56,959 bases of DNA from positions 1-56,959 of the forward strand of contig JAFUKL010000018.1 of assembly GCA_017473615.1 (NCBI GenBank), given 5' to 3'. The number at the start of each line of letters is the position of its first letter. The stretch's first letter is position 1. The notes beneath the pieces are model-generated. The model ran no database searches. It was not told the DNA's origin and was given only the letters and a program-made list of their open reading frames with translations. This DNA comes from Muribaculaceae bacterium (GTDB taxonomy: Bacteria > Bacteroidota > Bacteroidia > Bacteroidales > Muribaculaceae). Below, in pieces: positions 1 to 56,959 of this stretch. Position numbers and translations under genes: made by a program.

Positions 1-1776
1 GCAATGGATGTAAAGAGTGAAACCGTTTACAACAACATCCCTGTGGCAAACGTGCCAATGCAACGCAACTACCGCACCAACATCGTAGGTAATCTGCTTA
101 CTTCAGGTGCAGTGTTCAACGTAGTAATCAATCCTATCTACAACGAACCTGATAACATCATTGTTATGAATGAAGTTAACAGCGACGAGGGTCTTGAGGC
201 TGCATTGCGTCAGAATGAAGAGCATATCGTTGTTAATTTGGGTGTTAAGGGCGGATCCGCATCTGAAAAGAGTGAATATACTGTAAATATCGGAGCTTGG
301 CAGCCTCAATATTACTTTGGTGGAGAAAAGACCAAGACTATCACTATCAACGGTAACGGTCACAAGATTAATTTCAAGCAGAATAACAGTGATTGGGATT
401 ATATACGTTGCGTAAATGAAGATGCCAAGTGGTTCTTGAATGATGTAGAATTGACTAACAGCGGTTACAATAGTAGTTATTGGGGGCGTATGGGTATTGC
501 ATTCTACAACGAAGTTGAGATGAATGGAGTTACATCTGAAAGAGGTATCATCGTTCAGAACAAAGCTGTTCTTAATAATGTTAAGGTAAATGAAGGTAGA
601 GAAGCATATAGCTTGTGGATTACAGCTGAAGGACAAACTGTAACCGTGAAAAACTCAGAATTTACTGCAACAAATTCAGGTCGCGGTATAAAGATTGGCG
701 ATGAAAATGTGAAAGAAACTCTTGCAAAGGTGGTTTTGAACGTTGAAAACACCAAATTCACCACTGCTAAGAAAGCTGCTATACTTGTATCTTCAGCTGC
801 CGGAGCTGATATAGCACTTACTAATGTTGATATAGCAGGTGTTGCTGCTGACGGCTTTAATGCAGTATGGGTTGACAGTGATTGGTCTCAATATGCCGAT
901 TTAGTAACCGTAACAGGAGGATTTAAGAAAGTAGAAGGCAGCAGTGCAAGTCTTACAGCTACTGAAAATGCTACTATTGAGATACCTGCAGGTACATATA
1001 AAATGCCTACAGATATAGCTGACGGTGTTAGCATAATAGGTGGTGAAGGCGTTGTATTTATGGTTGCCGGAAATTCAATCACATCTGATAATGTGACAAT
1101 CAAGGATATAGCTATTGTTAACGACAAGAAGAGCAAAACAGCTCTTTCTGTTTCGGGCAAGAACCCTACAATAGAGGGTTGTGTGTTCTCCGGAGCGGCA
1201 GGTAATGGTAACGGACTTGTAGTTAAAGGTGAAGGTGCTGATAACGTAATTACAGTGAAGAATTGCGACTTCTCTCAGGATGATTTCTTTAAGCCGATTT
1301 TCGATGGTTGGAGCGGTCTCGGAGGTGGAACTCTTTTGATTGATGGTTGTACTATTGCAAACGGCTTGTATGTAATGCATATAGATGCTGCGGGCGAAAG
1401 CGGAAAAATCGTGGTAAAGAATTCCAAACTTTCGGGCTTTATTACAAACGGCGCATCTCTTGACAGTGTTTCTTTTGAAAACTGTGTGTTCGGTGAGGCT
1501 AACGGTTATGCTTGCGCAAATCTGTACACATCACATTCTTTTGTTGACTGTACTTTCCCGACTAAAGCAGACGCTAACAATGTAAACAACTATGGTTTGT
1601 ATGTTAGCTCAAGTGCTAAGGGAGATGCAATGGTTATGAACAATTGTAAGATGTCCGACGGAACTATGCTTGATAAAACCAATATGGCTGTTACTAATGG
1701 AGGATTCTTGCATTGGGACGCTGAAGCAGAAGCTTGTGTGTGGACCGTGAACGGTGTTGCTATCTCACAAGAATAA
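1..1776 (+). CDS. DUF6562-like surface protein with beta-helix C-terminus, 3' part
   Basis: The reading frame is open from the left edge, so the true start lies outside the window and 591 codons are visible. The first ~45 residues (containing QRNYRTNIVGNLLT) resemble the end of the DUF6562 domain of Bacteroidales surface lipoproteins. The rest has many short Asn/Gly/Val-rich repeats (for example VKNSEF, IEGCVF, VKNCDF, VVKNSKL) spaced about 20-25 residues apart, as expected of a right-handed parallel beta-helix of the pectate-lyase type. Such folds occur in adhesins and polysaccharide-binding or cleaving proteins. No catalytic residues can be assigned, so an enzymatic role is not claimed. A lipoprotein of the same suspected family begins at 56850. 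The gene is followed by a hairpin terminator. Confidence 0.7.
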   Translation, partial: AMDVKSETVYNNIPVANVPMQRNYRTNIVGNLLTSGAVFNVVINPIYNEPDNIIVMNEVNSDEGLEAALRQNEEHIVVNLGVKGGSASEKSEYTVNIGAWQPQYYFGGEKTKTITINGNGHKINFKQNNSDWDYIRCVNEDAKWFLNDVELTNSGYNSSYWGRMGIAFYNEVEMNGVTSERGIIVQNKAVLNNVKVNEGREAYSLWITAEGQTVTVKNSEFTATNSGRGIKIGDENVKETLAKVVLNVENTKFTTAKKAAILVSSAAGADIALTNVDIAGVAADGFNAVWVDSDWSQYADLVTVTGGFKKVEGSSASLTATENATIEIPAGTYKMPTDIADGVSIIGGEGVVFMVAGNSITSDNVTIKDIAIVNDKKSKTALSVSGKNPTIEGCVFSGAAGNGNGLVVKGEGADNVITVKNCDFSQDDFFKPIFDGWSGLGGGTLLIDGCTIANGLYVMHIDAAGESGKIVVKNSKLSGFITNGASLDSVSFENCVFGEANGYACANLYTSHSFVDCTFPTKADANNVNNYGLYVSSSAKGDAMVMNNCKMSDGTMLDKTNMAVTNGGFLHWDAEAEACVWTVNGVAISQE

Positions 1777-1832
1777 TAAAATACGGTCTGATAGAAAACG
1801 ATAAGTTTTACTAAGACTGTTTGAGAAAAGTT

Positions 1833-1877
1833 GTGGAGTGAGTCGATTTAATATTCGGCGCACTCCACTCATTTTTT
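1833..1877 (+). terminator. Rho-independent terminator after the beta-helix gene
   Basis: Arms GTGGAGTG (1833-1840) and CACTCCAC (1861-1868) form an 8-bp perfect stem around a 20-nt loop, followed by six T residues at 1872-1877. It lies 57 bases after the stop codon. Confidence 0.8.
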
Positions 1878-1937
1878 AGCTAAAACAATATTGTGGTTTG
1901 GTTTGCCTTGGCCGTTCCCGATTGGTGGGATAGGTGG

Positions 1938-1977
1938 AAAAGGAAAGGAGACATGTCTTTGTTGAAGACACGCCTCC
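1938..1977 (-). terminator. Terminator of rpsO
   Basis: Bases 1947-1959 and 1965-1977 form a 13-bp stem with a 5-base loop. Read on the minus strand it has two G-U pairs and no mismatch, whereas the plus strand would have two A-C mismatches. The minus-strand stem is followed by a T-rich stretch (TTTCCTTTT). This direction fits rpsO, which ends at 2010. The remaining bases between 1878 and 2009 show no coding signal. Confidence 0.75.
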
Positions 1978-2009
1978 TTGAATTTTCCGATAACGCAGTA
2001 TCTGTAATT

Positions 2010-2285
2010 TTATTTACGGATACCAAGCTCTTTCTTAGCGATGATTGCACGGTAACGGTTGATGTCGGTATGGATCAAGTAATCCAAAAGACGACGACGC
2101 TTACCTACAAGTTTTTTAAGAGCACGAGCTGTGTTATAATCTTTGTGATTTGACTTCAAGTGTTCAGTCAAGTGGGAAATACGGATTGAGAATAATGCTA
2201 TCTGCGCCTCAGCTGAGCCGGTATCAGTATTGCTTGCTCCGTAAGTTCCAAAGATTTCTTTCTTTTTCTCAGAATCTAAGTACAT
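2010..2285 (-). CDS. rpsO: 30S ribosomal protein S15
   Basis: A 91-residue protein matching ribosomal protein S15 over its whole length (family usually 88-90 residues). The characteristic 16S rRNA-binding segment is clear: TGSAEAQIA near residue 22, then HLKSNHKDYNTAR and the basic run KLVGKRRRLLDYL. S15 is a primary assembly protein of the small-subunit platform. The gene stands alone, divergent from typA, with a TATCTTTG promoter 40 bases upstream and its own terminator. ATG at 2285 is the only sensible start. Confidence 0.97.
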   Translation of the reverse strand: MYLDSEKKKEIFGTYGASNTDTGSAEAQIALFSIRISHLTEHLKSNHKDYNTARALKKLVGKRRRLLDYLIHTDINRYRAIIAKKELGIRK

Positions 2286-2324
2286 TACTTAATAAATATT
2301 ATATAGTTAATAAAATTGAACGTG

Positions 2325-2332
2325 CAAAGATA
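2325..2332 (-). promoter_or_regulatory. -7 element of rpsO
   Basis: TATCTTTG on the minus strand matches the Bacteroidota TAnnTTTG -7 consensus and predicts a start near 2319 and a leader of about 34 bases. No clear -33 TTTG is seen. Confidence 0.65.
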
Positions 2333-2408
2333 GGTATATTTTTTGAAATACGCATCATGGGGCGCAAAAAAACGTCGCTTTATGTAGGCTTTTTTGATGA
2401 AATACGCT

Positions 2409-2416
2409 AACTTTGT
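2409..2416 (+). promoter_or_regulatory. -7 element of typA
   Basis: TAACTTTG lies 18 bases before the typA ATG, back to back with the rpsO promoter. Confidence 0.65.
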
Positions 2417-2434
2417 ATCCGAAATAGGTATAAT

Positions 2435-4234
2435 ATGCAAAAGATTAGAAATATTGCGATAATCGCACACGTCGACCACGGAAAAACTACGTTGGTCGAT
2501 AAGATGTTGCTTGCCGGAAATTTATTCCGCGAAAATCAGAATTCCGGAGAATTAGTCCTTGACAATAACGATTTGGAGCGTGAGCGCGGAATCACGATTC
2601 TTTCAAAGAATGTTTCGATAGATTATAATGGCTATAAGATAAATATTATAGATACTCCGGGACACAGTGACTTTGGTGGTGAAGTGGAGCGCGTGCTGAA
2701 TATGGCTGACGGTTGCTTGTTGCTTGTGGATGCATTTGAAGGCCCGATGCCTCAAACTCGTTTTGTACTGGAGAAAGCGTTGCAGATAGGTTTGAAACCT
2801 ATTGTTGTGGTAAATAAAGTGGATAAGCCCAATTGTCGTCCCGATGAGGTGCAGGAAATGGTGTTTGACTTGATGTTTAACTTGAACGCAACCGAGGAAC
2901 AACTGGATTTTCCTACAATCTACGGTTCGGCTAAGCAAAACTGGATGAGCGAAGACTGGAAACAGCCTACCGATAACATAACTCCCTTGCTTGACGCAAT
3001 TATTGAGCATATCCCGGGTCCCGAGGCTATAGAAGGTGATGCGCAGATGCTCATTACGTCTCTTGATTATTCTTCATACGTGGGGCGTATTGCCATAGGT
3101 CGTGTACATCGCGGGGAGATAAAGGAAAATATGGAAGTTGCCCTTTGTAAAAAGGATGGTTCAATAGTGCGCCAGCGCATCAAGGAACTACACACCTTTG
3201 AGGGTATGGGACGTAAGAAAGTGGATTGCGTTAAATCGGGCGATATTTGTGCGCTTGTGGGTATTGAAGGGTTTGAGATAGGCGATACGATTGCCGATTT
3301 TAAAAATCCTGAGCCACTTCCTCGCATAGCAATCGATGAACCGACAATGTCGATGACGTTTACAATCAATGATTCTCCTTTTTTTGGGAAAGATGGTAAG
3401 TTTGTAACATCTCGACACATTGCCGATCGTCTTGCCAAAGAACTTGACAAGAATTTGGCTTTGCGCGTGGAGCGTGCCGAACGAGATGACGCATGGACTG
3501 TTTACGGAAGAGGAGTACTTCACTTGTCGGTGCTTATTGAGACTATGCGCCGCGAAGGTTATGAATTACAGGTGGGACAGCCTCAAGTTATCATTAAAGA
3601 GATTGACGGAGTGAAGTGTGAACCGGTTGAGGCGTTGTCGATAAATGTACCGGAGGAATATTCGAGCAAAATTATAGATATGGTTACCCGCCGACGTGGC
3701 GAAATGGTAAGTATGGAGACGCAGAATGATCGTATTCACTTGGAATTTAATATTCCGTCACGAGGAATTATAGGATTGCGCACCAATGTGCTGACCGGTT
3801 CTGCCGGAGAGGCTATCATGTCGCATCGTTTCCTTGAATATCAGCCGTGGAAGGGTGAGATTGTACGTCGTACCAACGGCTCGCTTATCGCAATGGAAGC
3901 CGGTACAGCTTATGCTTACGCTATAGATAAACTTCAGGATCGAGGCAGATTTTTCATATTCCCGCAAGAGGAGGTGTATGCCGGTCAGGTTGTGGGTGAG
4001 AACGCTAAGGATAATGATATAGTGGTGAATGTGACAAAATCGAAGAAACTCACCAATATGCGTGCTTCCGGTGCCGACGATAAAGCGAGAATTGTTCCGC
4101 CGGTAGTCTTCAGTCTTGAAGAAGCACTTGAATATATTAAGGGTGATGAGTATGTGGAAGTAACTCCGAACCATATACGTATGCGCAAGATTATACTTGA
4201 TGAAATAGAGCGTAAACGCGCCAATAAGGAATAA
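2435..4234 (+). CDS. typA: Ribosome-associated GTPase TypA/BipA
   Basis: A 599-residue translational GTPase of full family length. The G1 motif is AHVDHGKTT (residues 10-18), switch I contains ERERGITI, G3 is [12 protein letters not shown] and G4 is NKVDK. The C-terminal half has the EF-G-like domains and the TypA-specific C-terminal region ([17 protein letters not shown], then a basic tail [15 protein letters not shown]). TypA binds 70S ribosomes, supports 50S assembly and is needed under stress. Monocistronic: own promoter and a strong terminator. Right after the stop codon lies one copy of a recurrent 3' motif (see findings). Confidence 0.97.
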
Positions 4235-4253
4235 GAAAACAGTTTTGAATTTT
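4232..4253 (+). repeat. Stop-linked 3' motif, typA copy (diverged)
   Basis: The stop TAA runs into GAAAACAGTTTTGAATTTT, a variant of the motif GAAGCTGTTTTGAATTTT also found at the ends of hprA, tatC, wza-like and rpe genes. Confidence 0.45.
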
Positions 4254-4336
4254 ATTGAAAAAAGTTGTTTGAAAACTTCTTATAGATATAAACTATTGGC
4301 TGATAGATAAAATCGTTTCATAATTTTTATTTTTTT

Positions 4337-4375
4337 CTCCCCGATGTCTTATATTTGCAGCATCGGGGAGTTTTT
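4337..4375 (+). terminator. typA terminator with a -7 element in its loop
   Basis: CTCCCCGATG (4337-4346) and CATCGGGGAG (4361-4370) form a perfect 10-bp stem followed by TTTTT. The 14-nt loop contains TATATTTG (4350-4357), a perfect -7 element that could drive the next gene (ATG at 4457). Confidence 0.85.
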
Positions 4376-4456
4376 GTGTTATTAAGTTGAACTTTATTCT
4401 TCCTGTATATGTTAATAACGAAGATTATGAATAATATATTAAAGAAAGGAATTATT

Positions 4457-4933
4457 ATGAAAGGTAAAATCAGATTGCTGGCTGTGGCTGTTACTACGGT
4501 ATTGTCGGTGAATGCTGCGCATGCCGATGATGATGTTAATATTGGCTATTCAGAATTGCCGCTCGGCGCAAGAACTTTTATTGAAAAGCATTTTGGTGCA
4601 ACGCCTGCTACTGAAGAGATTGAATATAAGGATGCCCCGGGAGTGTATGTAGTGGAATTGCGCAATGGTTATGATATTAAATTCGGACGTGATGGTAAGG
4701 TGATAGAAATAGATTCGCCTGATATGAAGGATATAGATGAAGCTATTGTTAAGGACATACTTCCCGTTAAAGCCGTAAAATTTCTTGAAGAAAAGAAACT
4801 GCTTGATGATGTGGATGAAATAAGGGTACAACGCAATGGAGGCTATCTTGTGGAAGTGGATAAAATTGCATCTGATAGGAAGTACCGCTTTGACAGTGAT
4901 GGTAAGCTACAGGAGCGAAAGGGCAGACGTTAA
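4457..4933 (+). CDS. Periplasmic PepSY-like domain protein
   Basis: 158 residues from ATG 4457. The frame is open further upstream (ATG 4409), but only the 4457 start gives a clean signal peptide (MKGKIRLLAVAVTTVLSVNA, cleavage after AHA) and it follows an A-rich stretch. The mature part contains two related units (LPLGARTFIEKHF...VYVVELRNGYDIKFGRDGKVIEI and ILPVKAVKFLEEK...YLVEVDKIASDRKYRFDSDGKL). This is the PepSY-like (PF11396, formerly DUF2874) fold common in Bacteroidetes. Molecular function is unknown. Its stop codon overlaps the convergent lptD stop in a shared TTAA. Confidence 0.8.
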   Translation: MKGKIRLLAVAVTTVLSVNAAHADDDVNIGYSELPLGARTFIEKHFGATPATEEIEYKDAPGVYVVELRNGYDIKFGRDGKVIEIDSPDMKDIDEAIVKDILPVKAVKFLEEKKLLDDVDEIRVQRNGGYLVEVDKIASDRKYRFDSDGKLQERKGRR

Positions 4934-7824
4934 TACCATGTAACGCCGTTGTAGCTGCTGCGCTTGTCATATTTCAAGTCGCTGAGCATAGACGATTTCA
5001 CTGCGATGTGGAAGTTGTAGGATTTATAAGGTCCTACAGGAACAAAACTTGCACTCATGGCAAAACAGTGCAGGTCTCGAGAAATGGAGCAGTTCATATA
5101 AGCTATTTTCTTTGTATCGAAGTTATAGCTGGCAGAGAAATTAAATCCCCAATTCTTTGTCGGTCTTATGTTCCCGGAAAAGCTTAGGTTCTGTGTCCAT
5201 TTTCCGTTATATTCCATTTTTTTCTTGTTGAATGTTCCGTATGAATAGTTTACGGAATAGTTGAGCGACAGACTCCACGGGAAAGCCCAATGTGCATAAC
5301 CGTCGGAGTCGAATTGGGTGTCGCCGTTTTTACTTTTCTCATTTCTTTCATGGCTGCTGCCCGGACTGTCTCCGCTGTCGGTTTCCTGATTGTCTTTGCT
5401 TTTATCGCTTGATGTATTTTTCTTTTTCTTCTTGAAAGTGTCGTTGTTGAAAGTATAAGAGAATGATGTACCGGTACTTGATAACTTGGCAAGTCCTTTT
5501 CCGGCTTGAAGACGTGTACGGTCAACTCTCACAGGATTTCCCGATGAGTTCAGTTGGTAGGTATAGACATCCCATGTTGCGCTAAGGCTCAAGTTGAATC
5601 CCTTGGTAAGGCGCAACAACATAGAGGTGTTGATATTACTCCACCTTAAAGAGTCGGCTGCGAAGTTGTAGGATTGGCTCACGGTAAGGTTTTCGATAAG
5701 GGATACCTTTTTCACGCCGGTACTATCCTCATCGCTTTTAACCTTCATTTCAAGGTTATTGGCGAGTGAGTAGCTCACTGTTCCGCTTTTGCCTTGTCCC
5801 GGAGTACCGAATATTCCGTGCTGGAAATAAGAGTATTTCTTTGTCCTTACTTGTCCGTTCTTGTCGGTATATGCGTAACTGCCATAGTATCCCCATCCCG
5901 GATTGCTGAAGTCGGGTGATGCGGAGAATGATACTGTGGGTGTGAGTACGTGGCGAATCATTTGCACCTTGTCGCCGAGGAATTTCATCGGCTTAAAGAA
6001 TCCGTAAATTTTAGTGTCTAACGATATACCTCCGGAGAAGTCGAATACGTTATAAAAATTGTAGGTGGTATCTTGCACTTCAGCCGATGCTGCCGGATTC
6101 CATTGTCTCCGTATCTTGCTGGTGTACATGCGGTCGTTCATAGTGATGTTCGGCGTTATGTTCAGGTATTTGAATACGTTGAAAGTAGCCGAAACAGGAA
6201 CTGTATGGCGCATACCGTTTTTCCAATCCTTTATAAGGCTCTTCTTGAAGAACTGGTCTTGATTTGCCGTCAACTGGTTCTGTAAAATACCGGAGTATGA
6301 TAACTTGATTTTTTCATACCACTTTTCATCTCCTACGGCACGTTTACGCTTGAATGGAGAAATCTGCGACAATGTGACAGTAACGTTTGGAAATGAAACC
6401 GTCAATGTAGAGTCGGCGGTACGTTGCGATATGTTGGCAGTGGTAGAAAGGCTCCATTTGGAGTTTGGAAACCGATATGTCATGTTTATCGTACTACTCT
6501 TGGTGTTCTCAGTAAACGCATTGCTGTAGTAACTTGTCAAGTCGTTGCGAGTATATCCGCTGGTTGTGAAATTCACGCTTGCCGAGAAAGTCATGTTCGG
6601 GTTTGCCTTAGCATCCTGTGAGTGTGTCCATGCTATACGGAAGTTTTTCTGTTTGGCATAGTCTGCCTCACCTTTGTCGCCGGTAACTGTCGTTATGTAG
6701 CTCAAGTTGAAATTACCGTTGAATTTATATCTTTTGTTGTAAGTGGACTGCGCATTCACGCCCCATGAGCCGCGTGTGTATATTTCACCGGTCACAGCAA
6801 GGTCTATATTGTTATTGATTGCAAAGTAGTAGCCGCCGTCACGCAAATAGAAACCGCGTTGATAGTCGTCGCCGAAAGTGGGCATTATGATACCCGAAGA
6901 ATAGTCGCTTGTGAAAGGGAAATAGCCGAATGGAACGGCGATAGGCAACGGCACATCAGCCAGAACCATATACACAGGACCTGTAACGATATTCTTTTTA
7001 GGCTTTACTTTTCCTTGTGTGATTTTGAAGTAGAAGTGCGGATGTTCATGGTCATCGCATGTGGTATAACGTCCGTTCTTGATGTAATATTCATCGTTCT
7101 CCATTTTTTTCGTTTGTCCTCCTGTGAGGTAACCCTCACCTTGCTGAGTGACAACATCGGTGATAAAGCCTTTTTTACTTTTGAAATTATACTTCATTGT
7201 ATTTGAGGCATATTCACCGCTACGATCCTTGAAAACGGGAGTTCCGGCTATGTCGCCTATGCTATCGGGCATGCCTTCAGCATGGACAATGCTGGTTTTC
7301 ATATCCATGCGTATTTTGTTGGCTGATAGACTTATGTCCCCATAATTAATGTTGCTTGCCCCATACATGAAAGCGGAGTTTCGGCCTTCCATTACAAGCG
7401 AATCCTTAGCTTTGAAATCTACAATGTTGTCGAGATCTACTTTTCTTTTGATAAACCGTGAAGTGGAATCGGTTGTCTCCTGTAGAGAGTCGGCGCTAAG
7501 TTTCATCGAATCTTTGCCGGCAACAGTTAATGTGTCGTTTAGGTGTCGAATAGTGGAATCGGCTAAGATTTCATGTAGAGAGTCTGGTATAATAAATCTT
7601 GCCGAATCTCTTAAAGAATCAGCTAAGTTTACTGCTTTTGTGCTATCGGCAATGATGCTTATAACATCACTTTCTAAATCCTTAACAGCCGTGTCGAGTT
7701 TGGTTTCCAAATTATCCGTGATTTCACGGGCTTTCCCTTCGGAAATTTGCCATTGTCGCGGGCTGCATGAATAAAGCAATGTTATTACAAGAGCGATTAT
7801 GATATATATTCGAGTTTGTCTCAA
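4930..7824 (-). CDS. lptD: LPS assembly outer-membrane protein LptD, Bacteroidota type
   Basis: 964 residues. After a signal peptide ending LLYSC (possibly a lipobox) comes a linker of about 100 residues rich in DS repeats. Then follows an OstA/LptA-like beta-jellyroll (from about residue 150) and a long C-terminal barrel with alternating aromatic strands. LptD with LptE inserts lipopolysaccharide into the outer leaflet. The start must be TTG at 7824: the codon before it is the stop TAA, and the next in-frame ATG is about 105 codons downstream, beyond the signal peptide. A Lys/Ser/Asp-rich insertion (from KKKKKNTSSDKSK, about residues 800-850) interrupts the barrel region. Monocistronic, with two tandem -7 elements close upstream. 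Confidence 0.9.
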   Translation of the reverse strand: MRQTRIYIIIALVITLLYSCSPRQWQISEGKAREITDNLETKLDTAVKDLESDVISIIADSTKAVNLADSLRDSARFIIPDSLHEILADSTIRHLNDTLTVAGKDSMKLSADSLQETTDSTSRFIKRKVDLDNIVDFKAKDSLVMEGRNSAFMYGASNINYGDISLSANKIRMDMKTSIVHAEGMPDSIGDIAGTPVFKDRSGEYASNTMKYNFKSKKGFITDVVTQQGEGYLTGGQTKKMENDEYYIKNGRYTTCDDHEHPHFYFKITQGKVKPKKNIVTGPVYMVLADVPLPIAVPFGYFPFTSDYSSGIIMPTFGDDYQRGFYLRDGGYYFAINNNIDLAVTGEIYTRGSWGVNAQSTYNKRYKFNGNFNLSYITTVTGDKGEADYAKQKNFRIAWTHSQDAKANPNMTFSASVNFTTSGYTRNDLTSYYSNAFTENTKSSTINMTYRFPNSKWSLSTTANISQRTADSTLTVSFPNVTVTLSQISPFKRKRAVGDEKWYEKIKLSYSGILQNQLTANQDQFFKKSLIKDWKNGMRHTVPVSATFNVFKYLNITPNITMNDRMYTSKIRRQWNPAASAEVQDTTYNFYNVFDFSGGISLDTKIYGFFKPMKFLGDKVQMIRHVLTPTVSFSASPDFSNPGWGYYGSYAYTDKNGQVRTKKYSYFQHGIFGTPGQGKSGTVSYSLANNLEMKVKSDEDSTGVKKVSLIENLTVSQSYNFAADSLRWSNINTSMLLRLTKGFNLSLSATWDVYTYQLNSSGNPVRVDRTRLQAGKGLAKLSSTGTSFSYTFNNDTFKKKKKNTSSDKSKDNQETDSGDSPGSSHERNEKSKNGDTQFDSDGYAHWAFPWSLSLNYSVNYSYGTFNKKKMEYNGKWTQNLSFSGNIRPTKNWGFNFSASYNFDTKKIAYMNCSISRDLHCFAMSASFVPVGPYKSYNFHIAVKSSMLSDLKYDKRSSYNGVTWY

Positions 7825-7836
7825 TTAGTCTCTTTG

Positions 7837-7856
7837 CAAAAATATGTGCAAAAATA
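7837..7856 (-). promoter_or_regulatory. Two tandem -7 elements for lptD
   Basis: TATTTTTG occurs at 7837-7844 and again at 7849-7856 on the minus strand, 12 bp apart. The nearer copy lies only 12 bases from the TTG start codon, implying a very short leader. Confidence 0.5.
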
Positions 7857-7980
7857 CACAATTACATCCATTTGAGCATAAGAAACACTCTAAAATTATG
7901 TTATCCTTCCTTAGATTTATTATAATGGGAGAGTAACAATGCTGCTTTATACTGTGGTAAGGCTGTAATAATATTTTTAA

Positions 7981-8002
7981 GAAAATTCAAAACAGCTTCT
8001 TA
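7981..8002 (-). repeat. Stop-linked 3' motif, hprA copy
   Basis: On the minus strand the stop TAA continues directly as GAAGCTGTTTTGAATTTT. This is the clearest copy of a motif found at five gene ends in the window. Confidence 0.5.
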
Positions 8003-8956
8003 GATGATTTTGTTCATTACGATTTCGCCGGATATAAATTGTCGTACATTCTCTACTGCAATGTTCATCAAGCGTGTACGTGCTTCGGTTGTAGCCCATG
8101 CGATGTGTGGAGTGAGATGACAATTGGCAGCATTTAACAAAGGGTTGTCATTGCGTGCCGGTTCAATCGATAGTACATCGGCACCGAAAGCTGCAATTTC
8201 TCCTTTGTTAAGAGCCTCTGCGAGATCATACTCATCGATAAGCTGACCGCGTCCGGTATTTATAAGAATTGCGGTGCGTTTCATCATTTTCAGCGTTTTG
8301 CCGTTAATCAGTCTGCGGGTGTTGTCGTTAAGAGGGCAATGCAGGCTTATAACATCAGATGCAGTGAAAACTTCTTCAACAGAGCATGCCGTTATACCTT
8401 GCGGCAGCAGTTCCTGTGCTTTGGATGTGGCTGCAAGGACTTTCATGCCGAAAGCCAATGCAATGCGTGCCACCGACATACCGATGTTACCCAATCCGAT
8501 AATACCCATGATTTTTCCCGATAATTCGATTATTGGCGAATTCCAATAGCAGAAGTCGGGGCATGAACTCCATTTGCCGTTTTTAGCTTCATCGGCATAC
8601 GTGGAAATGTTGTTGGTTATGTTTAAGATATGTGCAAACACCATTTGGGCTACCGATGCCGTGCTGTAGGCGGGGATGTTCGTTACTGTGATACCTTGTT
8701 CGTGGGCGGCTTTAACATCGACTACGTTGTAGCCGGTGGCGAGTACGCCTATATATTTCAGGGTGGGGCATGCGGTCATGACTGTTTTATCGATAATCAC
8801 TTTGTTGGTAAGTATTATCGGTGCATTTCCGATGCGGGATATTATTTCATCGGGTGAAGTGCGGTCATATATAGAAACTTCGCCCAATTGTTGCAGGGCA
8901 TTCCAGCTCAAATCTCCCGGATTGAGCGTATATCCGTCAAGAACTACAATTTTCAT
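8000..8956 (-). CDS. hprA: D-2-hydroxyacid dehydrogenase (hydroxypyruvate/glycerate type)
   Basis: 318 residues, full length for the family. The NAD-binding Rossmann motif is GLGNIG (154-159), and the catalytic triad of D-2-hydroxyacid dehydrogenases is present as R236 (INTGRGQ), E265 (LSIEP) and H284 (PHIAW). Closest in layout to glycerate dehydrogenase/hydroxypyruvate reductase, which interconverts hydroxypyruvate and D-glycerate with NAD(P)H. Substrate choice among glyoxylate, hydroxypyruvate and phenylpyruvate cannot be fixed from sequence. Single gene with a TATTTTTG promoter element at 8991-8998. Confidence 0.85.
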   Translation of the reverse strand: MKIVVLDGYTLNPGDLSWNALQQLGEVSIYDRTSPDEIISRIGNAPIILTNKVIIDKTVMTACPTLKYIGVLATGYNVVDVKAAHEQGITVTNIPAYSTASVAQMVFAHILNITNNISTYADEAKNGKWSSCPDFCYWNSPIIELSGKIMGIIGLGNIGMSVARIALAFGMKVLAATSKAQELLPQGITACSVEEVFTASDVISLHCPLNDNTRRLINGKTLKMMKRTAILINTGRGQLIDEYDLAEALNKGEIAAFGADVLSIEPARNDNPLLNAANCHLTPHIAWATTEARTRLMNIAVENVRQFISGEIVMNKII

Positions 8957-8990
8957 AAAACCTGTATAAAAAGAATCTCAAATCAAAGAA

Positions 8991-8998
8991 CAAAAATA
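8991..8998 (-). promoter_or_regulatory. -7 element of the hydroxyacid dehydrogenase gene
   Basis: TATTTTTG on the minus strand, 34 bases before the ATG. The rest of 8999-9198 is AT-rich and holds only a small hairpin (TTGCCG/CGGCAA at 9007-9022) of no clear role. Confidence 0.5.
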
Positions 8999-9198
8999 CA
9001 CATTTTTTGCCGTTATCGGCAAGAATCGGGTGCTTTTTGTCGGATTATAGGAATTTCTTGCCGCTGGTTAAAGGAATAAAGGTTTAAAACTTATAAAGAT
9101 ATTTAGAATCCGAAACACGACCCAAGTAAAACTTGAAAAAAATTTCATCAGATTCTATATGTGTGTATGGGTGAGTTTTAATTTTTTTTATTGAAATT

Positions 9199-9224
9199 TG
9201 AAAGGATTTCGCCTTTTATACGTC
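9199..9224 (+). promoter_or_regulatory. Possible ECF-type autoregulatory promoter
   Basis: TGAAAG (9199-9204), a 16-bp spacer and CGTC (9221-9224) resemble the bipartite -35/-10 layout recognised by many ECF sigma factors. It sits 27 bases before the sigma-factor ATG, where no TAnnTTTG element is found. Confidence 0.35.
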
Positions 9225-9251
9225 TAATGTGTAGAAATATTAAGAAATGTG

Positions 9252-9734
9252 ATGAACAACATAGAATCTGAATTTACTAAGATGGTAGAGGAGAATAAGA
9301 AAACGATTTATACCGTTTGCTATTTTTTCTCGAAAGATAACGATGAGGTTAATGACCTTTATCAAGAAATTCTTATCAATTTGTGGAAAGGTTTTGAGAC
9401 TTTTCGCGGTGAAAGTAATGTGAAAACATGGATATGGCGTATAAGTCTTAATACCTGTAACACGCAGGAACGGAAGAAGAAAAGCCGTGTACAGACTGTT
9501 CCTCTTTCGGTCGATATCGACTTGTACAACGATACTGACACAAAAAGTAAGCAGGTTCAAATGCTTTATGACAGGATAAACCGCCTTGATATTTTTGATA
9601 GAGCAATCATACTTCTTTGGTTAGAGAATATGAGCTATCAGGATATAGCCGGCGTGGTGGGGATATCGTTGTCGGGCGTCACATCAAGATTGTTCCGCAT
9701 AAAGGAACAACTAAAATCTATGTCAAACGATTAA
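9252..9734 (+). CDS. ECF-family RNA polymerase sigma factor
   Basis: 160 residues from ATG 9252 (a GTG codon immediately before it is also open). Region 2 is recognisable (DLYQEILINLWKGFETFRGESNVKTWIWRISLNTC: -10 binding and promoter melting), followed by region 4 with a helix-turn-helix (LWLENMSYQDIAGVVGISLSGVTSRLFRIKEQLK). ECF sigma factors redirect RNA polymerase to a small stress or envelope regulon and are usually held by a membrane anti-sigma partner. The next gene, 14 bases downstream, encodes a membrane protein that could be this partner. No FecR-type gene is adjacent. Confidence 0.92.
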   Translation: MNNIESEFTKMVEENKKTIYTVCYFFSKDNDEVNDLYQEILINLWKGFETFRGESNVKTWIWRISLNTCNTQERKKKSRVQTVPLSVDIDLYNDTDTKSKQVQMLYDRINRLDIFDRAIILLWLENMSYQDIAGVVGISLSGVTSRLFRIKEQLKSMSND

Positions 9735-9748
9735 AAACCTTTAGAATT

Positions 9749-10339
9749 ATGGCACAAGCATTGGATATGGTTGAATTGCAAGAATTAAAAACGCAGTTTA
9801 ATCTTATAAATGAGAAACTTGAAAAACAATTGATAATAAATGAAAATCTTATCAAAGAATCAATGAGCAAGAATATTTCTTATATAGAGAAATATTATAA
9901 ACGGTATTTATTGTGTTATATGGTGATAACTCCTACGATAATTGCATATATGCTATTAATCGGAGTGCATTGGGGATTATTTGTATTTGTGTTATTGGCT
10001 TTATTGGTGGAGTTTATGCTGTATTATAACGGGTATCGCACATTGAATCCAAAGACTTTGATGGTGAAGAGTTATATAGATGCCTTGGAATGTGTGTCGG
10101 TGTTTAAAAAACGTTTTGAGATGATTACCAGAATCATGTTTATTCCGGCTGTCTTAATAGTGGTTTTACTCGTTTCACATATATCCGGGTACACGTGGGA
10201 TATAGGCAGGATAATTTTCTATTCCTTGTTTGTGCTTGCTGCTTGGATTTTTGAATTTGTGCGTAAGCGAAAGATGTTTGCCGGTCTTGATGAGGTACTG
10301 AAACAAATCAAGGAATTGCGCAAAGAGCCGCAGTGCTAA
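9749..10339 (+). CDS. Membrane protein paired with the ECF sigma factor (possible anti-sigma)
   Basis: 196 residues from ATG 9749; the frame is open further into the sigma gene but that would overlap it. The N-terminal ~50 residues are soluble and predicted coiled coil (ELQELKTQFNLINEKLEKQL). Then come two hydrophobic pairs (about 53-90 and 128-165, including TPTIIAYMLLIGVHWGLFVF) and a charged C-terminal tail. The four-helix membrane topology with a cytosolic coiled coil and its position directly behind the sigma gene suggest an anti-sigma factor, but it has no recognised zinc-binding anti-sigma motif. Function is inferred from context only. Confidence 0.6.
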   Translation: MAQALDMVELQELKTQFNLINEKLEKQLIINENLIKESMSKNISYIEKYYKRYLLCYMVITPTIIAYMLLIGVHWGLFVFVLLALLVEFMLYYNGYRTLNPKTLMVKSYIDALECVSVFKKRFEMITRIMFIPAVLIVVLLVSHISGYTWDIGRIIFYSLFVLAAWIFEFVRKRKMFAGLDEVLKQIKELRKEPQC

Positions 10340-10878
10340 AAGGTGAAAAGTGCGTGCATGGCATCAAAGCGTGCGAGGGATGAGGCTCCGAAACGTGCCA
10401 ATTCTTCTCGCACGTTTTCTATAGGTTTTGCCGGGCGTATATGTGATTTGGAAAAGAATTTATCGGCGTAGCACACAAGTTTTTCTTCTATTGAAAGAGG
10501 GAGCATGTCTCGGTGTGGCAGAGGTAGGTTTTGTGCTGCAATTTCTTCTACGGTCAATCCGCTGCCGGTGTGATGCTCACACACAAGGGCATGTTTAGGC
10601 AGACCTTCGATTTCGAGAATTTCTCTACCGAGATAACCGTGGCATATATAGGGCATGTTGCCGGTGCAATGAATAGAAGGGGCATGGGTCTTAAAAATGC
10701 CGATGTCATGAAGCATGGCTGCTTCATATACAAAATCTTTATCGATACCTGAATCGGGATTATGCTTGATGATATTCATTGCAAAATCAGCAACCTGCTT
10801 ACTGTGGGCAATAAGCAGGTTGTACAATTCGCTATTGCGAGTATAGAATTTCTCGATTATCTTTATGTAGTCAAGCAT
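10336..10878 (-). CDS. HD-domain phosphohydrolase
   Basis: 180 residues with an HD domain: H25, the HD pair at residues 57-58 (MLHDIG), further His at about 70 and a later Asp (CYADKF) giving the H...HD...D metal-binding pattern. Proteins of this type hydrolyse phosphate esters such as nucleotides. It is close to the uncharacterised TIGR00295/YqeK-like group of small HD proteins, but substrate is unknown. It converges on the preceding membrane-protein gene with a 4-base overlap and precedes nothing co-directional except ilvE upstream, 7 bases away, so ilvE and this gene are probably co-transcribed. Confidence 0.8.
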   Translation of the reverse strand: MLDYIKIIEKFYTRNSELYNLLIAHSKQVADFAMNIIKHNPDSGIDKDFVYEAAMLHDIGIFKTHAPSIHCTGNMPYICHGYLGREILEIEGLPKHALVCEHHTGSGLTVEEIAAQNLPLPHRDMLPLSIEEKLVCYADKFFSKSHIRPAKPIENVREELARFGASSLARFDAMHALFTF

Positions 10879-10885
10879 TCTTTTG

Positions 10886-11914
10886 CTATTCTACGATTGT
10901 AACCCAATTGTGTGTGTCCGGTTCGTCTCCGAGCTGGATGGCACGAAGGCGGTTATACAACTTGGTCGTTATTTCTCCCGGCTCATTATTTTCTGAAAAA
11001 ATGTAACTTTTGCCTTCTTCTACGTCATCGATACGTGAAATAGGTGTTGCTACAGCGGCAGTACCACATTCGGCTGCCTCTTGGCATTCGGCAAGTTCTT
11101 CAAGTGGGATAGGACGGCACTCTACTGCGATACCAAGGTCTTGCGCAATCTGTTGCAGGCTCATATTTGTTACCGAGGGAAGAATAGAACCTGATTTCGG
11201 TGTAATATACACTCCGTTTTTGATTGCGAAAAAGTTGGCAGGTCCGCATTCATCGATATATTTCTTTTCTTTAGGGTCAAGGTAAAGTACTGCGGAGTAG
11301 CCTTCTGCTTTTGCACGTTCGCCGGCTGAAAGGCTTGCTGCATAGTTTCCACCCACTTTCCAGCGTCCGGTTCCGCATGGAGCTGCACGGTCGTATTCGC
11401 GGTAGATAGCTACTTTTGTGGGCTTGAAACCTTCTTTGAAATAAGGTCCTACAGGAGTGACGAAAATCAAGAACAGATATTCGGTGGCAGGTTTTACCCC
11501 CACTTGTGCTGTCATACCTATTTCAAGAGGGCGGATATATAAAGATGCTCCACTGCCGTAAGGCGGTATGAAACGCTCGTTGGCCTTTACCACTTTTTTC
11601 ACCATTTCGCAAAAAAGGTCTTCAGGAATCGGAGCCATCATTATTCCGTTGGCACTGCGTTGTATGCGTTTAGCATTTTCGTCCATTCGGAAAATTCTTA
11701 TTTTACCGTCTTTGCCGCGGAACGCTTTCATACCTTCAAATATTTCCTGTCCGTAATGAAGGCATGTCGCAGCCATGTGTATATTTAGATTTTCAGAATC
11801 AGTTACTTCGATTTCTCCCCATTTCCCATCTTTGTATGTACAGCGTACATTGTAGTCGGTCTTCATGTAACCGAAAGAAAGATTTCCCCAATCGATGTTT
11901 GCGTTATTATCCAT
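10886..11914 (-). CDS. ilvE: Branched-chain amino acid aminotransferase
   Basis: 342 residues, class IV PLP-dependent aminotransferase of the BCAT II type. The Schiff-base lysine is K186 in GRWKVGGNYA, and the cofactor-binding segment YIDECGPANFFAI is present. It catalyses the last step of valine, leucine and isoleucine synthesis, or the first step of their breakdown, with 2-oxoglutarate/glutamate. The start at 11914 fits the family N-terminus. It lies 44 bases behind the small secreted-protein gene and has no strong promoter element of its own in that gap, so read-through from 12314 is possible. Confidence 0.93.
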   Translation of the reverse strand: MDNNANIDWGNLSFGYMKTDYNVRCTYKDGKWGEIEVTDSENLNIHMAATCLHYGQEIFEGMKAFRGKDGKIRIFRMDENAKRIQRSANGIMMAPIPEDLFCEMVKKVVKANERFIPPYGSGASLYIRPLEIGMTAQVGVKPATEYLFLIFVTPVGPYFKEGFKPTKVAIYREYDRAAPCGTGRWKVGGNYAASLSAGERAKAEGYSAVLYLDPKEKKYIDECGPANFFAIKNGVYITPKSGSILPSVTNMSLQQIAQDLGIAVECRPIPLEELAECQEAAECGTAAVATPISRIDDVEEGKSYIFSENNEPGEITTKLYNRLRAIQLGDEPDTHNWVTIVE

Positions 11915-11958
11915 TGTCGTATTCTTTTAGAATAGTGTATTTATATATGTAAATTCTG

Positions 11959-12294
11959 TTACATTGCAACTTTTTGGGTCACATTGCCTACTTTTACTAT
12001 GTAGATTCCGCGTGAGTTTATTTTCAGTATGGACGTTCCGGCGTTAAGCTCGGCTTGTGACACAAGCTGCCCCAATATAGTGAAAACCTTGACTTGGGCT
12101 TTTTGTGGAAGTTTTACCACAATATGCCCGTCTTTACCGTATATTTCAATGCTTTCTGAATTAATCCCGGATTCAGCGTTGCTTGAAGACTGCATCTCGC
12201 TTGACACCTCTCGCCATTGCATTTGTGCAACGGCTTGGCTTGCAAAACTTATGCTTGCAAGTACCAGAATTGCCGATGTGATGAGTTTCTTCAT
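11959..12294 (-). CDS. Small secreted protein with a T9SS type A-like C-terminal tail
   Basis: 111 residues from ATG 12294. An in-frame ATG at 12327 lies upstream of the predicted transcription start and is excluded. Signal peptide MKKLITSAILVLASISFASQ, cleaved near AVAQ. The C-terminal ~65 residues (IEIYGKDGHIVVKLPQKAQ, VFTILGQLV, GIYIVKVGNVTQKVAM) match the beta-sandwich pattern of type IX secretion sorting domains, in which the final strand reads GxYxVKV...KxxV. There is no cargo domain in front, only about 25 residues. Such free-standing tails occur in Bacteroidales and their role is unclear. Confidence 0.7.
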   Translation of the reverse strand: MKKLITSAILVLASISFASQAVAQMQWREVSSEMQSSSNAESGINSESIEIYGKDGHIVVKLPQKAQVKVFTILGQLVSQAELNAGTSILKINSRGIYIVKVGNVTQKVAM

Positions 12295-12313
12295 GTTTCT
12301 GTGAATATTTTTA

Positions 12314-12321
12314 CAAATATA
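12314..12321 (-). promoter_or_regulatory. -7 element of the T9SS-tail gene
   Basis: TATATTTG on the minus strand, 19 bases before ATG 12294. This position rules out the longer reading-frame start. Confidence 0.6.
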
Positions 12322-12377
12322 CAGCAAAATATTTATGCTTGAAACAATAGAAGTGATTTTTTGACGTTAATATGTGC

Positions 12378-12701
12378 TTATTTTTCTTCGTCGAAGGGGT
12401 ATTTGCGCTTGGGATTTTTTGGGAACCAGCCTTTACGGACGCGTTCCTGTTGCTCGAAAATCTCGAGAATACTCCAAAAAGAAGAAAAAGCGGTTACGCC
12501 TAATAGAGCCGATATTAAAACGTTTTCAATCAATAAAGTTAAAGCTCCGCATATTATACCGAGGAGCATAAAAGCCCACCAACATCGTGTGCCGAAGTAG
12601 TATTCACCTTTGATTACGATAGGGTGGAACAAACCTATGATAAGAAATGTGCTTATTCCTATTACAAGCCCCAATAGATTGTGTTGTTCTAAAAAATCCA
12701 T
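12378..12701 (-). CDS. DUF4491 membrane protein
   Basis: 107 residues with three to four hydrophobic segments and the family signature GLFHPIVIKGEYYFGTRCWW followed by a C-terminal soluble tail WFPKNPKRKYPFDEE. This is typical of DUF4491 (PF14898), a small inner-membrane family of unknown function widespread in Bacteroidales and Firmicutes. It is 24 bases downstream of the PAP2 gene in the same direction and may be co-transcribed with it. Confidence 0.8.
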   Translation of the reverse strand: MDFLEQHNLLGLVIGISTFLIIGLFHPIVIKGEYYFGTRCWWAFMLLGIICGALTLLIENVLISALLGVTAFSSFWSILEIFEQQERVRKGWFPKNPKRKYPFDEEK

Positions 12702-12725
12702 AATATATATTGATGTTATGATTGC

Positions 12726-13484
12726 TTAAAATTGCATGGCGAAAGCTATGCCCGGTGCAGCGTAATGGCTGTTATAGGTAGGCATTACCATAAAAGATGT
12801 GTTCTTTTCGGTTATCCCTAAGATTCTCTTTTCCCAAGGCAGCAGCCAGTAACCTATACGTGCGCTCAGTATGCCTATGCCGGCTGCTCCTATGACATCA
12901 CCGAGCCAGTGGCGGTTATTGTACAGTCTCAGAAAAGCAGTTCCGGTAGCCATAGTGTATCCGGCAATTCCCCACCATGAACCGTAGTTGATACGTAGTG
13001 ATTCTGCTCCAAGAAATGCCGTTGCAGCGTGTCCGGAAGGGAAAGAATGGGTGTCGCTTCCGTCCGGACGTTTTTTTGATATAGAGTGTTTCATTCCTTG
13101 CGTGAGGATATACATTGTGGCGAAAGACGTAGCCGTGAGCATCACTCGCTCGGTAAAATCATATTTGCTTTTTATACCGGCAAAGTGCAGAATGAAATTG
13201 GTTGCGGTAGGAGCGAACCGCAGATATTCGTCAATTTTCATACGTCTGTGCGAGCTGCGTAGATCTGTCATGTTCTTGTTGACTGATTTATCAAGTTCTT
13301 TCATAGGATTGAAAAACAAACTTGTTGCTCCGACTGTAATCAAAGCACCCGGTAAAATCAGGTCTTTAGCCTTGAACGTGTAAGTGCTGTGTACGGTTGC
13401 CGTATCGGTCTTCTCGGCTGCATTTGCCGGAAAGGCTGCACCTATCAATATCGTTAGCATGTATAACAGCGTCTTTTTTATCAT
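12726..13484 (-). CDS. PAP2-family phosphatase
   Basis: 252 residues from ATG 13484 (signal peptide MIKKTLLYMLTILIGAAFPANA). The acid-phosphatase motifs are all present: KKRPDG (motif 1, KxxxxxxRP-like), SFPSGHAATAF (motif 2) and RLYNNRHWLGDVIGA (motif 3, with the catalytic HxxxD). PAP2 enzymes act on the periplasmic side on phosphatidic acid, undecaprenyl pyrophosphate or lipid A phosphates. The substrate here is undetermined. The upstream in-frame ATG at 13523 lies before the promoter and is rejected. The -7 element ends only 4 bases before the ATG, so the mRNA may be leaderless. Confidence 0.88.
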   Translation of the reverse strand: MIKKTLLYMLTILIGAAFPANAAEKTDTATVHSTYTFKAKDLILPGALITVGATSLFFNPMKELDKSVNKNMTDLRSSHRRMKIDEYLRFAPTATNFILHFAGIKSKYDFTERVMLTATSFATMYILTQGMKHSISKKRPDGSDTHSFPSGHAATAFLGAESLRINYGSWWGIAGYTMATGTAFLRLYNNRHWLGDVIGAAGIGILSARIGYWLLPWEKRILGITEKNTSFMVMPTYNSHYAAPGIAFAMQF

Positions 13485-13488
13485 GGTG

Positions 13489-13496
13489 CAAATATA
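13489..13496 (-). promoter_or_regulatory. -7 element of the PAP2 gene
   Basis: TATATTTG on the minus strand directly in front of the start codon (TATATTTGCACCATG). Confidence 0.55.
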
Positions 13497-13504
13497 CGAC
13501 AAAT

Positions 13505-13541
13505 AATTAAAATAGAAAGCCACCGGTCATAGGTGACTTTC
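13505..13541 (-). terminator. Terminator of the outer-membrane receptor gene
   Basis: Bases 13515-13524 and 13532-13541 form a 10-bp stem (one G-U) around a 7-nt loop. On the minus strand it is followed by TATTTTAATT, just after the stop at 13559. Confidence 0.7.
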
Positions 13542-13558
13542 CTTATAGACTATAATGG

Positions 13559-15964
13559 TTATTTTCGTCCTTCAAGATCTTCGTTGGTGATAGTCTTGTT
13601 GGTCTTCTTTACGCTTGCTTTAAGCGAGCCGAATCGGAAAGATACGTTGATGCCGAATGCTCTGTTGAAGCTGTTGTAGGAAAAAGTTCCTAACACATCA
13701 CCTTGAACTGTCCTGTTTTTGCTCCATTTCATTTTTCCCGAGAATGGGTTTTGCGCTCCCAACTTGATAGTCAATCTGTCATCTTTAAGGAAAGAACGGC
13801 TCAAGTTGAATCCGTATCCGGTGAATGAAGCGGCTTTGGAATAGACATCATAGGAGCCGCTGTTGAAGCAGTAAAAATTGGCGTTAAGTTTTAATTTCCA
13901 GAACAGGTTTTGGCTGATGTCGGCATAACAATTACCTCCCCAGCCGCTGTTTTTCAACATTTGTGCATTACTGAATTTGTTGTATCGCAACGAACCGTTG
14001 AACATAATGGTTGTCGATTTTGTCGCAGTCCATTGTGCATATAAGTTCCATGCAAAACTGCGAAATTTTGCGTTGTTGGCATACGTGTCATATATGATAC
14101 CGTCTTTTACATATTTGTATTCGGAGTACATGTTGTCAGACCATGTGAAATTTGTCGATGTGCTGATGGTTATCTTTGGTTTTATAAGAGAGTATGAAAG
14201 TCTTATTGAATTACGGCGTGTACTCTTCAAGTCCGGGTTTCCTCGTGATATGGTGGTAGGCGATTCCGATACAGCCGGATTGAGGTAGCTTATGCCGGGA
14301 CGGTTGATGCGTGTGGAAAAGTTGAGCTTCAACGTGTTGGCATCATTTATCTTATAGCTGCCGCTTAAAGTGGGAACTATATCGCCGATGTTGCTATGGA
14401 ATGCCGGCTCATCAGGACTTTTATATTCGCCTTCAAGATGCGCCAACTCATACCTTATACCGGCTCTTGCACCCCATTTTTTGCTGTTGAAAGAATATTC
14501 TCCGTATGCAGCTCCGATATGTGTGATGTGGTCAAAATCGGTAAAAAACGTCTTATCATCACCGTATTTGTTAGTCGTTTCGCTGAAGTTTTGTCGCAGA
14601 ATATACTTAACACCCATTTCTATCTTATGCTTTTCGGCAAATGGGCGTGTCCAGTCAAATTGGAATGTATGCTCATAGAAATTGAGTTTATTGTCGGTAC
14701 TCTGGCTGTCATAGTCAAGAGGGAAATTGTAAAGGTCCTTATATATCGCATCGTCGTATTGGTCTTGATTGGTTGATGACAACAGGTAAGAAAATGTGAG
14801 AGCCTCTCCTTTGTTGCTTGTCAGGTGCTGGTAGTCTATTTTCCCGTTAAAATCAAAATAATTGGATTTTGGGGTTCTTCCCATGCAGGTAAATGAATAT
14901 ATTATGTCTCCGGATGATGATAACATCTTGTACATTGACGTATTATTGTAACTATAATCGAATAAATATCCATCGAATGAAAAGGTTATAAGGTTAAGTG
15001 AATCTATTTCATAGCTGGTCTCGATGTTGCCGTAATGGAAGCCTCCATTAACATCATGATTGTGGGTGGATGCAATGAATCGATTGCCGGTATCGACATA
15101 GGTCCTGTCGCTGAATCCCGATTTATTTATATTTGCTTTGCCGAGTTTGTTGTATGTGTAATGGATTGATGTCGTGAATTTGCCGGCTTGTGTGGTAAGA
15201 TAAGAGCTTCCGCCGTATGACTCATTGGTATTGGCATTTGCGCTCACACTGCCTGATACACCGTTGATAGCAACTTTGTCATTGGTGATGATGTTCAAAA
15301 TACCGGCAACTCCTTCCGCATCATATTTTGCTCCCGGTTCAGTGATAACCTCGATGCGTTTAATCATGCTTGCCGGAATGGATTTCAACACTTCTTTGGG
15401 ATTATTGCTCCATCCTGTATTAGGGCGTCCGTTCTTATAGATCTTGAAATTACTGCTGCCGTTTACCTGTATTTTGTCTTCTCCGTCTATTGTCACCATA
15501 GGTACTTTGCGCAGCATATCGAAGATACTGTTTGTTTTACTTTCTTCATCGGCTTGTATATCGTAGCTTAACCGATCTATTTCGGTTGTTACAAGTGGTT
15601 TTTGTGCTACGACCTCCACACCTGCAAGTGTGTTGGCATCGTTTTTGATTACGATAGAGCCGAAGTCTTTAACTTTATCAGATGTCGATAGTTCAAATTC
15701 TTCTTTGAGAGTAATTTTTCCCACCGATGAAATTTGCAGTATGTATCGGCCTTGCGCTTGAAGTTCATGCTTGAATTTACCGTTTATGTCGGTTACTCCC
15801 ATTTTAATGGGTTTATTATTGTCATTGTAGCTGTATATTCTTACAGTGGCGTATGGTTCGCTCACTCCCGTTGAGTCTATAACCGTTCCCTTTACTGTGT
15901 ATTGAGCCAATGAATTAATCGCACTGATTGCGATTGTAAGAAAGAGTAGAAAGTACCTTTGCAT
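13559..15964 (-). CDS. TonB-dependent receptor-like outer-membrane barrel protein
   Basis: 801 residues from ATG 15964. Order of domains: signal peptide MQRYFLLFLTIAISAINSLAQ; a CarboxypepD_reg-like beta-sandwich (residues ~22-105, YTVKGTVIDSTGVSEPYATV); a plug domain (~120-220, with GSSNFKIYKNGRPN and AGILNIITNDK); and a large barrel of the outer membrane beta-barrel family (PF14905). The final strand ends in RFGSLKASVKK plus a short tail. Proteins of this group are not SusC-type: no SusD partner is adjacent and the substrate is unknown. A longer frame up to 16051 is excluded by the promoter at 16049-16056. Confidence 0.88.
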   Translation of the reverse strand: MQRYFLLFLTIAISAINSLAQYTVKGTVIDSTGVSEPYATVRIYSYNDNNKPIKMGVTDINGKFKHELQAQGRYILQISSVGKITLKEEFELSTSDKVKDFGSIVIKNDANTLAGVEVVAQKPLVTTEIDRLSYDIQADEESKTNSIFDMLRKVPMVTIDGEDKIQVNGSSNFKIYKNGRPNTGWSNNPKEVLKSIPASMIKRIEVITEPGAKYDAEGVAGILNIITNDKVAINGVSGSVSANANTNESYGGSSYLTTQAGKFTTSIHYTYNKLGKANINKSGFSDRTYVDTGNRFIASTHNHDVNGGFHYGNIETSYEIDSLNLITFSFDGYLFDYSYNNTSMYKMLSSSGDIIYSFTCMGRTPKSNYFDFNGKIDYQHLTSNKGEALTFSYLLSSTNQDQYDDAIYKDLYNFPLDYDSQSTDNKLNFYEHTFQFDWTRPFAEKHKIEMGVKYILRQNFSETTNKYGDDKTFFTDFDHITHIGAAYGEYSFNSKKWGARAGIRYELAHLEGEYKSPDEPAFHSNIGDIVPTLSGSYKINDANTLKLNFSTRINRPGISYLNPAVSESPTTISRGNPDLKSTRRNSIRLSYSLIKPKITISTSTNFTWSDNMYSEYKYVKDGIIYDTYANNAKFRSFAWNLYAQWTATKSTTIMFNGSLRYNKFSNAQMLKNSGWGGNCYADISQNLFWKLKLNANFYCFNSGSYDVYSKAASFTGYGFNLSRSFLKDDRLTIKLGAQNPFSGKMKWSKNRTVQGDVLGTFSYNSFNRAFGINVSFRFGSLKASVKKTNKTITNEDLEGRK

Positions 15965-16048
15965 ATTGATAATTGTTAAGTTTTGTCTATTAGACGAGAT
16001 ACCTATAAGAAGTGTTGCAGAATTAATGTTGTATTTAAGAAATTTTTG

Positions 16049-16056
16049 CAAAGTTA
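16049..16056 (-). promoter_or_regulatory. -7 element of the outer-membrane receptor gene
   Basis: TAACTTTG on the minus strand predicts a start near 16042 and a leader of about 78 bases. Confidence 0.65.
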
Positions 16057-16100
16057 CTTTTTTTTTTGCATTATGCGCATTTAAACGTTATTTAACATAA

Positions 16101-16200
16101 ACTCGATATAAGAATTAGAAAACGTAGGTTGAGCATCGTTAATAAACTTGGTCGAAATAGAAGTATCTAAATCTTGACAAAATTACATATAATATCGAGT
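16101..16200. promoter_or_regulatory. Inverted 9-mer upstream of the methyltransferase gene
   Basis: ACTCGATAT (16101-16109) and ATATCGAGT (16192-16200) are exact reverse complements, placed 41-140 bases before the -7 element of the methyltransferase gene. They could be operator half-sites for the restriction-modification unit. No control-protein gene is present. Confidence 0.3.
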
Positions 16201-16240
16201 ATTAACATCATATTAGGAATTTAAATTTCGGAGAAAACAC

Positions 16241-16248
16241 TAACTTTG
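16241..16248 (+). promoter_or_regulatory. -7 element of the restriction-modification operon
   Basis: TAACTTTG lies 22 bases before the methyltransferase ATG, so the transferred genes use a host-type promoter. Confidence 0.6.
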
Positions 16249-16270
16249 TAGCAAAATTAGGATTAAACGA

Positions 16271-17593
16271 ATGGATAAGGTAAAATTTATAGATCTCTTT
16301 GCAGGTATTGGAGGTATCCGAAAAGGCTTTGAAACTGCATTTCAAGAATGTGGTTATGAAACCGAATGTGTCCTAACGTCAGAGATTAAGCCTCATGCTT
16401 GCAATGTCTTATTAGCCAATAATCCTAATGAAATCATCAATGGAGATATAACTCAAATACAAGCAAAAGATGTCCCTGATTTTGACTTCTTATTGGGAGG
16501 TTTCCCTTGTCAAGCATTTTCTTTTGCAGGAAAGCGTTTGGGCTTTCAAGACACAAGAGGTACATTGTTTTTTGAGGTTGAGCGAATATTGAAAGAAAAA
16601 CGTCCATTTGGATTTATTTTAGAGAATGTAGAGGGTTTGGTAACTCATGATCGTGATGATATTAGCAAGCCAATAGGCAAAACGCTCTCTGTAATAATTG
16701 ACAATTTAGAAACACTTGGGTATCATGTGACATGGAAAGTCTTGAATTCTAAGGATTTTGGTGTAGCGCAAGAGCGAAAACGTATTTATATTGTGGGAAC
16801 TCTTCAAGAAAATATCAGTCTCGAAAAGTTTCCCATACACCATACGACCCTTGAACAAATATTAGAAAGAGGACATCCTACTATTGATACCGATTTTACA
16901 CGATTATTGATGTCTCATTTTACACCTCAAGAATTATACGGTAAAAGTATAAAAGACAAGCGCGGAGGTAATAATAATATTCATAGTTGGGATATTGAAA
17001 TGAAAGGATCTGTCAGTCAAGAACAAAAAAGATTACTCAATATGATGTCTCGCGAGCGTCGTAAAAAGAAGTGGGCAATAAAACATGGTATTGACTGGAT
17101 GGATGGTATGCCACTAACAGAAGAAATGATTCAGGAATTCTACAAAAGTGAAGACTTGAATGAGATGTTGGAAGATTTGGTACATAAAGGATATCTCAAA
17201 AAAGAGTATCCTAAAGCATTGGTTATAGAGAAAACGTTGTTAGGAACTCGTAGAGTTAGAAAACAAGATACAAGTAAAAAAATTGGTTATAATATCGTAG
17301 CCGGCAAATTGAGTTTTGAAATCAATAAAATTCTTGACCCTTGCGGAATAGCTCCCACATTGGTTGCAATGGATATGGAAAAGATCTTTGTTGTCGATAA
17401 TAGTGGGGTTCGTCCATTAACATTGCGAGAAGGGTTAAGGTTATTTGGTTATCCCGATGATTTTAAATTTCCTGTAAATCAAACTGAAGGGTTTGATTTG
17501 CTTGGTAATACTGTGGTTGTTCCTGTTATAACATCAATCGCAAAAAGGTTAGCCAATGCATATTCCAATATTGTAAAAAAAATAAATACTTAA
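16271..17593 (+). CDS. DNA (cytosine-5) methyltransferase of a type II system
   Basis: 440 residues. The C5-methyltransferase motifs occur in canonical order: I (FIDLFAGIGGIRKGFE), IV with the catalytic cysteine (GGFPCQAFSFAG), VI (ILENVEGL), VIII (QERKRIYIVG), a variable target-recognition region of ~190 residues, then IX/X (GLRLFGYPDDF and LLGNTVVVPV). It protects host DNA from the nuclease encoded 7 bases downstream. If that nuclease is NgoBV-like, the target would be GGNNCC, but this is inference. Base composition is visibly AT-richer than the neighbours, consistent with horizontal transfer. Confidence 0.93.
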   Translation: MDKVKFIDLFAGIGGIRKGFETAFQECGYETECVLTSEIKPHACNVLLANNPNEIINGDITQIQAKDVPDFDFLLGGFPCQAFSFAGKRLGFQDTRGTLFFEVERILKEKRPFGFILENVEGLVTHDRDDISKPIGKTLSVIIDNLETLGYHVTWKVLNSKDFGVAQERKRIYIVGTLQENISLEKFPIHHTTLEQILERGHPTIDTDFTRLLMSHFTPQELYGKSIKDKRGGNNNIHSWDIEMKGSVSQEQKRLLNMMSRERRKKKWAIKHGIDWMDGMPLTEEMIQEFYKSEDLNEMLEDLVHKGYLKKEYPKALVIEKTLLGTRRVRKQDTSKKIGYNIVAGKLSFEINKILDPCGIAPTLVAMDMEKIFVVDNSGVRPLTLREGLRLFGYPDDFKFPVNQTEGFDLLGNTVVVPVITSIAKRLANAYSNIVKKINT

Positions 17594-17600
17594 TTATACA

Positions 17601-18311
17601 ATGACACCTGCTGAAAAACTTTACCAAGCTCTTCAAAATGATTTTGGGTTCGAAGGAGCTACAGGTTCTATCAGATTCAATCTTAATGATTATCAAATAA
17701 CTGTAGAACAAAATAATGTTGTTGGAAATATTCTTGAAGAATGGTTAGACAAATGGATGAATAGCAAAGGTATTGCTCACATTCATAATGAAAAACAGGC
17801 ATCGCCGGATTTTTGGTTGAATCCGGATGAACCGGAAGCTGACTGGTTGGAAGTGAAATCTTTCACCGGAAGTCCTAATTTTGATGTTGCTGCCTTTCGA
17901 AGTTTTATAAATTTGATTATAGATAAACCTTGGAAACTACATTCAAAACACTTACTCATTAAATACAAAAGTGAAAATGGTATTGTTACTATTGAAAAAT
18001 TTTGGATGAAGAATCTTTGGGAAATATGTAGTACAAGTGGAGTTTGGCCTGTAAAGGTTCAATATAAGAATAAAGTGATTGTTAATATTAGACCATCAAC
18101 ATGGTACTCTGAAAACGCAGATTATCCATCGTTTGAATGTCTTGAAGATTTTTTGGCAGCATTAGAAGAAACAATATACAAATATCATGACACTCGTAGT
18201 ACCATAGCGGAACATTGGAGTGAAAGATTATGTAAAAGTTACAAAGAACATTATGGCAAGGAACTTATTCTTCCAAGATGGAATGATATCAAAAATAAAT
18301 ATATTAAATGA
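17601..18311 (+). CDS. Type II restriction endonuclease, NgoBV-like
   Basis: 236 residues. A PD-(D/E)xK core is visible as PDFWLNPDEP...WLEVKSF (PD at about 68, EVK at about 86-88), with the context LEVKSFTGSPNFDVAAF and a later VNIRPSTWY. These resemble the NgoBV/NlaIV family (PF09564; GGNNCC cutters) as I remember it. The family call is from memory and moderately sure, and the role as the partner nuclease is strongly supported by the methyltransferase 7 bases upstream. The AT-rich codon use matches the methyltransferase gene. No vsr or control gene is present. Confidence 0.8.
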   Translation: MTPAEKLYQALQNDFGFEGATGSIRFNLNDYQITVEQNNVVGNILEEWLDKWMNSKGIAHIHNEKQASPDFWLNPDEPEADWLEVKSFTGSPNFDVAAFRSFINLIIDKPWKLHSKHLLIKYKSENGIVTIEKFWMKNLWEICSTSGVWPVKVQYKNKVIVNIRPSTWYSENADYPSFECLEDFLAALEETIYKYHDTRSTIAEHWSERLCKSYKEHYGKELILPRWNDIKNKYIK

Positions 18312-18350
18312 CGGATATATTTATATAGGGGGTAGGTATGTAGCGGTGGA

Positions 18351-19112
18351 TTATATGCTTATTTTTGCCAATCGTTGTTCAAGGTCGGTACTGTTCAGTT
18401 TGGAGTAAAGTTGTCCTTTGTATGCAAGTGAGATGTTTCCGGTTTCTTCGGATACAACGATTGCTATCGCATCGGTAGCTTGAGCTATACCTAATGCCGC
18501 TCTGTGGCGCAAACCGAGATAGCGTGGCAAACTTGTATCATGGGAAACGGGCATAATACAACCGGCTGCCGATAGCTTTACTCCGGAAATAATTAGTGCG
18601 CCGTCATGCAACGGACTGTTTTTGAAAAATATGTTTTCAATCAGGCGTGTATTTATGCGTGCGTCTATGATGTCGCCTGTACGTTCATAGTTTTCAAGCG
18701 GAACATTCTGTTGAATAACGATAAGAGCTCCTGTCTTGGATTTAGACATCGACATGCAGGCATATACGACCGGAATAATCCATTGTTTAGGCTCATTTTT
18801 GTCATCCTTTCGGGAAAAAATGTTGCGGAAAAAACTCCAGCGTTTATTGGAACCAAGTTCGACGAGAAAGCGTTTTATCTGGTCTTGGAACAAGATGACG
18901 AGTACCAAAAGTCCTATATTGATGAATTTGTCCATGATACTGCCTATGAGTTTCATGTCAAGAATGCGTGAAACCACAATCCAAAGAAGAATGAAAGCAA
19001 GTACCCCGACGAATATGTTAAGCGTACCCGACTCTTTCATGGTCTTGTAGATATAGTACAGCAATGTGGCTGTTATCAATATGTCGATAATGTCCTTTAT
19101 TCCGAAATCCAT
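18351..19112 (-). CDS. cdaA: Diadenylate cyclase CdaA
   Basis: 253 residues. Three N-terminal transmembrane helices (residues ~8-75) are followed by a DAC domain with the DGA motif (LHDGALII) and the RHR motif (GLRHRAALGI). The enzyme condenses two ATP into cyclic di-AMP, which controls potassium and osmotic balance and cell-wall homeostasis. It is of the membrane-bound CdaA type and lacks the DisA DNA-binding part. It lies 14 bases behind folP, an arrangement common in Bacteroidales, so both are likely one transcript. No CdaR/GlmM gene adjoins, unlike in Firmicutes. Confidence 0.95.
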   Translation of the reverse strand: MDFGIKDIIDILITATLLYYIYKTMKESGTLNIFVGVLAFILLWIVVSRILDMKLIGSIMDKFINIGLLVLVILFQDQIKRFLVELGSNKRWSFFRNIFSRKDDKNEPKQWIIPVVYACMSMSKSKTGALIVIQQNVPLENYERTGDIIDARINTRLIENIFFKNSPLHDGALIISGVKLSAAGCIMPVSHDTSLPRYLGLRHRAALGIAQATDAIAIVVSEETGNISLAYKGQLYSKLNSTDLEQRLAKISI

Positions 19113-19126
19113 TTTACATTAATGTT

Positions 19127-19984
19127 TTAAATTGTTGATGATTGCTTTGCAAGTGTAACTGTTTTTACGGCTTCCACAGCTTCTTTCACATCGTGAACGC
19201 GTAAGATATGCGCACCTTTCATTAGTGCGATGGTGTTGAGGACTGTAGTACCGTTCAGTGCTGTTTCCGGAGTGATGCCGAGTGCCTTGTATATCATTGA
19301 TTTCCGGGAAATACCCACAAGGAGCGGCATGCCGAATGATTGAAAATATTCCAAGTGGTTCATCATCTCATAGTTCTGTTCCACAGTCTTGCTGAATCCG
19401 AACCCAGGGTCGATGATAATATCATTAACTCCTTTTTGTCTTAATGTGTCAATTTTAGCGTTAAGTTCTTTGATGACTTCCTCTGTGACATTGCCGTATT
19501 GAGTGTGGTGCTGCATTGTGGCAGGAGTTCCGCGCATGTGCATCAGTATATACGGCACTTGCAGTTCGGCTACGGTATCGAACATGTGATTATCGAGGAT
19601 TCCGCCGGAAATGTCGTTGATAATATCTATGTTCCAATCTTCAACACAACGTCTTGCAATATCTGCACGAAATGTATCGACCGAAATAATTGCGTCCGGT
19701 TTTTCCTGCCGGATGACAGAGAGACCTAAAGCCAAACGTTCATATTCTTCCTCTGGAGATACTTCATTTGCTCCCGGACGGGAAGAATAGCCTCCGATGT
19801 CGATTATTTTTGCTCCTTCATCGATTATTTGGTGTACTCTGGCGGCTATTTCGGTCTTTTTGTCGTATCGGCTTCCATTATAAAAAGAATCGGGGGTAAC
19901 ATTCAAGATACCCATTACCCACGGAGTAGTAATTTCAACCTGTTTGCCGTGCAAATGAATCTTATATGGTTTGAAACGATACAA
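19127..19984 (-). CDS. folP: Dihydropteroate synthase
   Basis: 285 residues. The family signatures are present: GILNVTPDSFYNGSRY near residue 25, DIGGYSSRPGA near 62, the SVDTF segment, NDISGG, and the substrate loop IIDPGFGFSKT followed by GISRKSMI. FolP joins 7,8-dihydropterin pyrophosphate with p-aminobenzoate to make dihydropteroate and is the sulfonamide target. It is the first gene of the folP-cdaA unit. No clear TAnnTTTG is found, only TATATTTA about 20 bases upstream. Confidence 0.96.
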   Translation of the reverse strand: MYRFKPYKIHLHGKQVEITTPWVMGILNVTPDSFYNGSRYDKKTEIAARVHQIIDEGAKIIDIGGYSSRPGANEVSPEEEYERLALGLSVIRQEKPDAIISVDTFRADIARRCVEDWNIDIINDISGGILDNHMFDTVAELQVPYILMHMRGTPATMQHHTQYGNVTEEVIKELNAKIDTLRQKGVNDIIIDPGFGFSKTVEQNYEMMNHLEYFQSFGMPLLVGISRKSMIYKALGITPETALNGTTVLNTIALMKGAHILRVHDVKEAVEAVKTVTLAKQSSTI

Positions 19985-20064
19985 CAGAATATAAGTATTT
20001 TATAAATATAGTGCTAAATTAGCTATAAAATCCCAATTAACCAATAACCGTATGTATTTAGGTG

Positions 20065-21408
20065 TTAAAACAGTCCGGTTACGTATAGGAATATAAGGAC
20101 TATTGCGGCAGGAGCAACGTAGCGGATGCAGAAGATGATGGGTTTCATAGTGCGTACGTTAAGCTCCCCGCTGTTGGTTAATTGCTCTTTCACGATTTTT
20201 TTATCCATAACCCAGCCTACAAAAACTGCCAAAATGAATCCTCCTGCAGGCAGAAGTATATTGGATGATACATAGTCGAATAGGTCAAATATGGTTTTGC
20301 CGAATATTTTGAAGTCATCGAGCAAATTGAAAGAAAGTGCGCAAAGTGTACCTAATACCATAGCTATCAGCGTATTGAGACGTGTCGCTTTCTTTCTTGA
20401 CATTTTATGTTCTTCAGTGCAGAAAGTGATGAAAATTTCACTCATAGAGATAGTGGATGTTATGGATGCGAAAAAGAGCAGTATAAAGAATGCCAATGAC
20501 CAAAAATATCCGCCCGGCATTTGACCGAATATTCCCGGGAGTATTTCAAATACGAGTTTAGGTCCTGCAGCAGGCTCTGCTCCAAAAGAGAATACTGCCG
20601 GAAAAATGATTACACCGGCAAGGACTGCAACGCAGGTATCAAGTACGGCTATTATCGTTGCACTTTTTACTAATGGAGTTTTGTTGTTGAAGTAGGATGC
20701 GTATGTCAGCAGACAAGTTAAGCCGAGACTCAGAGAGAAGAATGCTTGTCCCATAGCACCTACTACCATGCTTGGTGATACTTGAGAGAAATCGGGCATG
20801 AACATGAACTTCAGTCCTTCTTTTGCATTTGGGAGAAGCAGTGAATTGATACAGAATATAATCAAAAGGAGGAAAAGTACCGGCATCATAAAATTGGAAA
20901 TCTTTTCGATACCTTTTTGTATGCCTTTACGTATTATAAGAAAATTAGCACCTAAGAACAGGTAAGTCCATAATATCGAGCGCCAAGGACTGCCTGCAAG
21001 TGCATTGAATGTTTTGGCATAATCCTGCGTGGAGTGTCCGTTAAGTCCTCCTAAAAGCGACTGAAACATATATTCGGCAATCCATCCTGCCACGACTGAA
21101 TAGAAACTAAGTATCATTATTGAAGAGCAAATGCCTATGTAGGATACATAGCGGAATTTGCTGCCCGGAGCAAGAGTGCGGATTGCGCTGTTTGCATTCT
21201 GATGAGTTGAGCGTCCTATGATGAACTCTGCTATAATAACGGGAATCCCGAGAAATAATACGCAAAGGATATAGATTGCGATAAATGCGCCTCCTCCGTG
21301 CATACCTGCTTCGTATGGAAAACGCCAGATGTTTCCTAAACCTACAGCCGATCCCACAGATGCGGCTATTACTCCCATTTTTGTTGCAAATTGTGCTCTT
21401 TCTGACAT
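20065..21408 (-). CDS. Sodium-dependent symporter (SNF/NSS family), copy 1
   Basis: 447 residues with about 11-12 membrane helices. The family signature VGSAVGLGNIWRFPYEAG in helix 1 forms the sodium and substrate site, as in LeuT-type transporters; FSLSLGLTCLLTYASYF (helix 6 region) is also typical. NSS proteins bring in amino acids or related compounds with Na+; substrate is not predictable. It shares its organisation and many segments with the gene at 21730-23103, so the two are paralogues in one operon, separated by a small membrane protein gene. Confidence 0.92.
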   Translation of the reverse strand: MSERAQFATKMGVIAASVGSAVGLGNIWRFPYEAGMHGGGAFIAIYILCVLFLGIPVIIAEFIIGRSTHQNANSAIRTLAPGSKFRYVSYIGICSSIMILSFYSVVAGWIAEYMFQSLLGGLNGHSTQDYAKTFNALAGSPWRSILWTYLFLGANFLIIRKGIQKGIEKISNFMMPVLFLLLIIFCINSLLLPNAKEGLKFMFMPDFSQVSPSMVVGAMGQAFFSLSLGLTCLLTYASYFNNKTPLVKSATIIAVLDTCVAVLAGVIIFPAVFSFGAEPAAGPKLVFEILPGIFGQMPGGYFWSLAFFILLFFASITSTISMSEIFITFCTEEHKMSRKKATRLNTLIAMVLGTLCALSFNLLDDFKIFGKTIFDLFDYVSSNILLPAGGFILAVFVGWVMDKKIVKEQLTNSGELNVRTMKPIIFCIRYVAPAAIVLIFLYVTGLF

Positions 21409-21432
21409 AGTGAATGAAAAATATATATGTTG

Positions 21433-21723
21433 TTAATCAGATGTATCGACCTTTTCCAATGATGAGGCTGTAAGAACTCTGTTGCTTTCTTTTTTCGGTG
21501 TTTTCCTCTTTTTAGTCTTGCGCGGTAATGTATCGATTTTTGCCGATTCAACAGCTGTCCTTAATTCTGCTTCCGCTGCTGTGGCAGAAGGCTCGGGTAC
21601 TGTTTTGTCGGGTGTAAAAGCTTTAACTGCAAGGATTATTGCTATTATCAAAAGAATGCAGATAATGCCTATTCGCTCATTGCGAGAGACTGAAAATATG
21701 TCGTTCAACCGCTTTCTCATCAT
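21433..21723 (-). CDS. Small single-span membrane protein between two symporters
   Basis: 96 residues (a second ATG is the next codon). The start RLNDIFSVSRNERIGIICILLIIAIILAVKAF gives a short cytosolic stretch and one membrane helix, followed by a Pro/Ala-rich and then Lys/Arg/Ser-rich tail. The N-terminus resembles that of ComEA-like helix-hairpin-helix proteins of Bacteroidetes (SRxERxGI before the helix), but no HhH repeats follow, so it may be a shortened relative or a separate protein. It lies 6 bases behind the upstream symporter gene and 24 bases ahead of the next, hence in the same operon. Function unknown. Confidence 0.6.
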   Translation of the reverse strand: MMRKRLNDIFSVSRNERIGIICILLIIAIILAVKAFTPDKTVPEPSATAAEAELRTAVESAKIDTLPRKTKKRKTPKKESNRVLTASSLEKVDTSD

Positions 21724-21729
21724 CGGGTG

Positions 21730-23103
21730 CTAAATCTTTATGAAATTTCCGAGGAAAATCATAGCTATAAGAACCGGACAGACGTATTTTATAAGGAACA
21801 GAACGGCAGGTGTTGCAATCGAGCGGAATGTTCCTTGATTGGTAAGTTCGTTTTTTAGGAAATTTTTTGGCAATACCCAACCCACATAGATACATATCAG
21901 GAATGCACTCATGGGAAGAATCATATTGGATGTGAATTTATCAAGCGCATCAAATAACGGCATACCGGCAACTTGCAACCATCCTGTTCCGCTTAGTGAA
22001 ACGGAACATAGTGCGCTGAACAAGAACATCGGTAGCAGTACTATGTAGCATGCTTTCTTGCGAGAAACCTTGAATCGGTCGTGGACGAAAGCAATGGATA
22101 CTTCTGCGATGGAAATAGTGGAAGTGAGTGCTGCAACACCAAGTAATAAAAAGAATAGTGCCGACCACCATTGTGTACCTGCCATTTGTGCAAAAATCTC
22201 GGGCAGTGTGACAAATACAAGTGTCATTCCTGCCACATTTTCACTGCCGTTGATTCCGAAACTTATTACGGCAGGAAAAATTATAAGTCCCATCAGAACC
22301 GATACGCTGAAGTCGAGAATGGTTACGGTTATAGATGTGCGCACCATTTTTGTCGATTTCGGAAAATATGATGAATACGTTACCAAAATACCCATGCCGA
22401 GACTTAGCGAAAAAAAAGCTTGTCCTAAAGCAGCTACTATTACATTGCTGTCTATTTTGTCGAAATCAGGTGTGAGAAAGAATTTTACGCCTTCTTGTGC
22501 GTTGGGTAACGATAAAGATACACCGCAGAAAACCAGCAGAATGACGAATAATAGTGGCATAAGTATATTGGATATCTTCTCAATACCTTTTTTAACTCCT
22601 TTGAGCAATATTGCAAGATTGATTATAATCATTACGTATGTCCAAAAGATAGGACTTGTTCCATTAAGAATTAATTCTTTCATTTTATCGTTGAAGAAGG
22701 TGCTTTCTCCTGACCCGATAGCTCCTATACCTGAGTATAAACCTCCTGATACAGACTGCCATAAGTATTCGATAGTCCATCCTGCCACTACCATATAGAA
22801 CGCCAATATGAGGTATGATGCCAAAAGACCGAAACAGCCGGCTATCCACCATTTCTTGTTGGGGGTAAGATTCTTGAAAGAACCGACGGAATCGGAACGT
22901 CCGGCACGTCCAAGAGAAAATTCGGCAAGCATAACCGGAATGCCGAGTAAGAAAATACATCCTATATATACTAAAAGGAATGCTCCTCCGCCGTTTTCTT
23001 GTGCCAGACTTGGGAATCTCCATACATTGCCCAATCCCACTGCCGAGCCTACTGTAGCAGCGATTAGTCCGAATTTGGAGCTGAAAGTGGTATCTTTTGA
23101 CAT
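21730..23103 (-). CDS. Sodium-dependent symporter (SNF/NSS family), copy 2
   Basis: 457 residues from ATG 23103; the 24 extra codons up to 23175 overlap the promoter and are rejected. The helix 1 signature is VGSAVGLGNVWRFP and the helix 6 region is FSLSLGMGILVTYSSYFP. Like its neighbour it belongs to the neurotransmitter:sodium symporter family and should carry an amino-acid-like solute with Na+. First gene of a three-gene operon (this gene, small membrane protein, copy 1). Its divergent neighbour is the vanZ-like/tamB operon. Confidence 0.92.
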   Translation of the reverse strand: MSKDTTFSSKFGLIAATVGSAVGLGNVWRFPSLAQENGGGAFLLVYIGCIFLLGIPVMLAEFSLGRAGRSDSVGSFKNLTPNKKWWIAGCFGLLASYLILAFYMVVAGWTIEYLWQSVSGGLYSGIGAIGSGESTFFNDKMKELILNGTSPIFWTYVMIIINLAILLKGVKKGIEKISNILMPLLFVILLVFCGVSLSLPNAQEGVKFFLTPDFDKIDSNVIVAALGQAFFSLSLGMGILVTYSSYFPKSTKMVRTSITVTILDFSVSVLMGLIIFPAVISFGINGSENVAGMTLVFVTLPEIFAQMAGTQWWSALFFLLLGVAALTSTISIAEVSIAFVHDRFKVSRKKACYIVLLPMFLFSALCSVSLSGTGWLQVAGMPLFDALDKFTSNMILPMSAFLICIYVGWVLPKNFLKNELTNQGTFRSIATPAVLFLIKYVCPVLIAMIFLGNFIKI

Positions 23104-23172
23104 ATTGCTGTTGTTTATGCGTTTTGTTTGGATAGTTTTAATCTTTTTATGTGGTTTGATTGTAAATATGTG

Positions 23173-23180
23173 CAAAGGTA
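23173..23180 (-). promoter_or_regulatory. -7 element of the symporter operon
   Basis: TACCTTTG on the minus strand, about 70 bases before ATG 23103. Confidence 0.6.
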
Positions 23181-23242
23181 GAAATAATTTGCAGTAATAG
23201 CTAAAGTATTAATGTTATTTTGTAGAATCTGCATATAAATGT

Positions 23243-23250
23243 TATCTTTG
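23243..23250 (+). promoter_or_regulatory. -7 element of the vanZ-like/tamB/tamL operon
   Basis: TATCTTTG lies 6 bases before the first possible ATG (23256) and 15 before the second (23265). The later start, or a leaderless mRNA, is therefore likely. Confidence 0.6.
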
Positions 23251-23264
23251 CATATATGATTGTA

Positions 23265-23699
23265 ATGAAAATGATTAGATTGTTGTCAAGGCTTATTCCG
23301 GTAGGGGTGTTGTCGATATTTTGGGTGGTGTTGATTTCGTATTTGTCGCTTGACGGCAATCCATTCAATGCAAGTGAAATGCGACTGTTTCCCGGAGCTG
23401 ATAAGGTGATACATGCATTAATGTATCTTGTGTTGTCGACAGTCTTTGTATTTGATTACGCAAGGTATATGTATCCCCGCAAGTTGTCGATTTTGCAAAC
23501 GTGTCTTTGCCCGCTGTGTGCATTCGTTTACAGCTTATTAATGGAGGCTTTACAAGCGATGACGGATGCAGGGCGAACGGCTGATGTGTGGGATGCTGTT
23601 GCCAATTGTTTGGGGGCTGTATCGGGATTCTTGTTGATAAGAATATTTATCCTGAAATGGATATACGGAGCAATAGGCATGGAGAATGTTGAACAATAA
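23265..23699 (+). CDS. VanZ-like membrane protein
   Basis: 144 residues from ATG 23265 (ATG 23256 would lie at the transcription start). Four predicted membrane helices. The VanZ-like signature is GADKVIHALMYLVLSTVFVF and later MEALQAMTDAGRTADVWDAVANCLGAVSGFL, with the Glu/Arg/Asp residues placed as in VanZ-family proteins. Function of the Bacteroidetes members is unknown; VanZ itself gives low teicoplanin resistance. Its 3' end overlaps the tamB start by 14 bases, so it is translated in the same operon as the TamB/TamL envelope system. Confidence 0.8.
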   Translation: MKMIRLLSRLIPVGVLSIFWVVLISYLSLDGNPFNASEMRLFPGADKVIHALMYLVLSTVFVFDYARYMYPRKLSILQTCLCPLCAFVYSLLMEALQAMTDAGRTADVWDAVANCLGAVSGFLLIRIFILKWIYGAIGMENVEQ

Positions 23700-26600
23700 A
23701 GAAAGTAGAGATTTTCAGATGGCTGTGAACAGACAAAAAATAAAAAAAATAATAGCTTGGATAACAGGAACTATATTTGCATTCGTGATTATAGTACCGT
23801 GTCTGCTTTATATCCCTGTGATTCAGGACGAAGTGAAGAGGGTGGCGACTTCTTACGTCAATGACAATACTTCGATGAATATGCAGATAGGGCGTATAGC
23901 ACTTAAATTTCCGTTACAGCTTGAAGTAAAGAACGCTTTGATTAAAGAGCGGGAAGATACAATGATATTTGCCCGCAGTGCAATTGTGCATATTAAATTG
24001 CTTCCGTTTTTGAAACTGAAAGCCGATATACAAAAGGTGGAACTGACTGACGGAGTATATAAAATGATGAGCGAGGACGGCTCGATGCGGATAGATGCGT
24101 CATTGGATTATTTTAAATTGGAAAACTCTGATATTCTGCTTGATAAGAATGAAATAAATTTAAGGAACACGTTGCTAAAAGGTGGAATCGTTGAAATCTC
24201 GTTAGATTCAGGGGGGCAGTCACAGGCTCCGACCGACACAGCTGTTTCCGACGTATCATGGTTGATAAATGTCGGGAAAATGAGGATGGAGGATATTGCT
24301 TACAGAATGCAGATGCTGCCGATTATTCAAGAAATAGATGCGAAATTGGCTGTAGCTGCCATGAATAATGCAGTCGTGGATTTGGGTCGGCGTGAAGTAA
24401 AAATCCGGTATATAGGGGTGGACAGCACCGATGTAAATTATATTTACCCCGATTCGGTATATCTTGCAGGTCATCCTGTGGTGAGTGATACTATGGTGGT
24501 TGAAAAAAAAGCGGATGATTCGGAATGGAGTATCGCTGTCGATGCTTTACGTCTGAATGGCGCTCATGTGGTGTATGCGATGAATGGCGCATCGCCCGAA
24601 AGAGGCTTGGATATGAATTATCTTGAAATCAGTGATATAAACGTTGCTATAGACAGTTTTCGTAATAAAGGAACCGATACAAAGCTTTCATTGAAAGAGT
24701 TTACGGCACGTGAAAGATGCGGCGTCTTTGTAACATCGGGCAGCGGTGTACTATCCATGAGCGACACAGCTTATACCGCAAAGGATATAGTGATAGAGAC
24801 AATGCAGTCAAAGTTTATGCTGAATGCTGTAGCCGGGGCAGATGTTGTTGATAATGAGGCAGCTCCGCTGTCGGTTGATATGAGAATGACATTGGGGCTT
24901 GGCGAAATAAGTTATATGTATCCTTCGATGGATGAATTGCTGAAACACATTCCTCGGCAGAATCCGGTGGCTTTAGAGGTTGTTGCTGATGGTACTGCCG
25001 GCAGTATCGATTTGAAAAAAGCACTGATGAATATGCCGCAGCATATATCGGTGAATGCCGGTGGCAGGTTGAATAATATGATGAATCCTGATAAATTGAG
25101 TGCTGATGTACATTTTTCAGGAGATTTTAAGAATCTGAATTTTGTAAAGCCTATAGTAATGGCTGATTCCGCTACTCAAAAACAGGTTGATTTCCCGGAA
25201 ATGACACTTGAAGGTTCTGTCGCTTATGCTCCTCAAAGGGCGTCGGGAGATGTGAACCTGCAATTGGTTAATGGGGGAATATTACTGAGAGGCGAATGGA
25301 ACGGTAATACGGGGGATTATGACGCCTCTTTAATGGTGGATTCTTTCCCGGTACGTGAAATATTGCCGTTGTCGGAACTGAAGAATGTTACAGCCAAGGC
25401 ATATATAAAAGGCATGGGATTTGATATGTATAATGTTGATACAAGAATGGATGCCGGTATAGTTGTAGATGAAATTGCCTATGGGAAAAAGACTTATCGT
25501 GGTGTGAACGCATTGGCACAATTGGAAAACGGCTATTTAAGTCTTGATTTGGATTCCAAAAATGCAGATTGTGCTATGGATGTGTCACTTTCCTGTATGT
25601 TAAATAAGAATTACTATGAATTCGGTTTGGATGGGAATGTGAATAATCTTGATTTGAAATCATTGAATTTGTCGGAAACTGTTTCGAGAGGAAATGGAAA
25701 AATTGTCGTTTATGGCTCTGTAGATATGGAGAATGGTGCCTATGAGGCAGATTTGAATTTAAAGAATTTTGATTGGACGCTTGATAAGGACAAATACACA
25801 ACTCCTGCGGTCGTGGTTTCCTTGCTTAGCTCAAAGGACAGCATGTCGGTATATGCCTATGAAGAAGACTTGTTTGTCAATTTCAATACGCCTGTGGGTA
25901 TAGATACATTGCTCGCAAGAGTAGTTAAGTGTCAAGATATAATAGACCATGAAATAAAGGAGCAATATTTGAATGCTGATACGTTGCAGCAAACGTTGCC
26001 ACCGATGCTTTGTGAACTTAGGGTGGGAAAGAATAATCTTGTACAGCAGGCGTTGAAATCCTACGGAATAAAAATCAAGGGGTTGGGGTTGGATTTGGTT
26101 AATGACTCTACAATCTATATGAGCGGCGCAGTTTTAGGCTTTGAATCGGGCGAATTGAAAATGGATACAATCAAGTTGTATGCAAATCAACAAAATAAGT
26201 ACTTGGCATATAATGTGCATGTAGGTAATCGCCCGGGGACAAATGATGAATTTGCTCAGGTAACATTGCGCGGAGGTGTGAGAGGGAATGCGCTCGGAAT
26301 GTTGCTTGAACAGCAAAATATTCGTGGTGAGCAGGGATTTAGAATAGGTATGAATGCGCATCTTTCCGATACGGCTGTTAATGTGAACTTTTTCCCGAAA
26401 CAGCCTGTAATAGGTTATCGCAAATGGAATGTTAATGAGGGAAATGTAATTTCGTTTAATTATATAAACCGCCATTTTGATGCCGATTTGAATTTGAAAA
26501 GCGATTCCAGCTATATTGCTTTACACACCGAACATAACCGTAATAAAGATGGGCAGGAAGATGTAATTTTCAATGTGGGCGGAGTGCAGATTTCCGAGTG

Positions 26601-28542
26601 GTTGAAAGTATCTCCCTTTATTCCTCCTATGAGTGGTGTGCTTAGTGCCGATGTGAAGATGAAGTTTGATGGAAAGAATATATTAGGGGGCGGAATCACC
26701 CGGTTGAATAATTTCAGGTATAATCGTAAACAGGTAGGAGATTTTGCCTTTAAGATAGGTCTTGAACTTGACCCTGAGAAGAACTATATAAGGCTTGCAT
26801 CGGCGTTTGACGTTGATGGCAGACGTACAATCATAGCCAAAGGCGCATTGAATGATACGACATCGAGGAATCCTTATAATATAACCGTGACTGTAGATAG
26901 TTTTCCATTAAGGATTGCCGACCCGTTCATCCCGAGTGACATGGCTAAGCTGGATGGAACTTTGAACGGCTCTATGAATGTCTTGGGCAGTTTTACCGAA
27001 CCTGTTATAAACGGATTCTTGCAGTGTCGGTCGGCTGTGATAAATATGCCGTTGTTTGGGTCTAAGTTATCATTGTCCGATGGAAATATTCCTGTGGATT
27101 CGAGCGTGATTAAATTCAATTCATATAAAATTTATGGCAGCAATAAGAACGCTATAGATGTGAATGGGTATGTTAATATGCTGCCTATGGATAATCCTAA
27201 GATTAATTTGAGCCTAAAAGGCAACAATGTCGAGTTCGTTAACAGTAAGCAACGTCGCAAGATGGAAGTGTTCGGAAAAGGCTATGCCAATATTAGTGCC
27301 GATGTGAAAGGGACATTGAATGACATGAATGTGAATGTAGACCTATCGTTGTTACCGGCTACAAATCTAACCTATGTGATGCAGACCGATGTGTCGGCTA
27401 TTGCCACTCAGACCGATGAGAAGATGGTTAAGTTTGTGAATTTTGCCGATACTGCCGAAGTGGATGCGGACTCATTGGATACACATATATCAACGTCAAG
27501 CTTTAAGTTGAATGCAAAACTGAATATACAACAGGGTTCTAAATTCAATGTCTTCTTGTCTAATAGCGGAAATGACCGTGTTGCCATAGAAGGAAGCGGT
27601 ATTCTTAATTACACGCAAAGTTCATTGGGAGATATGCGCCTTGTGGGGCAATATACTCTGTCAAGCGGTTTTGTGAGATATACGCCGCCGTTGCTTTCAG
27701 AAAAACTATTTGAATTTACCGAAGGCAGTTATGTGTCGTGGACAGGTGATGTACTTAATCCTGTCTTGAATATTAAGGCAGTGGATACGATGAAAGCAAG
27801 TGTTTCTCAAGAAGGACAGGATTCAAGGTTGATAAATTTCCTTGTGTCCTTGAGTGTAACTAACACGTTGAGTAATATGAATCTTGCATTTGACTTGAGT
27901 ACAAATGATGATGTGACAGTACAGAATGAATTATTGTCCATGTCGCCGTCTCAACGTTCAAGTCAGGCTATAAACTTATTGCTGTACAATACCTATACCG
28001 GTCAAGGAACTACGGCAAGTATGTCAAGTAATCCGTTGTATTCTTTCTTAAATTCTCAAATCAACCGATGGGCTGCCAATACCATAAAAGGCGTGGATTT
28101 GACGCTTGGCGTGAACCAGTATGATGAAACTAAGGGTGATGCTACGTCTAAATCAACATCATATTCATATAAAATTTCCAAATCGCTGTTTAACGACCGA
28201 TTCAAGATTGTGGTGGGAGGAAACTATAATCCCGGTGGGGATACCGAAGATAAGTTTGCCAACAGCTTGTTAAATGACATATCGTTTGTCTATATGCTTA
28301 ATCAGAGCGGTACGATGTCGGTAAAACTGTTCCGTCACACAGGATATGAAAGCATATTGGAAGGTGAGGTGACTGAAACAGGAGGGGCATTTGTGATAAA
28401 ACGCAAGTTGTCGACATTGAGAAATCTCTTCCGTTTCGGGCGACGGAAACGGAATCCTGCTGCGAATGTTGAAGACAGGGACACGATAATGAATTTGGAA
28501 AATAATATACCCGATAGAAAAACAGTAAGAAAAACTGACTGA
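23686..28542 (+). CDS. tamB: Translocation/assembly module protein TamB
   Basis: 1618 residues (1607 if translation starts at ATG 23719, which has a better A-rich leader). One N-terminal membrane helix (IIAWITGTIFAFVIIVPCLLY) is followed by a very long repetitive beta-rich periplasmic region and a C-terminal DUF490/TamB domain (SGFVRYTPPLLSEKLFEFTEGSYVSW, then INLLLYNTYTG). TamB proteins bridge the periplasm and are thought to carry phospholipids to, or help fold proteins in, the outer membrane. The partner barrel gene follows with a TGATG stop-start overlap, which indicates translational coupling. Confidence 0.93.
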   Translation: MLNNKESRDFQMAVNRQKIKKIIAWITGTIFAFVIIVPCLLYIPVIQDEVKRVATSYVNDNTSMNMQIGRIALKFPLQLEVKNALIKEREDTMIFARSAIVHIKLLPFLKLKADIQKVELTDGVYKMMSEDGSMRIDASLDYFKLENSDILLDKNEINLRNTLLKGGIVEISLDSGGQSQAPTDTAVSDVSWLINVGKMRMEDIAYRMQMLPIIQEIDAKLAVAAMNNAVVDLGRREVKIRYIGVDSTDVNYIYPDSVYLAGHPVVSDTMVVEKKADDSEWSIAVDALRLNGAHVVYAMNGASPERGLDMNYLEISDINVAIDSFRNKGTDTKLSLKEFTARERCGVFVTSGSGVLSMSDTAYTAKDIVIETMQSKFMLNAVAGADVVDNEAAPLSVDMRMTLGLGEISYMYPSMDELLKHIPRQNPVALEVVADGTAGSIDLKKALMNMPQHISVNAGGRLNNMMNPDKLSADVHFSGDFKNLNFVKPIVMADSATQKQVDFPEMTLEGSVAYAPQRASGDVNLQLVNGGILLRGEWNGNTGDYDASLMVDSFPVREILPLSELKNVTAKAYIKGMGFDMYNVDTRMDAGIVVDEIAYGKKTYRGVNALAQLENGYLSLDLDSKNADCAMDVSLSCMLNKNYYEFGLDGNVNNLDLKSLNLSETVSRGNGKIVVYGSVDMENGAYEADLNLKNFDWTLDKDKYTTPAVVVSLLSSKDSMSVYAYEEDLFVNFNTPVGIDTLLARVVKCQDIIDHEIKEQYLNADTLQQTLPPMLCELRVGKNNLVQQALKSYGIKIKGLGLDLVNDSTIYMSGAVLGFESGELKMDTIKLYANQQNKYLAYNVHVGNRPGTNDEFAQVTLRGGVRGNALGMLLEQQNIRGEQGFRIGMNAHLSDTAVNVNFFPKQPVIGYRKWNVNEGNVISFNYINRHFDADLNLKSDSSYIALHTEHNRNKDGQEDVIFNVGGVQISEWLKVSPFIPPMSGVLSADVKMKFDGKNILGGGITRLNNFRYNRKQVGDFAFKIGLELDPEKNYIRLASAFDVDGRRTIIAKGALNDTTSRNPYNITVTVDSFPLRIADPFIPSDMAKLDGTLNGSMNVLGSFTEPVINGFLQCRSAVINMPLFGSKLSLSDGNIPVDSSVIKFNSYKIYGSNKNAIDVNGYVNMLPMDNPKINLSLKGNNVEFVNSKQRRKMEVFGKGYANISADVKGTLNDMNVNVDLSLLPATNLTYVMQTDVSAIATQTDEKMVKFVNFADTAEVDADSLDTHISTSSFKLNAKLNIQQGSKFNVFLSNSGNDRVAIEGSGILNYTQSSLGDMRLVGQYTLSSGFVRYTPPLLSEKLFEFTEGSYVSWTGDVLNPVLNIKAVDTMKASVSQEGQDSRLINFLVSLSVTNTLSNMNLAFDLSTNDDVTVQNELLSMSPSQRSSQAINLLLYNTYTGQGTTASMSSNPLYSFLNSQINRWAANTIKGVDLTLGVNQYDETKGDATSKSTSYSYKISKSLFNDRFKIVVGGNYNPGGDTEDKFANSLLNDISFVYMLNQSGTMSVKLFRHTGYESILEGEVTETGGAFVIKRKLSTLRNLFRFGRRKRNPAANVEDRDTIMNLENNIPDRKTVRKTD

Positions 28543-30872
28543 TGAAAATGTGCAAAATAAGAAGAAATATAGGACTGTATATCGTTTGTGCGTTTACTGT
28601 GTATGTAATGGCTGCATGTTCCACAACAAGCCGCTTGGCTGAGGATGAGACATTGTATACCGGTGTGAAGGATTTTGAGGTAAAGGCTGAAAAAGGCGAA
28701 AAAGTACCCGGTGACGTGGATACTTATTTGTTTGATGTAATAAACGTAAAGCCAAATAACAGTTTGTATTCACCATATAAACGTACACCGTTTCCTATAG
28801 GCTTATGGGTCTATAATCATTGGAATCCCGACAGTAAAGGGCTTAAAGGCTGGCTTTATAATAAACTTGTTGATCAGCCTGTTGTGATTGAGGATGTCAA
28901 TCCGGCTTTACGGGTGGAGATGATGAAATCAGTACTTGATAATAACGGATATTTTGCGGGTAACGTCAAATATGAGTTGATAGGTAACAAGAGTAACCCT
29001 AAAAAGGCGGAATTGTCCTATTTTGTGAATCTTGGTATGCCTTATAAGTATTCAAGCATTGAATATACAGGAGGCGCAAGCGAACTGGAGCGGATAATAG
29101 ATTCGTTGGCTCGACGCAGCGAGCATCTTCAAGTAGGGCATAGATATATTACCGATTCGTTGAGTTATGAACGGGAGAATATCTCTGCTCAGGTGCGTAA
29201 TATGGGATATTATTATTTTCAGCCCGATTTTATTGAATATCTCGCCGATACTGTTAACGTAAAGGGCAGTGTGGCGTTACGCATGATTCTTGCCGATAAC
29301 ATTAATCCTGCTGCATTGAAAAAGTACTATGTGGGCGATGTGGAAACCACGGTGAATCGCAGCCGAGGTCGTGGAACGCCTGATACGATACAGACAAGGC
29401 GCGGCACGGTGATAAAGATGATGCCTATAAAGTTACGTGACAATTTGATTCCCTCGTGCTTGAGATTCAGGAAGGGACGTATAGTGAGAGTGCGTGATAT
29501 AGACCAGACGCAATTGAATTTATCACGTATGGGAATCTTCAGCACTGTTAATATAGATGTTACACCGTTAGATTCGTTGAACGGTCGTGACAGTGTGGAT
29601 TTTAAAGTGAATTGTACTTTGGATCAACCTTTGGAGGCTTCGTTTGAGGTTCAAGCAACATCGAAATCCAACAGCTATATCGGTCCCGGTATTGTGGGGT
29701 CTCTCACGCATAAGAATGTGTTTGGAGGAGGAGAACAACTTACGACACAGCTTACTGCCGGATATGAATGGCAGACGGGCAAAGGCAGTGACGACAGCAA
29801 TTCTCAATCGCTTAACTCCTATGAATTCGGATTGAAATCCACTTTGTCGTTCCCTCGGTTGCTTGCGCCCGATTTTATTGACCGCAGCCGCAGATATATT
29901 AATTGGACGCGCATCTCTTTGTCGGCTGATTTGCTCAATCGTCCGAGTTTTTTCAAGATGGTGCAGTTTGGAGCCGGATTCAGTTGGGAATGGCATGCCA
30001 ATAGGAATTCATTGAATGAATTTACCCCGTTCAAGATCACTTATACCAAGATGTTGAGTACTACATCATCTTTTGATAGGGCTATGGTAGAGAATCCTGC
30101 TGTGGCTTTGAGTTTCCGCGACCAGTTTATACCGATGATGAGTTATGGCTATACCTATGATAAAGTAATAGATAAGAATAACACGCTGGTGTGGAACTTT
30201 AATGTGATGGAGGCAGGTAATGTGTTTTCCGGAATATGGAGTTTGGCAGGCAAGCGAGATAATAAGACTTTATTCGGAACACCTTTCTCACAGTTCGTGA
30301 AGGCACAGTCTCAGGTAGTCTTTTCTTGTCGTTTGTTTCATGGGGTACACTCAAAACAATGGATGGTATTCCGAGTATTTGCAGGAGCGGCTCATGCTTA
30401 TGGAAATTCAAGTCAGGTTCCTTATAGTGAACAGTTCTATATAGGTGGCGCCAATTCGTTAAGAGCATTCGGTGTGCGTTCGGTGGGACCGGGCAGTTAT
30501 CATCCGGGAGATAAGGTCAAAAACGGGTATTATGATCAGACCGGTACATTCAAATTTGAGTTTAATGCCGAGTATCGATTCCCTATAATGGGTTATCTGC
30601 ATGGAGCTTTATTCTTGGATACAGGAAATGTATGGCTTTTGGAAAAAGACCCGTCACGTCCCGGCGGTTCTTTGGGAGAAGGAAATTTCTTTAAGGAATT
30701 GGCGGTAGGTACAGGTTTAGGATTGCGTTTTGATATGGAGATGCTGGTGTTACGCGGTGATTTGGGTATAGGTCTTCATGCTCCTTATGATACGGGAAAG
30801 AGCGGATATTATAATATGAAATCATTCAAGAACAGTCTTGCCTTTCATATAGCCATAGGTTATCCGTTCTGA
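28542..30872 (+). CDS. tamL: TamA/BamA-superfamily outer-membrane lipoprotein (TamL-like)
   Basis: 776 residues. The signal peptide ends in the lipobox VMAAC (cysteine at about residue 26), so this Omp85 protein is a lipoprotein, as is the Bacteroidota TamL. POTRA-like repeats occupy residues ~90-390. The C-terminal Omp85 barrel (~390-776) has the typical segments GGEQLTTQLTAGYEWQ, the gating-loop motif FYIGGANSLRAFGVRSVGPG (VRGF-like), and a final strand SLAFHIAIGYPF ending in aromatic F. The start ATG overlaps the tamB stop by one base. Together with TamB it should form the inner-to-outer-membrane transport complex. Confidence 0.9.
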   Translation: MKMCKIRRNIGLYIVCAFTVYVMAACSTTSRLAEDETLYTGVKDFEVKAEKGEKVPGDVDTYLFDVINVKPNNSLYSPYKRTPFPIGLWVYNHWNPDSKGLKGWLYNKLVDQPVVIEDVNPALRVEMMKSVLDNNGYFAGNVKYELIGNKSNPKKAELSYFVNLGMPYKYSSIEYTGGASELERIIDSLARRSEHLQVGHRYITDSLSYERENISAQVRNMGYYYFQPDFIEYLADTVNVKGSVALRMILADNINPAALKKYYVGDVETTVNRSRGRGTPDTIQTRRGTVIKMMPIKLRDNLIPSCLRFRKGRIVRVRDIDQTQLNLSRMGIFSTVNIDVTPLDSLNGRDSVDFKVNCTLDQPLEASFEVQATSKSNSYIGPGIVGSLTHKNVFGGGEQLTTQLTAGYEWQTGKGSDDSNSQSLNSYEFGLKSTLSFPRLLAPDFIDRSRRYINWTRISLSADLLNRPSFFKMVQFGAGFSWEWHANRNSLNEFTPFKITYTKMLSTTSSFDRAMVENPAVALSFRDQFIPMMSYGYTYDKVIDKNNTLVWNFNVMEAGNVFSGIWSLAGKRDNKTLFGTPFSQFVKAQSQVVFSCRLFHGVHSKQWMVFRVFAGAAHAYGNSSQVPYSEQFYIGGANSLRAFGVRSVGPGSYHPGDKVKNGYYDQTGTFKFEFNAEYRFPIMGYLHGALFLDTGNVWLLEKDPSRPGGSLGEGNFFKELAVGTGLGLRFDMEMLVLRGDLGIGLHAPYDTGKSGYYNMKSFKNSLAFHIAIGYPF

Positions 30873-30880
30873 CACTTTGG

Positions 30881-32155
30881 CTATTTGCCTGAGAATGTTA
30901 TGCCGAAACCGATAAAACGGTCATATCTTGATGCCGGATCTCGGTGATAAATGCGTACAAGGTATTCGTTCACGGTTTGATATTTATTGCCCTCTATTGA
31001 ATAATATCCGCGGCGGCTGCCATCGGGTACATACAGATATTGATAATTGTAAGCACCTTGCTTTAGCAACATGTCGGTATAATAAAGTCCGGTAGAAGGA
31101 TCATATTTCATAAGTGACGATGGGGTGAACATGTTATTGGTAAATTCTCCGTTGATATATATTTTACCGCTATTGATTTTACCACCTGTATCCAATGTGA
31201 AATGGGTGATTATATATTCTGAACCGTTGTCGGAATCGTTGGCTTCACTGCTTCTTATCGTGAATCGTCCCATTTGTGTTTTGTCATAGATGTAGTTATC
31301 TTCTGTTCTCATCCGATCTGTGAATAAGCGAGCGTGATAATATGGGTGATGATATTCCATGCTTTCTACTCCCATAGAAATACCGTGTTGAGCCACGGTC
31401 TCTATTCTTCGGAATTCGTTCCCCGCTTCGAATATGAGCCTTTTATCGTGGTCGTAAGTTATCCTTTTACCTGATACCATGAGCGGTCGTTCAATGATTA
31501 CTTCATTGTCGATACGGCTGTTTTGTGAAACGTATGCCTTTAAATCGCTGTACATGTTCCTTATGGAGTATTCTTTAGTGTCTACAATGAATGATACTTG
31601 TTGATGCTCTCGGTTATAGTCGATGTCGGTGCGACTTGTTACAGATGTGCCTACCGATACGGCATTTTCGCACACATAAAATCGGGCTTGAAGCAATGTG
31701 ACGTCAGGCTCATCATCGGCATAAATTTTTACAAGATAATTGCCGGATACCCGGAATTGTATTTTATCGTTCGGAATAGAAAATGAATAGTGGACGTAGT
31801 GGCATAACGTACCTATTGAGAATTTGTATTCTTCGATGTCGGCATAATTGAATCCCTCAAGATACTCGCTTTCAACGAGATTGGAGGGAGTCCAGTCGGC
31901 ATTGCAGTGTATGATGCTGTAACGTAGGTAGGAACGCTCATCACTCAATTCATCAAATGAAATTCTTATTTTGCTGTCGCTGTTAAGTGTGATGATAGGA
32001 GGGAAATAGTCGTTACCATCGAGTTTTACCTGTAAGGACTTGAAACGGGAATCTGCTACTTGTGTCCGTGTGTCCTCTTCGGCAATTTCCCCCTTTGCAG
32101 GAAAAAATACCGTTAACAGCATTATTATCAATAGATGAAAATATCTAAGTCTCAT
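30881..32155 (-). CDS. DUF5103 protein (T9SS plug-like)
   Basis: 424 residues with signal peptide MRLRYFHLLIIMLLTVFFPAKG. The family pattern includes FKSLQVKLDGNDYFPPIITLNS at the N-terminus, RYSIIHCNADWTPSNLVESEYLEGF and near the C-terminus YNYQYLYVPDG and VNEYLVRIYHRDP. DUF5103 (PF17116) covers the Plug protein that closes the SprA channel of the type IX secretion system, but it is also present in Bacteroidales without a full system. The gene converges on tamL with an 8-base gap and is 18 bases behind ung. Periplasmic or outer-membrane associated; exact role here unknown. Confidence 0.82.
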   Translation of the reverse strand: MRLRYFHLLIIMLLTVFFPAKGEIAEEDTRTQVADSRFKSLQVKLDGNDYFPPIITLNSDSKIRISFDELSDERSYLRYSIIHCNADWTPSNLVESEYLEGFNYADIEEYKFSIGTLCHYVHYSFSIPNDKIQFRVSGNYLVKIYADDEPDVTLLQARFYVCENAVSVGTSVTSRTDIDYNREHQQVSFIVDTKEYSIRNMYSDLKAYVSQNSRIDNEVIIERPLMVSGKRITYDHDKRLIFEAGNEFRRIETVAQHGISMGVESMEYHHPYYHARLFTDRMRTEDNYIYDKTQMGRFTIRSSEANDSDNGSEYIITHFTLDTGGKINSGKIYINGEFTNNMFTPSSLMKYDPSTGLYYTDMLLKQGAYNYQYLYVPDGSRRGYYSIEGNKYQTVNEYLVRIYHRDPASRYDRFIGFGITFSGK

Positions 32156-32173
32156 GTCTCATAAGTGTGTAAG

Positions 32174-32842
32174 CTACCATTCAATAGGTGTTTTGCCGTG
32201 CTTTGCCAGATATTCATTGGCGGTGGAAAAGTGCATGTTCCCGAAAAATCCGCGATGCGCACTTAGCGGTGATGGATGCGGCGAGGTTAATACAAGGTGT
32301 TTCATGCGGTTAATGAAAGCACCTTTCTTGATAGCGTATGCACCCCATAGGATGAATACAAGATGCTCTTTCTGCTGTGCAAGTTGCAGGATAACTTCAT
32401 CGGTAAATTGTTCCCAACCCTTATTCTGATGTGAACCGGCATTATGTGCCCGCACGGTAAGTGTTGAGTTGAGCAATAATACACCTTGCTTTGCCCAACG
32501 GCTCAAATCACCGCTTTGAGGAATGGGCTTGCCTAAGTCATTCTGTATTTCCTTGAATATGTTGAGTAATGAGGGCGGGAAAGGTACACCGTCCCTGACC
32601 GAAAAACAAAGTCCATTAGCCTGATTTACATCGTGATAAGGATCCTGACCGATAATTACCACTTTCACTTCATCAAACGGAGTAGCATCGAACGCCGCAA
32701 ATATTTCTCTGCCGGGAGGAAAAATTTGAGCGGTTGCATATTCGTTTCTTACAAAATCGGTGAGTTTCAAAAAATAATCTTTGTTCCATTCATTTGCAAG
32801 AATTCTTTTCCAACTGTCTTCTATCTTTACGTTCATCAGCAA
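32174..32842 (-). CDS. ung: Uracil-DNA glycosylase, family 1
   Basis: 222 residues (ATG 32836 two codons later is an equally good start). Catalytic motif GQDPYHD with the water-activating Asp, the PPSLLNIFKEI segment, LLLNSTLTVR, FILWGAYA, and the Leu-intercalation motif HPSPLSAHRGFFG are all present. It removes uracil from DNA after cytosine deamination or dUMP misincorporation. Followed by DUF5103 18 bases downstream in the same direction. Confidence 0.97.
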   Translation of the reverse strand: MLMNVKIEDSWKRILANEWNKDYFLKLTDFVRNEYATAQIFPPGREIFAAFDATPFDEVKVVIIGQDPYHDVNQANGLCFSVRDGVPFPPSLLNIFKEIQNDLGKPIPQSGDLSRWAKQGVLLLNSTLTVRAHNAGSHQNKGWEQFTDEVILQLAQQKEHLVFILWGAYAIKKGAFINRMKHLVLTSPHPSPLSAHRGFFGNMHFSTANEYLAKHGKTPIEW

Positions 32843-32917
32843 GTTATTACTTTATAAAAGCATAGTGGCAAAAGGGGATAAACCGTATTGTTTTTATGCT
32901 TAAAATAAATTAGTCAG

Positions 32918-32948
32918 TTGCAAAACTACAAATTCTTTATTACTTTTG
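32918..32948 (+). promoter_or_regulatory. Promoter of tRNA-Arg
   Basis: TTGC (32918-32921), a 19-base gap, and TACTTTTG (32941-32948): a well spaced Bacteroidota -33/-7 pair 39 bases ahead of the tRNA. Confidence 0.65.
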
Positions 32949-32986
32949 CCAATCCAAAAAGGAATTTTAGCAAAAATGCTGTATAT

Positions 32987-33058
32987 GCGCCCATAGTTCA
33001 ATGGATAGAATAAAGGATTCCGGTTCCTTCGATTGGAGTTCGACCCTCCATGGGCGTA
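32987..33058 (+). tRNA. tRNA-Arg, anticodon CCG
   Basis: The cloverleaf can be drawn in full. Acceptor GCGCCCA pairs with TGGGCGT (one G-U at position 1-72). The D arm is GTTC/GAAT, and the anticodon arm AAGGA/TCCTT surrounds loop TTCCGGT with anticodon CCG (reads CGG). The T arm is TGGAG/CTCCA with loop TTCGACC. Discriminator base is A and the CCA end is not encoded. Confidence 0.93.
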
Positions 33059-33069
33059 CAGTGATAACG

Positions 33070-33110
33070 AGGAGATACGCTTTATAATTTATAAGCGCAT
33101 CTCCTTATTT
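33070..33110 (+). terminator. Terminator after tRNA-Arg
   Basis: A long stem with arms beginning GGAGAT (33071) and ending ATCTCC (about 33104), with one bulge region, is followed by TTATTTTA. It overlaps the stop codon of the convergent antiporter gene (33105). Confidence 0.7.
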
Positions 33111-34064
33111 TAGAAGTAGATATGAGGTGTAAACTATGTAAATGGCAATGAAAATTACGCCTTCAATTCGGTCTACTTTGCATTTTCCGAGAGTGAAAGC
33201 CGACACGTATACTACCACGGCTGATGCGATGAGCATAATGAAATCGGTAACATTGAATCCTATTATATCAAACGGAGAAATTGCCGATGAAATTCCTAAA
33301 ATCAGTAGAATGTTGAATATATTGGAACCGAGTACGTTTCCGAGTGCAAGCTGGGCATTGCCTTTTACGGCGGCTATAATGCTGGTGACAAGTTCGGGCA
33401 GCGATGTTCCTACAGCTACAATTGTGAGAGAAATTACCGCCTCGCTCATTCCCCATTCTTTTGCAAGTATAACGGCTGAATCCAAGAACAGATTCCCGCC
33501 CCAAAGCAATATGCCCAATGATGCTGCAGCTACAATGATGGTGAGCCATAGCGGTTTGTCGGTTAGACCGCTTTTTGCCGTTTCTTCGTATTCTTCTTGT
33601 GCTTTATTGGCTCTTACTGTATACCACATATAGGCTGCAAATATGCACATGAACAGAATTCCTTCTATGCTTGAAAGTGCGTTTTTCTCACTGCCGAAAA
33701 ATATTGTGTCGAGGCATAGAAGAATCAAGAACAATGACGTGAATATATTAAATGGTATATCCCGCTTTAGTGTGTTGCGTTCTATCTTAAACGGAGATAT
33801 GGCAGCCGTAAGACCGAGTATAAGCAATACATTGCATATATTGGAACCTACAACATTACCCAGCGACATGTCGCCATGACCTTGCATTGCCGATGAAAAT
33901 GATATAAGCAGTTCTGGAGTCGATGTACCTATGCCTACTATTGTAAGACCTATTACAAAATTGGATAATTTTGCCCTTTGGGCAATTGCAACCGATGATT
34001 CAACTAAATAATTGGCTCCGGCAAGCAGCATTGCCAAGCCTATGAAAAGCAGTATTATTTCCAT
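33105..34064 (-). CDS. Calcium/sodium antiporter (YrbG family)
   Basis: 319 residues with ten hydrophobic segments in two inverted homologous halves, as in CaCA exchangers. The two alpha-repeats are plain: GIGTSTPELLISFSSA with GNVVGSNICNVL in the first half, and AVGTSLPELVTSIIAA with GNVLGSNIFNIL in the second; their Glu residues bind the cations. It should extrude Ca2+ (or another cation) in exchange for Na+ or H+. A near-consensus -7 element, CATCTTTG, lies about 50 bases upstream. The gene ends inside the tRNA terminator region. Confidence 0.93.
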   Translation of the reverse strand: MEIILLFIGLAMLLAGANYLVESSVAIAQRAKLSNFVIGLTIVGIGTSTPELLISFSSAMQGHGDMSLGNVVGSNICNVLLILGLTAAISPFKIERNTLKRDIPFNIFTSLFLILLCLDTIFFGSEKNALSSIEGILFMCIFAAYMWYTVRANKAQEEYEETAKSGLTDKPLWLTIIVAAASLGILLWGGNLFLDSAVILAKEWGMSEAVISLTIVAVGTSLPELVTSIIAAVKGNAQLALGNVLGSNIFNILLILGISSAISPFDIIGFNVTDFIMLIASAVVVYVSAFTLGKCKVDRIEGVIFIAIYIVYTSYLLLK

Positions 34065-34190
34065 CTTATGTATGAATTTTTATCTTGTTAGGGTTCGCAA
34101 AGATGCGATAAACAAAAAGGTTTGTGTAAATAAAGTTAAAAAAGCAAATAAAAATATTAGTGTAACTTGTGTCGTATTCTAATATTTGCG

Positions 34191-34270
34191 TATATTTGCA
34201 GTGTGTTTTTCATGGTATTAGATTTTAAGGTTAACAGATTGGTTGTCGTGAGATAACCAATTTCTTTTTT
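34191..34270 (+). ncRNA. Candidate small RNA, about 65 nt
   Basis: Between two minus-strand genes, the plus strand carries TATATTTG (34191-34198) with a -33-like TTGTG about 20 bases upstream. At 34238-34261 there is a 7-bp hairpin (ATTGGTT/AACCAAT, 10-nt loop) followed by TTTCTTTTTT. The predicted transcript runs from about 34205 to 34270 and has no reading frame of note. The T-run is on the plus-strand side only, so this is not the terminator of the convergent DUF5020 gene. Nothing else was seen in 34065-34303. Confidence 0.5.
34238..34270 (+). terminator. Terminator of the candidate small RNA
   Basis: Stem ATTGGTT (34238-34244) with AACCAAT (34255-34261) and T-run to 34270. The loop nonamer TCGTGAGAT has an exact reverse complement, ATCTCACGA, at 34293-34301. 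Confidence 0.65.
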
Positions 34271-34303
34271 ATAAAGGTATTTTCTACGCAGAATCTCACG
34301 AAG

Positions 34304-35017
34304 TTAGAAACTCCATTTTATGGCTAAAGTCGGGTTCAGATACCATCCGTTCATTAGTGCAAAATTGGAAGAAATTTCCCATTCAGTACCTACACTTAGA
34401 TTGAAATTATCGTCAGCCCATCGGAATTTATTGAAATTTACCCAGAATTGCGGTTCGGCAAGGAACACGAAGTCATGTGCATTACCATCGATGTCAGTGT
34501 GCTTTTCTCTCCAGAAATCAGCAAATCCGGAAAACGAAAACTTGCCATTGCCGAAGTGCATATACCAAGTTGCGGTAAGTTGGAAATTATTAGGGGAGAC
34601 ATTGTCACATATATATTTATACATAGGTGTCAATGTGAATCCTTTTGTGAAATCCTTATTATTATAGGTGTAGGTCAGCCCGGCGAGGTAAGAATCCTTT
34701 ATATAGTTCAGTCCCCCGTCATATTCGGCATGGATGGAAACCGGAGTTTCCCAAAACTTCAGTTCTCGGGAGATTTCCCAGTATGCCGATTTAATCTCAT
34801 TATCGCCGTAGTCCATATCAACGAAGAAGAATGTGCTTCCCCATTTGTCGGGTTTGAACATCTCTACAGTCGTGGTTAATTTGGCACGGCTGTCCTTTAA
34901 TTCGTCATAAAAAGCATGACCAAAGTCGTAGTGCAGTTGAACATTTTGGGCAAAACAGTATGTTGCACCCTGTATTGCTATTAGCAACATTAAAATGATT
35001 TTATGTAAGCGTTTCAA
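34304..35017 (-). CDS. DUF5020 outer-membrane protein (Tsx-like)
   Basis: 237 residues with signal peptide MKRLHKIILMLLIAIQGATYCFA. The mature protein alternates short aromatic beta-strands (NVQLHYDFGHAFYD, WGSTFFFVDMDYG, QFWVNFNKF, LNPTLAIKWSF) and ends in Phe, as expected of a small outer-membrane barrel. The pattern fits DUF5020 (PF16412), related to Tsx-type nucleoside-specific channels. Substrate is unverified. Single gene with promoter TATCTTTG at 35084-35091; its leader contains a small hairpin around 35035-35048. Confidence 0.82.
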   Translation of the reverse strand: MKRLHKIILMLLIAIQGATYCFAQNVQLHYDFGHAFYDELKDSRAKLTTTVEMFKPDKWGSTFFFVDMDYGDNEIKSAYWEISRELKFWETPVSIHAEYDGGLNYIKDSYLAGLTYTYNNKDFTKGFTLTPMYKYICDNVSPNNFQLTATWYMHFGNGKFSFSGFADFWREKHTDIDGNAHDFVFLAEPQFWVNFNKFRWADDNFNLSVGTEWEISSNFALMNGWYLNPTLAIKWSF

Positions 35018-35083
35018 AGCAGAATAAAAATGAATGCCTTTAAAAAGGCAGGTTAGTTAAATGGTTTTAATTATCTCTGCAAG

Positions 35084-35091
35084 CAAAGATA
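35084..35091 (-). promoter_or_regulatory. -7 element of the DUF5020 gene
   Basis: TATCTTTG on the minus strand, back to back with the tcdA promoter. Confidence 0.6.
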
Positions 35092-35125
35092 CGCTAATTT
35101 TTGGTATTATGAATTATTTTATCGT

Positions 35126-35133
35126 TATCTTTG
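35126..35133 (+). promoter_or_regulatory. -7 element of tcdA
   Basis: TATCTTTG, 57 bases before the tcdA ATG. Confidence 0.6.
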
Positions 35134-35190
35134 ACGTATTAAACCGCTATTATGAAGTTTTATGAGTGCAAATAAAAGAATTGGGACTAT

Positions 35191-35946
35191 ATGGTAAAGG
35201 AGCTTTTTCAAAGAGGGGAGCGGTTGTTGGGTACTGATGTGATGAATACTATTGCTCAAAAGCGGGTGATAGTGTTTGGCGTTGGTGGTGTCGGCAGTTG
35301 GTGTGCCGAGGGACTTATACGCTCCGGAATACATTATCTTACTATAGTAGATAGTGATTGCGTGAGTGCCACCAATATTAACCGTCAACTCATGGCTACA
35401 ACACGCACAATAGGCAAGCCTAAGGTAGAAGTACTGAAAGAACGTTTGCTTGATATTAATCCTGATGCAGAAATAATAGCTGTTCGGGAAGTGTATAGCG
35501 AGAATAATTGTGAAAAGTTTAACTTGTCGGACTATGACTATGTGATTGATGCAATAGACAGCCTTAAGGATAAGTCGCTGTTAATATTAAAAGCGGCAGA
35601 GTCGGGGGCGAAATTATTCTCTTCAATGGGTGCTGCGCTGAAACTGAACCCCTTGAAAGTGCAGGTGGCAGAGTTCTGGAACGTGAAAGGTTGCCCTTTG
35701 GGGGCGGCGTTACGACGTAAATTCAAAAAGTCGAAAATGTTTCCGAAACGTAAATTCAAATGTGTGTACAGCGAGGAACTATTGGAAAATGTAGGAGATT
35801 CTCCCGAAGTGGATGCTAATAGTACTTGGGATGTGTCTAAGGCGCAAATCAACGGCTCTTTAGTTCATATAACGGCAATTTTCGGATTCACTTTGTCAGG
35901 ACTTGTAATACAAGATGTAGTGGATACGCAAAAGACAAAAGGGTAA
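35191..35946 (+). CDS. tcdA: tRNA threonylcarbamoyladenosine dehydratase
   Basis: 251 residues of the E1/ThiF superfamily. The ATP-binding loop is FGVGGVGSWCAEGLIRSG, followed by DSDCVSATNINRQLMAT (Arg and Asp contacts to ATP), DAIDSLKDK and a late Gly-rich region SLVHITAIFGFTLSG. TcdA (CsdL) cyclises t6A37 of tRNA to ct6A using ATP. The N-terminal FQRGERLLG and internal KVQVAEFWNVKGCPLG fit TcdA rather than MoeB/ThiF. It is 31 bases ahead of the flavodoxin-like gene, probably one transcript. Confidence 0.93.
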   Translation: MVKELFQRGERLLGTDVMNTIAQKRVIVFGVGGVGSWCAEGLIRSGIHYLTIVDSDCVSATNINRQLMATTRTIGKPKVEVLKERLLDINPDAEIIAVREVYSENNCEKFNLSDYDYVIDAIDSLKDKSLLILKAAESGAKLFSSMGAALKLNPLKVQVAEFWNVKGCPLGAALRRKFKKSKMFPKRKFKCVYSEELLENVGDSPEVDANSTWDVSKAQINGSLVHITAIFGFTLSGLVIQDVVDTQKTKG

Positions 35947-35977
35947 TGATACAGTAATTATAAAAAAAGGATAAGAT

Positions 35978-36598
35978 ATGAAAGTAATGCTTGTAAATGG
36001 TAGTCCGCACCATGAAGGCTGTACGTATACGGCACTTCAAGAAGTGGCTAAGGCTTTGAACGCCGATGGTATTGAGACAAAGAACTTTTGGATAGGTATT
36101 CGTCCCATCTCAGGGTGCTTATCGTGTGGTAGTTGCAGTGCAGAGGGAAAATGTGCAATCGATGATATCGTGAATGTGTTTGTGGAGGAGGCAAAGGATT
36201 GTGATGCTTTCGTCTTTGGCGCACCGGTTCATTTTGCAAGTGCGAATGGTTCTATGATTTCCTTTATGGATAGGGCGTTTTATTCGGGTAAGAAGGCTTT
36301 GGAATTTAAGCCTGCAGCATCGGTTGTGAGTTGCCGTCGCGGAGGAGCTTCGGCTACCTTTGACGAATTGAACAAATATTTTACCATTCGCAATATGCCT
36401 GTAGTCTCATCACAGTATTGGAATCAGGTGCATGGTAATACTCCCGAAGAAGTTGTGCAGGATGCTGAAGGTATGCAGACTATGCGCACGCTCGGTCATA
36501 ATATGGCATGGTTGCTTAAATGTATTGATGCAGGGCGTGCTGCAGGAGTGGAATTGCCTGTCATTGAACCTCAAATCAAAACCAATTTTATACGTTAA
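35978..36598 (+). CDS. Flavodoxin-fold NAD(P)H-dependent oxidoreductase
   Basis: 206 residues. The FMN phosphate loop is MLVNGSPHHEGCTYTAL at the N-terminus, followed by a CxxCxxCxxxxxC-like cluster (SGCLSCGSCSAEGKCAIDD) typical of the iron-sulfur-flavoprotein/NADPH-dependent FMN reductase group, and FGAPVHFASANGSMISFMDR for the flavin ring. It likely reduces FMN or a quinone-like acceptor with NAD(P)H. The cysteines may bind a 4Fe-4S cluster, but their number and spacing do not prove it. Ends in a strong terminator. Confidence 0.85.
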   Translation: MKVMLVNGSPHHEGCTYTALQEVAKALNADGIETKNFWIGIRPISGCLSCGSCSAEGKCAIDDIVNVFVEEAKDCDAFVFGAPVHFASANGSMISFMDRAFYSGKKALEFKPAASVVSCRRGGASATFDELNKYFTIRNMPVVSSQYWNQVHGNTPEEVVQDAEGMQTMRTLGHNMAWLLKCIDAGRAAGVELPVIEPQIKTNFIR

Positions 36599-36647
36599 AT
36601 GCTTATAGAATTGTGATAGTCATATTATAGAATAACAATGGTTTAGA

Positions 36648-36689
36648 AAGTTGTGGCTCATAAATGAATGACCGCAACTTATTTTTTTT
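36648..36689 (+). terminator. Terminator of the flavodoxin-like gene
   Basis: AAGTTGTGG (36648-36656) pairs with CCGCAACTT (36672-36680), with one G-U pair on the plus strand, then eight T residues at 36682-36689. Confidence 0.75.
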
Positions 36690-36702
36690 GAACAGCTTCT
36701 TA
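36682..36702 (-). repeat. Stop-linked 3' motif, tatC copy (5' half conserved)
   Basis: On the minus strand, stop TAA continues as GAAGCTGTTCAAAAAAAAT. The first nine bases are identical to the hprA copy, but the second half is replaced by an A-run. Confidence 0.45.
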
Positions 36703-37512
36703 ATCTTCTTTCGGCTCAGTGGGGACTGGAGCGACGAAGAATGCGCTTAGCTCGAATAGCAGATAGAGTGGCAAGAACACGATGGTGAGTGTGAACGGGT
36801 CGCCGGTGGGGGTGATGAATGCAGCAAGTGCCAAGAGTGCAACTACTGCATGGCGGCGGTATTTGGCAAAGAATCCGCGGTGAAGAAATCCCATTTTTGA
36901 CAGCAACCATGCCAATAGCGGCAACTCAAACACTAATCCCATAATGAAAATAAGCATCAGGAAATTGTCCATATAGGAATCGAGTGAAATTTGGTTTGGA
37001 ATCATGTCACTCACTTTATATTCGGCAAGAAATCGCAGTGTTACGGGAAAAACAACGAAATATCCTACTGCCACGCCTATAAAGAACATTACAATACCGA
37101 AAATAAACGCTTTTTCACTGCCTTTCCTTTCATTTTCATACAATGCGGGCTTGATGAAATTCCAAAGAATCCATATTACAACCGGAAATGCAAAAACCAA
37201 TGCAAGCCAGAATGATGTGGTCATGTGGATGAAGAACTGTGAAGCGAGCTGAATGTTTATCAAGTCAACATGAAAACCTTCGGTTGTGAATTGCGGGAGA
37301 CCCGGTATATCTGTTGTGATTTTCTCAAATAATCTATACAGGACGAAGTCTCCGCGGCATGGAGCCAGAATTATGCGGTCGAAAATGTCGGGCATGAATA
37401 TGAAGAACACAATGGCGAAACCTATAAGTACACCACCTATTTTAAGCAGGGTACTCCTTAGCTCGTCCACATGCTCCCAAAACGACATTTCTTGTAAATT
37501 GTTTTTCTCCAT
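36700..37512 (-). CDS. tatC: Sec-independent translocase subunit TatC
   Basis: 270 residues with six membrane helices. The conserved N-terminus MSFWEHVDELRSTLLK and the first periplasmic loop with the ALYENERKGSEKAF segment after FIKPAL are diagnostic of TatC. It binds the twin-arginine signal of folded proteins and nucleates the TatA pore. In this Bacteroidota version the first periplasmic loop is extended by ~45 residues (APCRGDFVLYRLFEKITTDI onwards), which is common in the phylum. Encoded 86 bases behind tatA in the same direction. Confidence 0.96.
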   Translation of the reverse strand: MEKNNLQEMSFWEHVDELRSTLLKIGGVLIGFAIVFFIFMPDIFDRIILAPCRGDFVLYRLFEKITTDIPGLPQFTTEGFHVDLINIQLASQFFIHMTTSFWLALVFAFPVVIWILWNFIKPALYENERKGSEKAFIFGIVMFFIGVAVGYFVVFPVTLRFLAEYKVSDMIPNQISLDSYMDNFLMLIFIMGLVFELPLLAWLLSKMGFLHRGFFAKYRRHAVVALLALAAFITPTGDPFTLTIVFLPLYLLFELSAFFVAPVPTEPKED

Positions 37513-37598
37513 TGTTGCAGTTTAGACAAAACGATATAATGAGCAGAACGTATAAGATGATCTGCCGTTAATCGGTTGCTGAAAGCGCGACCGGCATA

Positions 37599-37814
37599 TT
37601 ATTTCTTTTCGGCGTCTTTTTTCTCGTCTTCTACAGGCTTGTTTATTTCGTCTTCGATTTCGTTCATGCCTTTCTTGAAACTACGCACGCCTTTGCCGAT
37701 GCCTTTCATTAGTTCAGGTATTTTCTTGCCACCGAAAAGCAGAAGGATTATGAAAACTATAATAATGAGTTCACCTGTACCAATGTTCATAAAATTTAAT
37801 ATATTCGCTATCAT
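37599..37814 (-). CDS. tatA: Twin-arginine translocase subunit TatA/E
   Basis: 71 residues from ATG 37814. The frame extends up to 37856, but that part overlaps the promoter element at 37843-37850. A single membrane helix (GTGELIIIVFIILLLFGGKKIPELMKGIGKGV) continues into the amphipathic helix GKGVRSFKKGMNEIEDEI, followed by an acidic/lysine tail. TatA forms the protein-conducting assembly with TatC. First gene of tatA-tatC; a separate TatB is not seen, as is usual for Bacteroidota. Confidence 0.95.
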   Translation of the reverse strand: MIANILNFMNIGTGELIIIVFIILLLFGGKKIPELMKGIGKGVRSFKKGMNEIEDEINKPVEDEKKDAEKK

Positions 37815-37842
37815 AGTGTATTGTTGTTGTTTCTTTGGGAAA

Positions 37843-37850
37843 CAAAGATA
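37843..37850 (-). promoter_or_regulatory. -7 element of tatA-tatC
   Basis: TATCTTTG on the minus strand. It fixes the tatA start at 37814 rather than 37856. Confidence 0.6.
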
Positions 37851-37946
37851 AATCAAAAAACTAATATTTGAAACCTAAAACACATAAACGATGTAATAAA
37901 AAGGCATAAAACTAATGGGTATAGGTGATTTCTGCGGAAAATTTAC

Positions 37947-37954
37947 TACCTTTG
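37947..37954 (+). promoter_or_regulatory. -7 element of fabD
   Basis: TACCTTTG, 36 bases before the fabD ATG. Confidence 0.6.
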
Positions 37955-37989
37955 CAGCCTGAAAATAGAAAAGTAAACAATTTTTAAAG

Positions 37990-38868
37990 ATGAAAGCATT
38001 TGTATTTCCCGGTCAGGGAGCGCAATTTGTGGGTATGGGTAAAGACCTGTATGATAACAACCAATTGGCTCATGACCTATTCGAGAAAGCTAATGAGATA
38101 TTAGGTTTCCGTATCACCGACTTAATGTTTGAAGGTACAGAAGAAGACCTTCGTCAGACTAAGGTTACTCAACCTGCTATATTTTTGCATTCAGTAATTC
38201 TTGCCAAGACACTTGGAGAAGAGTTCAAGCCCGATATGGTAGCCGGTCATTCTTTAGGCGAATTTTCGGCATTGGTAGCAGCCGGTGCATTGTCATTTGA
38301 AGAAGGATTGAAACTTGTGGCTGCGCGTGCTATGGCTATGCAAAAGGCTTGTGAAATTACACCGTCTACAATGGCAGCTGTATTGGCATTGCCTAATGAG
38401 AAAGTAGAAGAAATATGTGCTACAGTGGATGATGTGGTGGCTCCTGCCAATTATAATTGCCCGGGTCAGGTGGTGATTTCGGGAACTGTGACCGGTATAG
38501 ATGCCGTTTGCCCGTTGTTGCTTGAAGCCGGTGCGAAACGTGCTATGAAACTGAAAGTGGGCGGTGCTTTCCATTCACCTCTGATGCAGCCTGCACAAGA
38601 TGAACTTGCCGCAGCTATCGAAAAAGCCGAATTTACAACTCCGATATGTCCGGTTTATCAGAATGTTGACGCTAAACCTCACACCGATCCTGCCGAAATC
38701 AAGGCAAATCTTATAGCTCAGCTTACAGCTCCTGTTCGCTGGACACAAAGTGTACAGGCAATGGTTGCCGACGGATTGACCGAAGTGGTGGAACTCGGTC
38801 CGGGTGCAGTACTTCAAGGTCTTGTACGCAAGATTGATGCCGGAGTTACCGTTTCAGGAAAACAATAA
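37990..38868 (+). CDS. fabD: Malonyl-CoA:ACP transacylase
   Basis: 292 residues, full length. N-terminal FPGQGAQFVGMGKDL, catalytic serine S88 in GHSLGEFSALVAAGAL, the Arg of AARAMAMQKA, and the catalytic His of GGAFHSPLM near residue 196. FabD moves malonyl from CoA to acyl carrier protein at the start of fatty-acid elongation. Single gene with promoter and a downstream hairpin; the other fab genes are not in the window. Confidence 0.97.
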   Translation: MKAFVFPGQGAQFVGMGKDLYDNNQLAHDLFEKANEILGFRITDLMFEGTEEDLRQTKVTQPAIFLHSVILAKTLGEEFKPDMVAGHSLGEFSALVAAGALSFEEGLKLVAARAMAMQKACEITPSTMAAVLALPNEKVEEICATVDDVVAPANYNCPGQVVISGTVTGIDAVCPLLLEAGAKRAMKLKVGGAFHSPLMQPAQDELAAAIEKAEFTTPICPVYQNVDAKPHTDPAEIKANLIAQLTAPVRWTQSVQAMVADGLTEVVELGPGAVLQGLVRKIDAGVTVSGKQ

Positions 38869-38904
38869 AAGAAATATTTTCATTGATTAAATGATAACAT
38901 CTTT

Positions 38905-38947
38905 GATGCCATTTACATAGCAGATAGCGATGTGAATGGCATCATTA
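38905..38947 (+). terminator. Hairpin after fabD
   Basis: A 14-bp stem with one mismatch (38905-38918 with 38930-38943; arms GATGCCATT and AATGGCATC) is followed by ATTATT. The T-run is weak, so some read-through into the DUF3109 gene is possible; that gene has no clear promoter. Confidence 0.55.
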
Positions 38948-38997
38948 TTCAGGGAATTTATTGAAGTTCCCGTAAAGTAATGGAAGAGGAAGTAACG

Positions 38998-39582
38998 ATG
39001 TTGCAGATACAGAATGCATTGGTGAGCTTGGATATTGTAGAGCGTTTCTTTCTGTGCGATCTCGGCAAGTGCTTGGGCGAGTGTTGTATAGAGGGTGATG
39101 CTGGGGCACCGCTTACAGAGGAGGAATATGAAACATTGAAACGTATTCTACCCGATGTGTGGGATGAACTATTGCCTAAAGCTCAAGAGGTGATTAAGGA
39201 GAAAGGCGTGGGGTACATAGACGAAGAAGGTGATTTGGTTACCCAAATAGTCGATGGCAAAAACTGTGTTTTTTCTTGCTATGGAAATAACGGTATGTGC
39301 TATTGTGCCATAGAAAAACTCTACCGTGAAGGGAAAATAGATTTTTATAAACCTATTTCATGCCATTTGTATCCACTCCGTCTCACTGAATACCCTACAT
39401 TTACGGCAGTGAACTTCCATCGCTGGAAGATATGCAAATGCGCCGAAGTACTTGGACGTAAACAGGGAGTACGTGTCTATCGTTTCTTGAAAGAACCGCT
39501 TATTCGCCGATTCGGAACTGAATGGTATGCCGAACTTGAAGAGGCATGCAGGTTGTATCTTGAAGAGTACGGAGAAGAATAA
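38998..39582 (+). CDS. DUF3109 cysteine-rich protein
   Basis: 194 residues from ATG 38998 (ATG 38980 would add six residues not seen in relatives I recall). Family features: FFLCDLGKCLGECCIEGDAGAPL at the N-terminus; a central CVFSC...GMCYCAIEKLYREGKIDFYKPISCHLYPLR; and WKICKCAEVLGRKQGVRVYRFLKEPLIR. The eight or more Cys with a His fit the CxxxCC/Fe-S or zinc-binding zinc/iron-chelating (YkgJ-like) superfamily, but function is unknown. It follows fabD in the same direction. Confidence 0.82.
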   Translation: MLQIQNALVSLDIVERFFLCDLGKCLGECCIEGDAGAPLTEEEYETLKRILPDVWDELLPKAQEVIKEKGVGYIDEEGDLVTQIVDGKNCVFSCYGNNGMCYCAIEKLYREGKIDFYKPISCHLYPLRLTEYPTFTAVNFHRWKICKCAEVLGRKQGVRVYRFLKEPLIRRFGTEWYAELEEACRLYLEEYGEE

Positions 39583-39610
39583 GACTTTGCGACAAAAAAC
39601 TCAAAATATT

Positions 39611-39640
39611 TTTGTATTTGAAAAAGTATTCGTAAATTTG
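39611..39640 (+). promoter_or_regulatory. Promoter of rpmE
   Basis: TTTG (39611-39614), an 18-base gap and TAAATTTG (39633-39640). The leader to the ATG is about 63 bases. Confidence 0.65.
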
Positions 39641-39710
39641 CACGCCATTACAGAGTTCGTGCCTTACCAGCGCGATGATTAATTGATTAATAAACAAAAG
39701 AAACATAGAA

Positions 39711-39971
39711 ATGAAAAAAGACATTCATCCATCAAACTATCGTGAAGTAGTATTCAAAGATATGTCAAACGGTGAAACATTCATCACTCGTTCAACAGTA
39801 GCTGCTAAAGAAACTATTGAAATCGATGGTGTGACTTATCCTTTGGTAAAACTTGAAATCACAAGTTCTTCTCACCCGTTCTTTACAGGTAAGCAGAAAT
39901 TGGTTGACACAGCAGGTCGCGTAGATAAGTTCATGAGCCGTTACGGTAATCGTAAGAAAGCTGTAAAATAA
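39711..39971 (+). CDS. rpmE2: 50S ribosomal protein L31, type B
   Basis: 86 residues beginning [24 protein letters not shown] and ending in the basic segment [18 protein letters not shown]. The [19 protein letters not shown] segment is diagnostic of L31. It has no CxxC pair and is longer than type A, so it is the zinc-independent type B form, the usual form in Bacteroidales. Monocistronic with its own promoter and terminator. Confidence 0.97.
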
Positions 39972-40012
39972 GAATAGCGGTCTTTTGATTTTAGAATTTC
40001 TAAGAAAAAGTT

Positions 40013-40052
40013 AAGCGGGTACGCCATTAGGTAGTATCCGCTTTTCTGTTTT
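40013..40052 (+). terminator. Terminator of rpmE
   Basis: AAGCGGGTAC (40013-40022) pairs with GTATCCGCTT (40034-40043, one G-U), then TTCTGTTTTT. Confidence 0.8.
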
Positions 40053-40069
40053 TCTTGTTAATCTTTACT

Positions 40070-40108
40070 CAGAAAAAGAAATGGCAGCGTTTACACAACG
40101 TTGCCATT
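40070..40108 (-). terminator. Terminator of the candidate divergent small RNA
   Basis: A 12-position stem with 5-nt loop. The pyrimidine run follows only on the minus strand (TTCTTTTTCT), so it does not serve rpmE, which has its own terminator. Confidence 0.55.
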
Positions 40109-40180
40109 CTAAAACTACTATGGTTTAATCATTTGTCACAATAACATATTTAAAACTACTACTTTTAATCTTAAAGATAA
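40070..40180 (-). ncRNA. Candidate small RNA divergent from the hemerythrin operon, about 110 nt
   Basis: On the minus strand TAACTTTG (40186-40193), with a TTTT at -33 spacing (40213-40216), predicts a start near 40180. Transcription would end at a hairpin (40097-40108 with 40080-40091, 11 of 12 positions paired on this strand) followed by TTCTTTTTCT. No reading frame longer than a few codons is present. The transcript would contain the 11-mer TAGTAGTTTTA twice (40151-40161 and 40110-40120). The palindrome at 40218-40231 abuts its -33 region. Confidence 0.5.
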
Positions 40181-40185
40181 CGATG

Positions 40186-40193
40186 CAAAGTTA
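40186..40193 (-). promoter_or_regulatory. -7 element of the candidate small RNA
   Basis: TAACTTTG on the minus strand, 19 bases from a TTTT at 40213-40216. Confidence 0.5.
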
Positions 40194-40217
40194 ATGCCTT
40201 AAATGTATTAATAAAAT

Positions 40218-40263
40218 CCCTAATAATAGGGTTTTCTTTATCTTGTAATCCCTATTATTGGGG
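40218..40263. promoter_or_regulatory. Two matched palindromes, probable operators
   Basis: CCCTAATAATAGGG (40218-40231) and CCCTATTATTGGGG (40250-40263) are similar near-palindromes, each preceded by AT. Their centres are 32 bp apart, about three helical turns. One adjoins the small-RNA promoter, the other sits 11 bases ahead of the -33 element of the hemerythrin gene. This placement suits a dimeric activator such as the LuxR-type protein encoded in the same operon. Confidence 0.6.
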
Positions 40264-40274
40264 AGATTTTGAGT

Positions 40275-40305
40275 TTTGAACTTACTGATTTATTGCATAA
40301 CTTTG
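40275..40305 (+). promoter_or_regulatory. Promoter of the hemerythrin/LuxR operon
   Basis: TTTG (40275-40278), exactly 19 bases, TAACTTTG (40298-40305): one of the best -33/-7 pairs in the window, 27 bases before the ATG. Confidence 0.75.
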
Positions 40306-40332
40306 CAAATATAAACATAAACAGACTTTGAT

Positions 40333-41022
40333 ATGCTTAAATATTTCTCGGAAAACACTAAATTGGCTGAAGCTATTACTGTTCATCCCGCATTGATTCA
40401 ATTACTGCCTCGTTTCAATATATCGCTGGGATTCGGCGACAAGACCATAGGCGGTGTATGTAAGGAATTTGCAGTGCCGGTCAATCTTTTTCTGGTAGTA
40501 TGTAATATATATGCATTTGAGTCTTATCGTCCTACGTTAAGCGATATTTCCGGCACTGATACCGATGGGTTGATAGCTTATTTAAAGAAATCGCATGCTT
40601 ATTATTTTGATAAGCGTATTCCACACATTGAAAAGCATCTAAAAATAATAACCGAACAAATCGACCGTAAGCAGGGTGCTATTTTGATGAGTTTCTTTCT
40701 ACAGTATAAAAAGGAAGTAAAAGAGCATTTTGACTATGAGGAAGATACTGTGTTTCCTATGTTGAAAAGTTTACAGGAAAATAAGTATCATGATGTGGGT
40801 TTCAGCGGATATGAAGAGGCGCATACCAATATAGAAGATACTTTAGATGATTTAATACAAATAGTGTTTAAGTATTTGCCCGGTAGTGTGGAATATGAAA
40901 ATTCTATAGGTATGGCATTTGATATATTGCAACTTGCTGAGGAGTTGAAAAAACATGCCCTTATAGAAGAGCGTATTTTGATTCCTTTCATTGAATATAT
41001 GGAAAGGAGGAATGAGATATGA
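40333..41022 (+). CDS. Hemerythrin-domain protein
   Basis: 229 residues. The N-terminal ~60 residues (LPRFNISLGFGDKTIGGVC) resemble the ScdA/RIC N-terminal domain, but the usual CCxGG cysteines are absent. The rest is a hemerythrin HHE four-helix bundle with iron ligands likely among H88, H98 or H102, H132 with E136 (EHFDYEED), H164 and H208 with E212 (HALIEERILIPF). Such proteins bind O2 or NO at a di-iron centre, or repair iron centres (RIC/YtfE). Its stop codon overlaps the start of a LuxR-type regulator (ATGA), so a sensing role for the pair is plausible. Control region: two palindromes and a divergent candidate small RNA. Confidence 0.85.
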   Translation: MLKYFSENTKLAEAITVHPALIQLLPRFNISLGFGDKTIGGVCKEFAVPVNLFLVVCNIYAFESYRPTLSDISGTDTDGLIAYLKKSHAYYFDKRIPHIEKHLKIITEQIDRKQGAILMSFFLQYKKEVKEHFDYEEDTVFPMLKSLQENKYHDVGFSGYEEAHTNIEDTLDDLIQIVFKYLPGSVEYENSIGMAFDILQLAEELKKHALIEERILIPFIEYMERRNEI

Positions 41023-41609
41023 AACGCTCTGTATTAATAATAGAGCCTTCGGAAATAATATATAAAGGTCTGTCGGATGTTATTAATGCCGGTACCACTT
41101 TGACTGTGTTACAGCAGATAGATTGTGTCGATAATATAGACGTTTCGATAGCATGTTTAAAGCCGGATGTGGTGATAGCAAATCCCACGCTGTTTCATCA
41201 TCAAAAACATGAAACGGGTAATCACATATCGGGGTTGTTACCCGGAGTCCCGGTGCTTGCGCTTGTTTATCAGTATGTAGAGAACGATGTATTGCTACAG
41301 TATGATGCCGTTATCGATATTCGGGATACGGCAGGGAAGATATCACGTACAATCACAGCGGCTTACAGCTCGGAGAAACAAGACGAGTCGCAGGATTCCA
41401 CCGAGCTTTCCGAACGCGAAAAAGATGTTCTTGTGCTTATAGCAAAGGGGCAAATGAGCAAGGAAATAGCCGATAATTTGAATATATCTGTTCACACGGT
41501 AATATCACATCGTAAGAATATTACACGCAAGACCGGCATTAAGTCGATTGCCGGATTGGTGGCATACGCATTACTTAATAATCTGATTGACTCGTCAGAG
41601 ATAGAATAG
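41019..41609 (+). CDS. LuxR/NarL-type regulator with degenerate receiver domain
   Basis: 196 residues. The C-terminal helix-turn-helix is canonical (LSEREKDVLVLIAKGQMSKEIADNLNISVHTVISHRKNI). The N-terminal part has the layout of a receiver domain, but the phosphoacceptor position is Asn (VVIANP, N55), the acidic pair after strand 1 is EP instead of DD, and the conserved Lys is not apparent. It therefore probably does not work by phosphorylation. It is translationally coupled (4-base overlap) to the hemerythrin-domain protein and is the natural candidate to bind the palindromes at 40218-40263. Confidence 0.88.
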   Translation: MKRSVLIIEPSEIIYKGLSDVINAGTTLTVLQQIDCVDNIDVSIACLKPDVVIANPTLFHHQKHETGNHISGLLPGVPVLALVYQYVENDVLLQYDAVIDIRDTAGKISRTITAAYSSEKQDESQDSTELSEREKDVLVLIAKGQMSKEIADNLNISVHTVISHRKNITRKTGIKSIAGLVAYALLNNLIDSSEIE

Positions 41610-41691
41610 ATTAGTTGTATTTTTACAATGATTAAGGAATTTCAGCAGGATAATTTGACCGATAAACGGAGGCATTTCAGTCTATTTGTCG

Positions 41692-41699
41692 TATCTTTG
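41692..41699 (+). promoter_or_regulatory. -7 element of mlaE-mlaF
   Basis: TATCTTTG, 21 bases before the mlaE ATG. Confidence 0.6.
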
Positions 41700-41720
41700 C
41701 AAAATTAAATATTTACCATT

Positions 41721-42470
41721 ATGCTATTGCAAAATACATTGAATAATTTCGGGACTTACTGCCTTTTTATATGGAGAGTATTCTCACAACCTGATAAATG
41801 GAGTGAGTTTTTTCGTCGCTATATCAGTGAAGTAGTGAAATTGGTTATCGATTCCATCCCACTGGTTATAGTGATTTCTCTTTTTATAGGAGCAGTGTGT
41901 ACGATTCAGATGAAATTGAATATCATGTCTCCTTTAATACCTATGTACACGGTGGGTCTTGCCACGCGTGAAATAATCCTATTGGAATTTTCATCGTCTA
42001 TCCTGTGTCTTATTTTGGCAGGTAAAGTAGGTTCAAGCATAACTTCGGAAATAGGTACGATGCGCGTTACCGAACAGATAGATGCGCTGGAGATTATGGG
42101 TATTAATTCTGCCAATTTTCTTGTGTTGCCTAAGATAGTTGCCTTTGTGACATTTATTCCGGTGCTTGTCGTTATCTGTATGGCTACAAGTCTTTACGGT
42201 GGTTATCTGATAACCATACTCACATCCATTGTGTCGCCTGAGACATATCTTTACGGTATACAGACCCTTTTCAACGAATGGTATGTGTGGTACGCTCTCA
42301 TCAAGTCGTTGTTTTTTGCTTTTGTGATAAGCAGTGTAGCTTCCTATTTCGGGTATCACGTCACGGGAGGTGCATTGCAAGTGGGTAAAGCAAGTACCAA
42401 TGCTGTAGTTACAAGCAGCATCCTTATATTGTTGCTTGATGTAATTCTAACCAATATAATGCTGCAATAA
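41721..42470 (+). CDS. mlaE: MlaE-family ABC permease
   Basis: 249 residues, five to six membrane helices. Family features: VKLVIDSIPLVIVISLFIGAVCTIQM near residue 40, LCLILAGKVGSSITSEIGTMRVTEQIDALEIMGIN in the middle (the conserved coupling helix region), and FISSVASYFGYHVTGGALQVGKASTNAVVTSSI near the end. MlaE forms the inner-membrane channel that moves phospholipids between membranes with MlaF and an MCE protein. The ATPase gene follows after 4 bases. An mlaD gene is not in this cluster. Confidence 0.94.
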   Translation: MLLQNTLNNFGTYCLFIWRVFSQPDKWSEFFRRYISEVVKLVIDSIPLVIVISLFIGAVCTIQMKLNIMSPLIPMYTVGLATREIILLEFSSSILCLILAGKVGSSITSEIGTMRVTEQIDALEIMGINSANFLVLPKIVAFVTFIPVLVVICMATSLYGGYLITILTSIVSPETYLYGIQTLFNEWYVWYALIKSLFFAFVISSVASYFGYHVTGGALQVGKASTNAVVTSSILILLLDVILTNIMLQ

Positions 42471-42474
42471 AGTC

Positions 42475-43251
42475 ATGATAGAAGTTAAAAACGTCATAAA
42501 ATCCTTTGAAGACAAAACCGTGCTTAAAGGAATAAGCGCAAAATTCTACGATGGGAAGACCAATCTTATAATAGGTCAGTCCGGTTCGGGAAAAACCGTG
42601 CTTGTAAAGAATCTTGTGGGGTTGCTGAAACCTGACAGCGGTGAAATATTATATGACGGTCGAGACATAACTAAGATGTCCCCGGGGCAGATGAAAGAGA
42701 TTCGCAAGGAGATAGGTATGCTTTTTCAAGGTTCGGCTCTGTTTGACTCTGAAACGGTAGAAGGCAATGTGATGTTTCCTTTGAAAATGTTTTCTGACAT
42801 GAGTTATGCCGAAATGAAAGAACGCGCCGAATTTTGTATACACAGAGTGAATCTTGACGGAGCTAACAAGAAATATCCGTCGGAAATAAGCGGGGGTATG
42901 CAGAAACGTGTAGCCATTGCACGTGCCATAGCGTTGAACCCCAAATATTTGTTCTGTGATGAACCTAATTCGGGTCTTGACCCTGAGACATCCATTCTGA
43001 TAGATGAACTCTTGAGTGATATTACCCATGAATATGGTATTACCACGATTATCAACACGCATGACATGAATTCGGTGCTTGGCATAGGTGAGAATATCAT
43101 TTTCATCAATAAAGGTAATTTGGAATGGAGAGGAACAAGCAAAGATGTGTTCATTAGTGATAATAAGGAACTTAATGACTTCGTTTTTGCGACCAATTTG
43201 TTTAAGAATGCTAAAAGCTATATGCTGCAGGAACTGAAGAATGGCAAGTAA
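42475..43251 (+). CDS. mlaF: MlaF-family ABC transporter ATPase
   Basis: 258 residues. Walker A GQSGSGKTVLVKN (about 34-46), Q-loop LFQGSALFDSETV, signature SGGMQKRVAIARA, Walker B YLFCDEPNSGLDPE and switch His in NTHDMNS. The segment GSALFDSETVEGNVMFPL and the C-terminal extension fit the Ttg2A/MlaF subfamily. It energises phospholipid transport by the MlaE permease encoded immediately upstream. The MCE-domain partner presumably lies elsewhere in the genome. Confidence 0.95.
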   Translation: MIEVKNVIKSFEDKTVLKGISAKFYDGKTNLIIGQSGSGKTVLVKNLVGLLKPDSGEILYDGRDITKMSPGQMKEIRKEIGMLFQGSALFDSETVEGNVMFPLKMFSDMSYAEMKERAEFCIHRVNLDGANKKYPSEISGGMQKRVAIARAIALNPKYLFCDEPNSGLDPETSILIDELLSDITHEYGITTIINTHDMNSVLGIGENIIFINKGNLEWRGTSKDVFISDNKELNDFVFATNLFKNAKSYMLQELKNGK

Positions 43252-43328
43252 TTGCCGTGGATGATTTTCAGCATTGCTCTGTAAACGTTTTTTTAGAATT
43301 AAATTGCTGTTAAATGCTCGCAATTAGT

Positions 43329-43378
43329 TAACTTTGCATGGAAAAGTGGGTTAGGGTAAAATATGCCCTGTCTTTTCC
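43329..43378 (+). promoter_or_regulatory. Promoter and 5' hairpin of the etf operon
   Basis: TAACTTTG at 43329-43336 places the transcription start near 43342. There the RNA could begin with a stem GGAAAAG (43340-43346) pairing with CTTTTCC (43372-43378), with an inner GGG/CCC pair. A hairpin at the very 5' end may stabilise the mRNA. The leader to the ATG is ~78 bases. Confidence 0.5.
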
Positions 43379-43420
43379 ATAAAATCGTAATTTTTAATTA
43401 ATACATCTAATAAAGATATT

Positions 43421-44293
43421 ATGAGTTTAAATATCGTAGTTTTGGCAAAACAAGTGCCGGATACTCGTAATGTAGGCAAGGATGCAATGAAGGCTGACGG
43501 TACAATCAACCGTGCAGCTCTTCCTGCAATCTTCAATCCTGAAGATTTGAATGCATTGGAACAGGCATTGAAATTAAAGGATGAGCATCCCGGGTCAAAA
43601 ATCACTATGCTCACAATGGGTCTTCCTCGTGCGGCAGAGGTTATACGTGAAGGTTTGTACCGTGGTGCCGATACAGGTATTGTTCTTACTGACCGGGCTT
43701 TAGGTGGTGCCGACACATTAGCAACCTCTTATTCACTTGCTGCCGCAGTACGTCACATCAAAGATTTTGATATTATCATCGGCGGACGTCAGGCAATCGA
43801 CGGCGACACCGCTCAAGTAGGTCCTCAAGTCGCTGAAAAACTTGGACTTCCTCAAGTGACTTATGCTGAAGAAGTAACCGTCAAGGACGGAAAAGCTGTT
43901 ATCAAGCGTCGCATCGAAAGCGGTTCTGAAACAGTTGAAGCTCCACTACCTCTTGTAGTAACGGTAAATGGCTCGGCTGCACCTTGTCGTCCGCGTAACG
44001 CACGCCTTGTGCAAAAGTACAAATATGCTGTTACTCCAAGCGAGAAAGCGGCACTTGACGAAAACATTGCAAAACGTTTGGAAGGACGCGAATACTTGAA
44101 CCTAAAAGAATGGAGTGCTGCCGAAGTTGAGGCAGATCCTGCACAAATAGGGCTGAACGGTTCTCCTACAAAAGTGAAAACCATCGTAAATGTTGTGTTC
44201 ACAGCTAAAGAAAGCAAGCAACTTGACGGTGCAGATGATTCGGGTATCGAAGAATTAATTAAAGATTTGATTGCAAACCACACTATCGGTTAA
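43421..44293 (+). CDS. etfB: Electron transfer flavoprotein, beta subunit
   Basis: 290 residues. Starts NIVVLAKQVPDTRNV and shows the AMP/FAD-binding family signature in IIGGRQAIDGDTAQVGPQVAEKLGLPQVTYAEEV. EtfB with EtfA forms a heterodimer carrying electrons from acyl-CoA dehydrogenases. It is the first gene of a three-gene operon with etfA (27 bases on) and an acyl-CoA dehydrogenase gene. In anaerobes such sets can support flavin-based bifurcation, but the sequence alone does not show whether this one does. Confidence 0.95.
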   Translation: MSLNIVVLAKQVPDTRNVGKDAMKADGTINRAALPAIFNPEDLNALEQALKLKDEHPGSKITMLTMGLPRAAEVIREGLYRGADTGIVLTDRALGGADTLATSYSLAAAVRHIKDFDIIIGGRQAIDGDTAQVGPQVAEKLGLPQVTYAEEVTVKDGKAVIKRRIESGSETVEAPLPLVVTVNGSAAPCRPRNARLVQKYKYAVTPSEKAALDENIAKRLEGREYLNLKEWSAAEVEADPAQIGLNGSPTKVKTIVNVVFTAKESKQLDGADDSGIEELIKDLIANHTIG

Positions 44294-44320
44294 TTTATCA
44301 AACAAACACATTAAAAAATT

Positions 44321-45349
44321 ATGGCAGATATAAATAATTTAATAGTATATTGTGAATTTGAAGATGGTAAAGTAGCCGACGTAAGTCTCGAACTTCTTAC
44401 GAAAGGGCGCAAACTTGCATCTGAACTTGGAGTAAAACTTGAGGCTATCGTGATTGGAGATAAATTGGACGGTATAGAGAACCAATTGTATCCATACGGA
44501 GCCGATGTTGTATATAAAGCGGAAGACACCCGCCTTTATCCTTATACTTCGCTACCGCATTCATCCATTCTTATCAATTTGTTTAAAGAAATCCGTCCTC
44601 AAGTGTGCTTGATGGGTGCTACTTGTATAGGTCGAGATTTGGGACCTCGTGTGTCTTCCTGCTTGCATAGCGGACTTACTGCAGATTGTACATCGCTTGA
44701 AATAGGTGATCATACCGATCCTAAGACCGGTAAAGAATATACCAACCTTCTTTATCAGATCCGCCCTGCATTCGGTGGAAACATTGTTGCGACAATCGTT
44801 AATCCGGAATGTCGTCCACAAATGGCTACTGTGCGTGAGGGTGTGATGAAAAAAGAAATTTTCGATGCCAACCACAAGGGTGTAGTTGTCAATCTTGATG
44901 TAAATAAATACGTAAGCGAAACAGATTTTGTCGTAAGCATCATCGATCGTCACATCGAGAAGTGCGACATCAACATAAAAAATGCTCCGATTATCGTGGC
45001 AGGCGGTTACGGTGTGGGAAGCAAGGAGAATTTCGACATGCTTCATGAACTTGCCAATGTGCTTGGCGGTGAAGTAGGGGCATCTCGTGCAGCTGTGGAT
45101 GCAGGTTTTACAGAACATGCACGCCAAATCGGTCAGACCGGCGTTACAGTTCGTCCTAAACTTTACATCGCATGCGGTATCTCAGGACAGATACAGCATG
45201 TGGCAGGTATGCAGGACAGTTCTATCATCATTTCCATCAATAATGATGCCAATGCTCCTATCAACGCCATTTCCGACTATGTAATCACCGGAAACATGGA
45301 AGACATCGTTCCAAAACTTATTAAGTATTACAAAAAGAACTCTAAGTAA
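44321..45349 (+). CDS. etfA: Electron transfer flavoprotein, alpha subunit
   Basis: 342 residues. N-terminal ETF domain (LIVYCEFEDGKVADVSLELLTKG) and a C-terminal FAD-binding domain with the signature IVAGGYGVGSKENF and then GASRAAVDAGFTEHARQIGQTGVTVRPKLYIACGISGQIQHVAGMQDS, where FAD contacts lie. It pairs with EtfB encoded upstream. No N-terminal ferredoxin domain. The acyl-CoA dehydrogenase gene starts 2 bases after its stop. Confidence 0.96.
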   Translation: MADINNLIVYCEFEDGKVADVSLELLTKGRKLASELGVKLEAIVIGDKLDGIENQLYPYGADVVYKAEDTRLYPYTSLPHSSILINLFKEIRPQVCLMGATCIGRDLGPRVSSCLHSGLTADCTSLEIGDHTDPKTGKEYTNLLYQIRPAFGGNIVATIVNPECRPQMATVREGVMKKEIFDANHKGVVVNLDVNKYVSETDFVVSIIDRHIEKCDINIKNAPIIVAGGYGVGSKENFDMLHELANVLGGEVGASRAAVDAGFTEHARQIGQTGVTVRPKLYIACGISGQIQHVAGMQDSSIIISINNDANAPINAISDYVITGNMEDIVPKLIKYYKKNSK

Positions 45350-45351
45350 TC

Positions 45352-47064
45352 ATGGCAAATTTTTATACAGATAATCCCGATTTGAAGCATCACCTTAATC
45401 ACCCGTTGATGCGCAAAATCGTTGAGCTTAAAGAGCGCAACTATACCGATGCCGAAAAGTTTGACTATGCTCCTTTCGATTTTGAGGATGCTATGGACTC
45501 ATACGACAAAGTCCTTGAAATAGTGGGCGAACTTTGCGGTACAACCATAGCTGAAAATGCTGAAAGCGTAGACCACCAAGGTCCGCGCGTTGAAAACGGC
45601 AGAGTAATCTATGCCGATGGCACACAGCAAAACATCGATGCATGCCGTAAGGCGGGCTTGATGGGTATGGCTATGCCGCGCCGTTTCGGCGGTCTTAATT
45701 TCCCTATCACTCCGTACATTATGGCTGCCGACATCGTGAGCCGTGCCGATACCGGATTTGAAAACCTTTGGGGACTTCAGGACTGTGCCGAAACCATATA
45801 TGAATTTGCCGATGAAGACCAAAAACAACGTTATATCACTCGCGTGTGTGCCGGTGAAACAATGTCGATGGACTTGACTGAACCTGATGCAGGTTCCGAC
45901 CTTCAATCGGTAATGCTTAAAGCCACTCCGCAAGAAGACGGCACATGGCTGTTGAACGGTGTTAAGCGTTTCATCACTAATGGTGACAGCGACATTCATT
46001 TGGTGTTGGCTCGTTCAGAAGAAGGTACTAAGGACGGACGCGGTTTGTCTATGTTCATCTACGATAAGCGTAATGGTGGTGTTACTGTTCGTCGCATCGA
46101 GAATAAGATGGGTATCAAGGGCTCTCCTACATGCGAGCTTGTGTACAAAAACGCTAAGGCAGAGCTATGCGGTTCGCGTCGTCTCGGACTTATCAAGTAT
46201 GTAATGGCACTTATGAACGGCGCACGTCTTGGCATTGCTGCTCAATCGGTAGGCGTTAGCGAAATTGCTTACCGTGAGGCTCTTTCATACGCTAAGGATC
46301 GCCGTCAGTTCGGGAAGGCAATCATTGAATTCCCGGCAGTGGCAGAAATCCTTTCCACAATGAAAGCAAAACTTGATGCGTCACGTTCTCTTTTATATGC
46401 AACTGCGCGTTTCGTGGATATGTACAAGATTTATGAAGACATTGCTAAGGAGCGTACTCTTACTCCGGAAGAACGTGCTGAAATGAAATACTACAGTAAG
46501 CTTGCTGACGCATGCACTCCTATGGTTAAGGGTATGGGCAGTGAGTTCTGTAATCAAAATGCATACGACTGTATACAGATACATGGTGGTTCCGGTTTCA
46601 TGAAAGACTATGCTTGTGAGCGCATTTACCGTGATGCCCGCATCACATCTATTTATGAAGGAACAACTCAGCTTCAGGTCGTTGCTGCTATCCGCCACGT
46701 CACAACAGGAACTTATAGCAAGTTTATTCAAGAACTTGATGCTGCCGAATACGCTGAAAACCTGAAACCTCTTCAATCTAAACTTCAAGCAATGACTGCA
46801 GTTTATGAAGCGGCTCTTGCGAAAGTGGGTGAAGTTAAGGATACAGCATTTACCGATTTCATGGCTCGCCGTCTTGTAGAAATGGCAGGTCACGTAGTAA
46901 TGGGATACCTTCTTCTTGAAGACGCTACCCGTAATGGTGAGTTCGCTAAGTCGGCAAACAACTATGTGCGTTTCGGAGAAACTGAAGTTGCCCGCCACGC
47001 TGAATTTATCAATAAGTTCAACGCTGAATCTATTTCAGACTATACTTTTGCGACAGAAGAGTAA
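45352..47064 (+). CDS. Acyl-CoA dehydrogenase
   Basis: 570 residues, longer than the ~380-residue short-chain enzymes. It has the usual N-terminal helical, middle beta (MSMDLTEPDAGSDLQSV, FITNGDSD) and C-terminal helical domains, with catalytic Glu in ITSIYEGTTQLQ, plus a C-terminal extension of ~120 residues like that of PF12806 (acetyl-CoA dehydrogenase C-terminal-like) proteins. It oxidises an acyl-CoA thioester and passes electrons to EtfAB. Its operon with etfBA makes that partnership clear. Chain length preference is unknown. The operon closes with a strong terminator. Confidence 0.94.
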   Translation: MANFYTDNPDLKHHLNHPLMRKIVELKERNYTDAEKFDYAPFDFEDAMDSYDKVLEIVGELCGTTIAENAESVDHQGPRVENGRVIYADGTQQNIDACRKAGLMGMAMPRRFGGLNFPITPYIMAADIVSRADTGFENLWGLQDCAETIYEFADEDQKQRYITRVCAGETMSMDLTEPDAGSDLQSVMLKATPQEDGTWLLNGVKRFITNGDSDIHLVLARSEEGTKDGRGLSMFIYDKRNGGVTVRRIENKMGIKGSPTCELVYKNAKAELCGSRRLGLIKYVMALMNGARLGIAAQSVGVSEIAYREALSYAKDRRQFGKAIIEFPAVAEILSTMKAKLDASRSLLYATARFVDMYKIYEDIAKERTLTPEERAEMKYYSKLADACTPMVKGMGSEFCNQNAYDCIQIHGGSGFMKDYACERIYRDARITSIYEGTTQLQVVAAIRHVTTGTYSKFIQELDAAEYAENLKPLQSKLQAMTAVYEAALAKVGEVKDTAFTDFMARRLVEMAGHVVMGYLLLEDATRNGEFAKSANNYVRFGETEVARHAEFINKFNAESISDYTFATEE

Positions 47065-47093
47065 TTTGACAGTTTCAAATAAAACCATTAGAA

Positions 47094-47131
47094 ATGGGGG
47101 TGTATCGAAAAAGGATATACTCCCATTTTTA
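47094..47131 (+). terminator. Terminator of the etf operon
   Basis: A 13-bp stem (47094-47106 with 47114-47126, two G-U pairs) and TTTTTATTT. Confidence 0.85.
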
Positions 47132-47195
47132 TTTGTATTTTTATCAATGATTGGGTTTGATTTTATGCCGTGTTGTATTACTTTGAATTTCTCAA

Positions 47196-47417
47196 ATTAT
47201 ATACATTAGGGATTATTTTCTTGTTTTTAAATTGCATTATTGCTGATAAATCGCTAAATTTGCGCCCGATAGGGCATTCAATAGGCATACAAAATATATT
47301 TTCATCGGAAAAACTCGTCTTTATCGGTTTTAAAAAAGCTATATTTTTAGTATGGATAAATTTGTTCTATATATAGATTCATAACATTAGAAATTATTTT
47401 TCCCTAATGTATATAAT
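47196..47417. repeat. 17-bp perfect inverted repeat around a 188-bp promoter segment (candidate inverton)
   Basis: ATTATATACATTAGGGA at 47196-47212 recurs exactly as its reverse complement at 47401-47417. The 188 bases between have no gene but carry plus-strand promoter elements pointing at the lipoprotein gene at 47470. None were found on the minus strand of the segment or between the right repeat and the gene. A near-direct copy of part of the repeat (ACATTAGAAATTATTTT, 15 of 17 as at 47203) precedes the right arm at 47384-47400. The layout is that of a phase-variable promoter, or alternatively a small MITE. Confidence 0.6.
47232..47262 (+). promoter_or_regulatory. Promoter inside the candidate invertible segment
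   Basis: TTGC (47232-47235), 19 bases, TAAATTTG (47255-47262). A second TAAATTTG at 47357-47364 lacks a clear -33. Both read toward the lipoprotein gene in the present orientation. Confidence 0.5.
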
Positions 47418-47469
47418 AAAGGATTTGTGTTATTTATAATCAATATTAAACTAACGAAACAACAAAAAA

Positions 47470-47928
47470 ATGAAAAAAATTAATTACTTTATCGTATTAT
47501 GCGGATTGCTTTCACTTGTGACATTCGGGTTTACTTCTTGTTCTGATGACGATGAAAAATTTGACAATTCCGCTATTATAGGAAAATGGCAGCCTGTTCA
47601 TGTAGAAGGATATGAAATTTATGATGGGGATAAAGATGAATGGGAGGAAGACGAAGATGATTTATACTCGGAGTATTCGGTTGTTAAATTTAAGAAAGAT
47701 GGTTCAATTGATATATACCAATATTATGATGGTGAATTGGACGAAATCTATACAGATGCAGGTTCATTCAAATTGGACGGGAACAAGCTAAAAATTAAAT
47801 CGGAAGATGGTGTTTTAACATATAAAGTATTGTCCTTGACCGATAATAAGATGATTCTTTCTTATGAAGTAAAAGTTGAAGATTATGAGGCATACGAAGA
47901 AACTACATGGAGAAAAATAGAGGATTAA
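47470..47928 (+). CDS. Lipocalin-like lipoprotein
   Basis: 152 residues. Signal peptide with lipobox GFTSC (cysteine at about residue 24), then a Bacteroidales lipocalin-like domain: NSAIIGKWQPVHVEGYEIYDG, YSVVKFKKDGSIDIYQYYDGELDE, GSFKLDGNKLKI, and MILSYEVKVEDYEAYEETTWRKIE. The segment after the first strand is very acidic (DKDEWEEDEDDLYSE). Function of such lipoproteins is unknown. It is a single gene whose only visible promoter lies within the inverted-repeat segment upstream, so its expression may switch on and off. Confidence 0.8.
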   Translation: MKKINYFIVLCGLLSLVTFGFTSCSDDDEKFDNSAIIGKWQPVHVEGYEIYDGDKDEWEEDEDDLYSEYSVVKFKKDGSIDIYQYYDGELDEIYTDAGSFKLDGNKLKIKSEDGVLTYKVLSLTDNKMILSYEVKVEDYEAYEETTWRKIED

Positions 47929-47949
47929 TCTGTGTTTCTTAATAAAAAA

Positions 47950-47986
47950 ATGAGCGGTTCACATTAAAGTGTTCCGCTCATTTTTT
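47950..47986. terminator. Bidirectional terminator between the lipoprotein and Wza-like genes
   Basis: ATGAGCGG (47950-47957) pairs with CCGCTCAT (47974-47981), with an inner CAC/GTG pair. An A-run on the left and a T-run on the right allow use from both sides. Confidence 0.8.
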
Positions 47987-47995
47987 ATCTCGAAA

Positions 47996-48016
47996 TAAAA
48001 TTAAAACAACTTCTTA
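47996..48016 (-). repeat. Stop-linked 3' motif, Wza-like copy
   Basis: On the minus strand the stop TAA continues as GAAGTTGTTTTAATTTTA, two changes and one deletion from the hprA copy. Confidence 0.45.
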
Positions 48017-48829
48017 GTTTTTAGAGATTGTAACAATCAATGTAGCGATAGAAACTAAAGTACCTATAGAACTAAGCGTTAATGATAATGCCGGCGGTAT
48101 TGTCCAAGAAGAACGTGCCTTGGATGCATTGGGTGTTACATATATCTGGTCGTTTTGTTGAAGATTAAAATACGGAGAAAGAACCAAATCCTTATCGTTC
48201 AAATTCAGTCGGTGTATTTCGCGTGTACCGTCGGCACCGGTACGTATAAGCATCACATCCTCACGTTTTCCCATGATAGTAAGGTCTCCAGCCATAGCGA
48301 GAGCCTCCAGTATGGTGAATCGTTCATTGGTGGAGGTATAAACACCCGGTTTTGCCACTTCGCCTAAAACCGATACCTTGAAATTCTTGAATCTTATATC
48401 GATTCCGGGTTTTTCCGTGAGATATTTAGGCGTGATTTCGCTTAAAATGAATTTTTGAGCTTCACTTTTAGTCATTCCGCCTATTTTCAATGTTCCCAAC
48501 ACAGGAAATTCAATATTTCCGTCATTATCTACCAAATAAAAAGTAGAACTATTGGAAGCCGCTTCGCCATAAGAACTTAATGTTCCTGCCATCTCATACA
48601 TAAGTCCCATGCGGTTGAATGGTTTTACCACTTCGGGATTTGATGCCGAAACCAAAATTTCAAGCAAATCACCCGGCATGATGATAGGCTCAGCGTTTTT
48701 AGCCACTTGTTGCAATGTTTCTTGCGGAATCGTTTCTGCATCTACCATATACGGTACAGTTTTCCATGATGCACAACTTGTAACAATCAATGCAATAAAT
48801 AAAAAGGCTATTGAGTGAATATATTTCAT
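48014..48829 (-). CDS. Polysaccharide biosynthesis/export lipoprotein (Wza family)
   Basis: 271 residues from ATG 48829; six further codons upstream would overlap the transcription start. Lipobox IVTSC (Cys at about 19). PES domain IIMPGDLLEILVSASNPEVVKPFN, then a SLBB-like segment (VSVLGEVAKPGVYTSTNERFTILEALAMAG) and a C-terminal hydrophobic helix (LSLTLSSIGTLVSIATLIVTIS) that could cross the outer membrane as in Wza. Exports capsule or exopolysaccharide across the outer membrane. No Wzc/Wzx/Wzy genes are adjacent, so it stands as an orphan. A CpsB-type phosphatase is encoded ~4.5 kb away. Confidence 0.9.
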   Translation of the reverse strand: MKYIHSIAFLFIALIVTSCASWKTVPYMVDAETIPQETLQQVAKNAEPIIMPGDLLEILVSASNPEVVKPFNRMGLMYEMAGTLSSYGEAASNSSTFYLVDNDGNIEFPVLGTLKIGGMTKSEAQKFILSEITPKYLTEKPGIDIRFKNFKVSVLGEVAKPGVYTSTNERFTILEALAMAGDLTIMGKREDVMLIRTGADGTREIHRLNLNDKDLVLSPYFNLQQNDQIYVTPNASKARSSWTIPPALSLTLSSIGTLVSIATLIVTISKN

Positions 48830-48854
48830 AATCTTATGTTTTTTCAATTTATTG

Positions 48855-48883
48855 CAAATGTACGAATTTTGTGATTAATTTTG
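48855..48883. promoter_or_regulatory. Divergent -7 elements for the Wza-like and UDG-like genes
   Basis: TACATTTG on the minus strand (48855-48862) serves the export gene, and TAATTTTG on the plus strand (48876-48883) serves the glycosylase gene. With 13 bases between them, the two promoters must interfere with each other. Confidence 0.55.
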
Positions 48884-48908
48884 CATAAAACAAGAAATAA
48901 AATAATAT

Positions 48909-49496
48909 ATGAGTGAAACCTTTATAGAGACACATCCTTTTGAACCGTATATACCGGACAACGCCAAGGTGCTTATGCTTGGCACGTTCCCTCCTAAGCC
49001 GGAGCGATGGTCGATGGAATTTTTTTATCCTAATAAAATCAATGACATGTGGCGCATAATGGGACTTATATTCCACAATGATAAAGATTATTTCTGGGAT
49101 AATGGCGAGAAACGATTCATTATAGATGACATAAAGCGGTTTCTTGACCGGATTGGCTTGGCTCTGTATGACACAGCCTATCGTGTCAAGCGACTGAAAG
49201 ACAATGCGTCCGATAAATTTCTTGAAATAGTGGAACCGGCAGATATAAAAAGCATTCTTTCGGCACACCCAACCATTACAGCCATAGTGACAGCAGGTGA
49301 AAAGGCTACTGCGACACTGGCAACTATTTTCGGTGTCGATGCCCCTCAAGTGGGAAGTAATACATCCTTGATGTTTAATGATAGGCGTATAACTCTTTAC
49401 CGTGCCCCCTCGTCTTCGCGTGCTTATCCTATGTCTCTTGACAAAAAAACAGCTGCATATAAAAGTATTTTTGTTTTAGAAGGATACAGCATATAA
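48909..49496 (+). CDS. Uracil-DNA glycosylase superfamily protein
   Basis: 195 residues. The first strand motif is VLMLGTFPPKPERWSMEFFYPNKINDMWRIM, the counterpart of the GQDPY region, and the late motif is LYRAPSSSRAYPMSL in the place of HPSP. This layout fits the UDG family 6 (hypoxanthine-DNA glycosylase-like) group common in Bacteroidetes. The catalytic water-activating residue cannot be named with certainty, so substrate (uracil, hypoxanthine or other) stays open. Divergent from the Wza-like gene. Confidence 0.8.
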   Translation: MSETFIETHPFEPYIPDNAKVLMLGTFPPKPERWSMEFFYPNKINDMWRIMGLIFHNDKDYFWDNGEKRFIIDDIKRFLDRIGLALYDTAYRVKRLKDNASDKFLEIVEPADIKSILSAHPTITAIVTAGEKATATLATIFGVDAPQVGSNTSLMFNDRRITLYRAPSSSRAYPMSLDKKTAAYKSIFVLEGYSI

Positions 49497-49506
49497 AAAG
49501 AATGAT

Positions 49507-49514
49507 TAACTTTG
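49507..49514 (+). promoter_or_regulatory. -7 element of dedA
   Basis: TAACTTTG, 53 bases before the ATG. Confidence 0.55.
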
Positions 49515-49567
49515 TGGAAACAAATAATATTTTTAAATCCACATACAACATTGCTGATTATTGAATT

Positions 49568-50209
49568 ATGGCTCTTCAAATATATCAATGGTTTCAAGCG
49601 CATCTTAATTATTGGACTATAACTCTGCTGATGACTATAGAGAGTTCATTTATTCCTTTCCCATCGGAAATAGTGGTTCCACCGGCTGCATATTTCGCAA
49701 TGCAAGAGGGAAGTAACCTGAATATCTTCCTTGTGGTACTTTTTGCTACCTTAGGTGCGTTTCTGGGTGCGACATTGAACTATTATTTGGCACTATGGGT
49801 AGGACGTCCTATTATATACCGTTTTGCTAACAGCCGTATAGGCCACATGTGTCTTATAAATCAGGAAAAAGTGGAAAAGGCAGAACAGTATTTTGATAAG
49901 CATGGTGCTGTTTCTACATTCATCGGAAGGCTTATACCCGGTATCAGGCAATTGATTTCAATCCCGGCAGGACTTGCACGCATGAAATTCTCAACATTCA
50001 CTTTGTTTACAACATTGGGAGCCGGTATATGGAATATAATACTTGCATTACTTGGCTATATGCTGAGCCTTTCTGTGCCGCAGGAAGAATTGCTTGAACA
50101 AATTGAATATTACAACAGCTACCTGTCTATGGCGGGATATGTTTTGCTTGCTTTCGTAATAATCTTTATTGCTTATCAAGGATTAAAGAAGAAATCTGTT
50201 AAAAAATAA
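49568..50209 (+). CDS. DedA-family membrane protein
   Basis: 213 residues with about five hydrophobic segments. Family signatures: ESSFIPFPSEIVVPPAAYFA near the N-terminus, LGAFLGATLNYYLALWVGRP, and the conserved arginine/proline motif FIGRLIPGIRQLISIPAGLARM. DedA proteins (PF09335) act in lipid carrier and phospholipid flipping and depend on membrane potential; members flip undecaprenyl phosphate or phosphatidylethanolamine. Which applies here is unknown. Possibly co-transcribed with rpe, 20 bases downstream. Confidence 0.92.
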   Translation: MALQIYQWFQAHLNYWTITLLMTIESSFIPFPSEIVVPPAAYFAMQEGSNLNIFLVVLFATLGAFLGATLNYYLALWVGRPIIYRFANSRIGHMCLINQEKVEKAEQYFDKHGAVSTFIGRLIPGIRQLISIPAGLARMKFSTFTLFTTLGAGIWNIILALLGYMLSLSVPQEELLEQIEYYNSYLSMAGYVLLAFVIIFIAYQGLKKKSVKK

Positions 50210-50229
50210 CACTTTATATATATCACATT

Positions 50230-50874
50230 ATGATAGTATCTCCATCATTGCTTTCTGCTAACTTCGGCAACTTGAATAAAGACCTCGAAATGATAAATGC
50301 AAGTGAAGCCGAATTGCTGCACATAGACATAATGGACGGCGTTTTTGTGCCGAATATATCCTTTGGTTTTCCTGTGCTTAAATATGTGCAAAAAACTTGT
50401 AAAAAACCACTTGACGTGCATTTGATGATTGTTGAACCGCAGAAATTCATCAAGGAGGTTAAGCACTGCGGTGCTGAAATCATGAATGTGCATTATGAAA
50501 CGTGTACACATCTTCATCGTGTAGTGCAACAAATCAAAGCTGCCGGTATGAAAGCCGGTGTTACGCTTAATCCTGCAACTCCGGTTTGTTTGCTTAGGGA
50601 TATTATTACCGAATTGGACTTAGTGCTGCTTATGTCGGTCAATCCGGGATTTGGTGGACAACAATTCATTCCGCAAACGGTCAACAAAGTACGTGAACTT
50701 CGCAAATTGATAAACGAAACCGGTTCACATGCTCTTATTGAAGTGGATGGAGGGGTTAACGACAAAACCGGAAAAGAACTGAAAGATGCCGGAGCGGATA
50801 TTTTAGTAGCGGGAAATTATGTTTTTAAAGCAGAAGATCCCCTTGCGGCGATACACTCTCTGCATATCCTGTAA
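50230..50874 (+). CDS. rpe: Ribulose-phosphate 3-epimerase
   Basis: 214 residues, TIM barrel of full length. Motifs: PSLLSANFGNL, HIDIMDGVFVPNISFGFPVLK (metal-binding His and catalytic Asp), LDVHLMIVEP, LLMSVNPGFGGQQFIPQ and IEVDGGVND (second catalytic Asp). It interconverts ribulose 5-phosphate and xylulose 5-phosphate in the pentose phosphate pathway. Followed by a copy of the stop-linked 3' motif and then a strong bidirectional terminator. Confidence 0.97.
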   Translation: MIVSPSLLSANFGNLNKDLEMINASEAELLHIDIMDGVFVPNISFGFPVLKYVQKTCKKPLDVHLMIVEPQKFIKEVKHCGAEIMNVHYETCTHLHRVVQQIKAAGMKAGVTLNPATPVCLLRDIITELDLVLLMSVNPGFGGQQFIPQTVNKVRELRKLINETGSHALIEVDGGVNDKTGKELKDAGADILVAGNYVFKAEDPLAAIHSLHIL

Positions 50875-50895
50875 TAAGAAACTGTTTTGAATTTG
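50875..50895 (+). repeat. Stop-linked 3' motif, rpe copy
   Basis: TAAGAAACTGTTTTGAATTT starts immediately after the rpe stop, so TAA is doubled. One change from the hprA copy in the first 18 bases. Confidence 0.5.
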
Positions 50896-50944
50896 AAGTG
50901 ACCTCAAAATTTGGACGGATAAAAAAATTCTTATAATCGAAAAA

Positions 50945-50978
50945 ATGAGACTGCCGCGTGGCAGTCTCATTTTTTTTG
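50945..50978. terminator. Bidirectional terminator of rpe and the carboxyltransferase gene
   Basis: ATGAGACTGCC (50945-50955), tetraloop GCGT, GGCAGTCTCAT (50960-50970): 11 perfect base pairs with eight T residues after and an A-run before. Confidence 0.9.
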
Positions 50979-50998
50979 ATTAGTGTAATGCCGTTGGC

Positions 50999-53182
50999 TT
51001 AGCCTACGAACTCGATGATAGGTTGTCCGGCTGCTATCACTTCACCTTCTTTGACGAGAATGCGCTTAACGGTATAATCACCTTCACTTTCTATCTCGTT
51101 CTGCATCTTCATAGCCTCATACATCAATAAAGACTGACCTTTCTTAACCTTGTCGCCCGGTTTTACATGAAGCTCGATTACGGTACCGCCCATAGGAGCG
51201 TTCAAGGTAGGTCCGCTCACCGGTCCTTCTTCCACTTCTGCAGCGTTAGGGTCGACAAATTCTATCATAGGTTGTCCTGATTGAACTACTTCACCCGGAT
51301 TGACAAGAATGCGTTTTACGGTATAGTCGCCGTCACATTCTATCTCGTTTTGCATCTTCATTGCCTCATACATCAGCAACGATTGTCCTTTCTTAACCTT
51401 ATCACCGGGCTTTACCTTGATTTCCACAACAGTTCCGCCCATAGGAGCATTAAGAGTAGGACCTGTTACCGGGGCATCTGCCGATACCTCTACAGGCTTT
51501 TCTTCAACAACCGGAGCTGTGTTTACATCACCTCCTGCTGCAGCAAACTCTTCGGCACGACGGTTTTCCAAGAATGTCTTGGCTACGGTTGGAAGAAGTT
51601 CAAGCAACAGATATTCCTGATTATCCTTTGCCAACTTCACGTTTCCGTATTTAGCCAATACGGGATTTTCAGGACTCTTATAAGAATTTACGTCATAAGG
51701 TACTTCTTGCGCACTGCCGGTAATTTGCTTGCGGAATGCCGAATCTATTGCCACCGGTGTCTTTCCGTACTCACCGCGCACCAATGATGCGAATTGGTTG
51801 GATACATTCTTGTAATCTTCATTACCTGCCTTACGGCTCAATGCCACCATCACAGCCTGGCTGCCCACGATTTGGCTTGTAGGAGTAACAAGAGGAACAA
51901 GACCAGCGTCACGACGTACCTTAGGAATAAGTTTCATTGCGTCTTCAAGCACGTCTTCCGCTTTCAACTGGCGTAACTGAGCCACCATATTGGAATACAT
52001 TCCGCCCGGAACTTCTGCTTCCTTAACGATAAGGTTCGGTTTCGGGAAGTTGAAATACTCTTCAATGGCATGACAAGCAGCAAGAAGAGCTGCTTCGTCA
52101 TTAGCTTTGGCAGCCTCGATTGCCTTATCGAATTGAGCATCGATTTCTGCCGGAAGTGTATCTTTCAATGGGTCAAACGATTTCGGGAAATTATCTTTGT
52201 GCAAATCGAAGTCTTTCAAGCCTTCGCGTATGCCTTTCAGTTCTTCACGTATCTTGCCTACAGCCTCCATGTTAACTTCTACCTCAACTCCAAGTTTCTT
52301 GGCGAAAACGTAGATAAGTTCTATAGCAGGTGCAGCCGAACCTTCACCGAACCACCATATATTAGTATCCAATATATCCACGTCATGAAGAATTGCCATC
52401 AAGCCCGATGCAAGTCCGTAACCCGGAGTGCAATGTGTGTGGAAATCGATAGGTACATTCACTGCAGCTTTCAAGCGCGGCATAAGAGTGGCTATACGAG
52501 CAGGATTCACAAGACCTGCCATGTCCTTCAGTGTGATAATCTTTGCTCCGAGTTTTTCATATCCTTTAGCTTTCTCAACGAAATAATCATCGGTAAATAT
52601 CTTCTTAGGCTCTTGTTTTACCTTCTTTGTGGTCTTTACCACCTGCTTTTTACCTAACAGACGTGCGAAGAAACCGCTTGCGGGCACTTCTTCTTCAACT
52701 TCAACGTCAACTTCTACAGGTTCATCTTTAGGATCTACCGTATAGCATACGGCTCCATCGGGGATTCCGCCCAATTTATTTATGATTTCAACTGATTCCT
52801 TAACGTTGTCAAGGTCATTAAGAGCATCAAAGATTCTCATAATACCCAAGCCGTTGGCTATAGCCTCCTTGTAGAATCCCTCTATAACTGATGTAGGATA
52901 GGGTACATAGCCGAACAGGTTTCTTCCGCGAGACAGAGCCGTCAAATAAGACTTTCCTTGAATCTTATCGCTAATGGATTTCAATCTCACCCACGGACTT
53001 TCATCCAAATAGCGCATTACAGAATCGGGTACTGCACCACCCCATACTTCCATAGCATAGAAACCGGCCTCCAAATAATATGGTAGCAACTTGTCTATAC
53101 TTTTCTGACTCAAGCGTGTGGCAAATAATGATTGCTGCCCATCGCGAAGTGTAAGATCACGGATTTTCAGTTTCTTTGTCAT
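50999..53182 (-). CDS. oadA: Pyruvate/oxaloacetate carboxyltransferase with two biotinyl domains
   Basis: 727 residues. An N-terminal HMGL-like TIM barrel carboxyltransferase domain (RDGQQSLFATR near 13; K219 in TLKDMAGL, the likely carbamylated lysine; metal-binding HTHCTPG) is followed by a conserved PYC_OADA domain (~330-540). Then come two nearly identical biotinyl domains: 574-644 and 657-727, each with YEAMKMQNE (biotinylated K609 and K692, 83 residues apart). Most relatives have one. A further oddity is an insertion of ~42 acidic then lysine-rich residues at 152-194 in the barrel. It transfers CO2 between oxaloacetate, biotin and pyruvate, as oxaloacetate decarboxylase alpha or pyruvate carboxylase B subunit. 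The partner subunits (beta/gamma, or a biotin carboxylase) are not in the window. Confidence 0.92.
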   Translation of the reverse strand: MTKKLKIRDLTLRDGQQSLFATRLSQKSIDKLLPYYLEAGFYAMEVWGGAVPDSVMRYLDESPWVRLKSISDKIQGKSYLTALSRGRNLFGYVPYPTSVIEGFYKEAIANGLGIMRIFDALNDLDNVKESVEIINKLGGIPDGAVCYTVDPKDEPVEVDVEVEEEVPASGFFARLLGKKQVVKTTKKVKQEPKKIFTDDYFVEKAKGYEKLGAKIITLKDMAGLVNPARIATLMPRLKAAVNVPIDFHTHCTPGYGLASGLMAILHDVDILDTNIWWFGEGSAAPAIELIYVFAKKLGVEVEVNMEAVGKIREELKGIREGLKDFDLHKDNFPKSFDPLKDTLPAEIDAQFDKAIEAAKANDEAALLAACHAIEEYFNFPKPNLIVKEAEVPGGMYSNMVAQLRQLKAEDVLEDAMKLIPKVRRDAGLVPLVTPTSQIVGSQAVMVALSRKAGNEDYKNVSNQFASLVRGEYGKTPVAIDSAFRKQITGSAQEVPYDVNSYKSPENPVLAKYGNVKLAKDNQEYLLLELLPTVAKTFLENRRAEEFAAAGGDVNTAPVVEEKPVEVSADAPVTGPTLNAPMGGTVVEIKVKPGDKVKKGQSLLMYEAMKMQNEIECDGDYTVKRILVNPGEVVQSGQPMIEFVDPNAAEVEEGPVSGPTLNAPMGGTVIELHVKPGDKVKKGQSLLMYEAMKMQNEIESEGDYTVKRILVKEGEVIAAGQPIIEFVG

Positions 53183-53236
53183 AACACAATTTTTTTATTG
53201 AAACAATTTAATTCAAGATTAACATTATTAATATCA

Positions 53237-53244
53237 CAAAGTTA
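53237..53244 (-). promoter_or_regulatory. -7 element of the carboxyltransferase gene
   Basis: TAACTTTG on the minus strand gives a leader of ~48 bases to ATG 53182. Confidence 0.6.
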
Positions 53245-53276
53245 TATTATTTTGTCTTGAAAGCAAAAAAAAAGAC

Positions 53277-53284
53277 TACTTTTG
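53277..53284 (+). promoter_or_regulatory. -7 element of the CpsB-type phosphatase gene
   Basis: TACTTTTG, 29 bases before ATG 53314. It excludes the upstream in-frame ATG at 53257. Confidence 0.6.
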
Positions 53285-53313
53285 CACTATACAAACAAAA
53301 ATATTTCTATTTC

Positions 53314-54051
53314 ATGTTCAGTTTCTTCAAAAAAAGAGAAAAAATCAAGTTACCGTATACGACAGATATACACAGCCATATGCTTCCCGGTGTGGATCAT
53401 GGGGCAGCAAATGCAGATCATGCATTGGAACTTATCAAAGCGCAGATGGAAATGGGTATAAACCGATTCATTTTGACGCCTCACATAACAAAAAGCACTT
53501 TTGAAAACACTCCCGAAACAATAAATGCGGCTTTCGGTTCATTTATGAGTGTTGCAAACGGGTGGGGGATTGATGTGGATTTCCGTGTGTCGGCAGAATA
53601 TCGCATTGATGAATTTTCTATAGCCCAATTTGAAGAGGATAGAATCCTGCCTATGCCTAAAGCTCATATACTGCTGGAAAATGCATATCAACAGGAGCGT
53701 TTGGATTTGGAGCGGATTCTATTTGATATTCAGTTGAAGAACCTTACGCCCATCATGGCACACCCTGAAAGATTTTCCTATTATGCTGCAAGAAAAGACA
53801 GGTATATACAATTACATGGTGCAGGAGTGCTGTTTCAAGTAAACTTATTGTCTTTCGCCGGGTATTTCGGGAAGACTGCACGGCACAATGCAGAGTGGTT
53901 GCTTGAACATAATTTCATCGATTTCCTCGGCAGCGATATTCATCACATGGAGCATGCCGGCGTAATCAGTGAATACATTCAGTCCAAGGATTTCAGAAAG
54001 ATAGCATCACGCCTTGAGGGCAGGCTGCTCAATGACAGCCTGTGGGATTAG
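53314..54051 (+). CDS. CpsB/YwqE-type PHP tyrosine-protein phosphatase
   Basis: 245 residues from ATG 53314. The PHP-fold metal ligands are visible: TDIHSHMLPGVDHG near the N-terminus, ILTPHIT, LEN, IMAHPERFSYY, and the closing GSDIHHMEHA. In Firmicutes and Bacteroidetes such manganese-dependent phosphatases dephosphorylate the bacterial tyrosine kinase that controls capsule chain length (Wzc/CpsD). No kinase gene is adjacent; the Wza-like gene is ~4.5 kb away. Ends 4 bases before the convergent PBP1A gene. Confidence 0.9.
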   Translation: MFSFFKKREKIKLPYTTDIHSHMLPGVDHGAANADHALELIKAQMEMGINRFILTPHITKSTFENTPETINAAFGSFMSVANGWGIDVDFRVSAEYRIDEFSIAQFEEDRILPMPKAHILLENAYQQERLDLERILFDIQLKNLTPIMAHPERFSYYAARKDRYIQLHGAGVLFQVNLLSFAGYFGKTARHNAEWLLEHNFIDFLGSDIHHMEHAGVISEYIQSKDFRKIASRLEGRLLNDSLWD

Positions 54052-54055
54052 ATCT

Positions 54056-56419
54056 TTAATCAAATACGCCCTCTATGGCTTCTTCTTCAGTGTCTACGGC
54101 ATCTACATCGATAGGCACACCATCGATTTCATCACGTCGGCACGGGTCAAACCCCTCGGGGAAAGCAAAGCATACATCCTGACTATATGGCAATGTCTTA
54201 TCTCCATATACGCTCTTCATATATCGCCCATAGATGGGTAATGCCATAGAAGCTCCTTGTCCTTCAGCCATGCTGTTGAAATGTATATAACGTTCATCGC
54301 CTCCAACCCATACACCGGTTACAAGCTGCGGAGTGAATCCCATAAACCAACCATCGGCGTTAAAATTGGTTGTACCGGTTTTTCCTCCCATTTGAGCCGT
54401 CAGATTATAAGGTGCACGGCGGACGCGTCCGCCTGTACCATAATCTACCACATTGAGAAGGATTGATAGTATTTTATAGTATGCTTCTTCGCTTATCACT
54501 TCGGTGTGCTGTGGCACGAAATCGGTTATGACATTGCCTTGATTGTCGGTAATGCGTGTTACATAGAGAGGGTCTACCCGCATCCCTTTATTGGCAAAGG
54601 CAGTGTAAGCCGACACCATTTCGCGAACCGATACATCCACCGGTCCCAAACACAGAGAAATTACCGGATCCAAGTAATTGGTAATGCCGAAATTATGCAT
54701 AAGTCGGACAAGGGCAGCCGGGGATAATCGTTCCATGAGCCGAGCCGAAATCCAGTTGTTGGAATTAGTTAACGCCCACCGTAAATCAACCATTTCGCCT
54801 ATTCTTGCCTTGCCTGAATTTCTCGGTGCCCATTCTTTGCCGTTGGCATCAAGAATCACCGGCTGTTCATTAAGGAATTCATCACATGGTGTATATCCTT
54901 CTTCCATAGCATAAGTGTAGAGGAACGGTTTCACTGTAGAGCCTATTTGTCGGCGTCCGGTGGAAACCATGTCATATTGGAAGAACGAGAAGTTAGGACC
55001 TCCCACATAGGCTTTCACGTAACCTGTAACCGGATCCATCGACATCATTCCTGCGCGGAGGAATGACTTAGTATAGAGCAAAGAGTCGTAGGGTGTCATA
55101 ACGGTATCGATAAGTCCGTTATATGAGAACACTCTCATTTCTCGTTCTTTCTTGAAATCTGCCATTATCTCGTCTTCGCTGTAGCCGGCTTTTTTCAATA
55201 TTCTATGGCGTTCCGTCGATTTAATAGCACGTTTTATCAACGCCTCTTTCTGTTCACGCGTCAATTCCTCACTATTATTTGTATAAGGATTTAACATTCC
55301 CCGTTTCTCGCGCTTGAATTTTGGCAGCAAGTCATTTGACAGGTGTCCTACCAAAGCGGTCTCGGCATACTGCTGCATCCTTGAGTCTATGGATGTATAT
55401 ATTTTTAATCCATCGGTATATACATTGTAATTTGACCCGTCGGGTTTGGTGTTCTTGGCACACCATCCATACAATGGATTGTTTTCCCACGCAATAGAAT
55501 CATCAACATACGCTTGTTTATTCCAGCGGTAAACGGCGTCATCGCGTTCGGGCTTCTTGGCGGTAAGCATGCGGCGAAGTTCTTCGCGGAAATAGGGTGC
55601 AAGTCCTTCCTTATGATCTACCTTATGGTAATCAAGTTCAAGCGGTGTGGTTTGTAAGGAATCTCGTTCCTTCTTTGTTATCATATCGGCTTTCTGCATT
55701 TGAGTCAGAACCATATTGCGGCGGTCGCGTGTGCGTTCGGGGAAACGTACCGGATTGAAATAGGATGGATTCTTTGCCATACCTACCAATGTGGCTGCCT
55801 CCTGTATGTTCAAGTCCTTGGGATCTTTGCCAAAATACACGTATGCCGCAGTCTTTATACCTACAGCATTATTAAGGAAGTCAAACTGGTTGAAATACAT
55901 TTTTATGATTTCGTCTTTGGTGTAAAAGCGTTCGAGCTTAACGGCAATAACCCATTCTATGGGTTTTTGCATCACGCGCTCAAGCACTGTTTCCGATTTT
56001 GGCGAATACAGCAGTTTTGCAAGCTGTTGCGTGATAGTACTACCGCCTCCGGCACTTTTCTGCATAAATATGCCTCGTTTAATCACAGCACGCATCAAGC
56101 CGCGTGCATCTATGCCCGAGTGACTTTCAAAGCGCACATCCTCGGTAGCAATCAGAGCATCGGTCAAGTGTGGTGACAGTTCATCAAAATCCACATAAAC
56201 GCGGTTGCTCTTGTCTCGATAATACCGTCCCAGTTCCACACCGTCATCGCTCATTACCACCGAAGCAAATTTATCGGTGGGATTCTTCAATTCCTCGATA
56301 GGCGGCATATAACCGATAGCTCCGTTGTAAATTAAAGCGAACACTATGGCTGTAAATACCAAACACAGAGCGAATGCTCCCCACATGAATTTTATTAGCC
56401 CTTTTGTAAACGGTTTCAT
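54056..56419 (-). CDS. mrcA: Bifunctional penicillin-binding protein 1A
   Basis: 787 residues. One N-terminal membrane helix (FMWGAFALCLVFTAIVFALIY), then GT51 glycosyltransferase with catalytic E93 in ATEDVRFESHSGID and the GGSTITQQLAKLL motif. A linker follows, then a transpeptidase with SxxK (GSTVKPFLY), SxN (TNSNNWISARLM) and KTG (GGKTGTTNFNADGWF). It polymerises lipid II into glycan strands and cross-links them in the periplasm. The C-terminus is a short acidic tail. Monocistronic, convergent with the CpsB-type gene; a hairpin lies in its leader. Confidence 0.96.
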   Translation of the reverse strand: MKPFTKGLIKFMWGAFALCLVFTAIVFALIYNGAIGYMPPIEELKNPTDKFASVVMSDDGVELGRYYRDKSNRVYVDFDELSPHLTDALIATEDVRFESHSGIDARGLMRAVIKRGIFMQKSAGGGSTITQQLAKLLYSPKSETVLERVMQKPIEWVIAVKLERFYTKDEIIKMYFNQFDFLNNAVGIKTAAYVYFGKDPKDLNIQEAATLVGMAKNPSYFNPVRFPERTRDRRNMVLTQMQKADMITKKERDSLQTTPLELDYHKVDHKEGLAPYFREELRRMLTAKKPERDDAVYRWNKQAYVDDSIAWENNPLYGWCAKNTKPDGSNYNVYTDGLKIYTSIDSRMQQYAETALVGHLSNDLLPKFKREKRGMLNPYTNNSEELTREQKEALIKRAIKSTERHRILKKAGYSEDEIMADFKKEREMRVFSYNGLIDTVMTPYDSLLYTKSFLRAGMMSMDPVTGYVKAYVGGPNFSFFQYDMVSTGRRQIGSTVKPFLYTYAMEEGYTPCDEFLNEQPVILDANGKEWAPRNSGKARIGEMVDLRWALTNSNNWISARLMERLSPAALVRLMHNFGITNYLDPVISLCLGPVDVSVREMVSAYTAFANKGMRVDPLYVTRITDNQGNVITDFVPQHTEVISEEAYYKILSILLNVVDYGTGGRVRRAPYNLTAQMGGKTGTTNFNADGWFMGFTPQLVTGVWVGGDERYIHFNSMAEGQGASMALPIYGRYMKSVYGDKTLPYSQDVCFAFPEGFDPCRRDEIDGVPIDVDAVDTEEEAIEGVFD

Positions 56420-56468
56420 CTATTTTATCTGCTTTATTTGATGTAACTTATAAATTTTGTTTTTCATA

Positions 56469-56502
56469 CAATTCAATCTGTTTTCAAACACTGATTGAAT
56501 TG
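56469..56502 (-). promoter_or_regulatory. Hairpin in the PBP1A leader
   Basis: CAATTCAATC (56469-56478) and GATTGAATTG (56493-56502) are exact reverse complements with a 14-nt loop. They lie in the predicted ~105-base leader between the -7 element at 56532-56539 and the ATG at 56419. Confidence 0.45.
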
Positions 56503-56531
56503 CACTTCTTTTAATTTAAAAGATTTAGCTA

Positions 56532-56539
56532 CAAAAATA
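56532..56539 (-). promoter_or_regulatory. -7 element of the PBP1A gene
   Basis: TATTTTTG on the minus strand; start expected near 56525. Confidence 0.45.
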
Positions 56540-56660
56540 CAAAAAAACCAAGAAACCACACATTTTGGCTTAATAAATCTCTCCCAAAGCCTAAATTTGA
56601 TACTATCATCTTCCTATTAACGTATTTTAGTAATTGGGGGGTAAAATTAAGTATTTTTTA

Positions 56661-56668
56661 TAAATTTG
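56661..56668 (+). promoter_or_regulatory. -7 element of the right-edge lipoprotein gene
   Basis: TAAATTTG, giving a long (about 175-base) structured leader before the ATG at 56850. Confidence 0.55.
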
Positions 56669-56706
56669 TGCAGTTATTGGAGAATAGGCTCTTTAAGAGG
56701 CTATAA

Positions 56707-56753
56707 ATTGGGCGTATTAGCCTAATTAGCCCAATTAGGCTAATATGCCCAAT
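56707..56753 (+). repeat. 21-bp inverted repeat in the leader of the right-edge gene
   Basis: Arms 56707-56727 and 56733-56753 pair along all 21 positions with one G-U and a 5-base loop (AGCCC). The sequence is built from TTAGCC/GGCTAA and GCCCAAT/ATTGGGC units, which continue as GGGCTAATGGGCC up to about 56767. No T-run follows, so it is not a terminator. Confidence 0.8.
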
Positions 56754-56849
56754 AGGGCTAATGGGCCTAAGAAGGCTTTAAAGATTTTAAGTGAGGAAAA
56801 TTGAGACTATATAACTGTTTTTTTAAATTAATTAATTTAAACTGAGATT

Positions 56850-56959
56850 ATGAAGAAAATCTTTATGTCAATGTTTGTAGCAGTGCTTGCCATGGTAGTT
56901 GCTACATCTTGCTCGGAAGAGAAATTTTCTACCGCAGCCGAAGGTGACACCACAGTTAC
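56850..56959 (+). CDS. DUF6562-like lipoprotein, 5' part
   Basis: Only 36 codons fall in the window. The product starts MKKIFMSMFVAVLAMVVATSC with lipobox VATSC and continues SEEKFSTAAEGDTTV, the N-terminus expected of Bacteroidales DUF6562 or related surface lipoproteins. The same family is suspected for the gene cut by the left edge. Assignment rests on the signal peptide and a few residues, so it is tentative. Preceded by a leader with a 21-bp hairpin. Confidence 0.55.
   Translation, partial: MKKIFMSMFVAVLAMVVATSCSEEKFSTAAEGDTTV

Follow-up and report, generated by a model that had tools for sequence, protein, structure and literature searches.

A candidate invertible promoter before a lipocalin-like lipoprotein gene of a Muribaculaceae bacterium, one of a genome-wide family of paired recombinase-type sites

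The window considered here is the whole stretch of 56,959 nucleotides of contig JAFUKL010000018.1 (C7 below) from the Muribaculaceae bacterium assembly GCA_017473615.1, read on the forward strand. In this window, an intergenic region (47065-47469) lies between an acyl-CoA-dehydrogenase-like gene and a lipoprotein gene; the genes and the features found between them are as follows.

45352-47064: upstream gene, acyl-CoA-dehydrogenase-like (family name by eye)
47089..47131, + strand: intrinsic terminator of the acyl-CoA-dehydrogenase-like gene, separating it from the predicted switch
47190..47212, + strand: left (distal) core site, with outer half TCTCAAAT, centre TATATAC and inner half ATTAGGGA
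47196..47212, + strand: left arm of the 17-bp perfect inverted repeat
47213..47400, no strand: predicted invertible segment, 188 bp, 26% G+C, without a gene
47232..47262, + strand: promoter TTGC-N19-TAAATTTG, directed toward the lipoprotein gene (ON)
47386..47393, + strand: third half-site ATTAGAAA, 7 bp inside the right arm
47401..47417, - strand: right arm of the 17-bp perfect inverted repeat
47401..47423, - strand: right (gene-proximal) core site, with TCCTTTAT, centre TATATAC and ATTAGGGA
47470..47928, + strand: proposed controlled gene, encoding a 152-aa Lipocalin_4 lipoprotein with the lipobox TSC followed by SDDDE

The sequence-only reading of this locus had proposed an invertible promoter on the grounds of a 17-bp perfect inverted repeat flanking 188 bp without a gene, and both elements of that description hold: the repeat is exact, does not extend further, and encloses no gene. 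Its length is well beyond that encountered in 300 dinucleotide shuffles of the 405-bp intergenic region, in which the longest perfect inverted repeat was 14 bp (0/300 reached 17). The lipoprotein gene starts 52 bp past the right arm, so the locus displays the layout of an inverton, i.e., a short intergenic segment that lies before a gene and is bounded by short inverted repeats. The fold of the terminator region (47066-47145) has an energy of -25.8 kcal/mol (z -5.55), and none of 200 shuffles was as good. The lipocalin-like character ascribed earlier to the downstream product is confirmed by a match to Pfam Lipocalin_4 (E 1.1e-10, above its cut-off), and the lipobox (TSC) with the acidic SDDDE after the cysteine is presumably of the kind found in surface lipoproteins.

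Promoters of the Bacteroidales type possess a -33 box upstream of the -7 element. The consensus of the latter, TAnnTTTG, is given in passages of PMC4747536. On the + strand of 47065-47469 it occurs at 47255 and 47357; its absence from the opposite strand, noted initially for parts of this region, extends across the whole of 47065-47469. The first occurrence belongs to TTGC-N19-TAAATTTG (47232-47262), which is a full-consensus match as originally read (3/300 mononucleotide shuffles reach its score), and the segment thus contains a promoter of this form on the + strand only. The second TAAATTTG (47357) is present on the predicted strand, but as a promoter it is a weak candidate, since its upstream box matches at only 2/4 positions. 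The full-consensus promoter directed toward the lipoprotein gene supports the earlier assignment of the assembled orientation as ON. This region is present in the single assembly of the genome as one copy and in one orientation.

When aligned, the arms reveal a core site of the recombinase type composed of TCNCTAAT, 7 bp and ATTAGNGA, from which the left core site of the window (47190-47212) departs by one mismatch and the right one (47401-47423) by two. The first eight arms had been found with patterns that did not include the outer half-site, and in these the outer half-site agrees best with the inner one, reverse-complemented, at a spacing of exactly 7 bp (mean 5.4/7, compared with 1.25 to 3.1 at the 20 other spacings within 0-20 bp). 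The summed match over the eight arms was 43, the maximum of 200,000 random flank draws being 31, while 23 other occurrences of ATTAGNGA in the stretches examined averaged 2.7 at the 7-bp spacing. Over 14 arms the mean is 5.3, the search that yielded six of them having already scored the outer half. Across this genome, the full dyad with at most two mismatches is found at 21 sites vs. 3 for the reversed pattern. Target sites of the Tsr type are defined by inverted half-sites around a 6-8 bp centre that is identical in both partners; TCNCTAAT-N7-ATTAGNGA, with its sharp peak at 7 bp, has the first of these properties.

The imperfect direct copy of the arm at 47384-47400, mentioned in the sequence-only reading as a caveat, is real and corresponds to the third half-site ATTAGAAA. 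Such a third, TCNCTAAT-like half-site located 7 bases inside the inner half-site is recognizable (at least 5/7 matches) in 9/14 arms, with a mean of 4.9 over the 14 arms at spacing 7 vs. 1.5 to 2.7 at the 23 other spacings between 0 and 23; the left arm of the window lacks it (2/7 matches). This half-site may serve for accessory binding or as a second site of crossover.

The arms of the window turned out to have relatives elsewhere in the genome. A search with the 17-mer allowing two mismatches returned two further matches, both in or beside another inverted pair. The pattern TANNNATTAGNGA has 20 matches in the 2,006,793-base assembly, of which 8 form four inward-facing pairs on contigs C7, C6, C9 and C39, 136-188 bp apart, and the free positions of the pattern agree within each of the four pairs; its reversed control gave 23 matches, the comparison being one of match counts only. 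A pair search for two inverted sites with an identical 7-bp centre and degenerate half-sites revealed 7 inverted pairs with scores of 22-26 in 367,410 bases, with one pair of score 17 in each of two controls. On 590,576 bases, 10 real pairs were recovered, 8 of them with a score of at least 22 (the eighth being a doubtful pair on C15), whereas the control yielded 3 pairs with a best score of 18. Since the stretches searched were picked around site-like matches and recombinase genes, the sample is biased and the count of seven is a minimum. Hence, at least seven loci in this genome carry two core sites in inverted orientation; their 7-bp centres and putative target genes are listed below, the secretion of the products being judged by eye from their N-termini.

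C7 (window): centre TATATAC; target, the Lipocalin_4 lipoprotein
C6: centre TTTATTG; target, a secreted protein with chitobiase-C-terminal and Fn3-associated domains
C9: centre TTTATTA; target, one protein, cut by the contig end
C39: centre TTTATAT; target, one of two related secreted proteins
C13: centre TATCTTA; target, the other of these two
C20: centre TTTAATG; target, one of three related secreted proteins
C11: centre TTTTTTG; targets on the left and on the right, the other two of these three

The seven centres are the same within each locus and all different between loci, although for three of the pairs identity was demanded by the search itself. At C13, C20 and C11, the two partners have different inner half-sites and the same centre, a combination expected for strand exchange by a tyrosine recombinase and not for operators. 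When identical centres were not demanded, 107 inverted pairs with a score of at least 20 were obtained vs. 47 in the control. Among the 18 inverted pairs with a score of at least 23, the centres are identical in 6 and differ in 12; all of the latter are situated at C15, C11, C9, C13 and C20. They join a family site to a weaker site, except in three cases, in which both sites are good.

Several candidates were left out of the count. The C15 pair L328:2258/2686 (centre identical, score 23) was excluded, its second site lying inside a sigma-factor-like gene and having a poor inner half-site; the exact dyad at this place (L328:2250-2693, G000:C15) is located upstream of an operon of the ECF-sigma/anti-sigma/SusC-like kind (names by eye). 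At C15:73749/73995, two good sites have differing centres. The single sites C6:33700 and C15:43809, each before a secreted-protein gene, have no credible partner: around the former, no inverted copy of the centre occurs up to 700 bp away, and for the latter there is just the bare centre, repeated at a distance of 605 bp. These partnerless sites suggest that the dyad may also serve as, or derive from, a leader motif. The C9 and C13 elements of this genome (G000) are positioned within a few hundred bases of a contig end: the C9 contig starts 120 bp before the left centre, and the C13 contig ends ~380 bp after the right centre. These ends may reflect assembly trouble caused by mixed orientations.

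A full-consensus promoter is present on one strand in six of the seven segments. It is directed toward the gene at C7, C6 and C13, away from the only adjacent gene start at C9 and C20, and toward the left one of two divergent paralogues at C11; promoters pointing away from a gene would be expected in an assembly derived from an inverting population. In shuffle tests carried out for C7, C6, C9 and C39 only, the score was reached by 3, 5, 3 and 242 of 300 shuffles, respectively, so the C39 segment has no promoter above chance. The other strand of the C9 segment bears a lone TAnnTTTG with a 2-of-4 upstream box reading toward the gene, and calling this element OFF is therefore a judgement.

The C11 element (L329:2212-2646, G000:C11) is situated between divergent paralogues whose first 20 residues are identical and whose leaders are near-identical, with one full-consensus promoter between them and a further dyad in the middle. 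Inversion of this element would swap which of the paralogues is expressed. The promoter segments of C11 and C20 are 82% identical over 176 bp and stand in opposite orientation. This is not claimed as a proof of natural inversion: the C20 protein has nearly the same identity to each of the two C11 proteins (31% and 29%), so the loss of one gene of a divergent pair explains the orientation as well as inversion does.

The profile of serine recombinases (PF00239) had no matches in the 78%-complete genome; a control of this search gave matches in 10 of 14 cases. In contrast to Mpi-type systems, therefore, no serine recombinase is seen within this assembly. The profile PF00589 had 11 matches, one of them broken by stops. 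None of the 11 is on the contig of the window, and PF00239 is without a match, in line with the original remark that the window has no recombinase gene. No PF00589 match is found closer than 7 kb to any of the seven elements, the C9 and C13 contigs ending close to theirs; a XerD gene is located at ~7 kb from the C6 element, a proximity that does not indicate a link. One match is XerD by NCBIfam, another is XerC-like by 68-73% identity to its relatives, a third shares one open frame with an hsdS-like end at a type I restriction locus, two adjoin their own local inverted repeats (C44, C39), and five reside in mobile-element or phage-like contexts (by eye). None of the 11 is linked to the sites, and none was assigned as the cognate enzyme. 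The 8-7-8 dyad, together with the lack of a serine-recombinase match in 78% of the genome, points to a tyrosine recombinase of the Tsr0667/Tsr19 kind.

Judging from the sequence, 47190-47423 is very probably a phase-variable promoter inverted by a distant tyrosine recombinase. The invertible-promoter reading is stronger than it first appeared because the arms belong to a family of paired sites spread over the genome, with centres that are identical within a locus and specific to it, which also supports the initial suggestion of an invertase acting from a distance. From this arrangement we infer the occurrence of inversion, the class of the enzyme and the on/off effect on expression, as follows. 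A tyrosine recombinase encoded elsewhere in the genome would bind the dyad TCNCTAAT-N7-ATTAGNGA in both arms, and strand exchange across the identical 7-bp centre TATATAC would invert the 188-bp segment. The lipoprotein gene would be transcribed from the promoter at 47232-47262 in the orientation of the assembly (ON), whereas the inverted promoter would face back to the terminator and the 3' end of the acyl-CoA-dehydrogenase-like gene (OFF). At least six other loci, each with a 7-bp centre of its own, would most likely be served by this enzyme too, so that each switch would recombine only with itself.

Inversion is not the only way in which the dyads could be accounted for. They could be operators of a dimeric transcription factor controlling a regulon of secreted proteins, two of them flanking a promoter for looping or repression without inversion. 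The near-palindromic character of the 23-bp sites, the extra half-sites at a 15-bp register, the partnerless single sites directly before secreted-protein genes and the occurrence of some good sites near each other with different centres (C15, C11) would all fit such a role. Still, operators are a distinctly improbable explanation: their spacer need not match within a locus and differ between loci as the centres of the seven inverted pairs do, the 12 best direct-orientation pairs shown have 4-7 centre mismatches, and at two loci the full-consensus promoter is directed away from the sole neighbouring gene start. The element may also have been invertible once and be fixed now through the loss of its recombinase, the lipoprotein being always on in this lineage. 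This is unlikely, given that the centres remain intact at seven loci, where decay would be expected without use; the lack of a recombinase linked or assignable to the sites and the single orientation seen in a single assembly are compatible with fixation, but 22% of the genome is unassembled, so the enzyme may lie there.

The remaining alternative, already raised in the sequence-only reading, is that the 222-bp stretch is a MITE or the relic of a transposon end, for which speak its terminal inverted repeats, AT-richness and lack of a gene. A MITE would be revealed by many near-identical copies with a conserved interior and target duplications, whereas the exact 17-mer of the arms has only these two copies in the genome, similarity between the interiors of the seven elements is limited to short weak matches (except for C11 vs. 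C20, which precede paralogous genes), and no target duplication longer than AA is found beside the arms of the window. This origin is accordingly disfavoured to the point of being scarcely credible.

Invertible promoters are an already known class, and by analogy the closest precedents are the master tyrosine invertases Tsr0667 and Tsr19 of Bacteroides fragilis, which act on distant promoters. According to passages of PMC4747536, Tsr0667 serves three SusC/SusD shufflons and nine other regions. The arrangement proposed here is similar in that one tyrosine recombinase would act on many dispersed regions with surface-protein genes, a likeness of system description and not of site sequence, with an enzyme that here is only predicted. 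For Tsr19 (BF2766), the same passages describe a local EPS promoter and a distant one, and an inverse correlation of transcription with the number of repeat copies between the promoter and the genes. Action at a distance (here proposed) and extra repeat copies between promoter and gene are common to both systems, the third half-site being a parallel to the repeat copies and not a test; unlike the B. fragilis recombinase gene, which is beside one of its targets, none was found beside the seven elements. Mpi of B. fragilis is reported in the same source, as far as these passages go, to be a serine recombinase acting on 13 capsule-promoter regions. Of the likeness to capsule promoters originally suggested, the invertible promoter itself stands, with inverted promoter segments and a global enzyme (here proposed) in common; the serine sub-type is probably wrong, since dyad half-sites around a 7-bp centre speak for a tyrosine enzyme. 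A capsule-type Mpi system is thus not supported in this 78%-complete genome. Literature searches, made by topic only, did not return the site family TCNCTAAT-N7-ATTAGNGA.

A single repeat thereby becomes seven testable switches with a defined recombination-type site, and the locus-specific centres suggest how one invertase could control many dispersed promoters without scrambling the chromosome. We tentatively propose, as a possibility somewhat short of even, a species-specific switchboard of “one key, many private locks”: a single distant recombinase would recognize the same half-sites at at least seven loci, each with its own 7-bp centre, which would then flip independently and without cross-recombination. 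In this proposal, the third half-sites that many arms carry in the 15-bp register may represent a second crossover site or enable the enzyme to repress the promoter that it inverts, and the family would have expanded after the split from the closest relatives examined. The half-site motif also provides a handle for finding the enzyme and for scanning metagenomes.

A search of 397 family genomes with the exact paired-arm pattern (segment of 131-191 bp) detected the four symmetric pairs of this genome and no symmetric pair in the 396 others; there was one asymmetric match, in G381, and the reversed control produced one match in all, in G256. C11, C13 and C20 fall outside the exact pattern, so relatives with such looser pairs would be missed. 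No enrichment of the dyad was seen in two species of the same genus (dyad vs. reversed pattern, 5 vs. 8 and 15 vs. 11). A scan of the GTDB species collection, which may leave out this genome, returned two loci. Both were judged to be chance matches: L082 has unequal centres and a left arm in a reading frame, and L081 has the same 7-bp centre in both arms, unequal half-sites and a right arm in a reading frame. In viral contigs, 71 matching stretches, each on one strand only, were judged from the table alone to be chance as well.

The acyl-CoA-dehydrogenase-like protein upstream of the window element is 96% identical in the relative G001 and 92% identical in G002. The similarity of the DNA to these genomes ends 19 and 34 bases, respectively, before the end of the upstream gene, and neither relative has the lipoprotein. 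The examination of pairs in relatives covered three stretches of G001 and G002. It revealed in G001, a sister species, a candidate pair of the same site type (L327:2200-2485, G001:C29) with a score of 22 and the centre CATCATA. This pair is located between two divergent genes, SusC-like by eye, the products of which are identical over their first 37 residues. The enzyme type may therefore be older than the site family in the species of the window.

Two further inverton candidates of this genome are local. The first (L108:7327-7627; G000:C44, about 9326-9626) has 18-bp arms GTTCTACAAAAGAACCAT 265 bp apart and is located between a gene of a 397-aa tyrosine recombinase, to which a recombinase of G002 is 86% identical, and a gene with a NusG domain (UpxY-like). 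The second (L107:7484-7672; G000:C39, about 39483-39671), with 15-bp arms TCTCTTGTGAAGAGA 159 bp apart, is found between a tyrosine recombinase gene (400 aa) and an operon encoding FHA and Ser/Thr kinase domains (Pfam) along with a PP2C-like protein (by eye), which suggests phase-variable phospho-signalling. Both resemble the family in their inverted arms, in a short dyad 7 bp apart (GTTC-N7-GAAC at C44, TCTC-N7-GAGA at C39) and in their intergenic or operon-start position, but differ in the adjoining recombinase gene and in the half-sites; their best promoter scores are one match below the full consensus. At the type I restriction locus (L105:7334-11869, G000:C51), hsdS-like genes are present in both orientations (by eye), and one open frame joins an hsdS-like end and a tyrosine recombinase, an arrangement resembling a specificity shufflon. 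Between genes, an AT-rich sequence around TTTAAATTTTATTT..GA..ATTTTAAGG recurs at L105:652-848, where it forms an imperfect inverted repeat, and by eye in intergenic parts of L022, L028 and L045.
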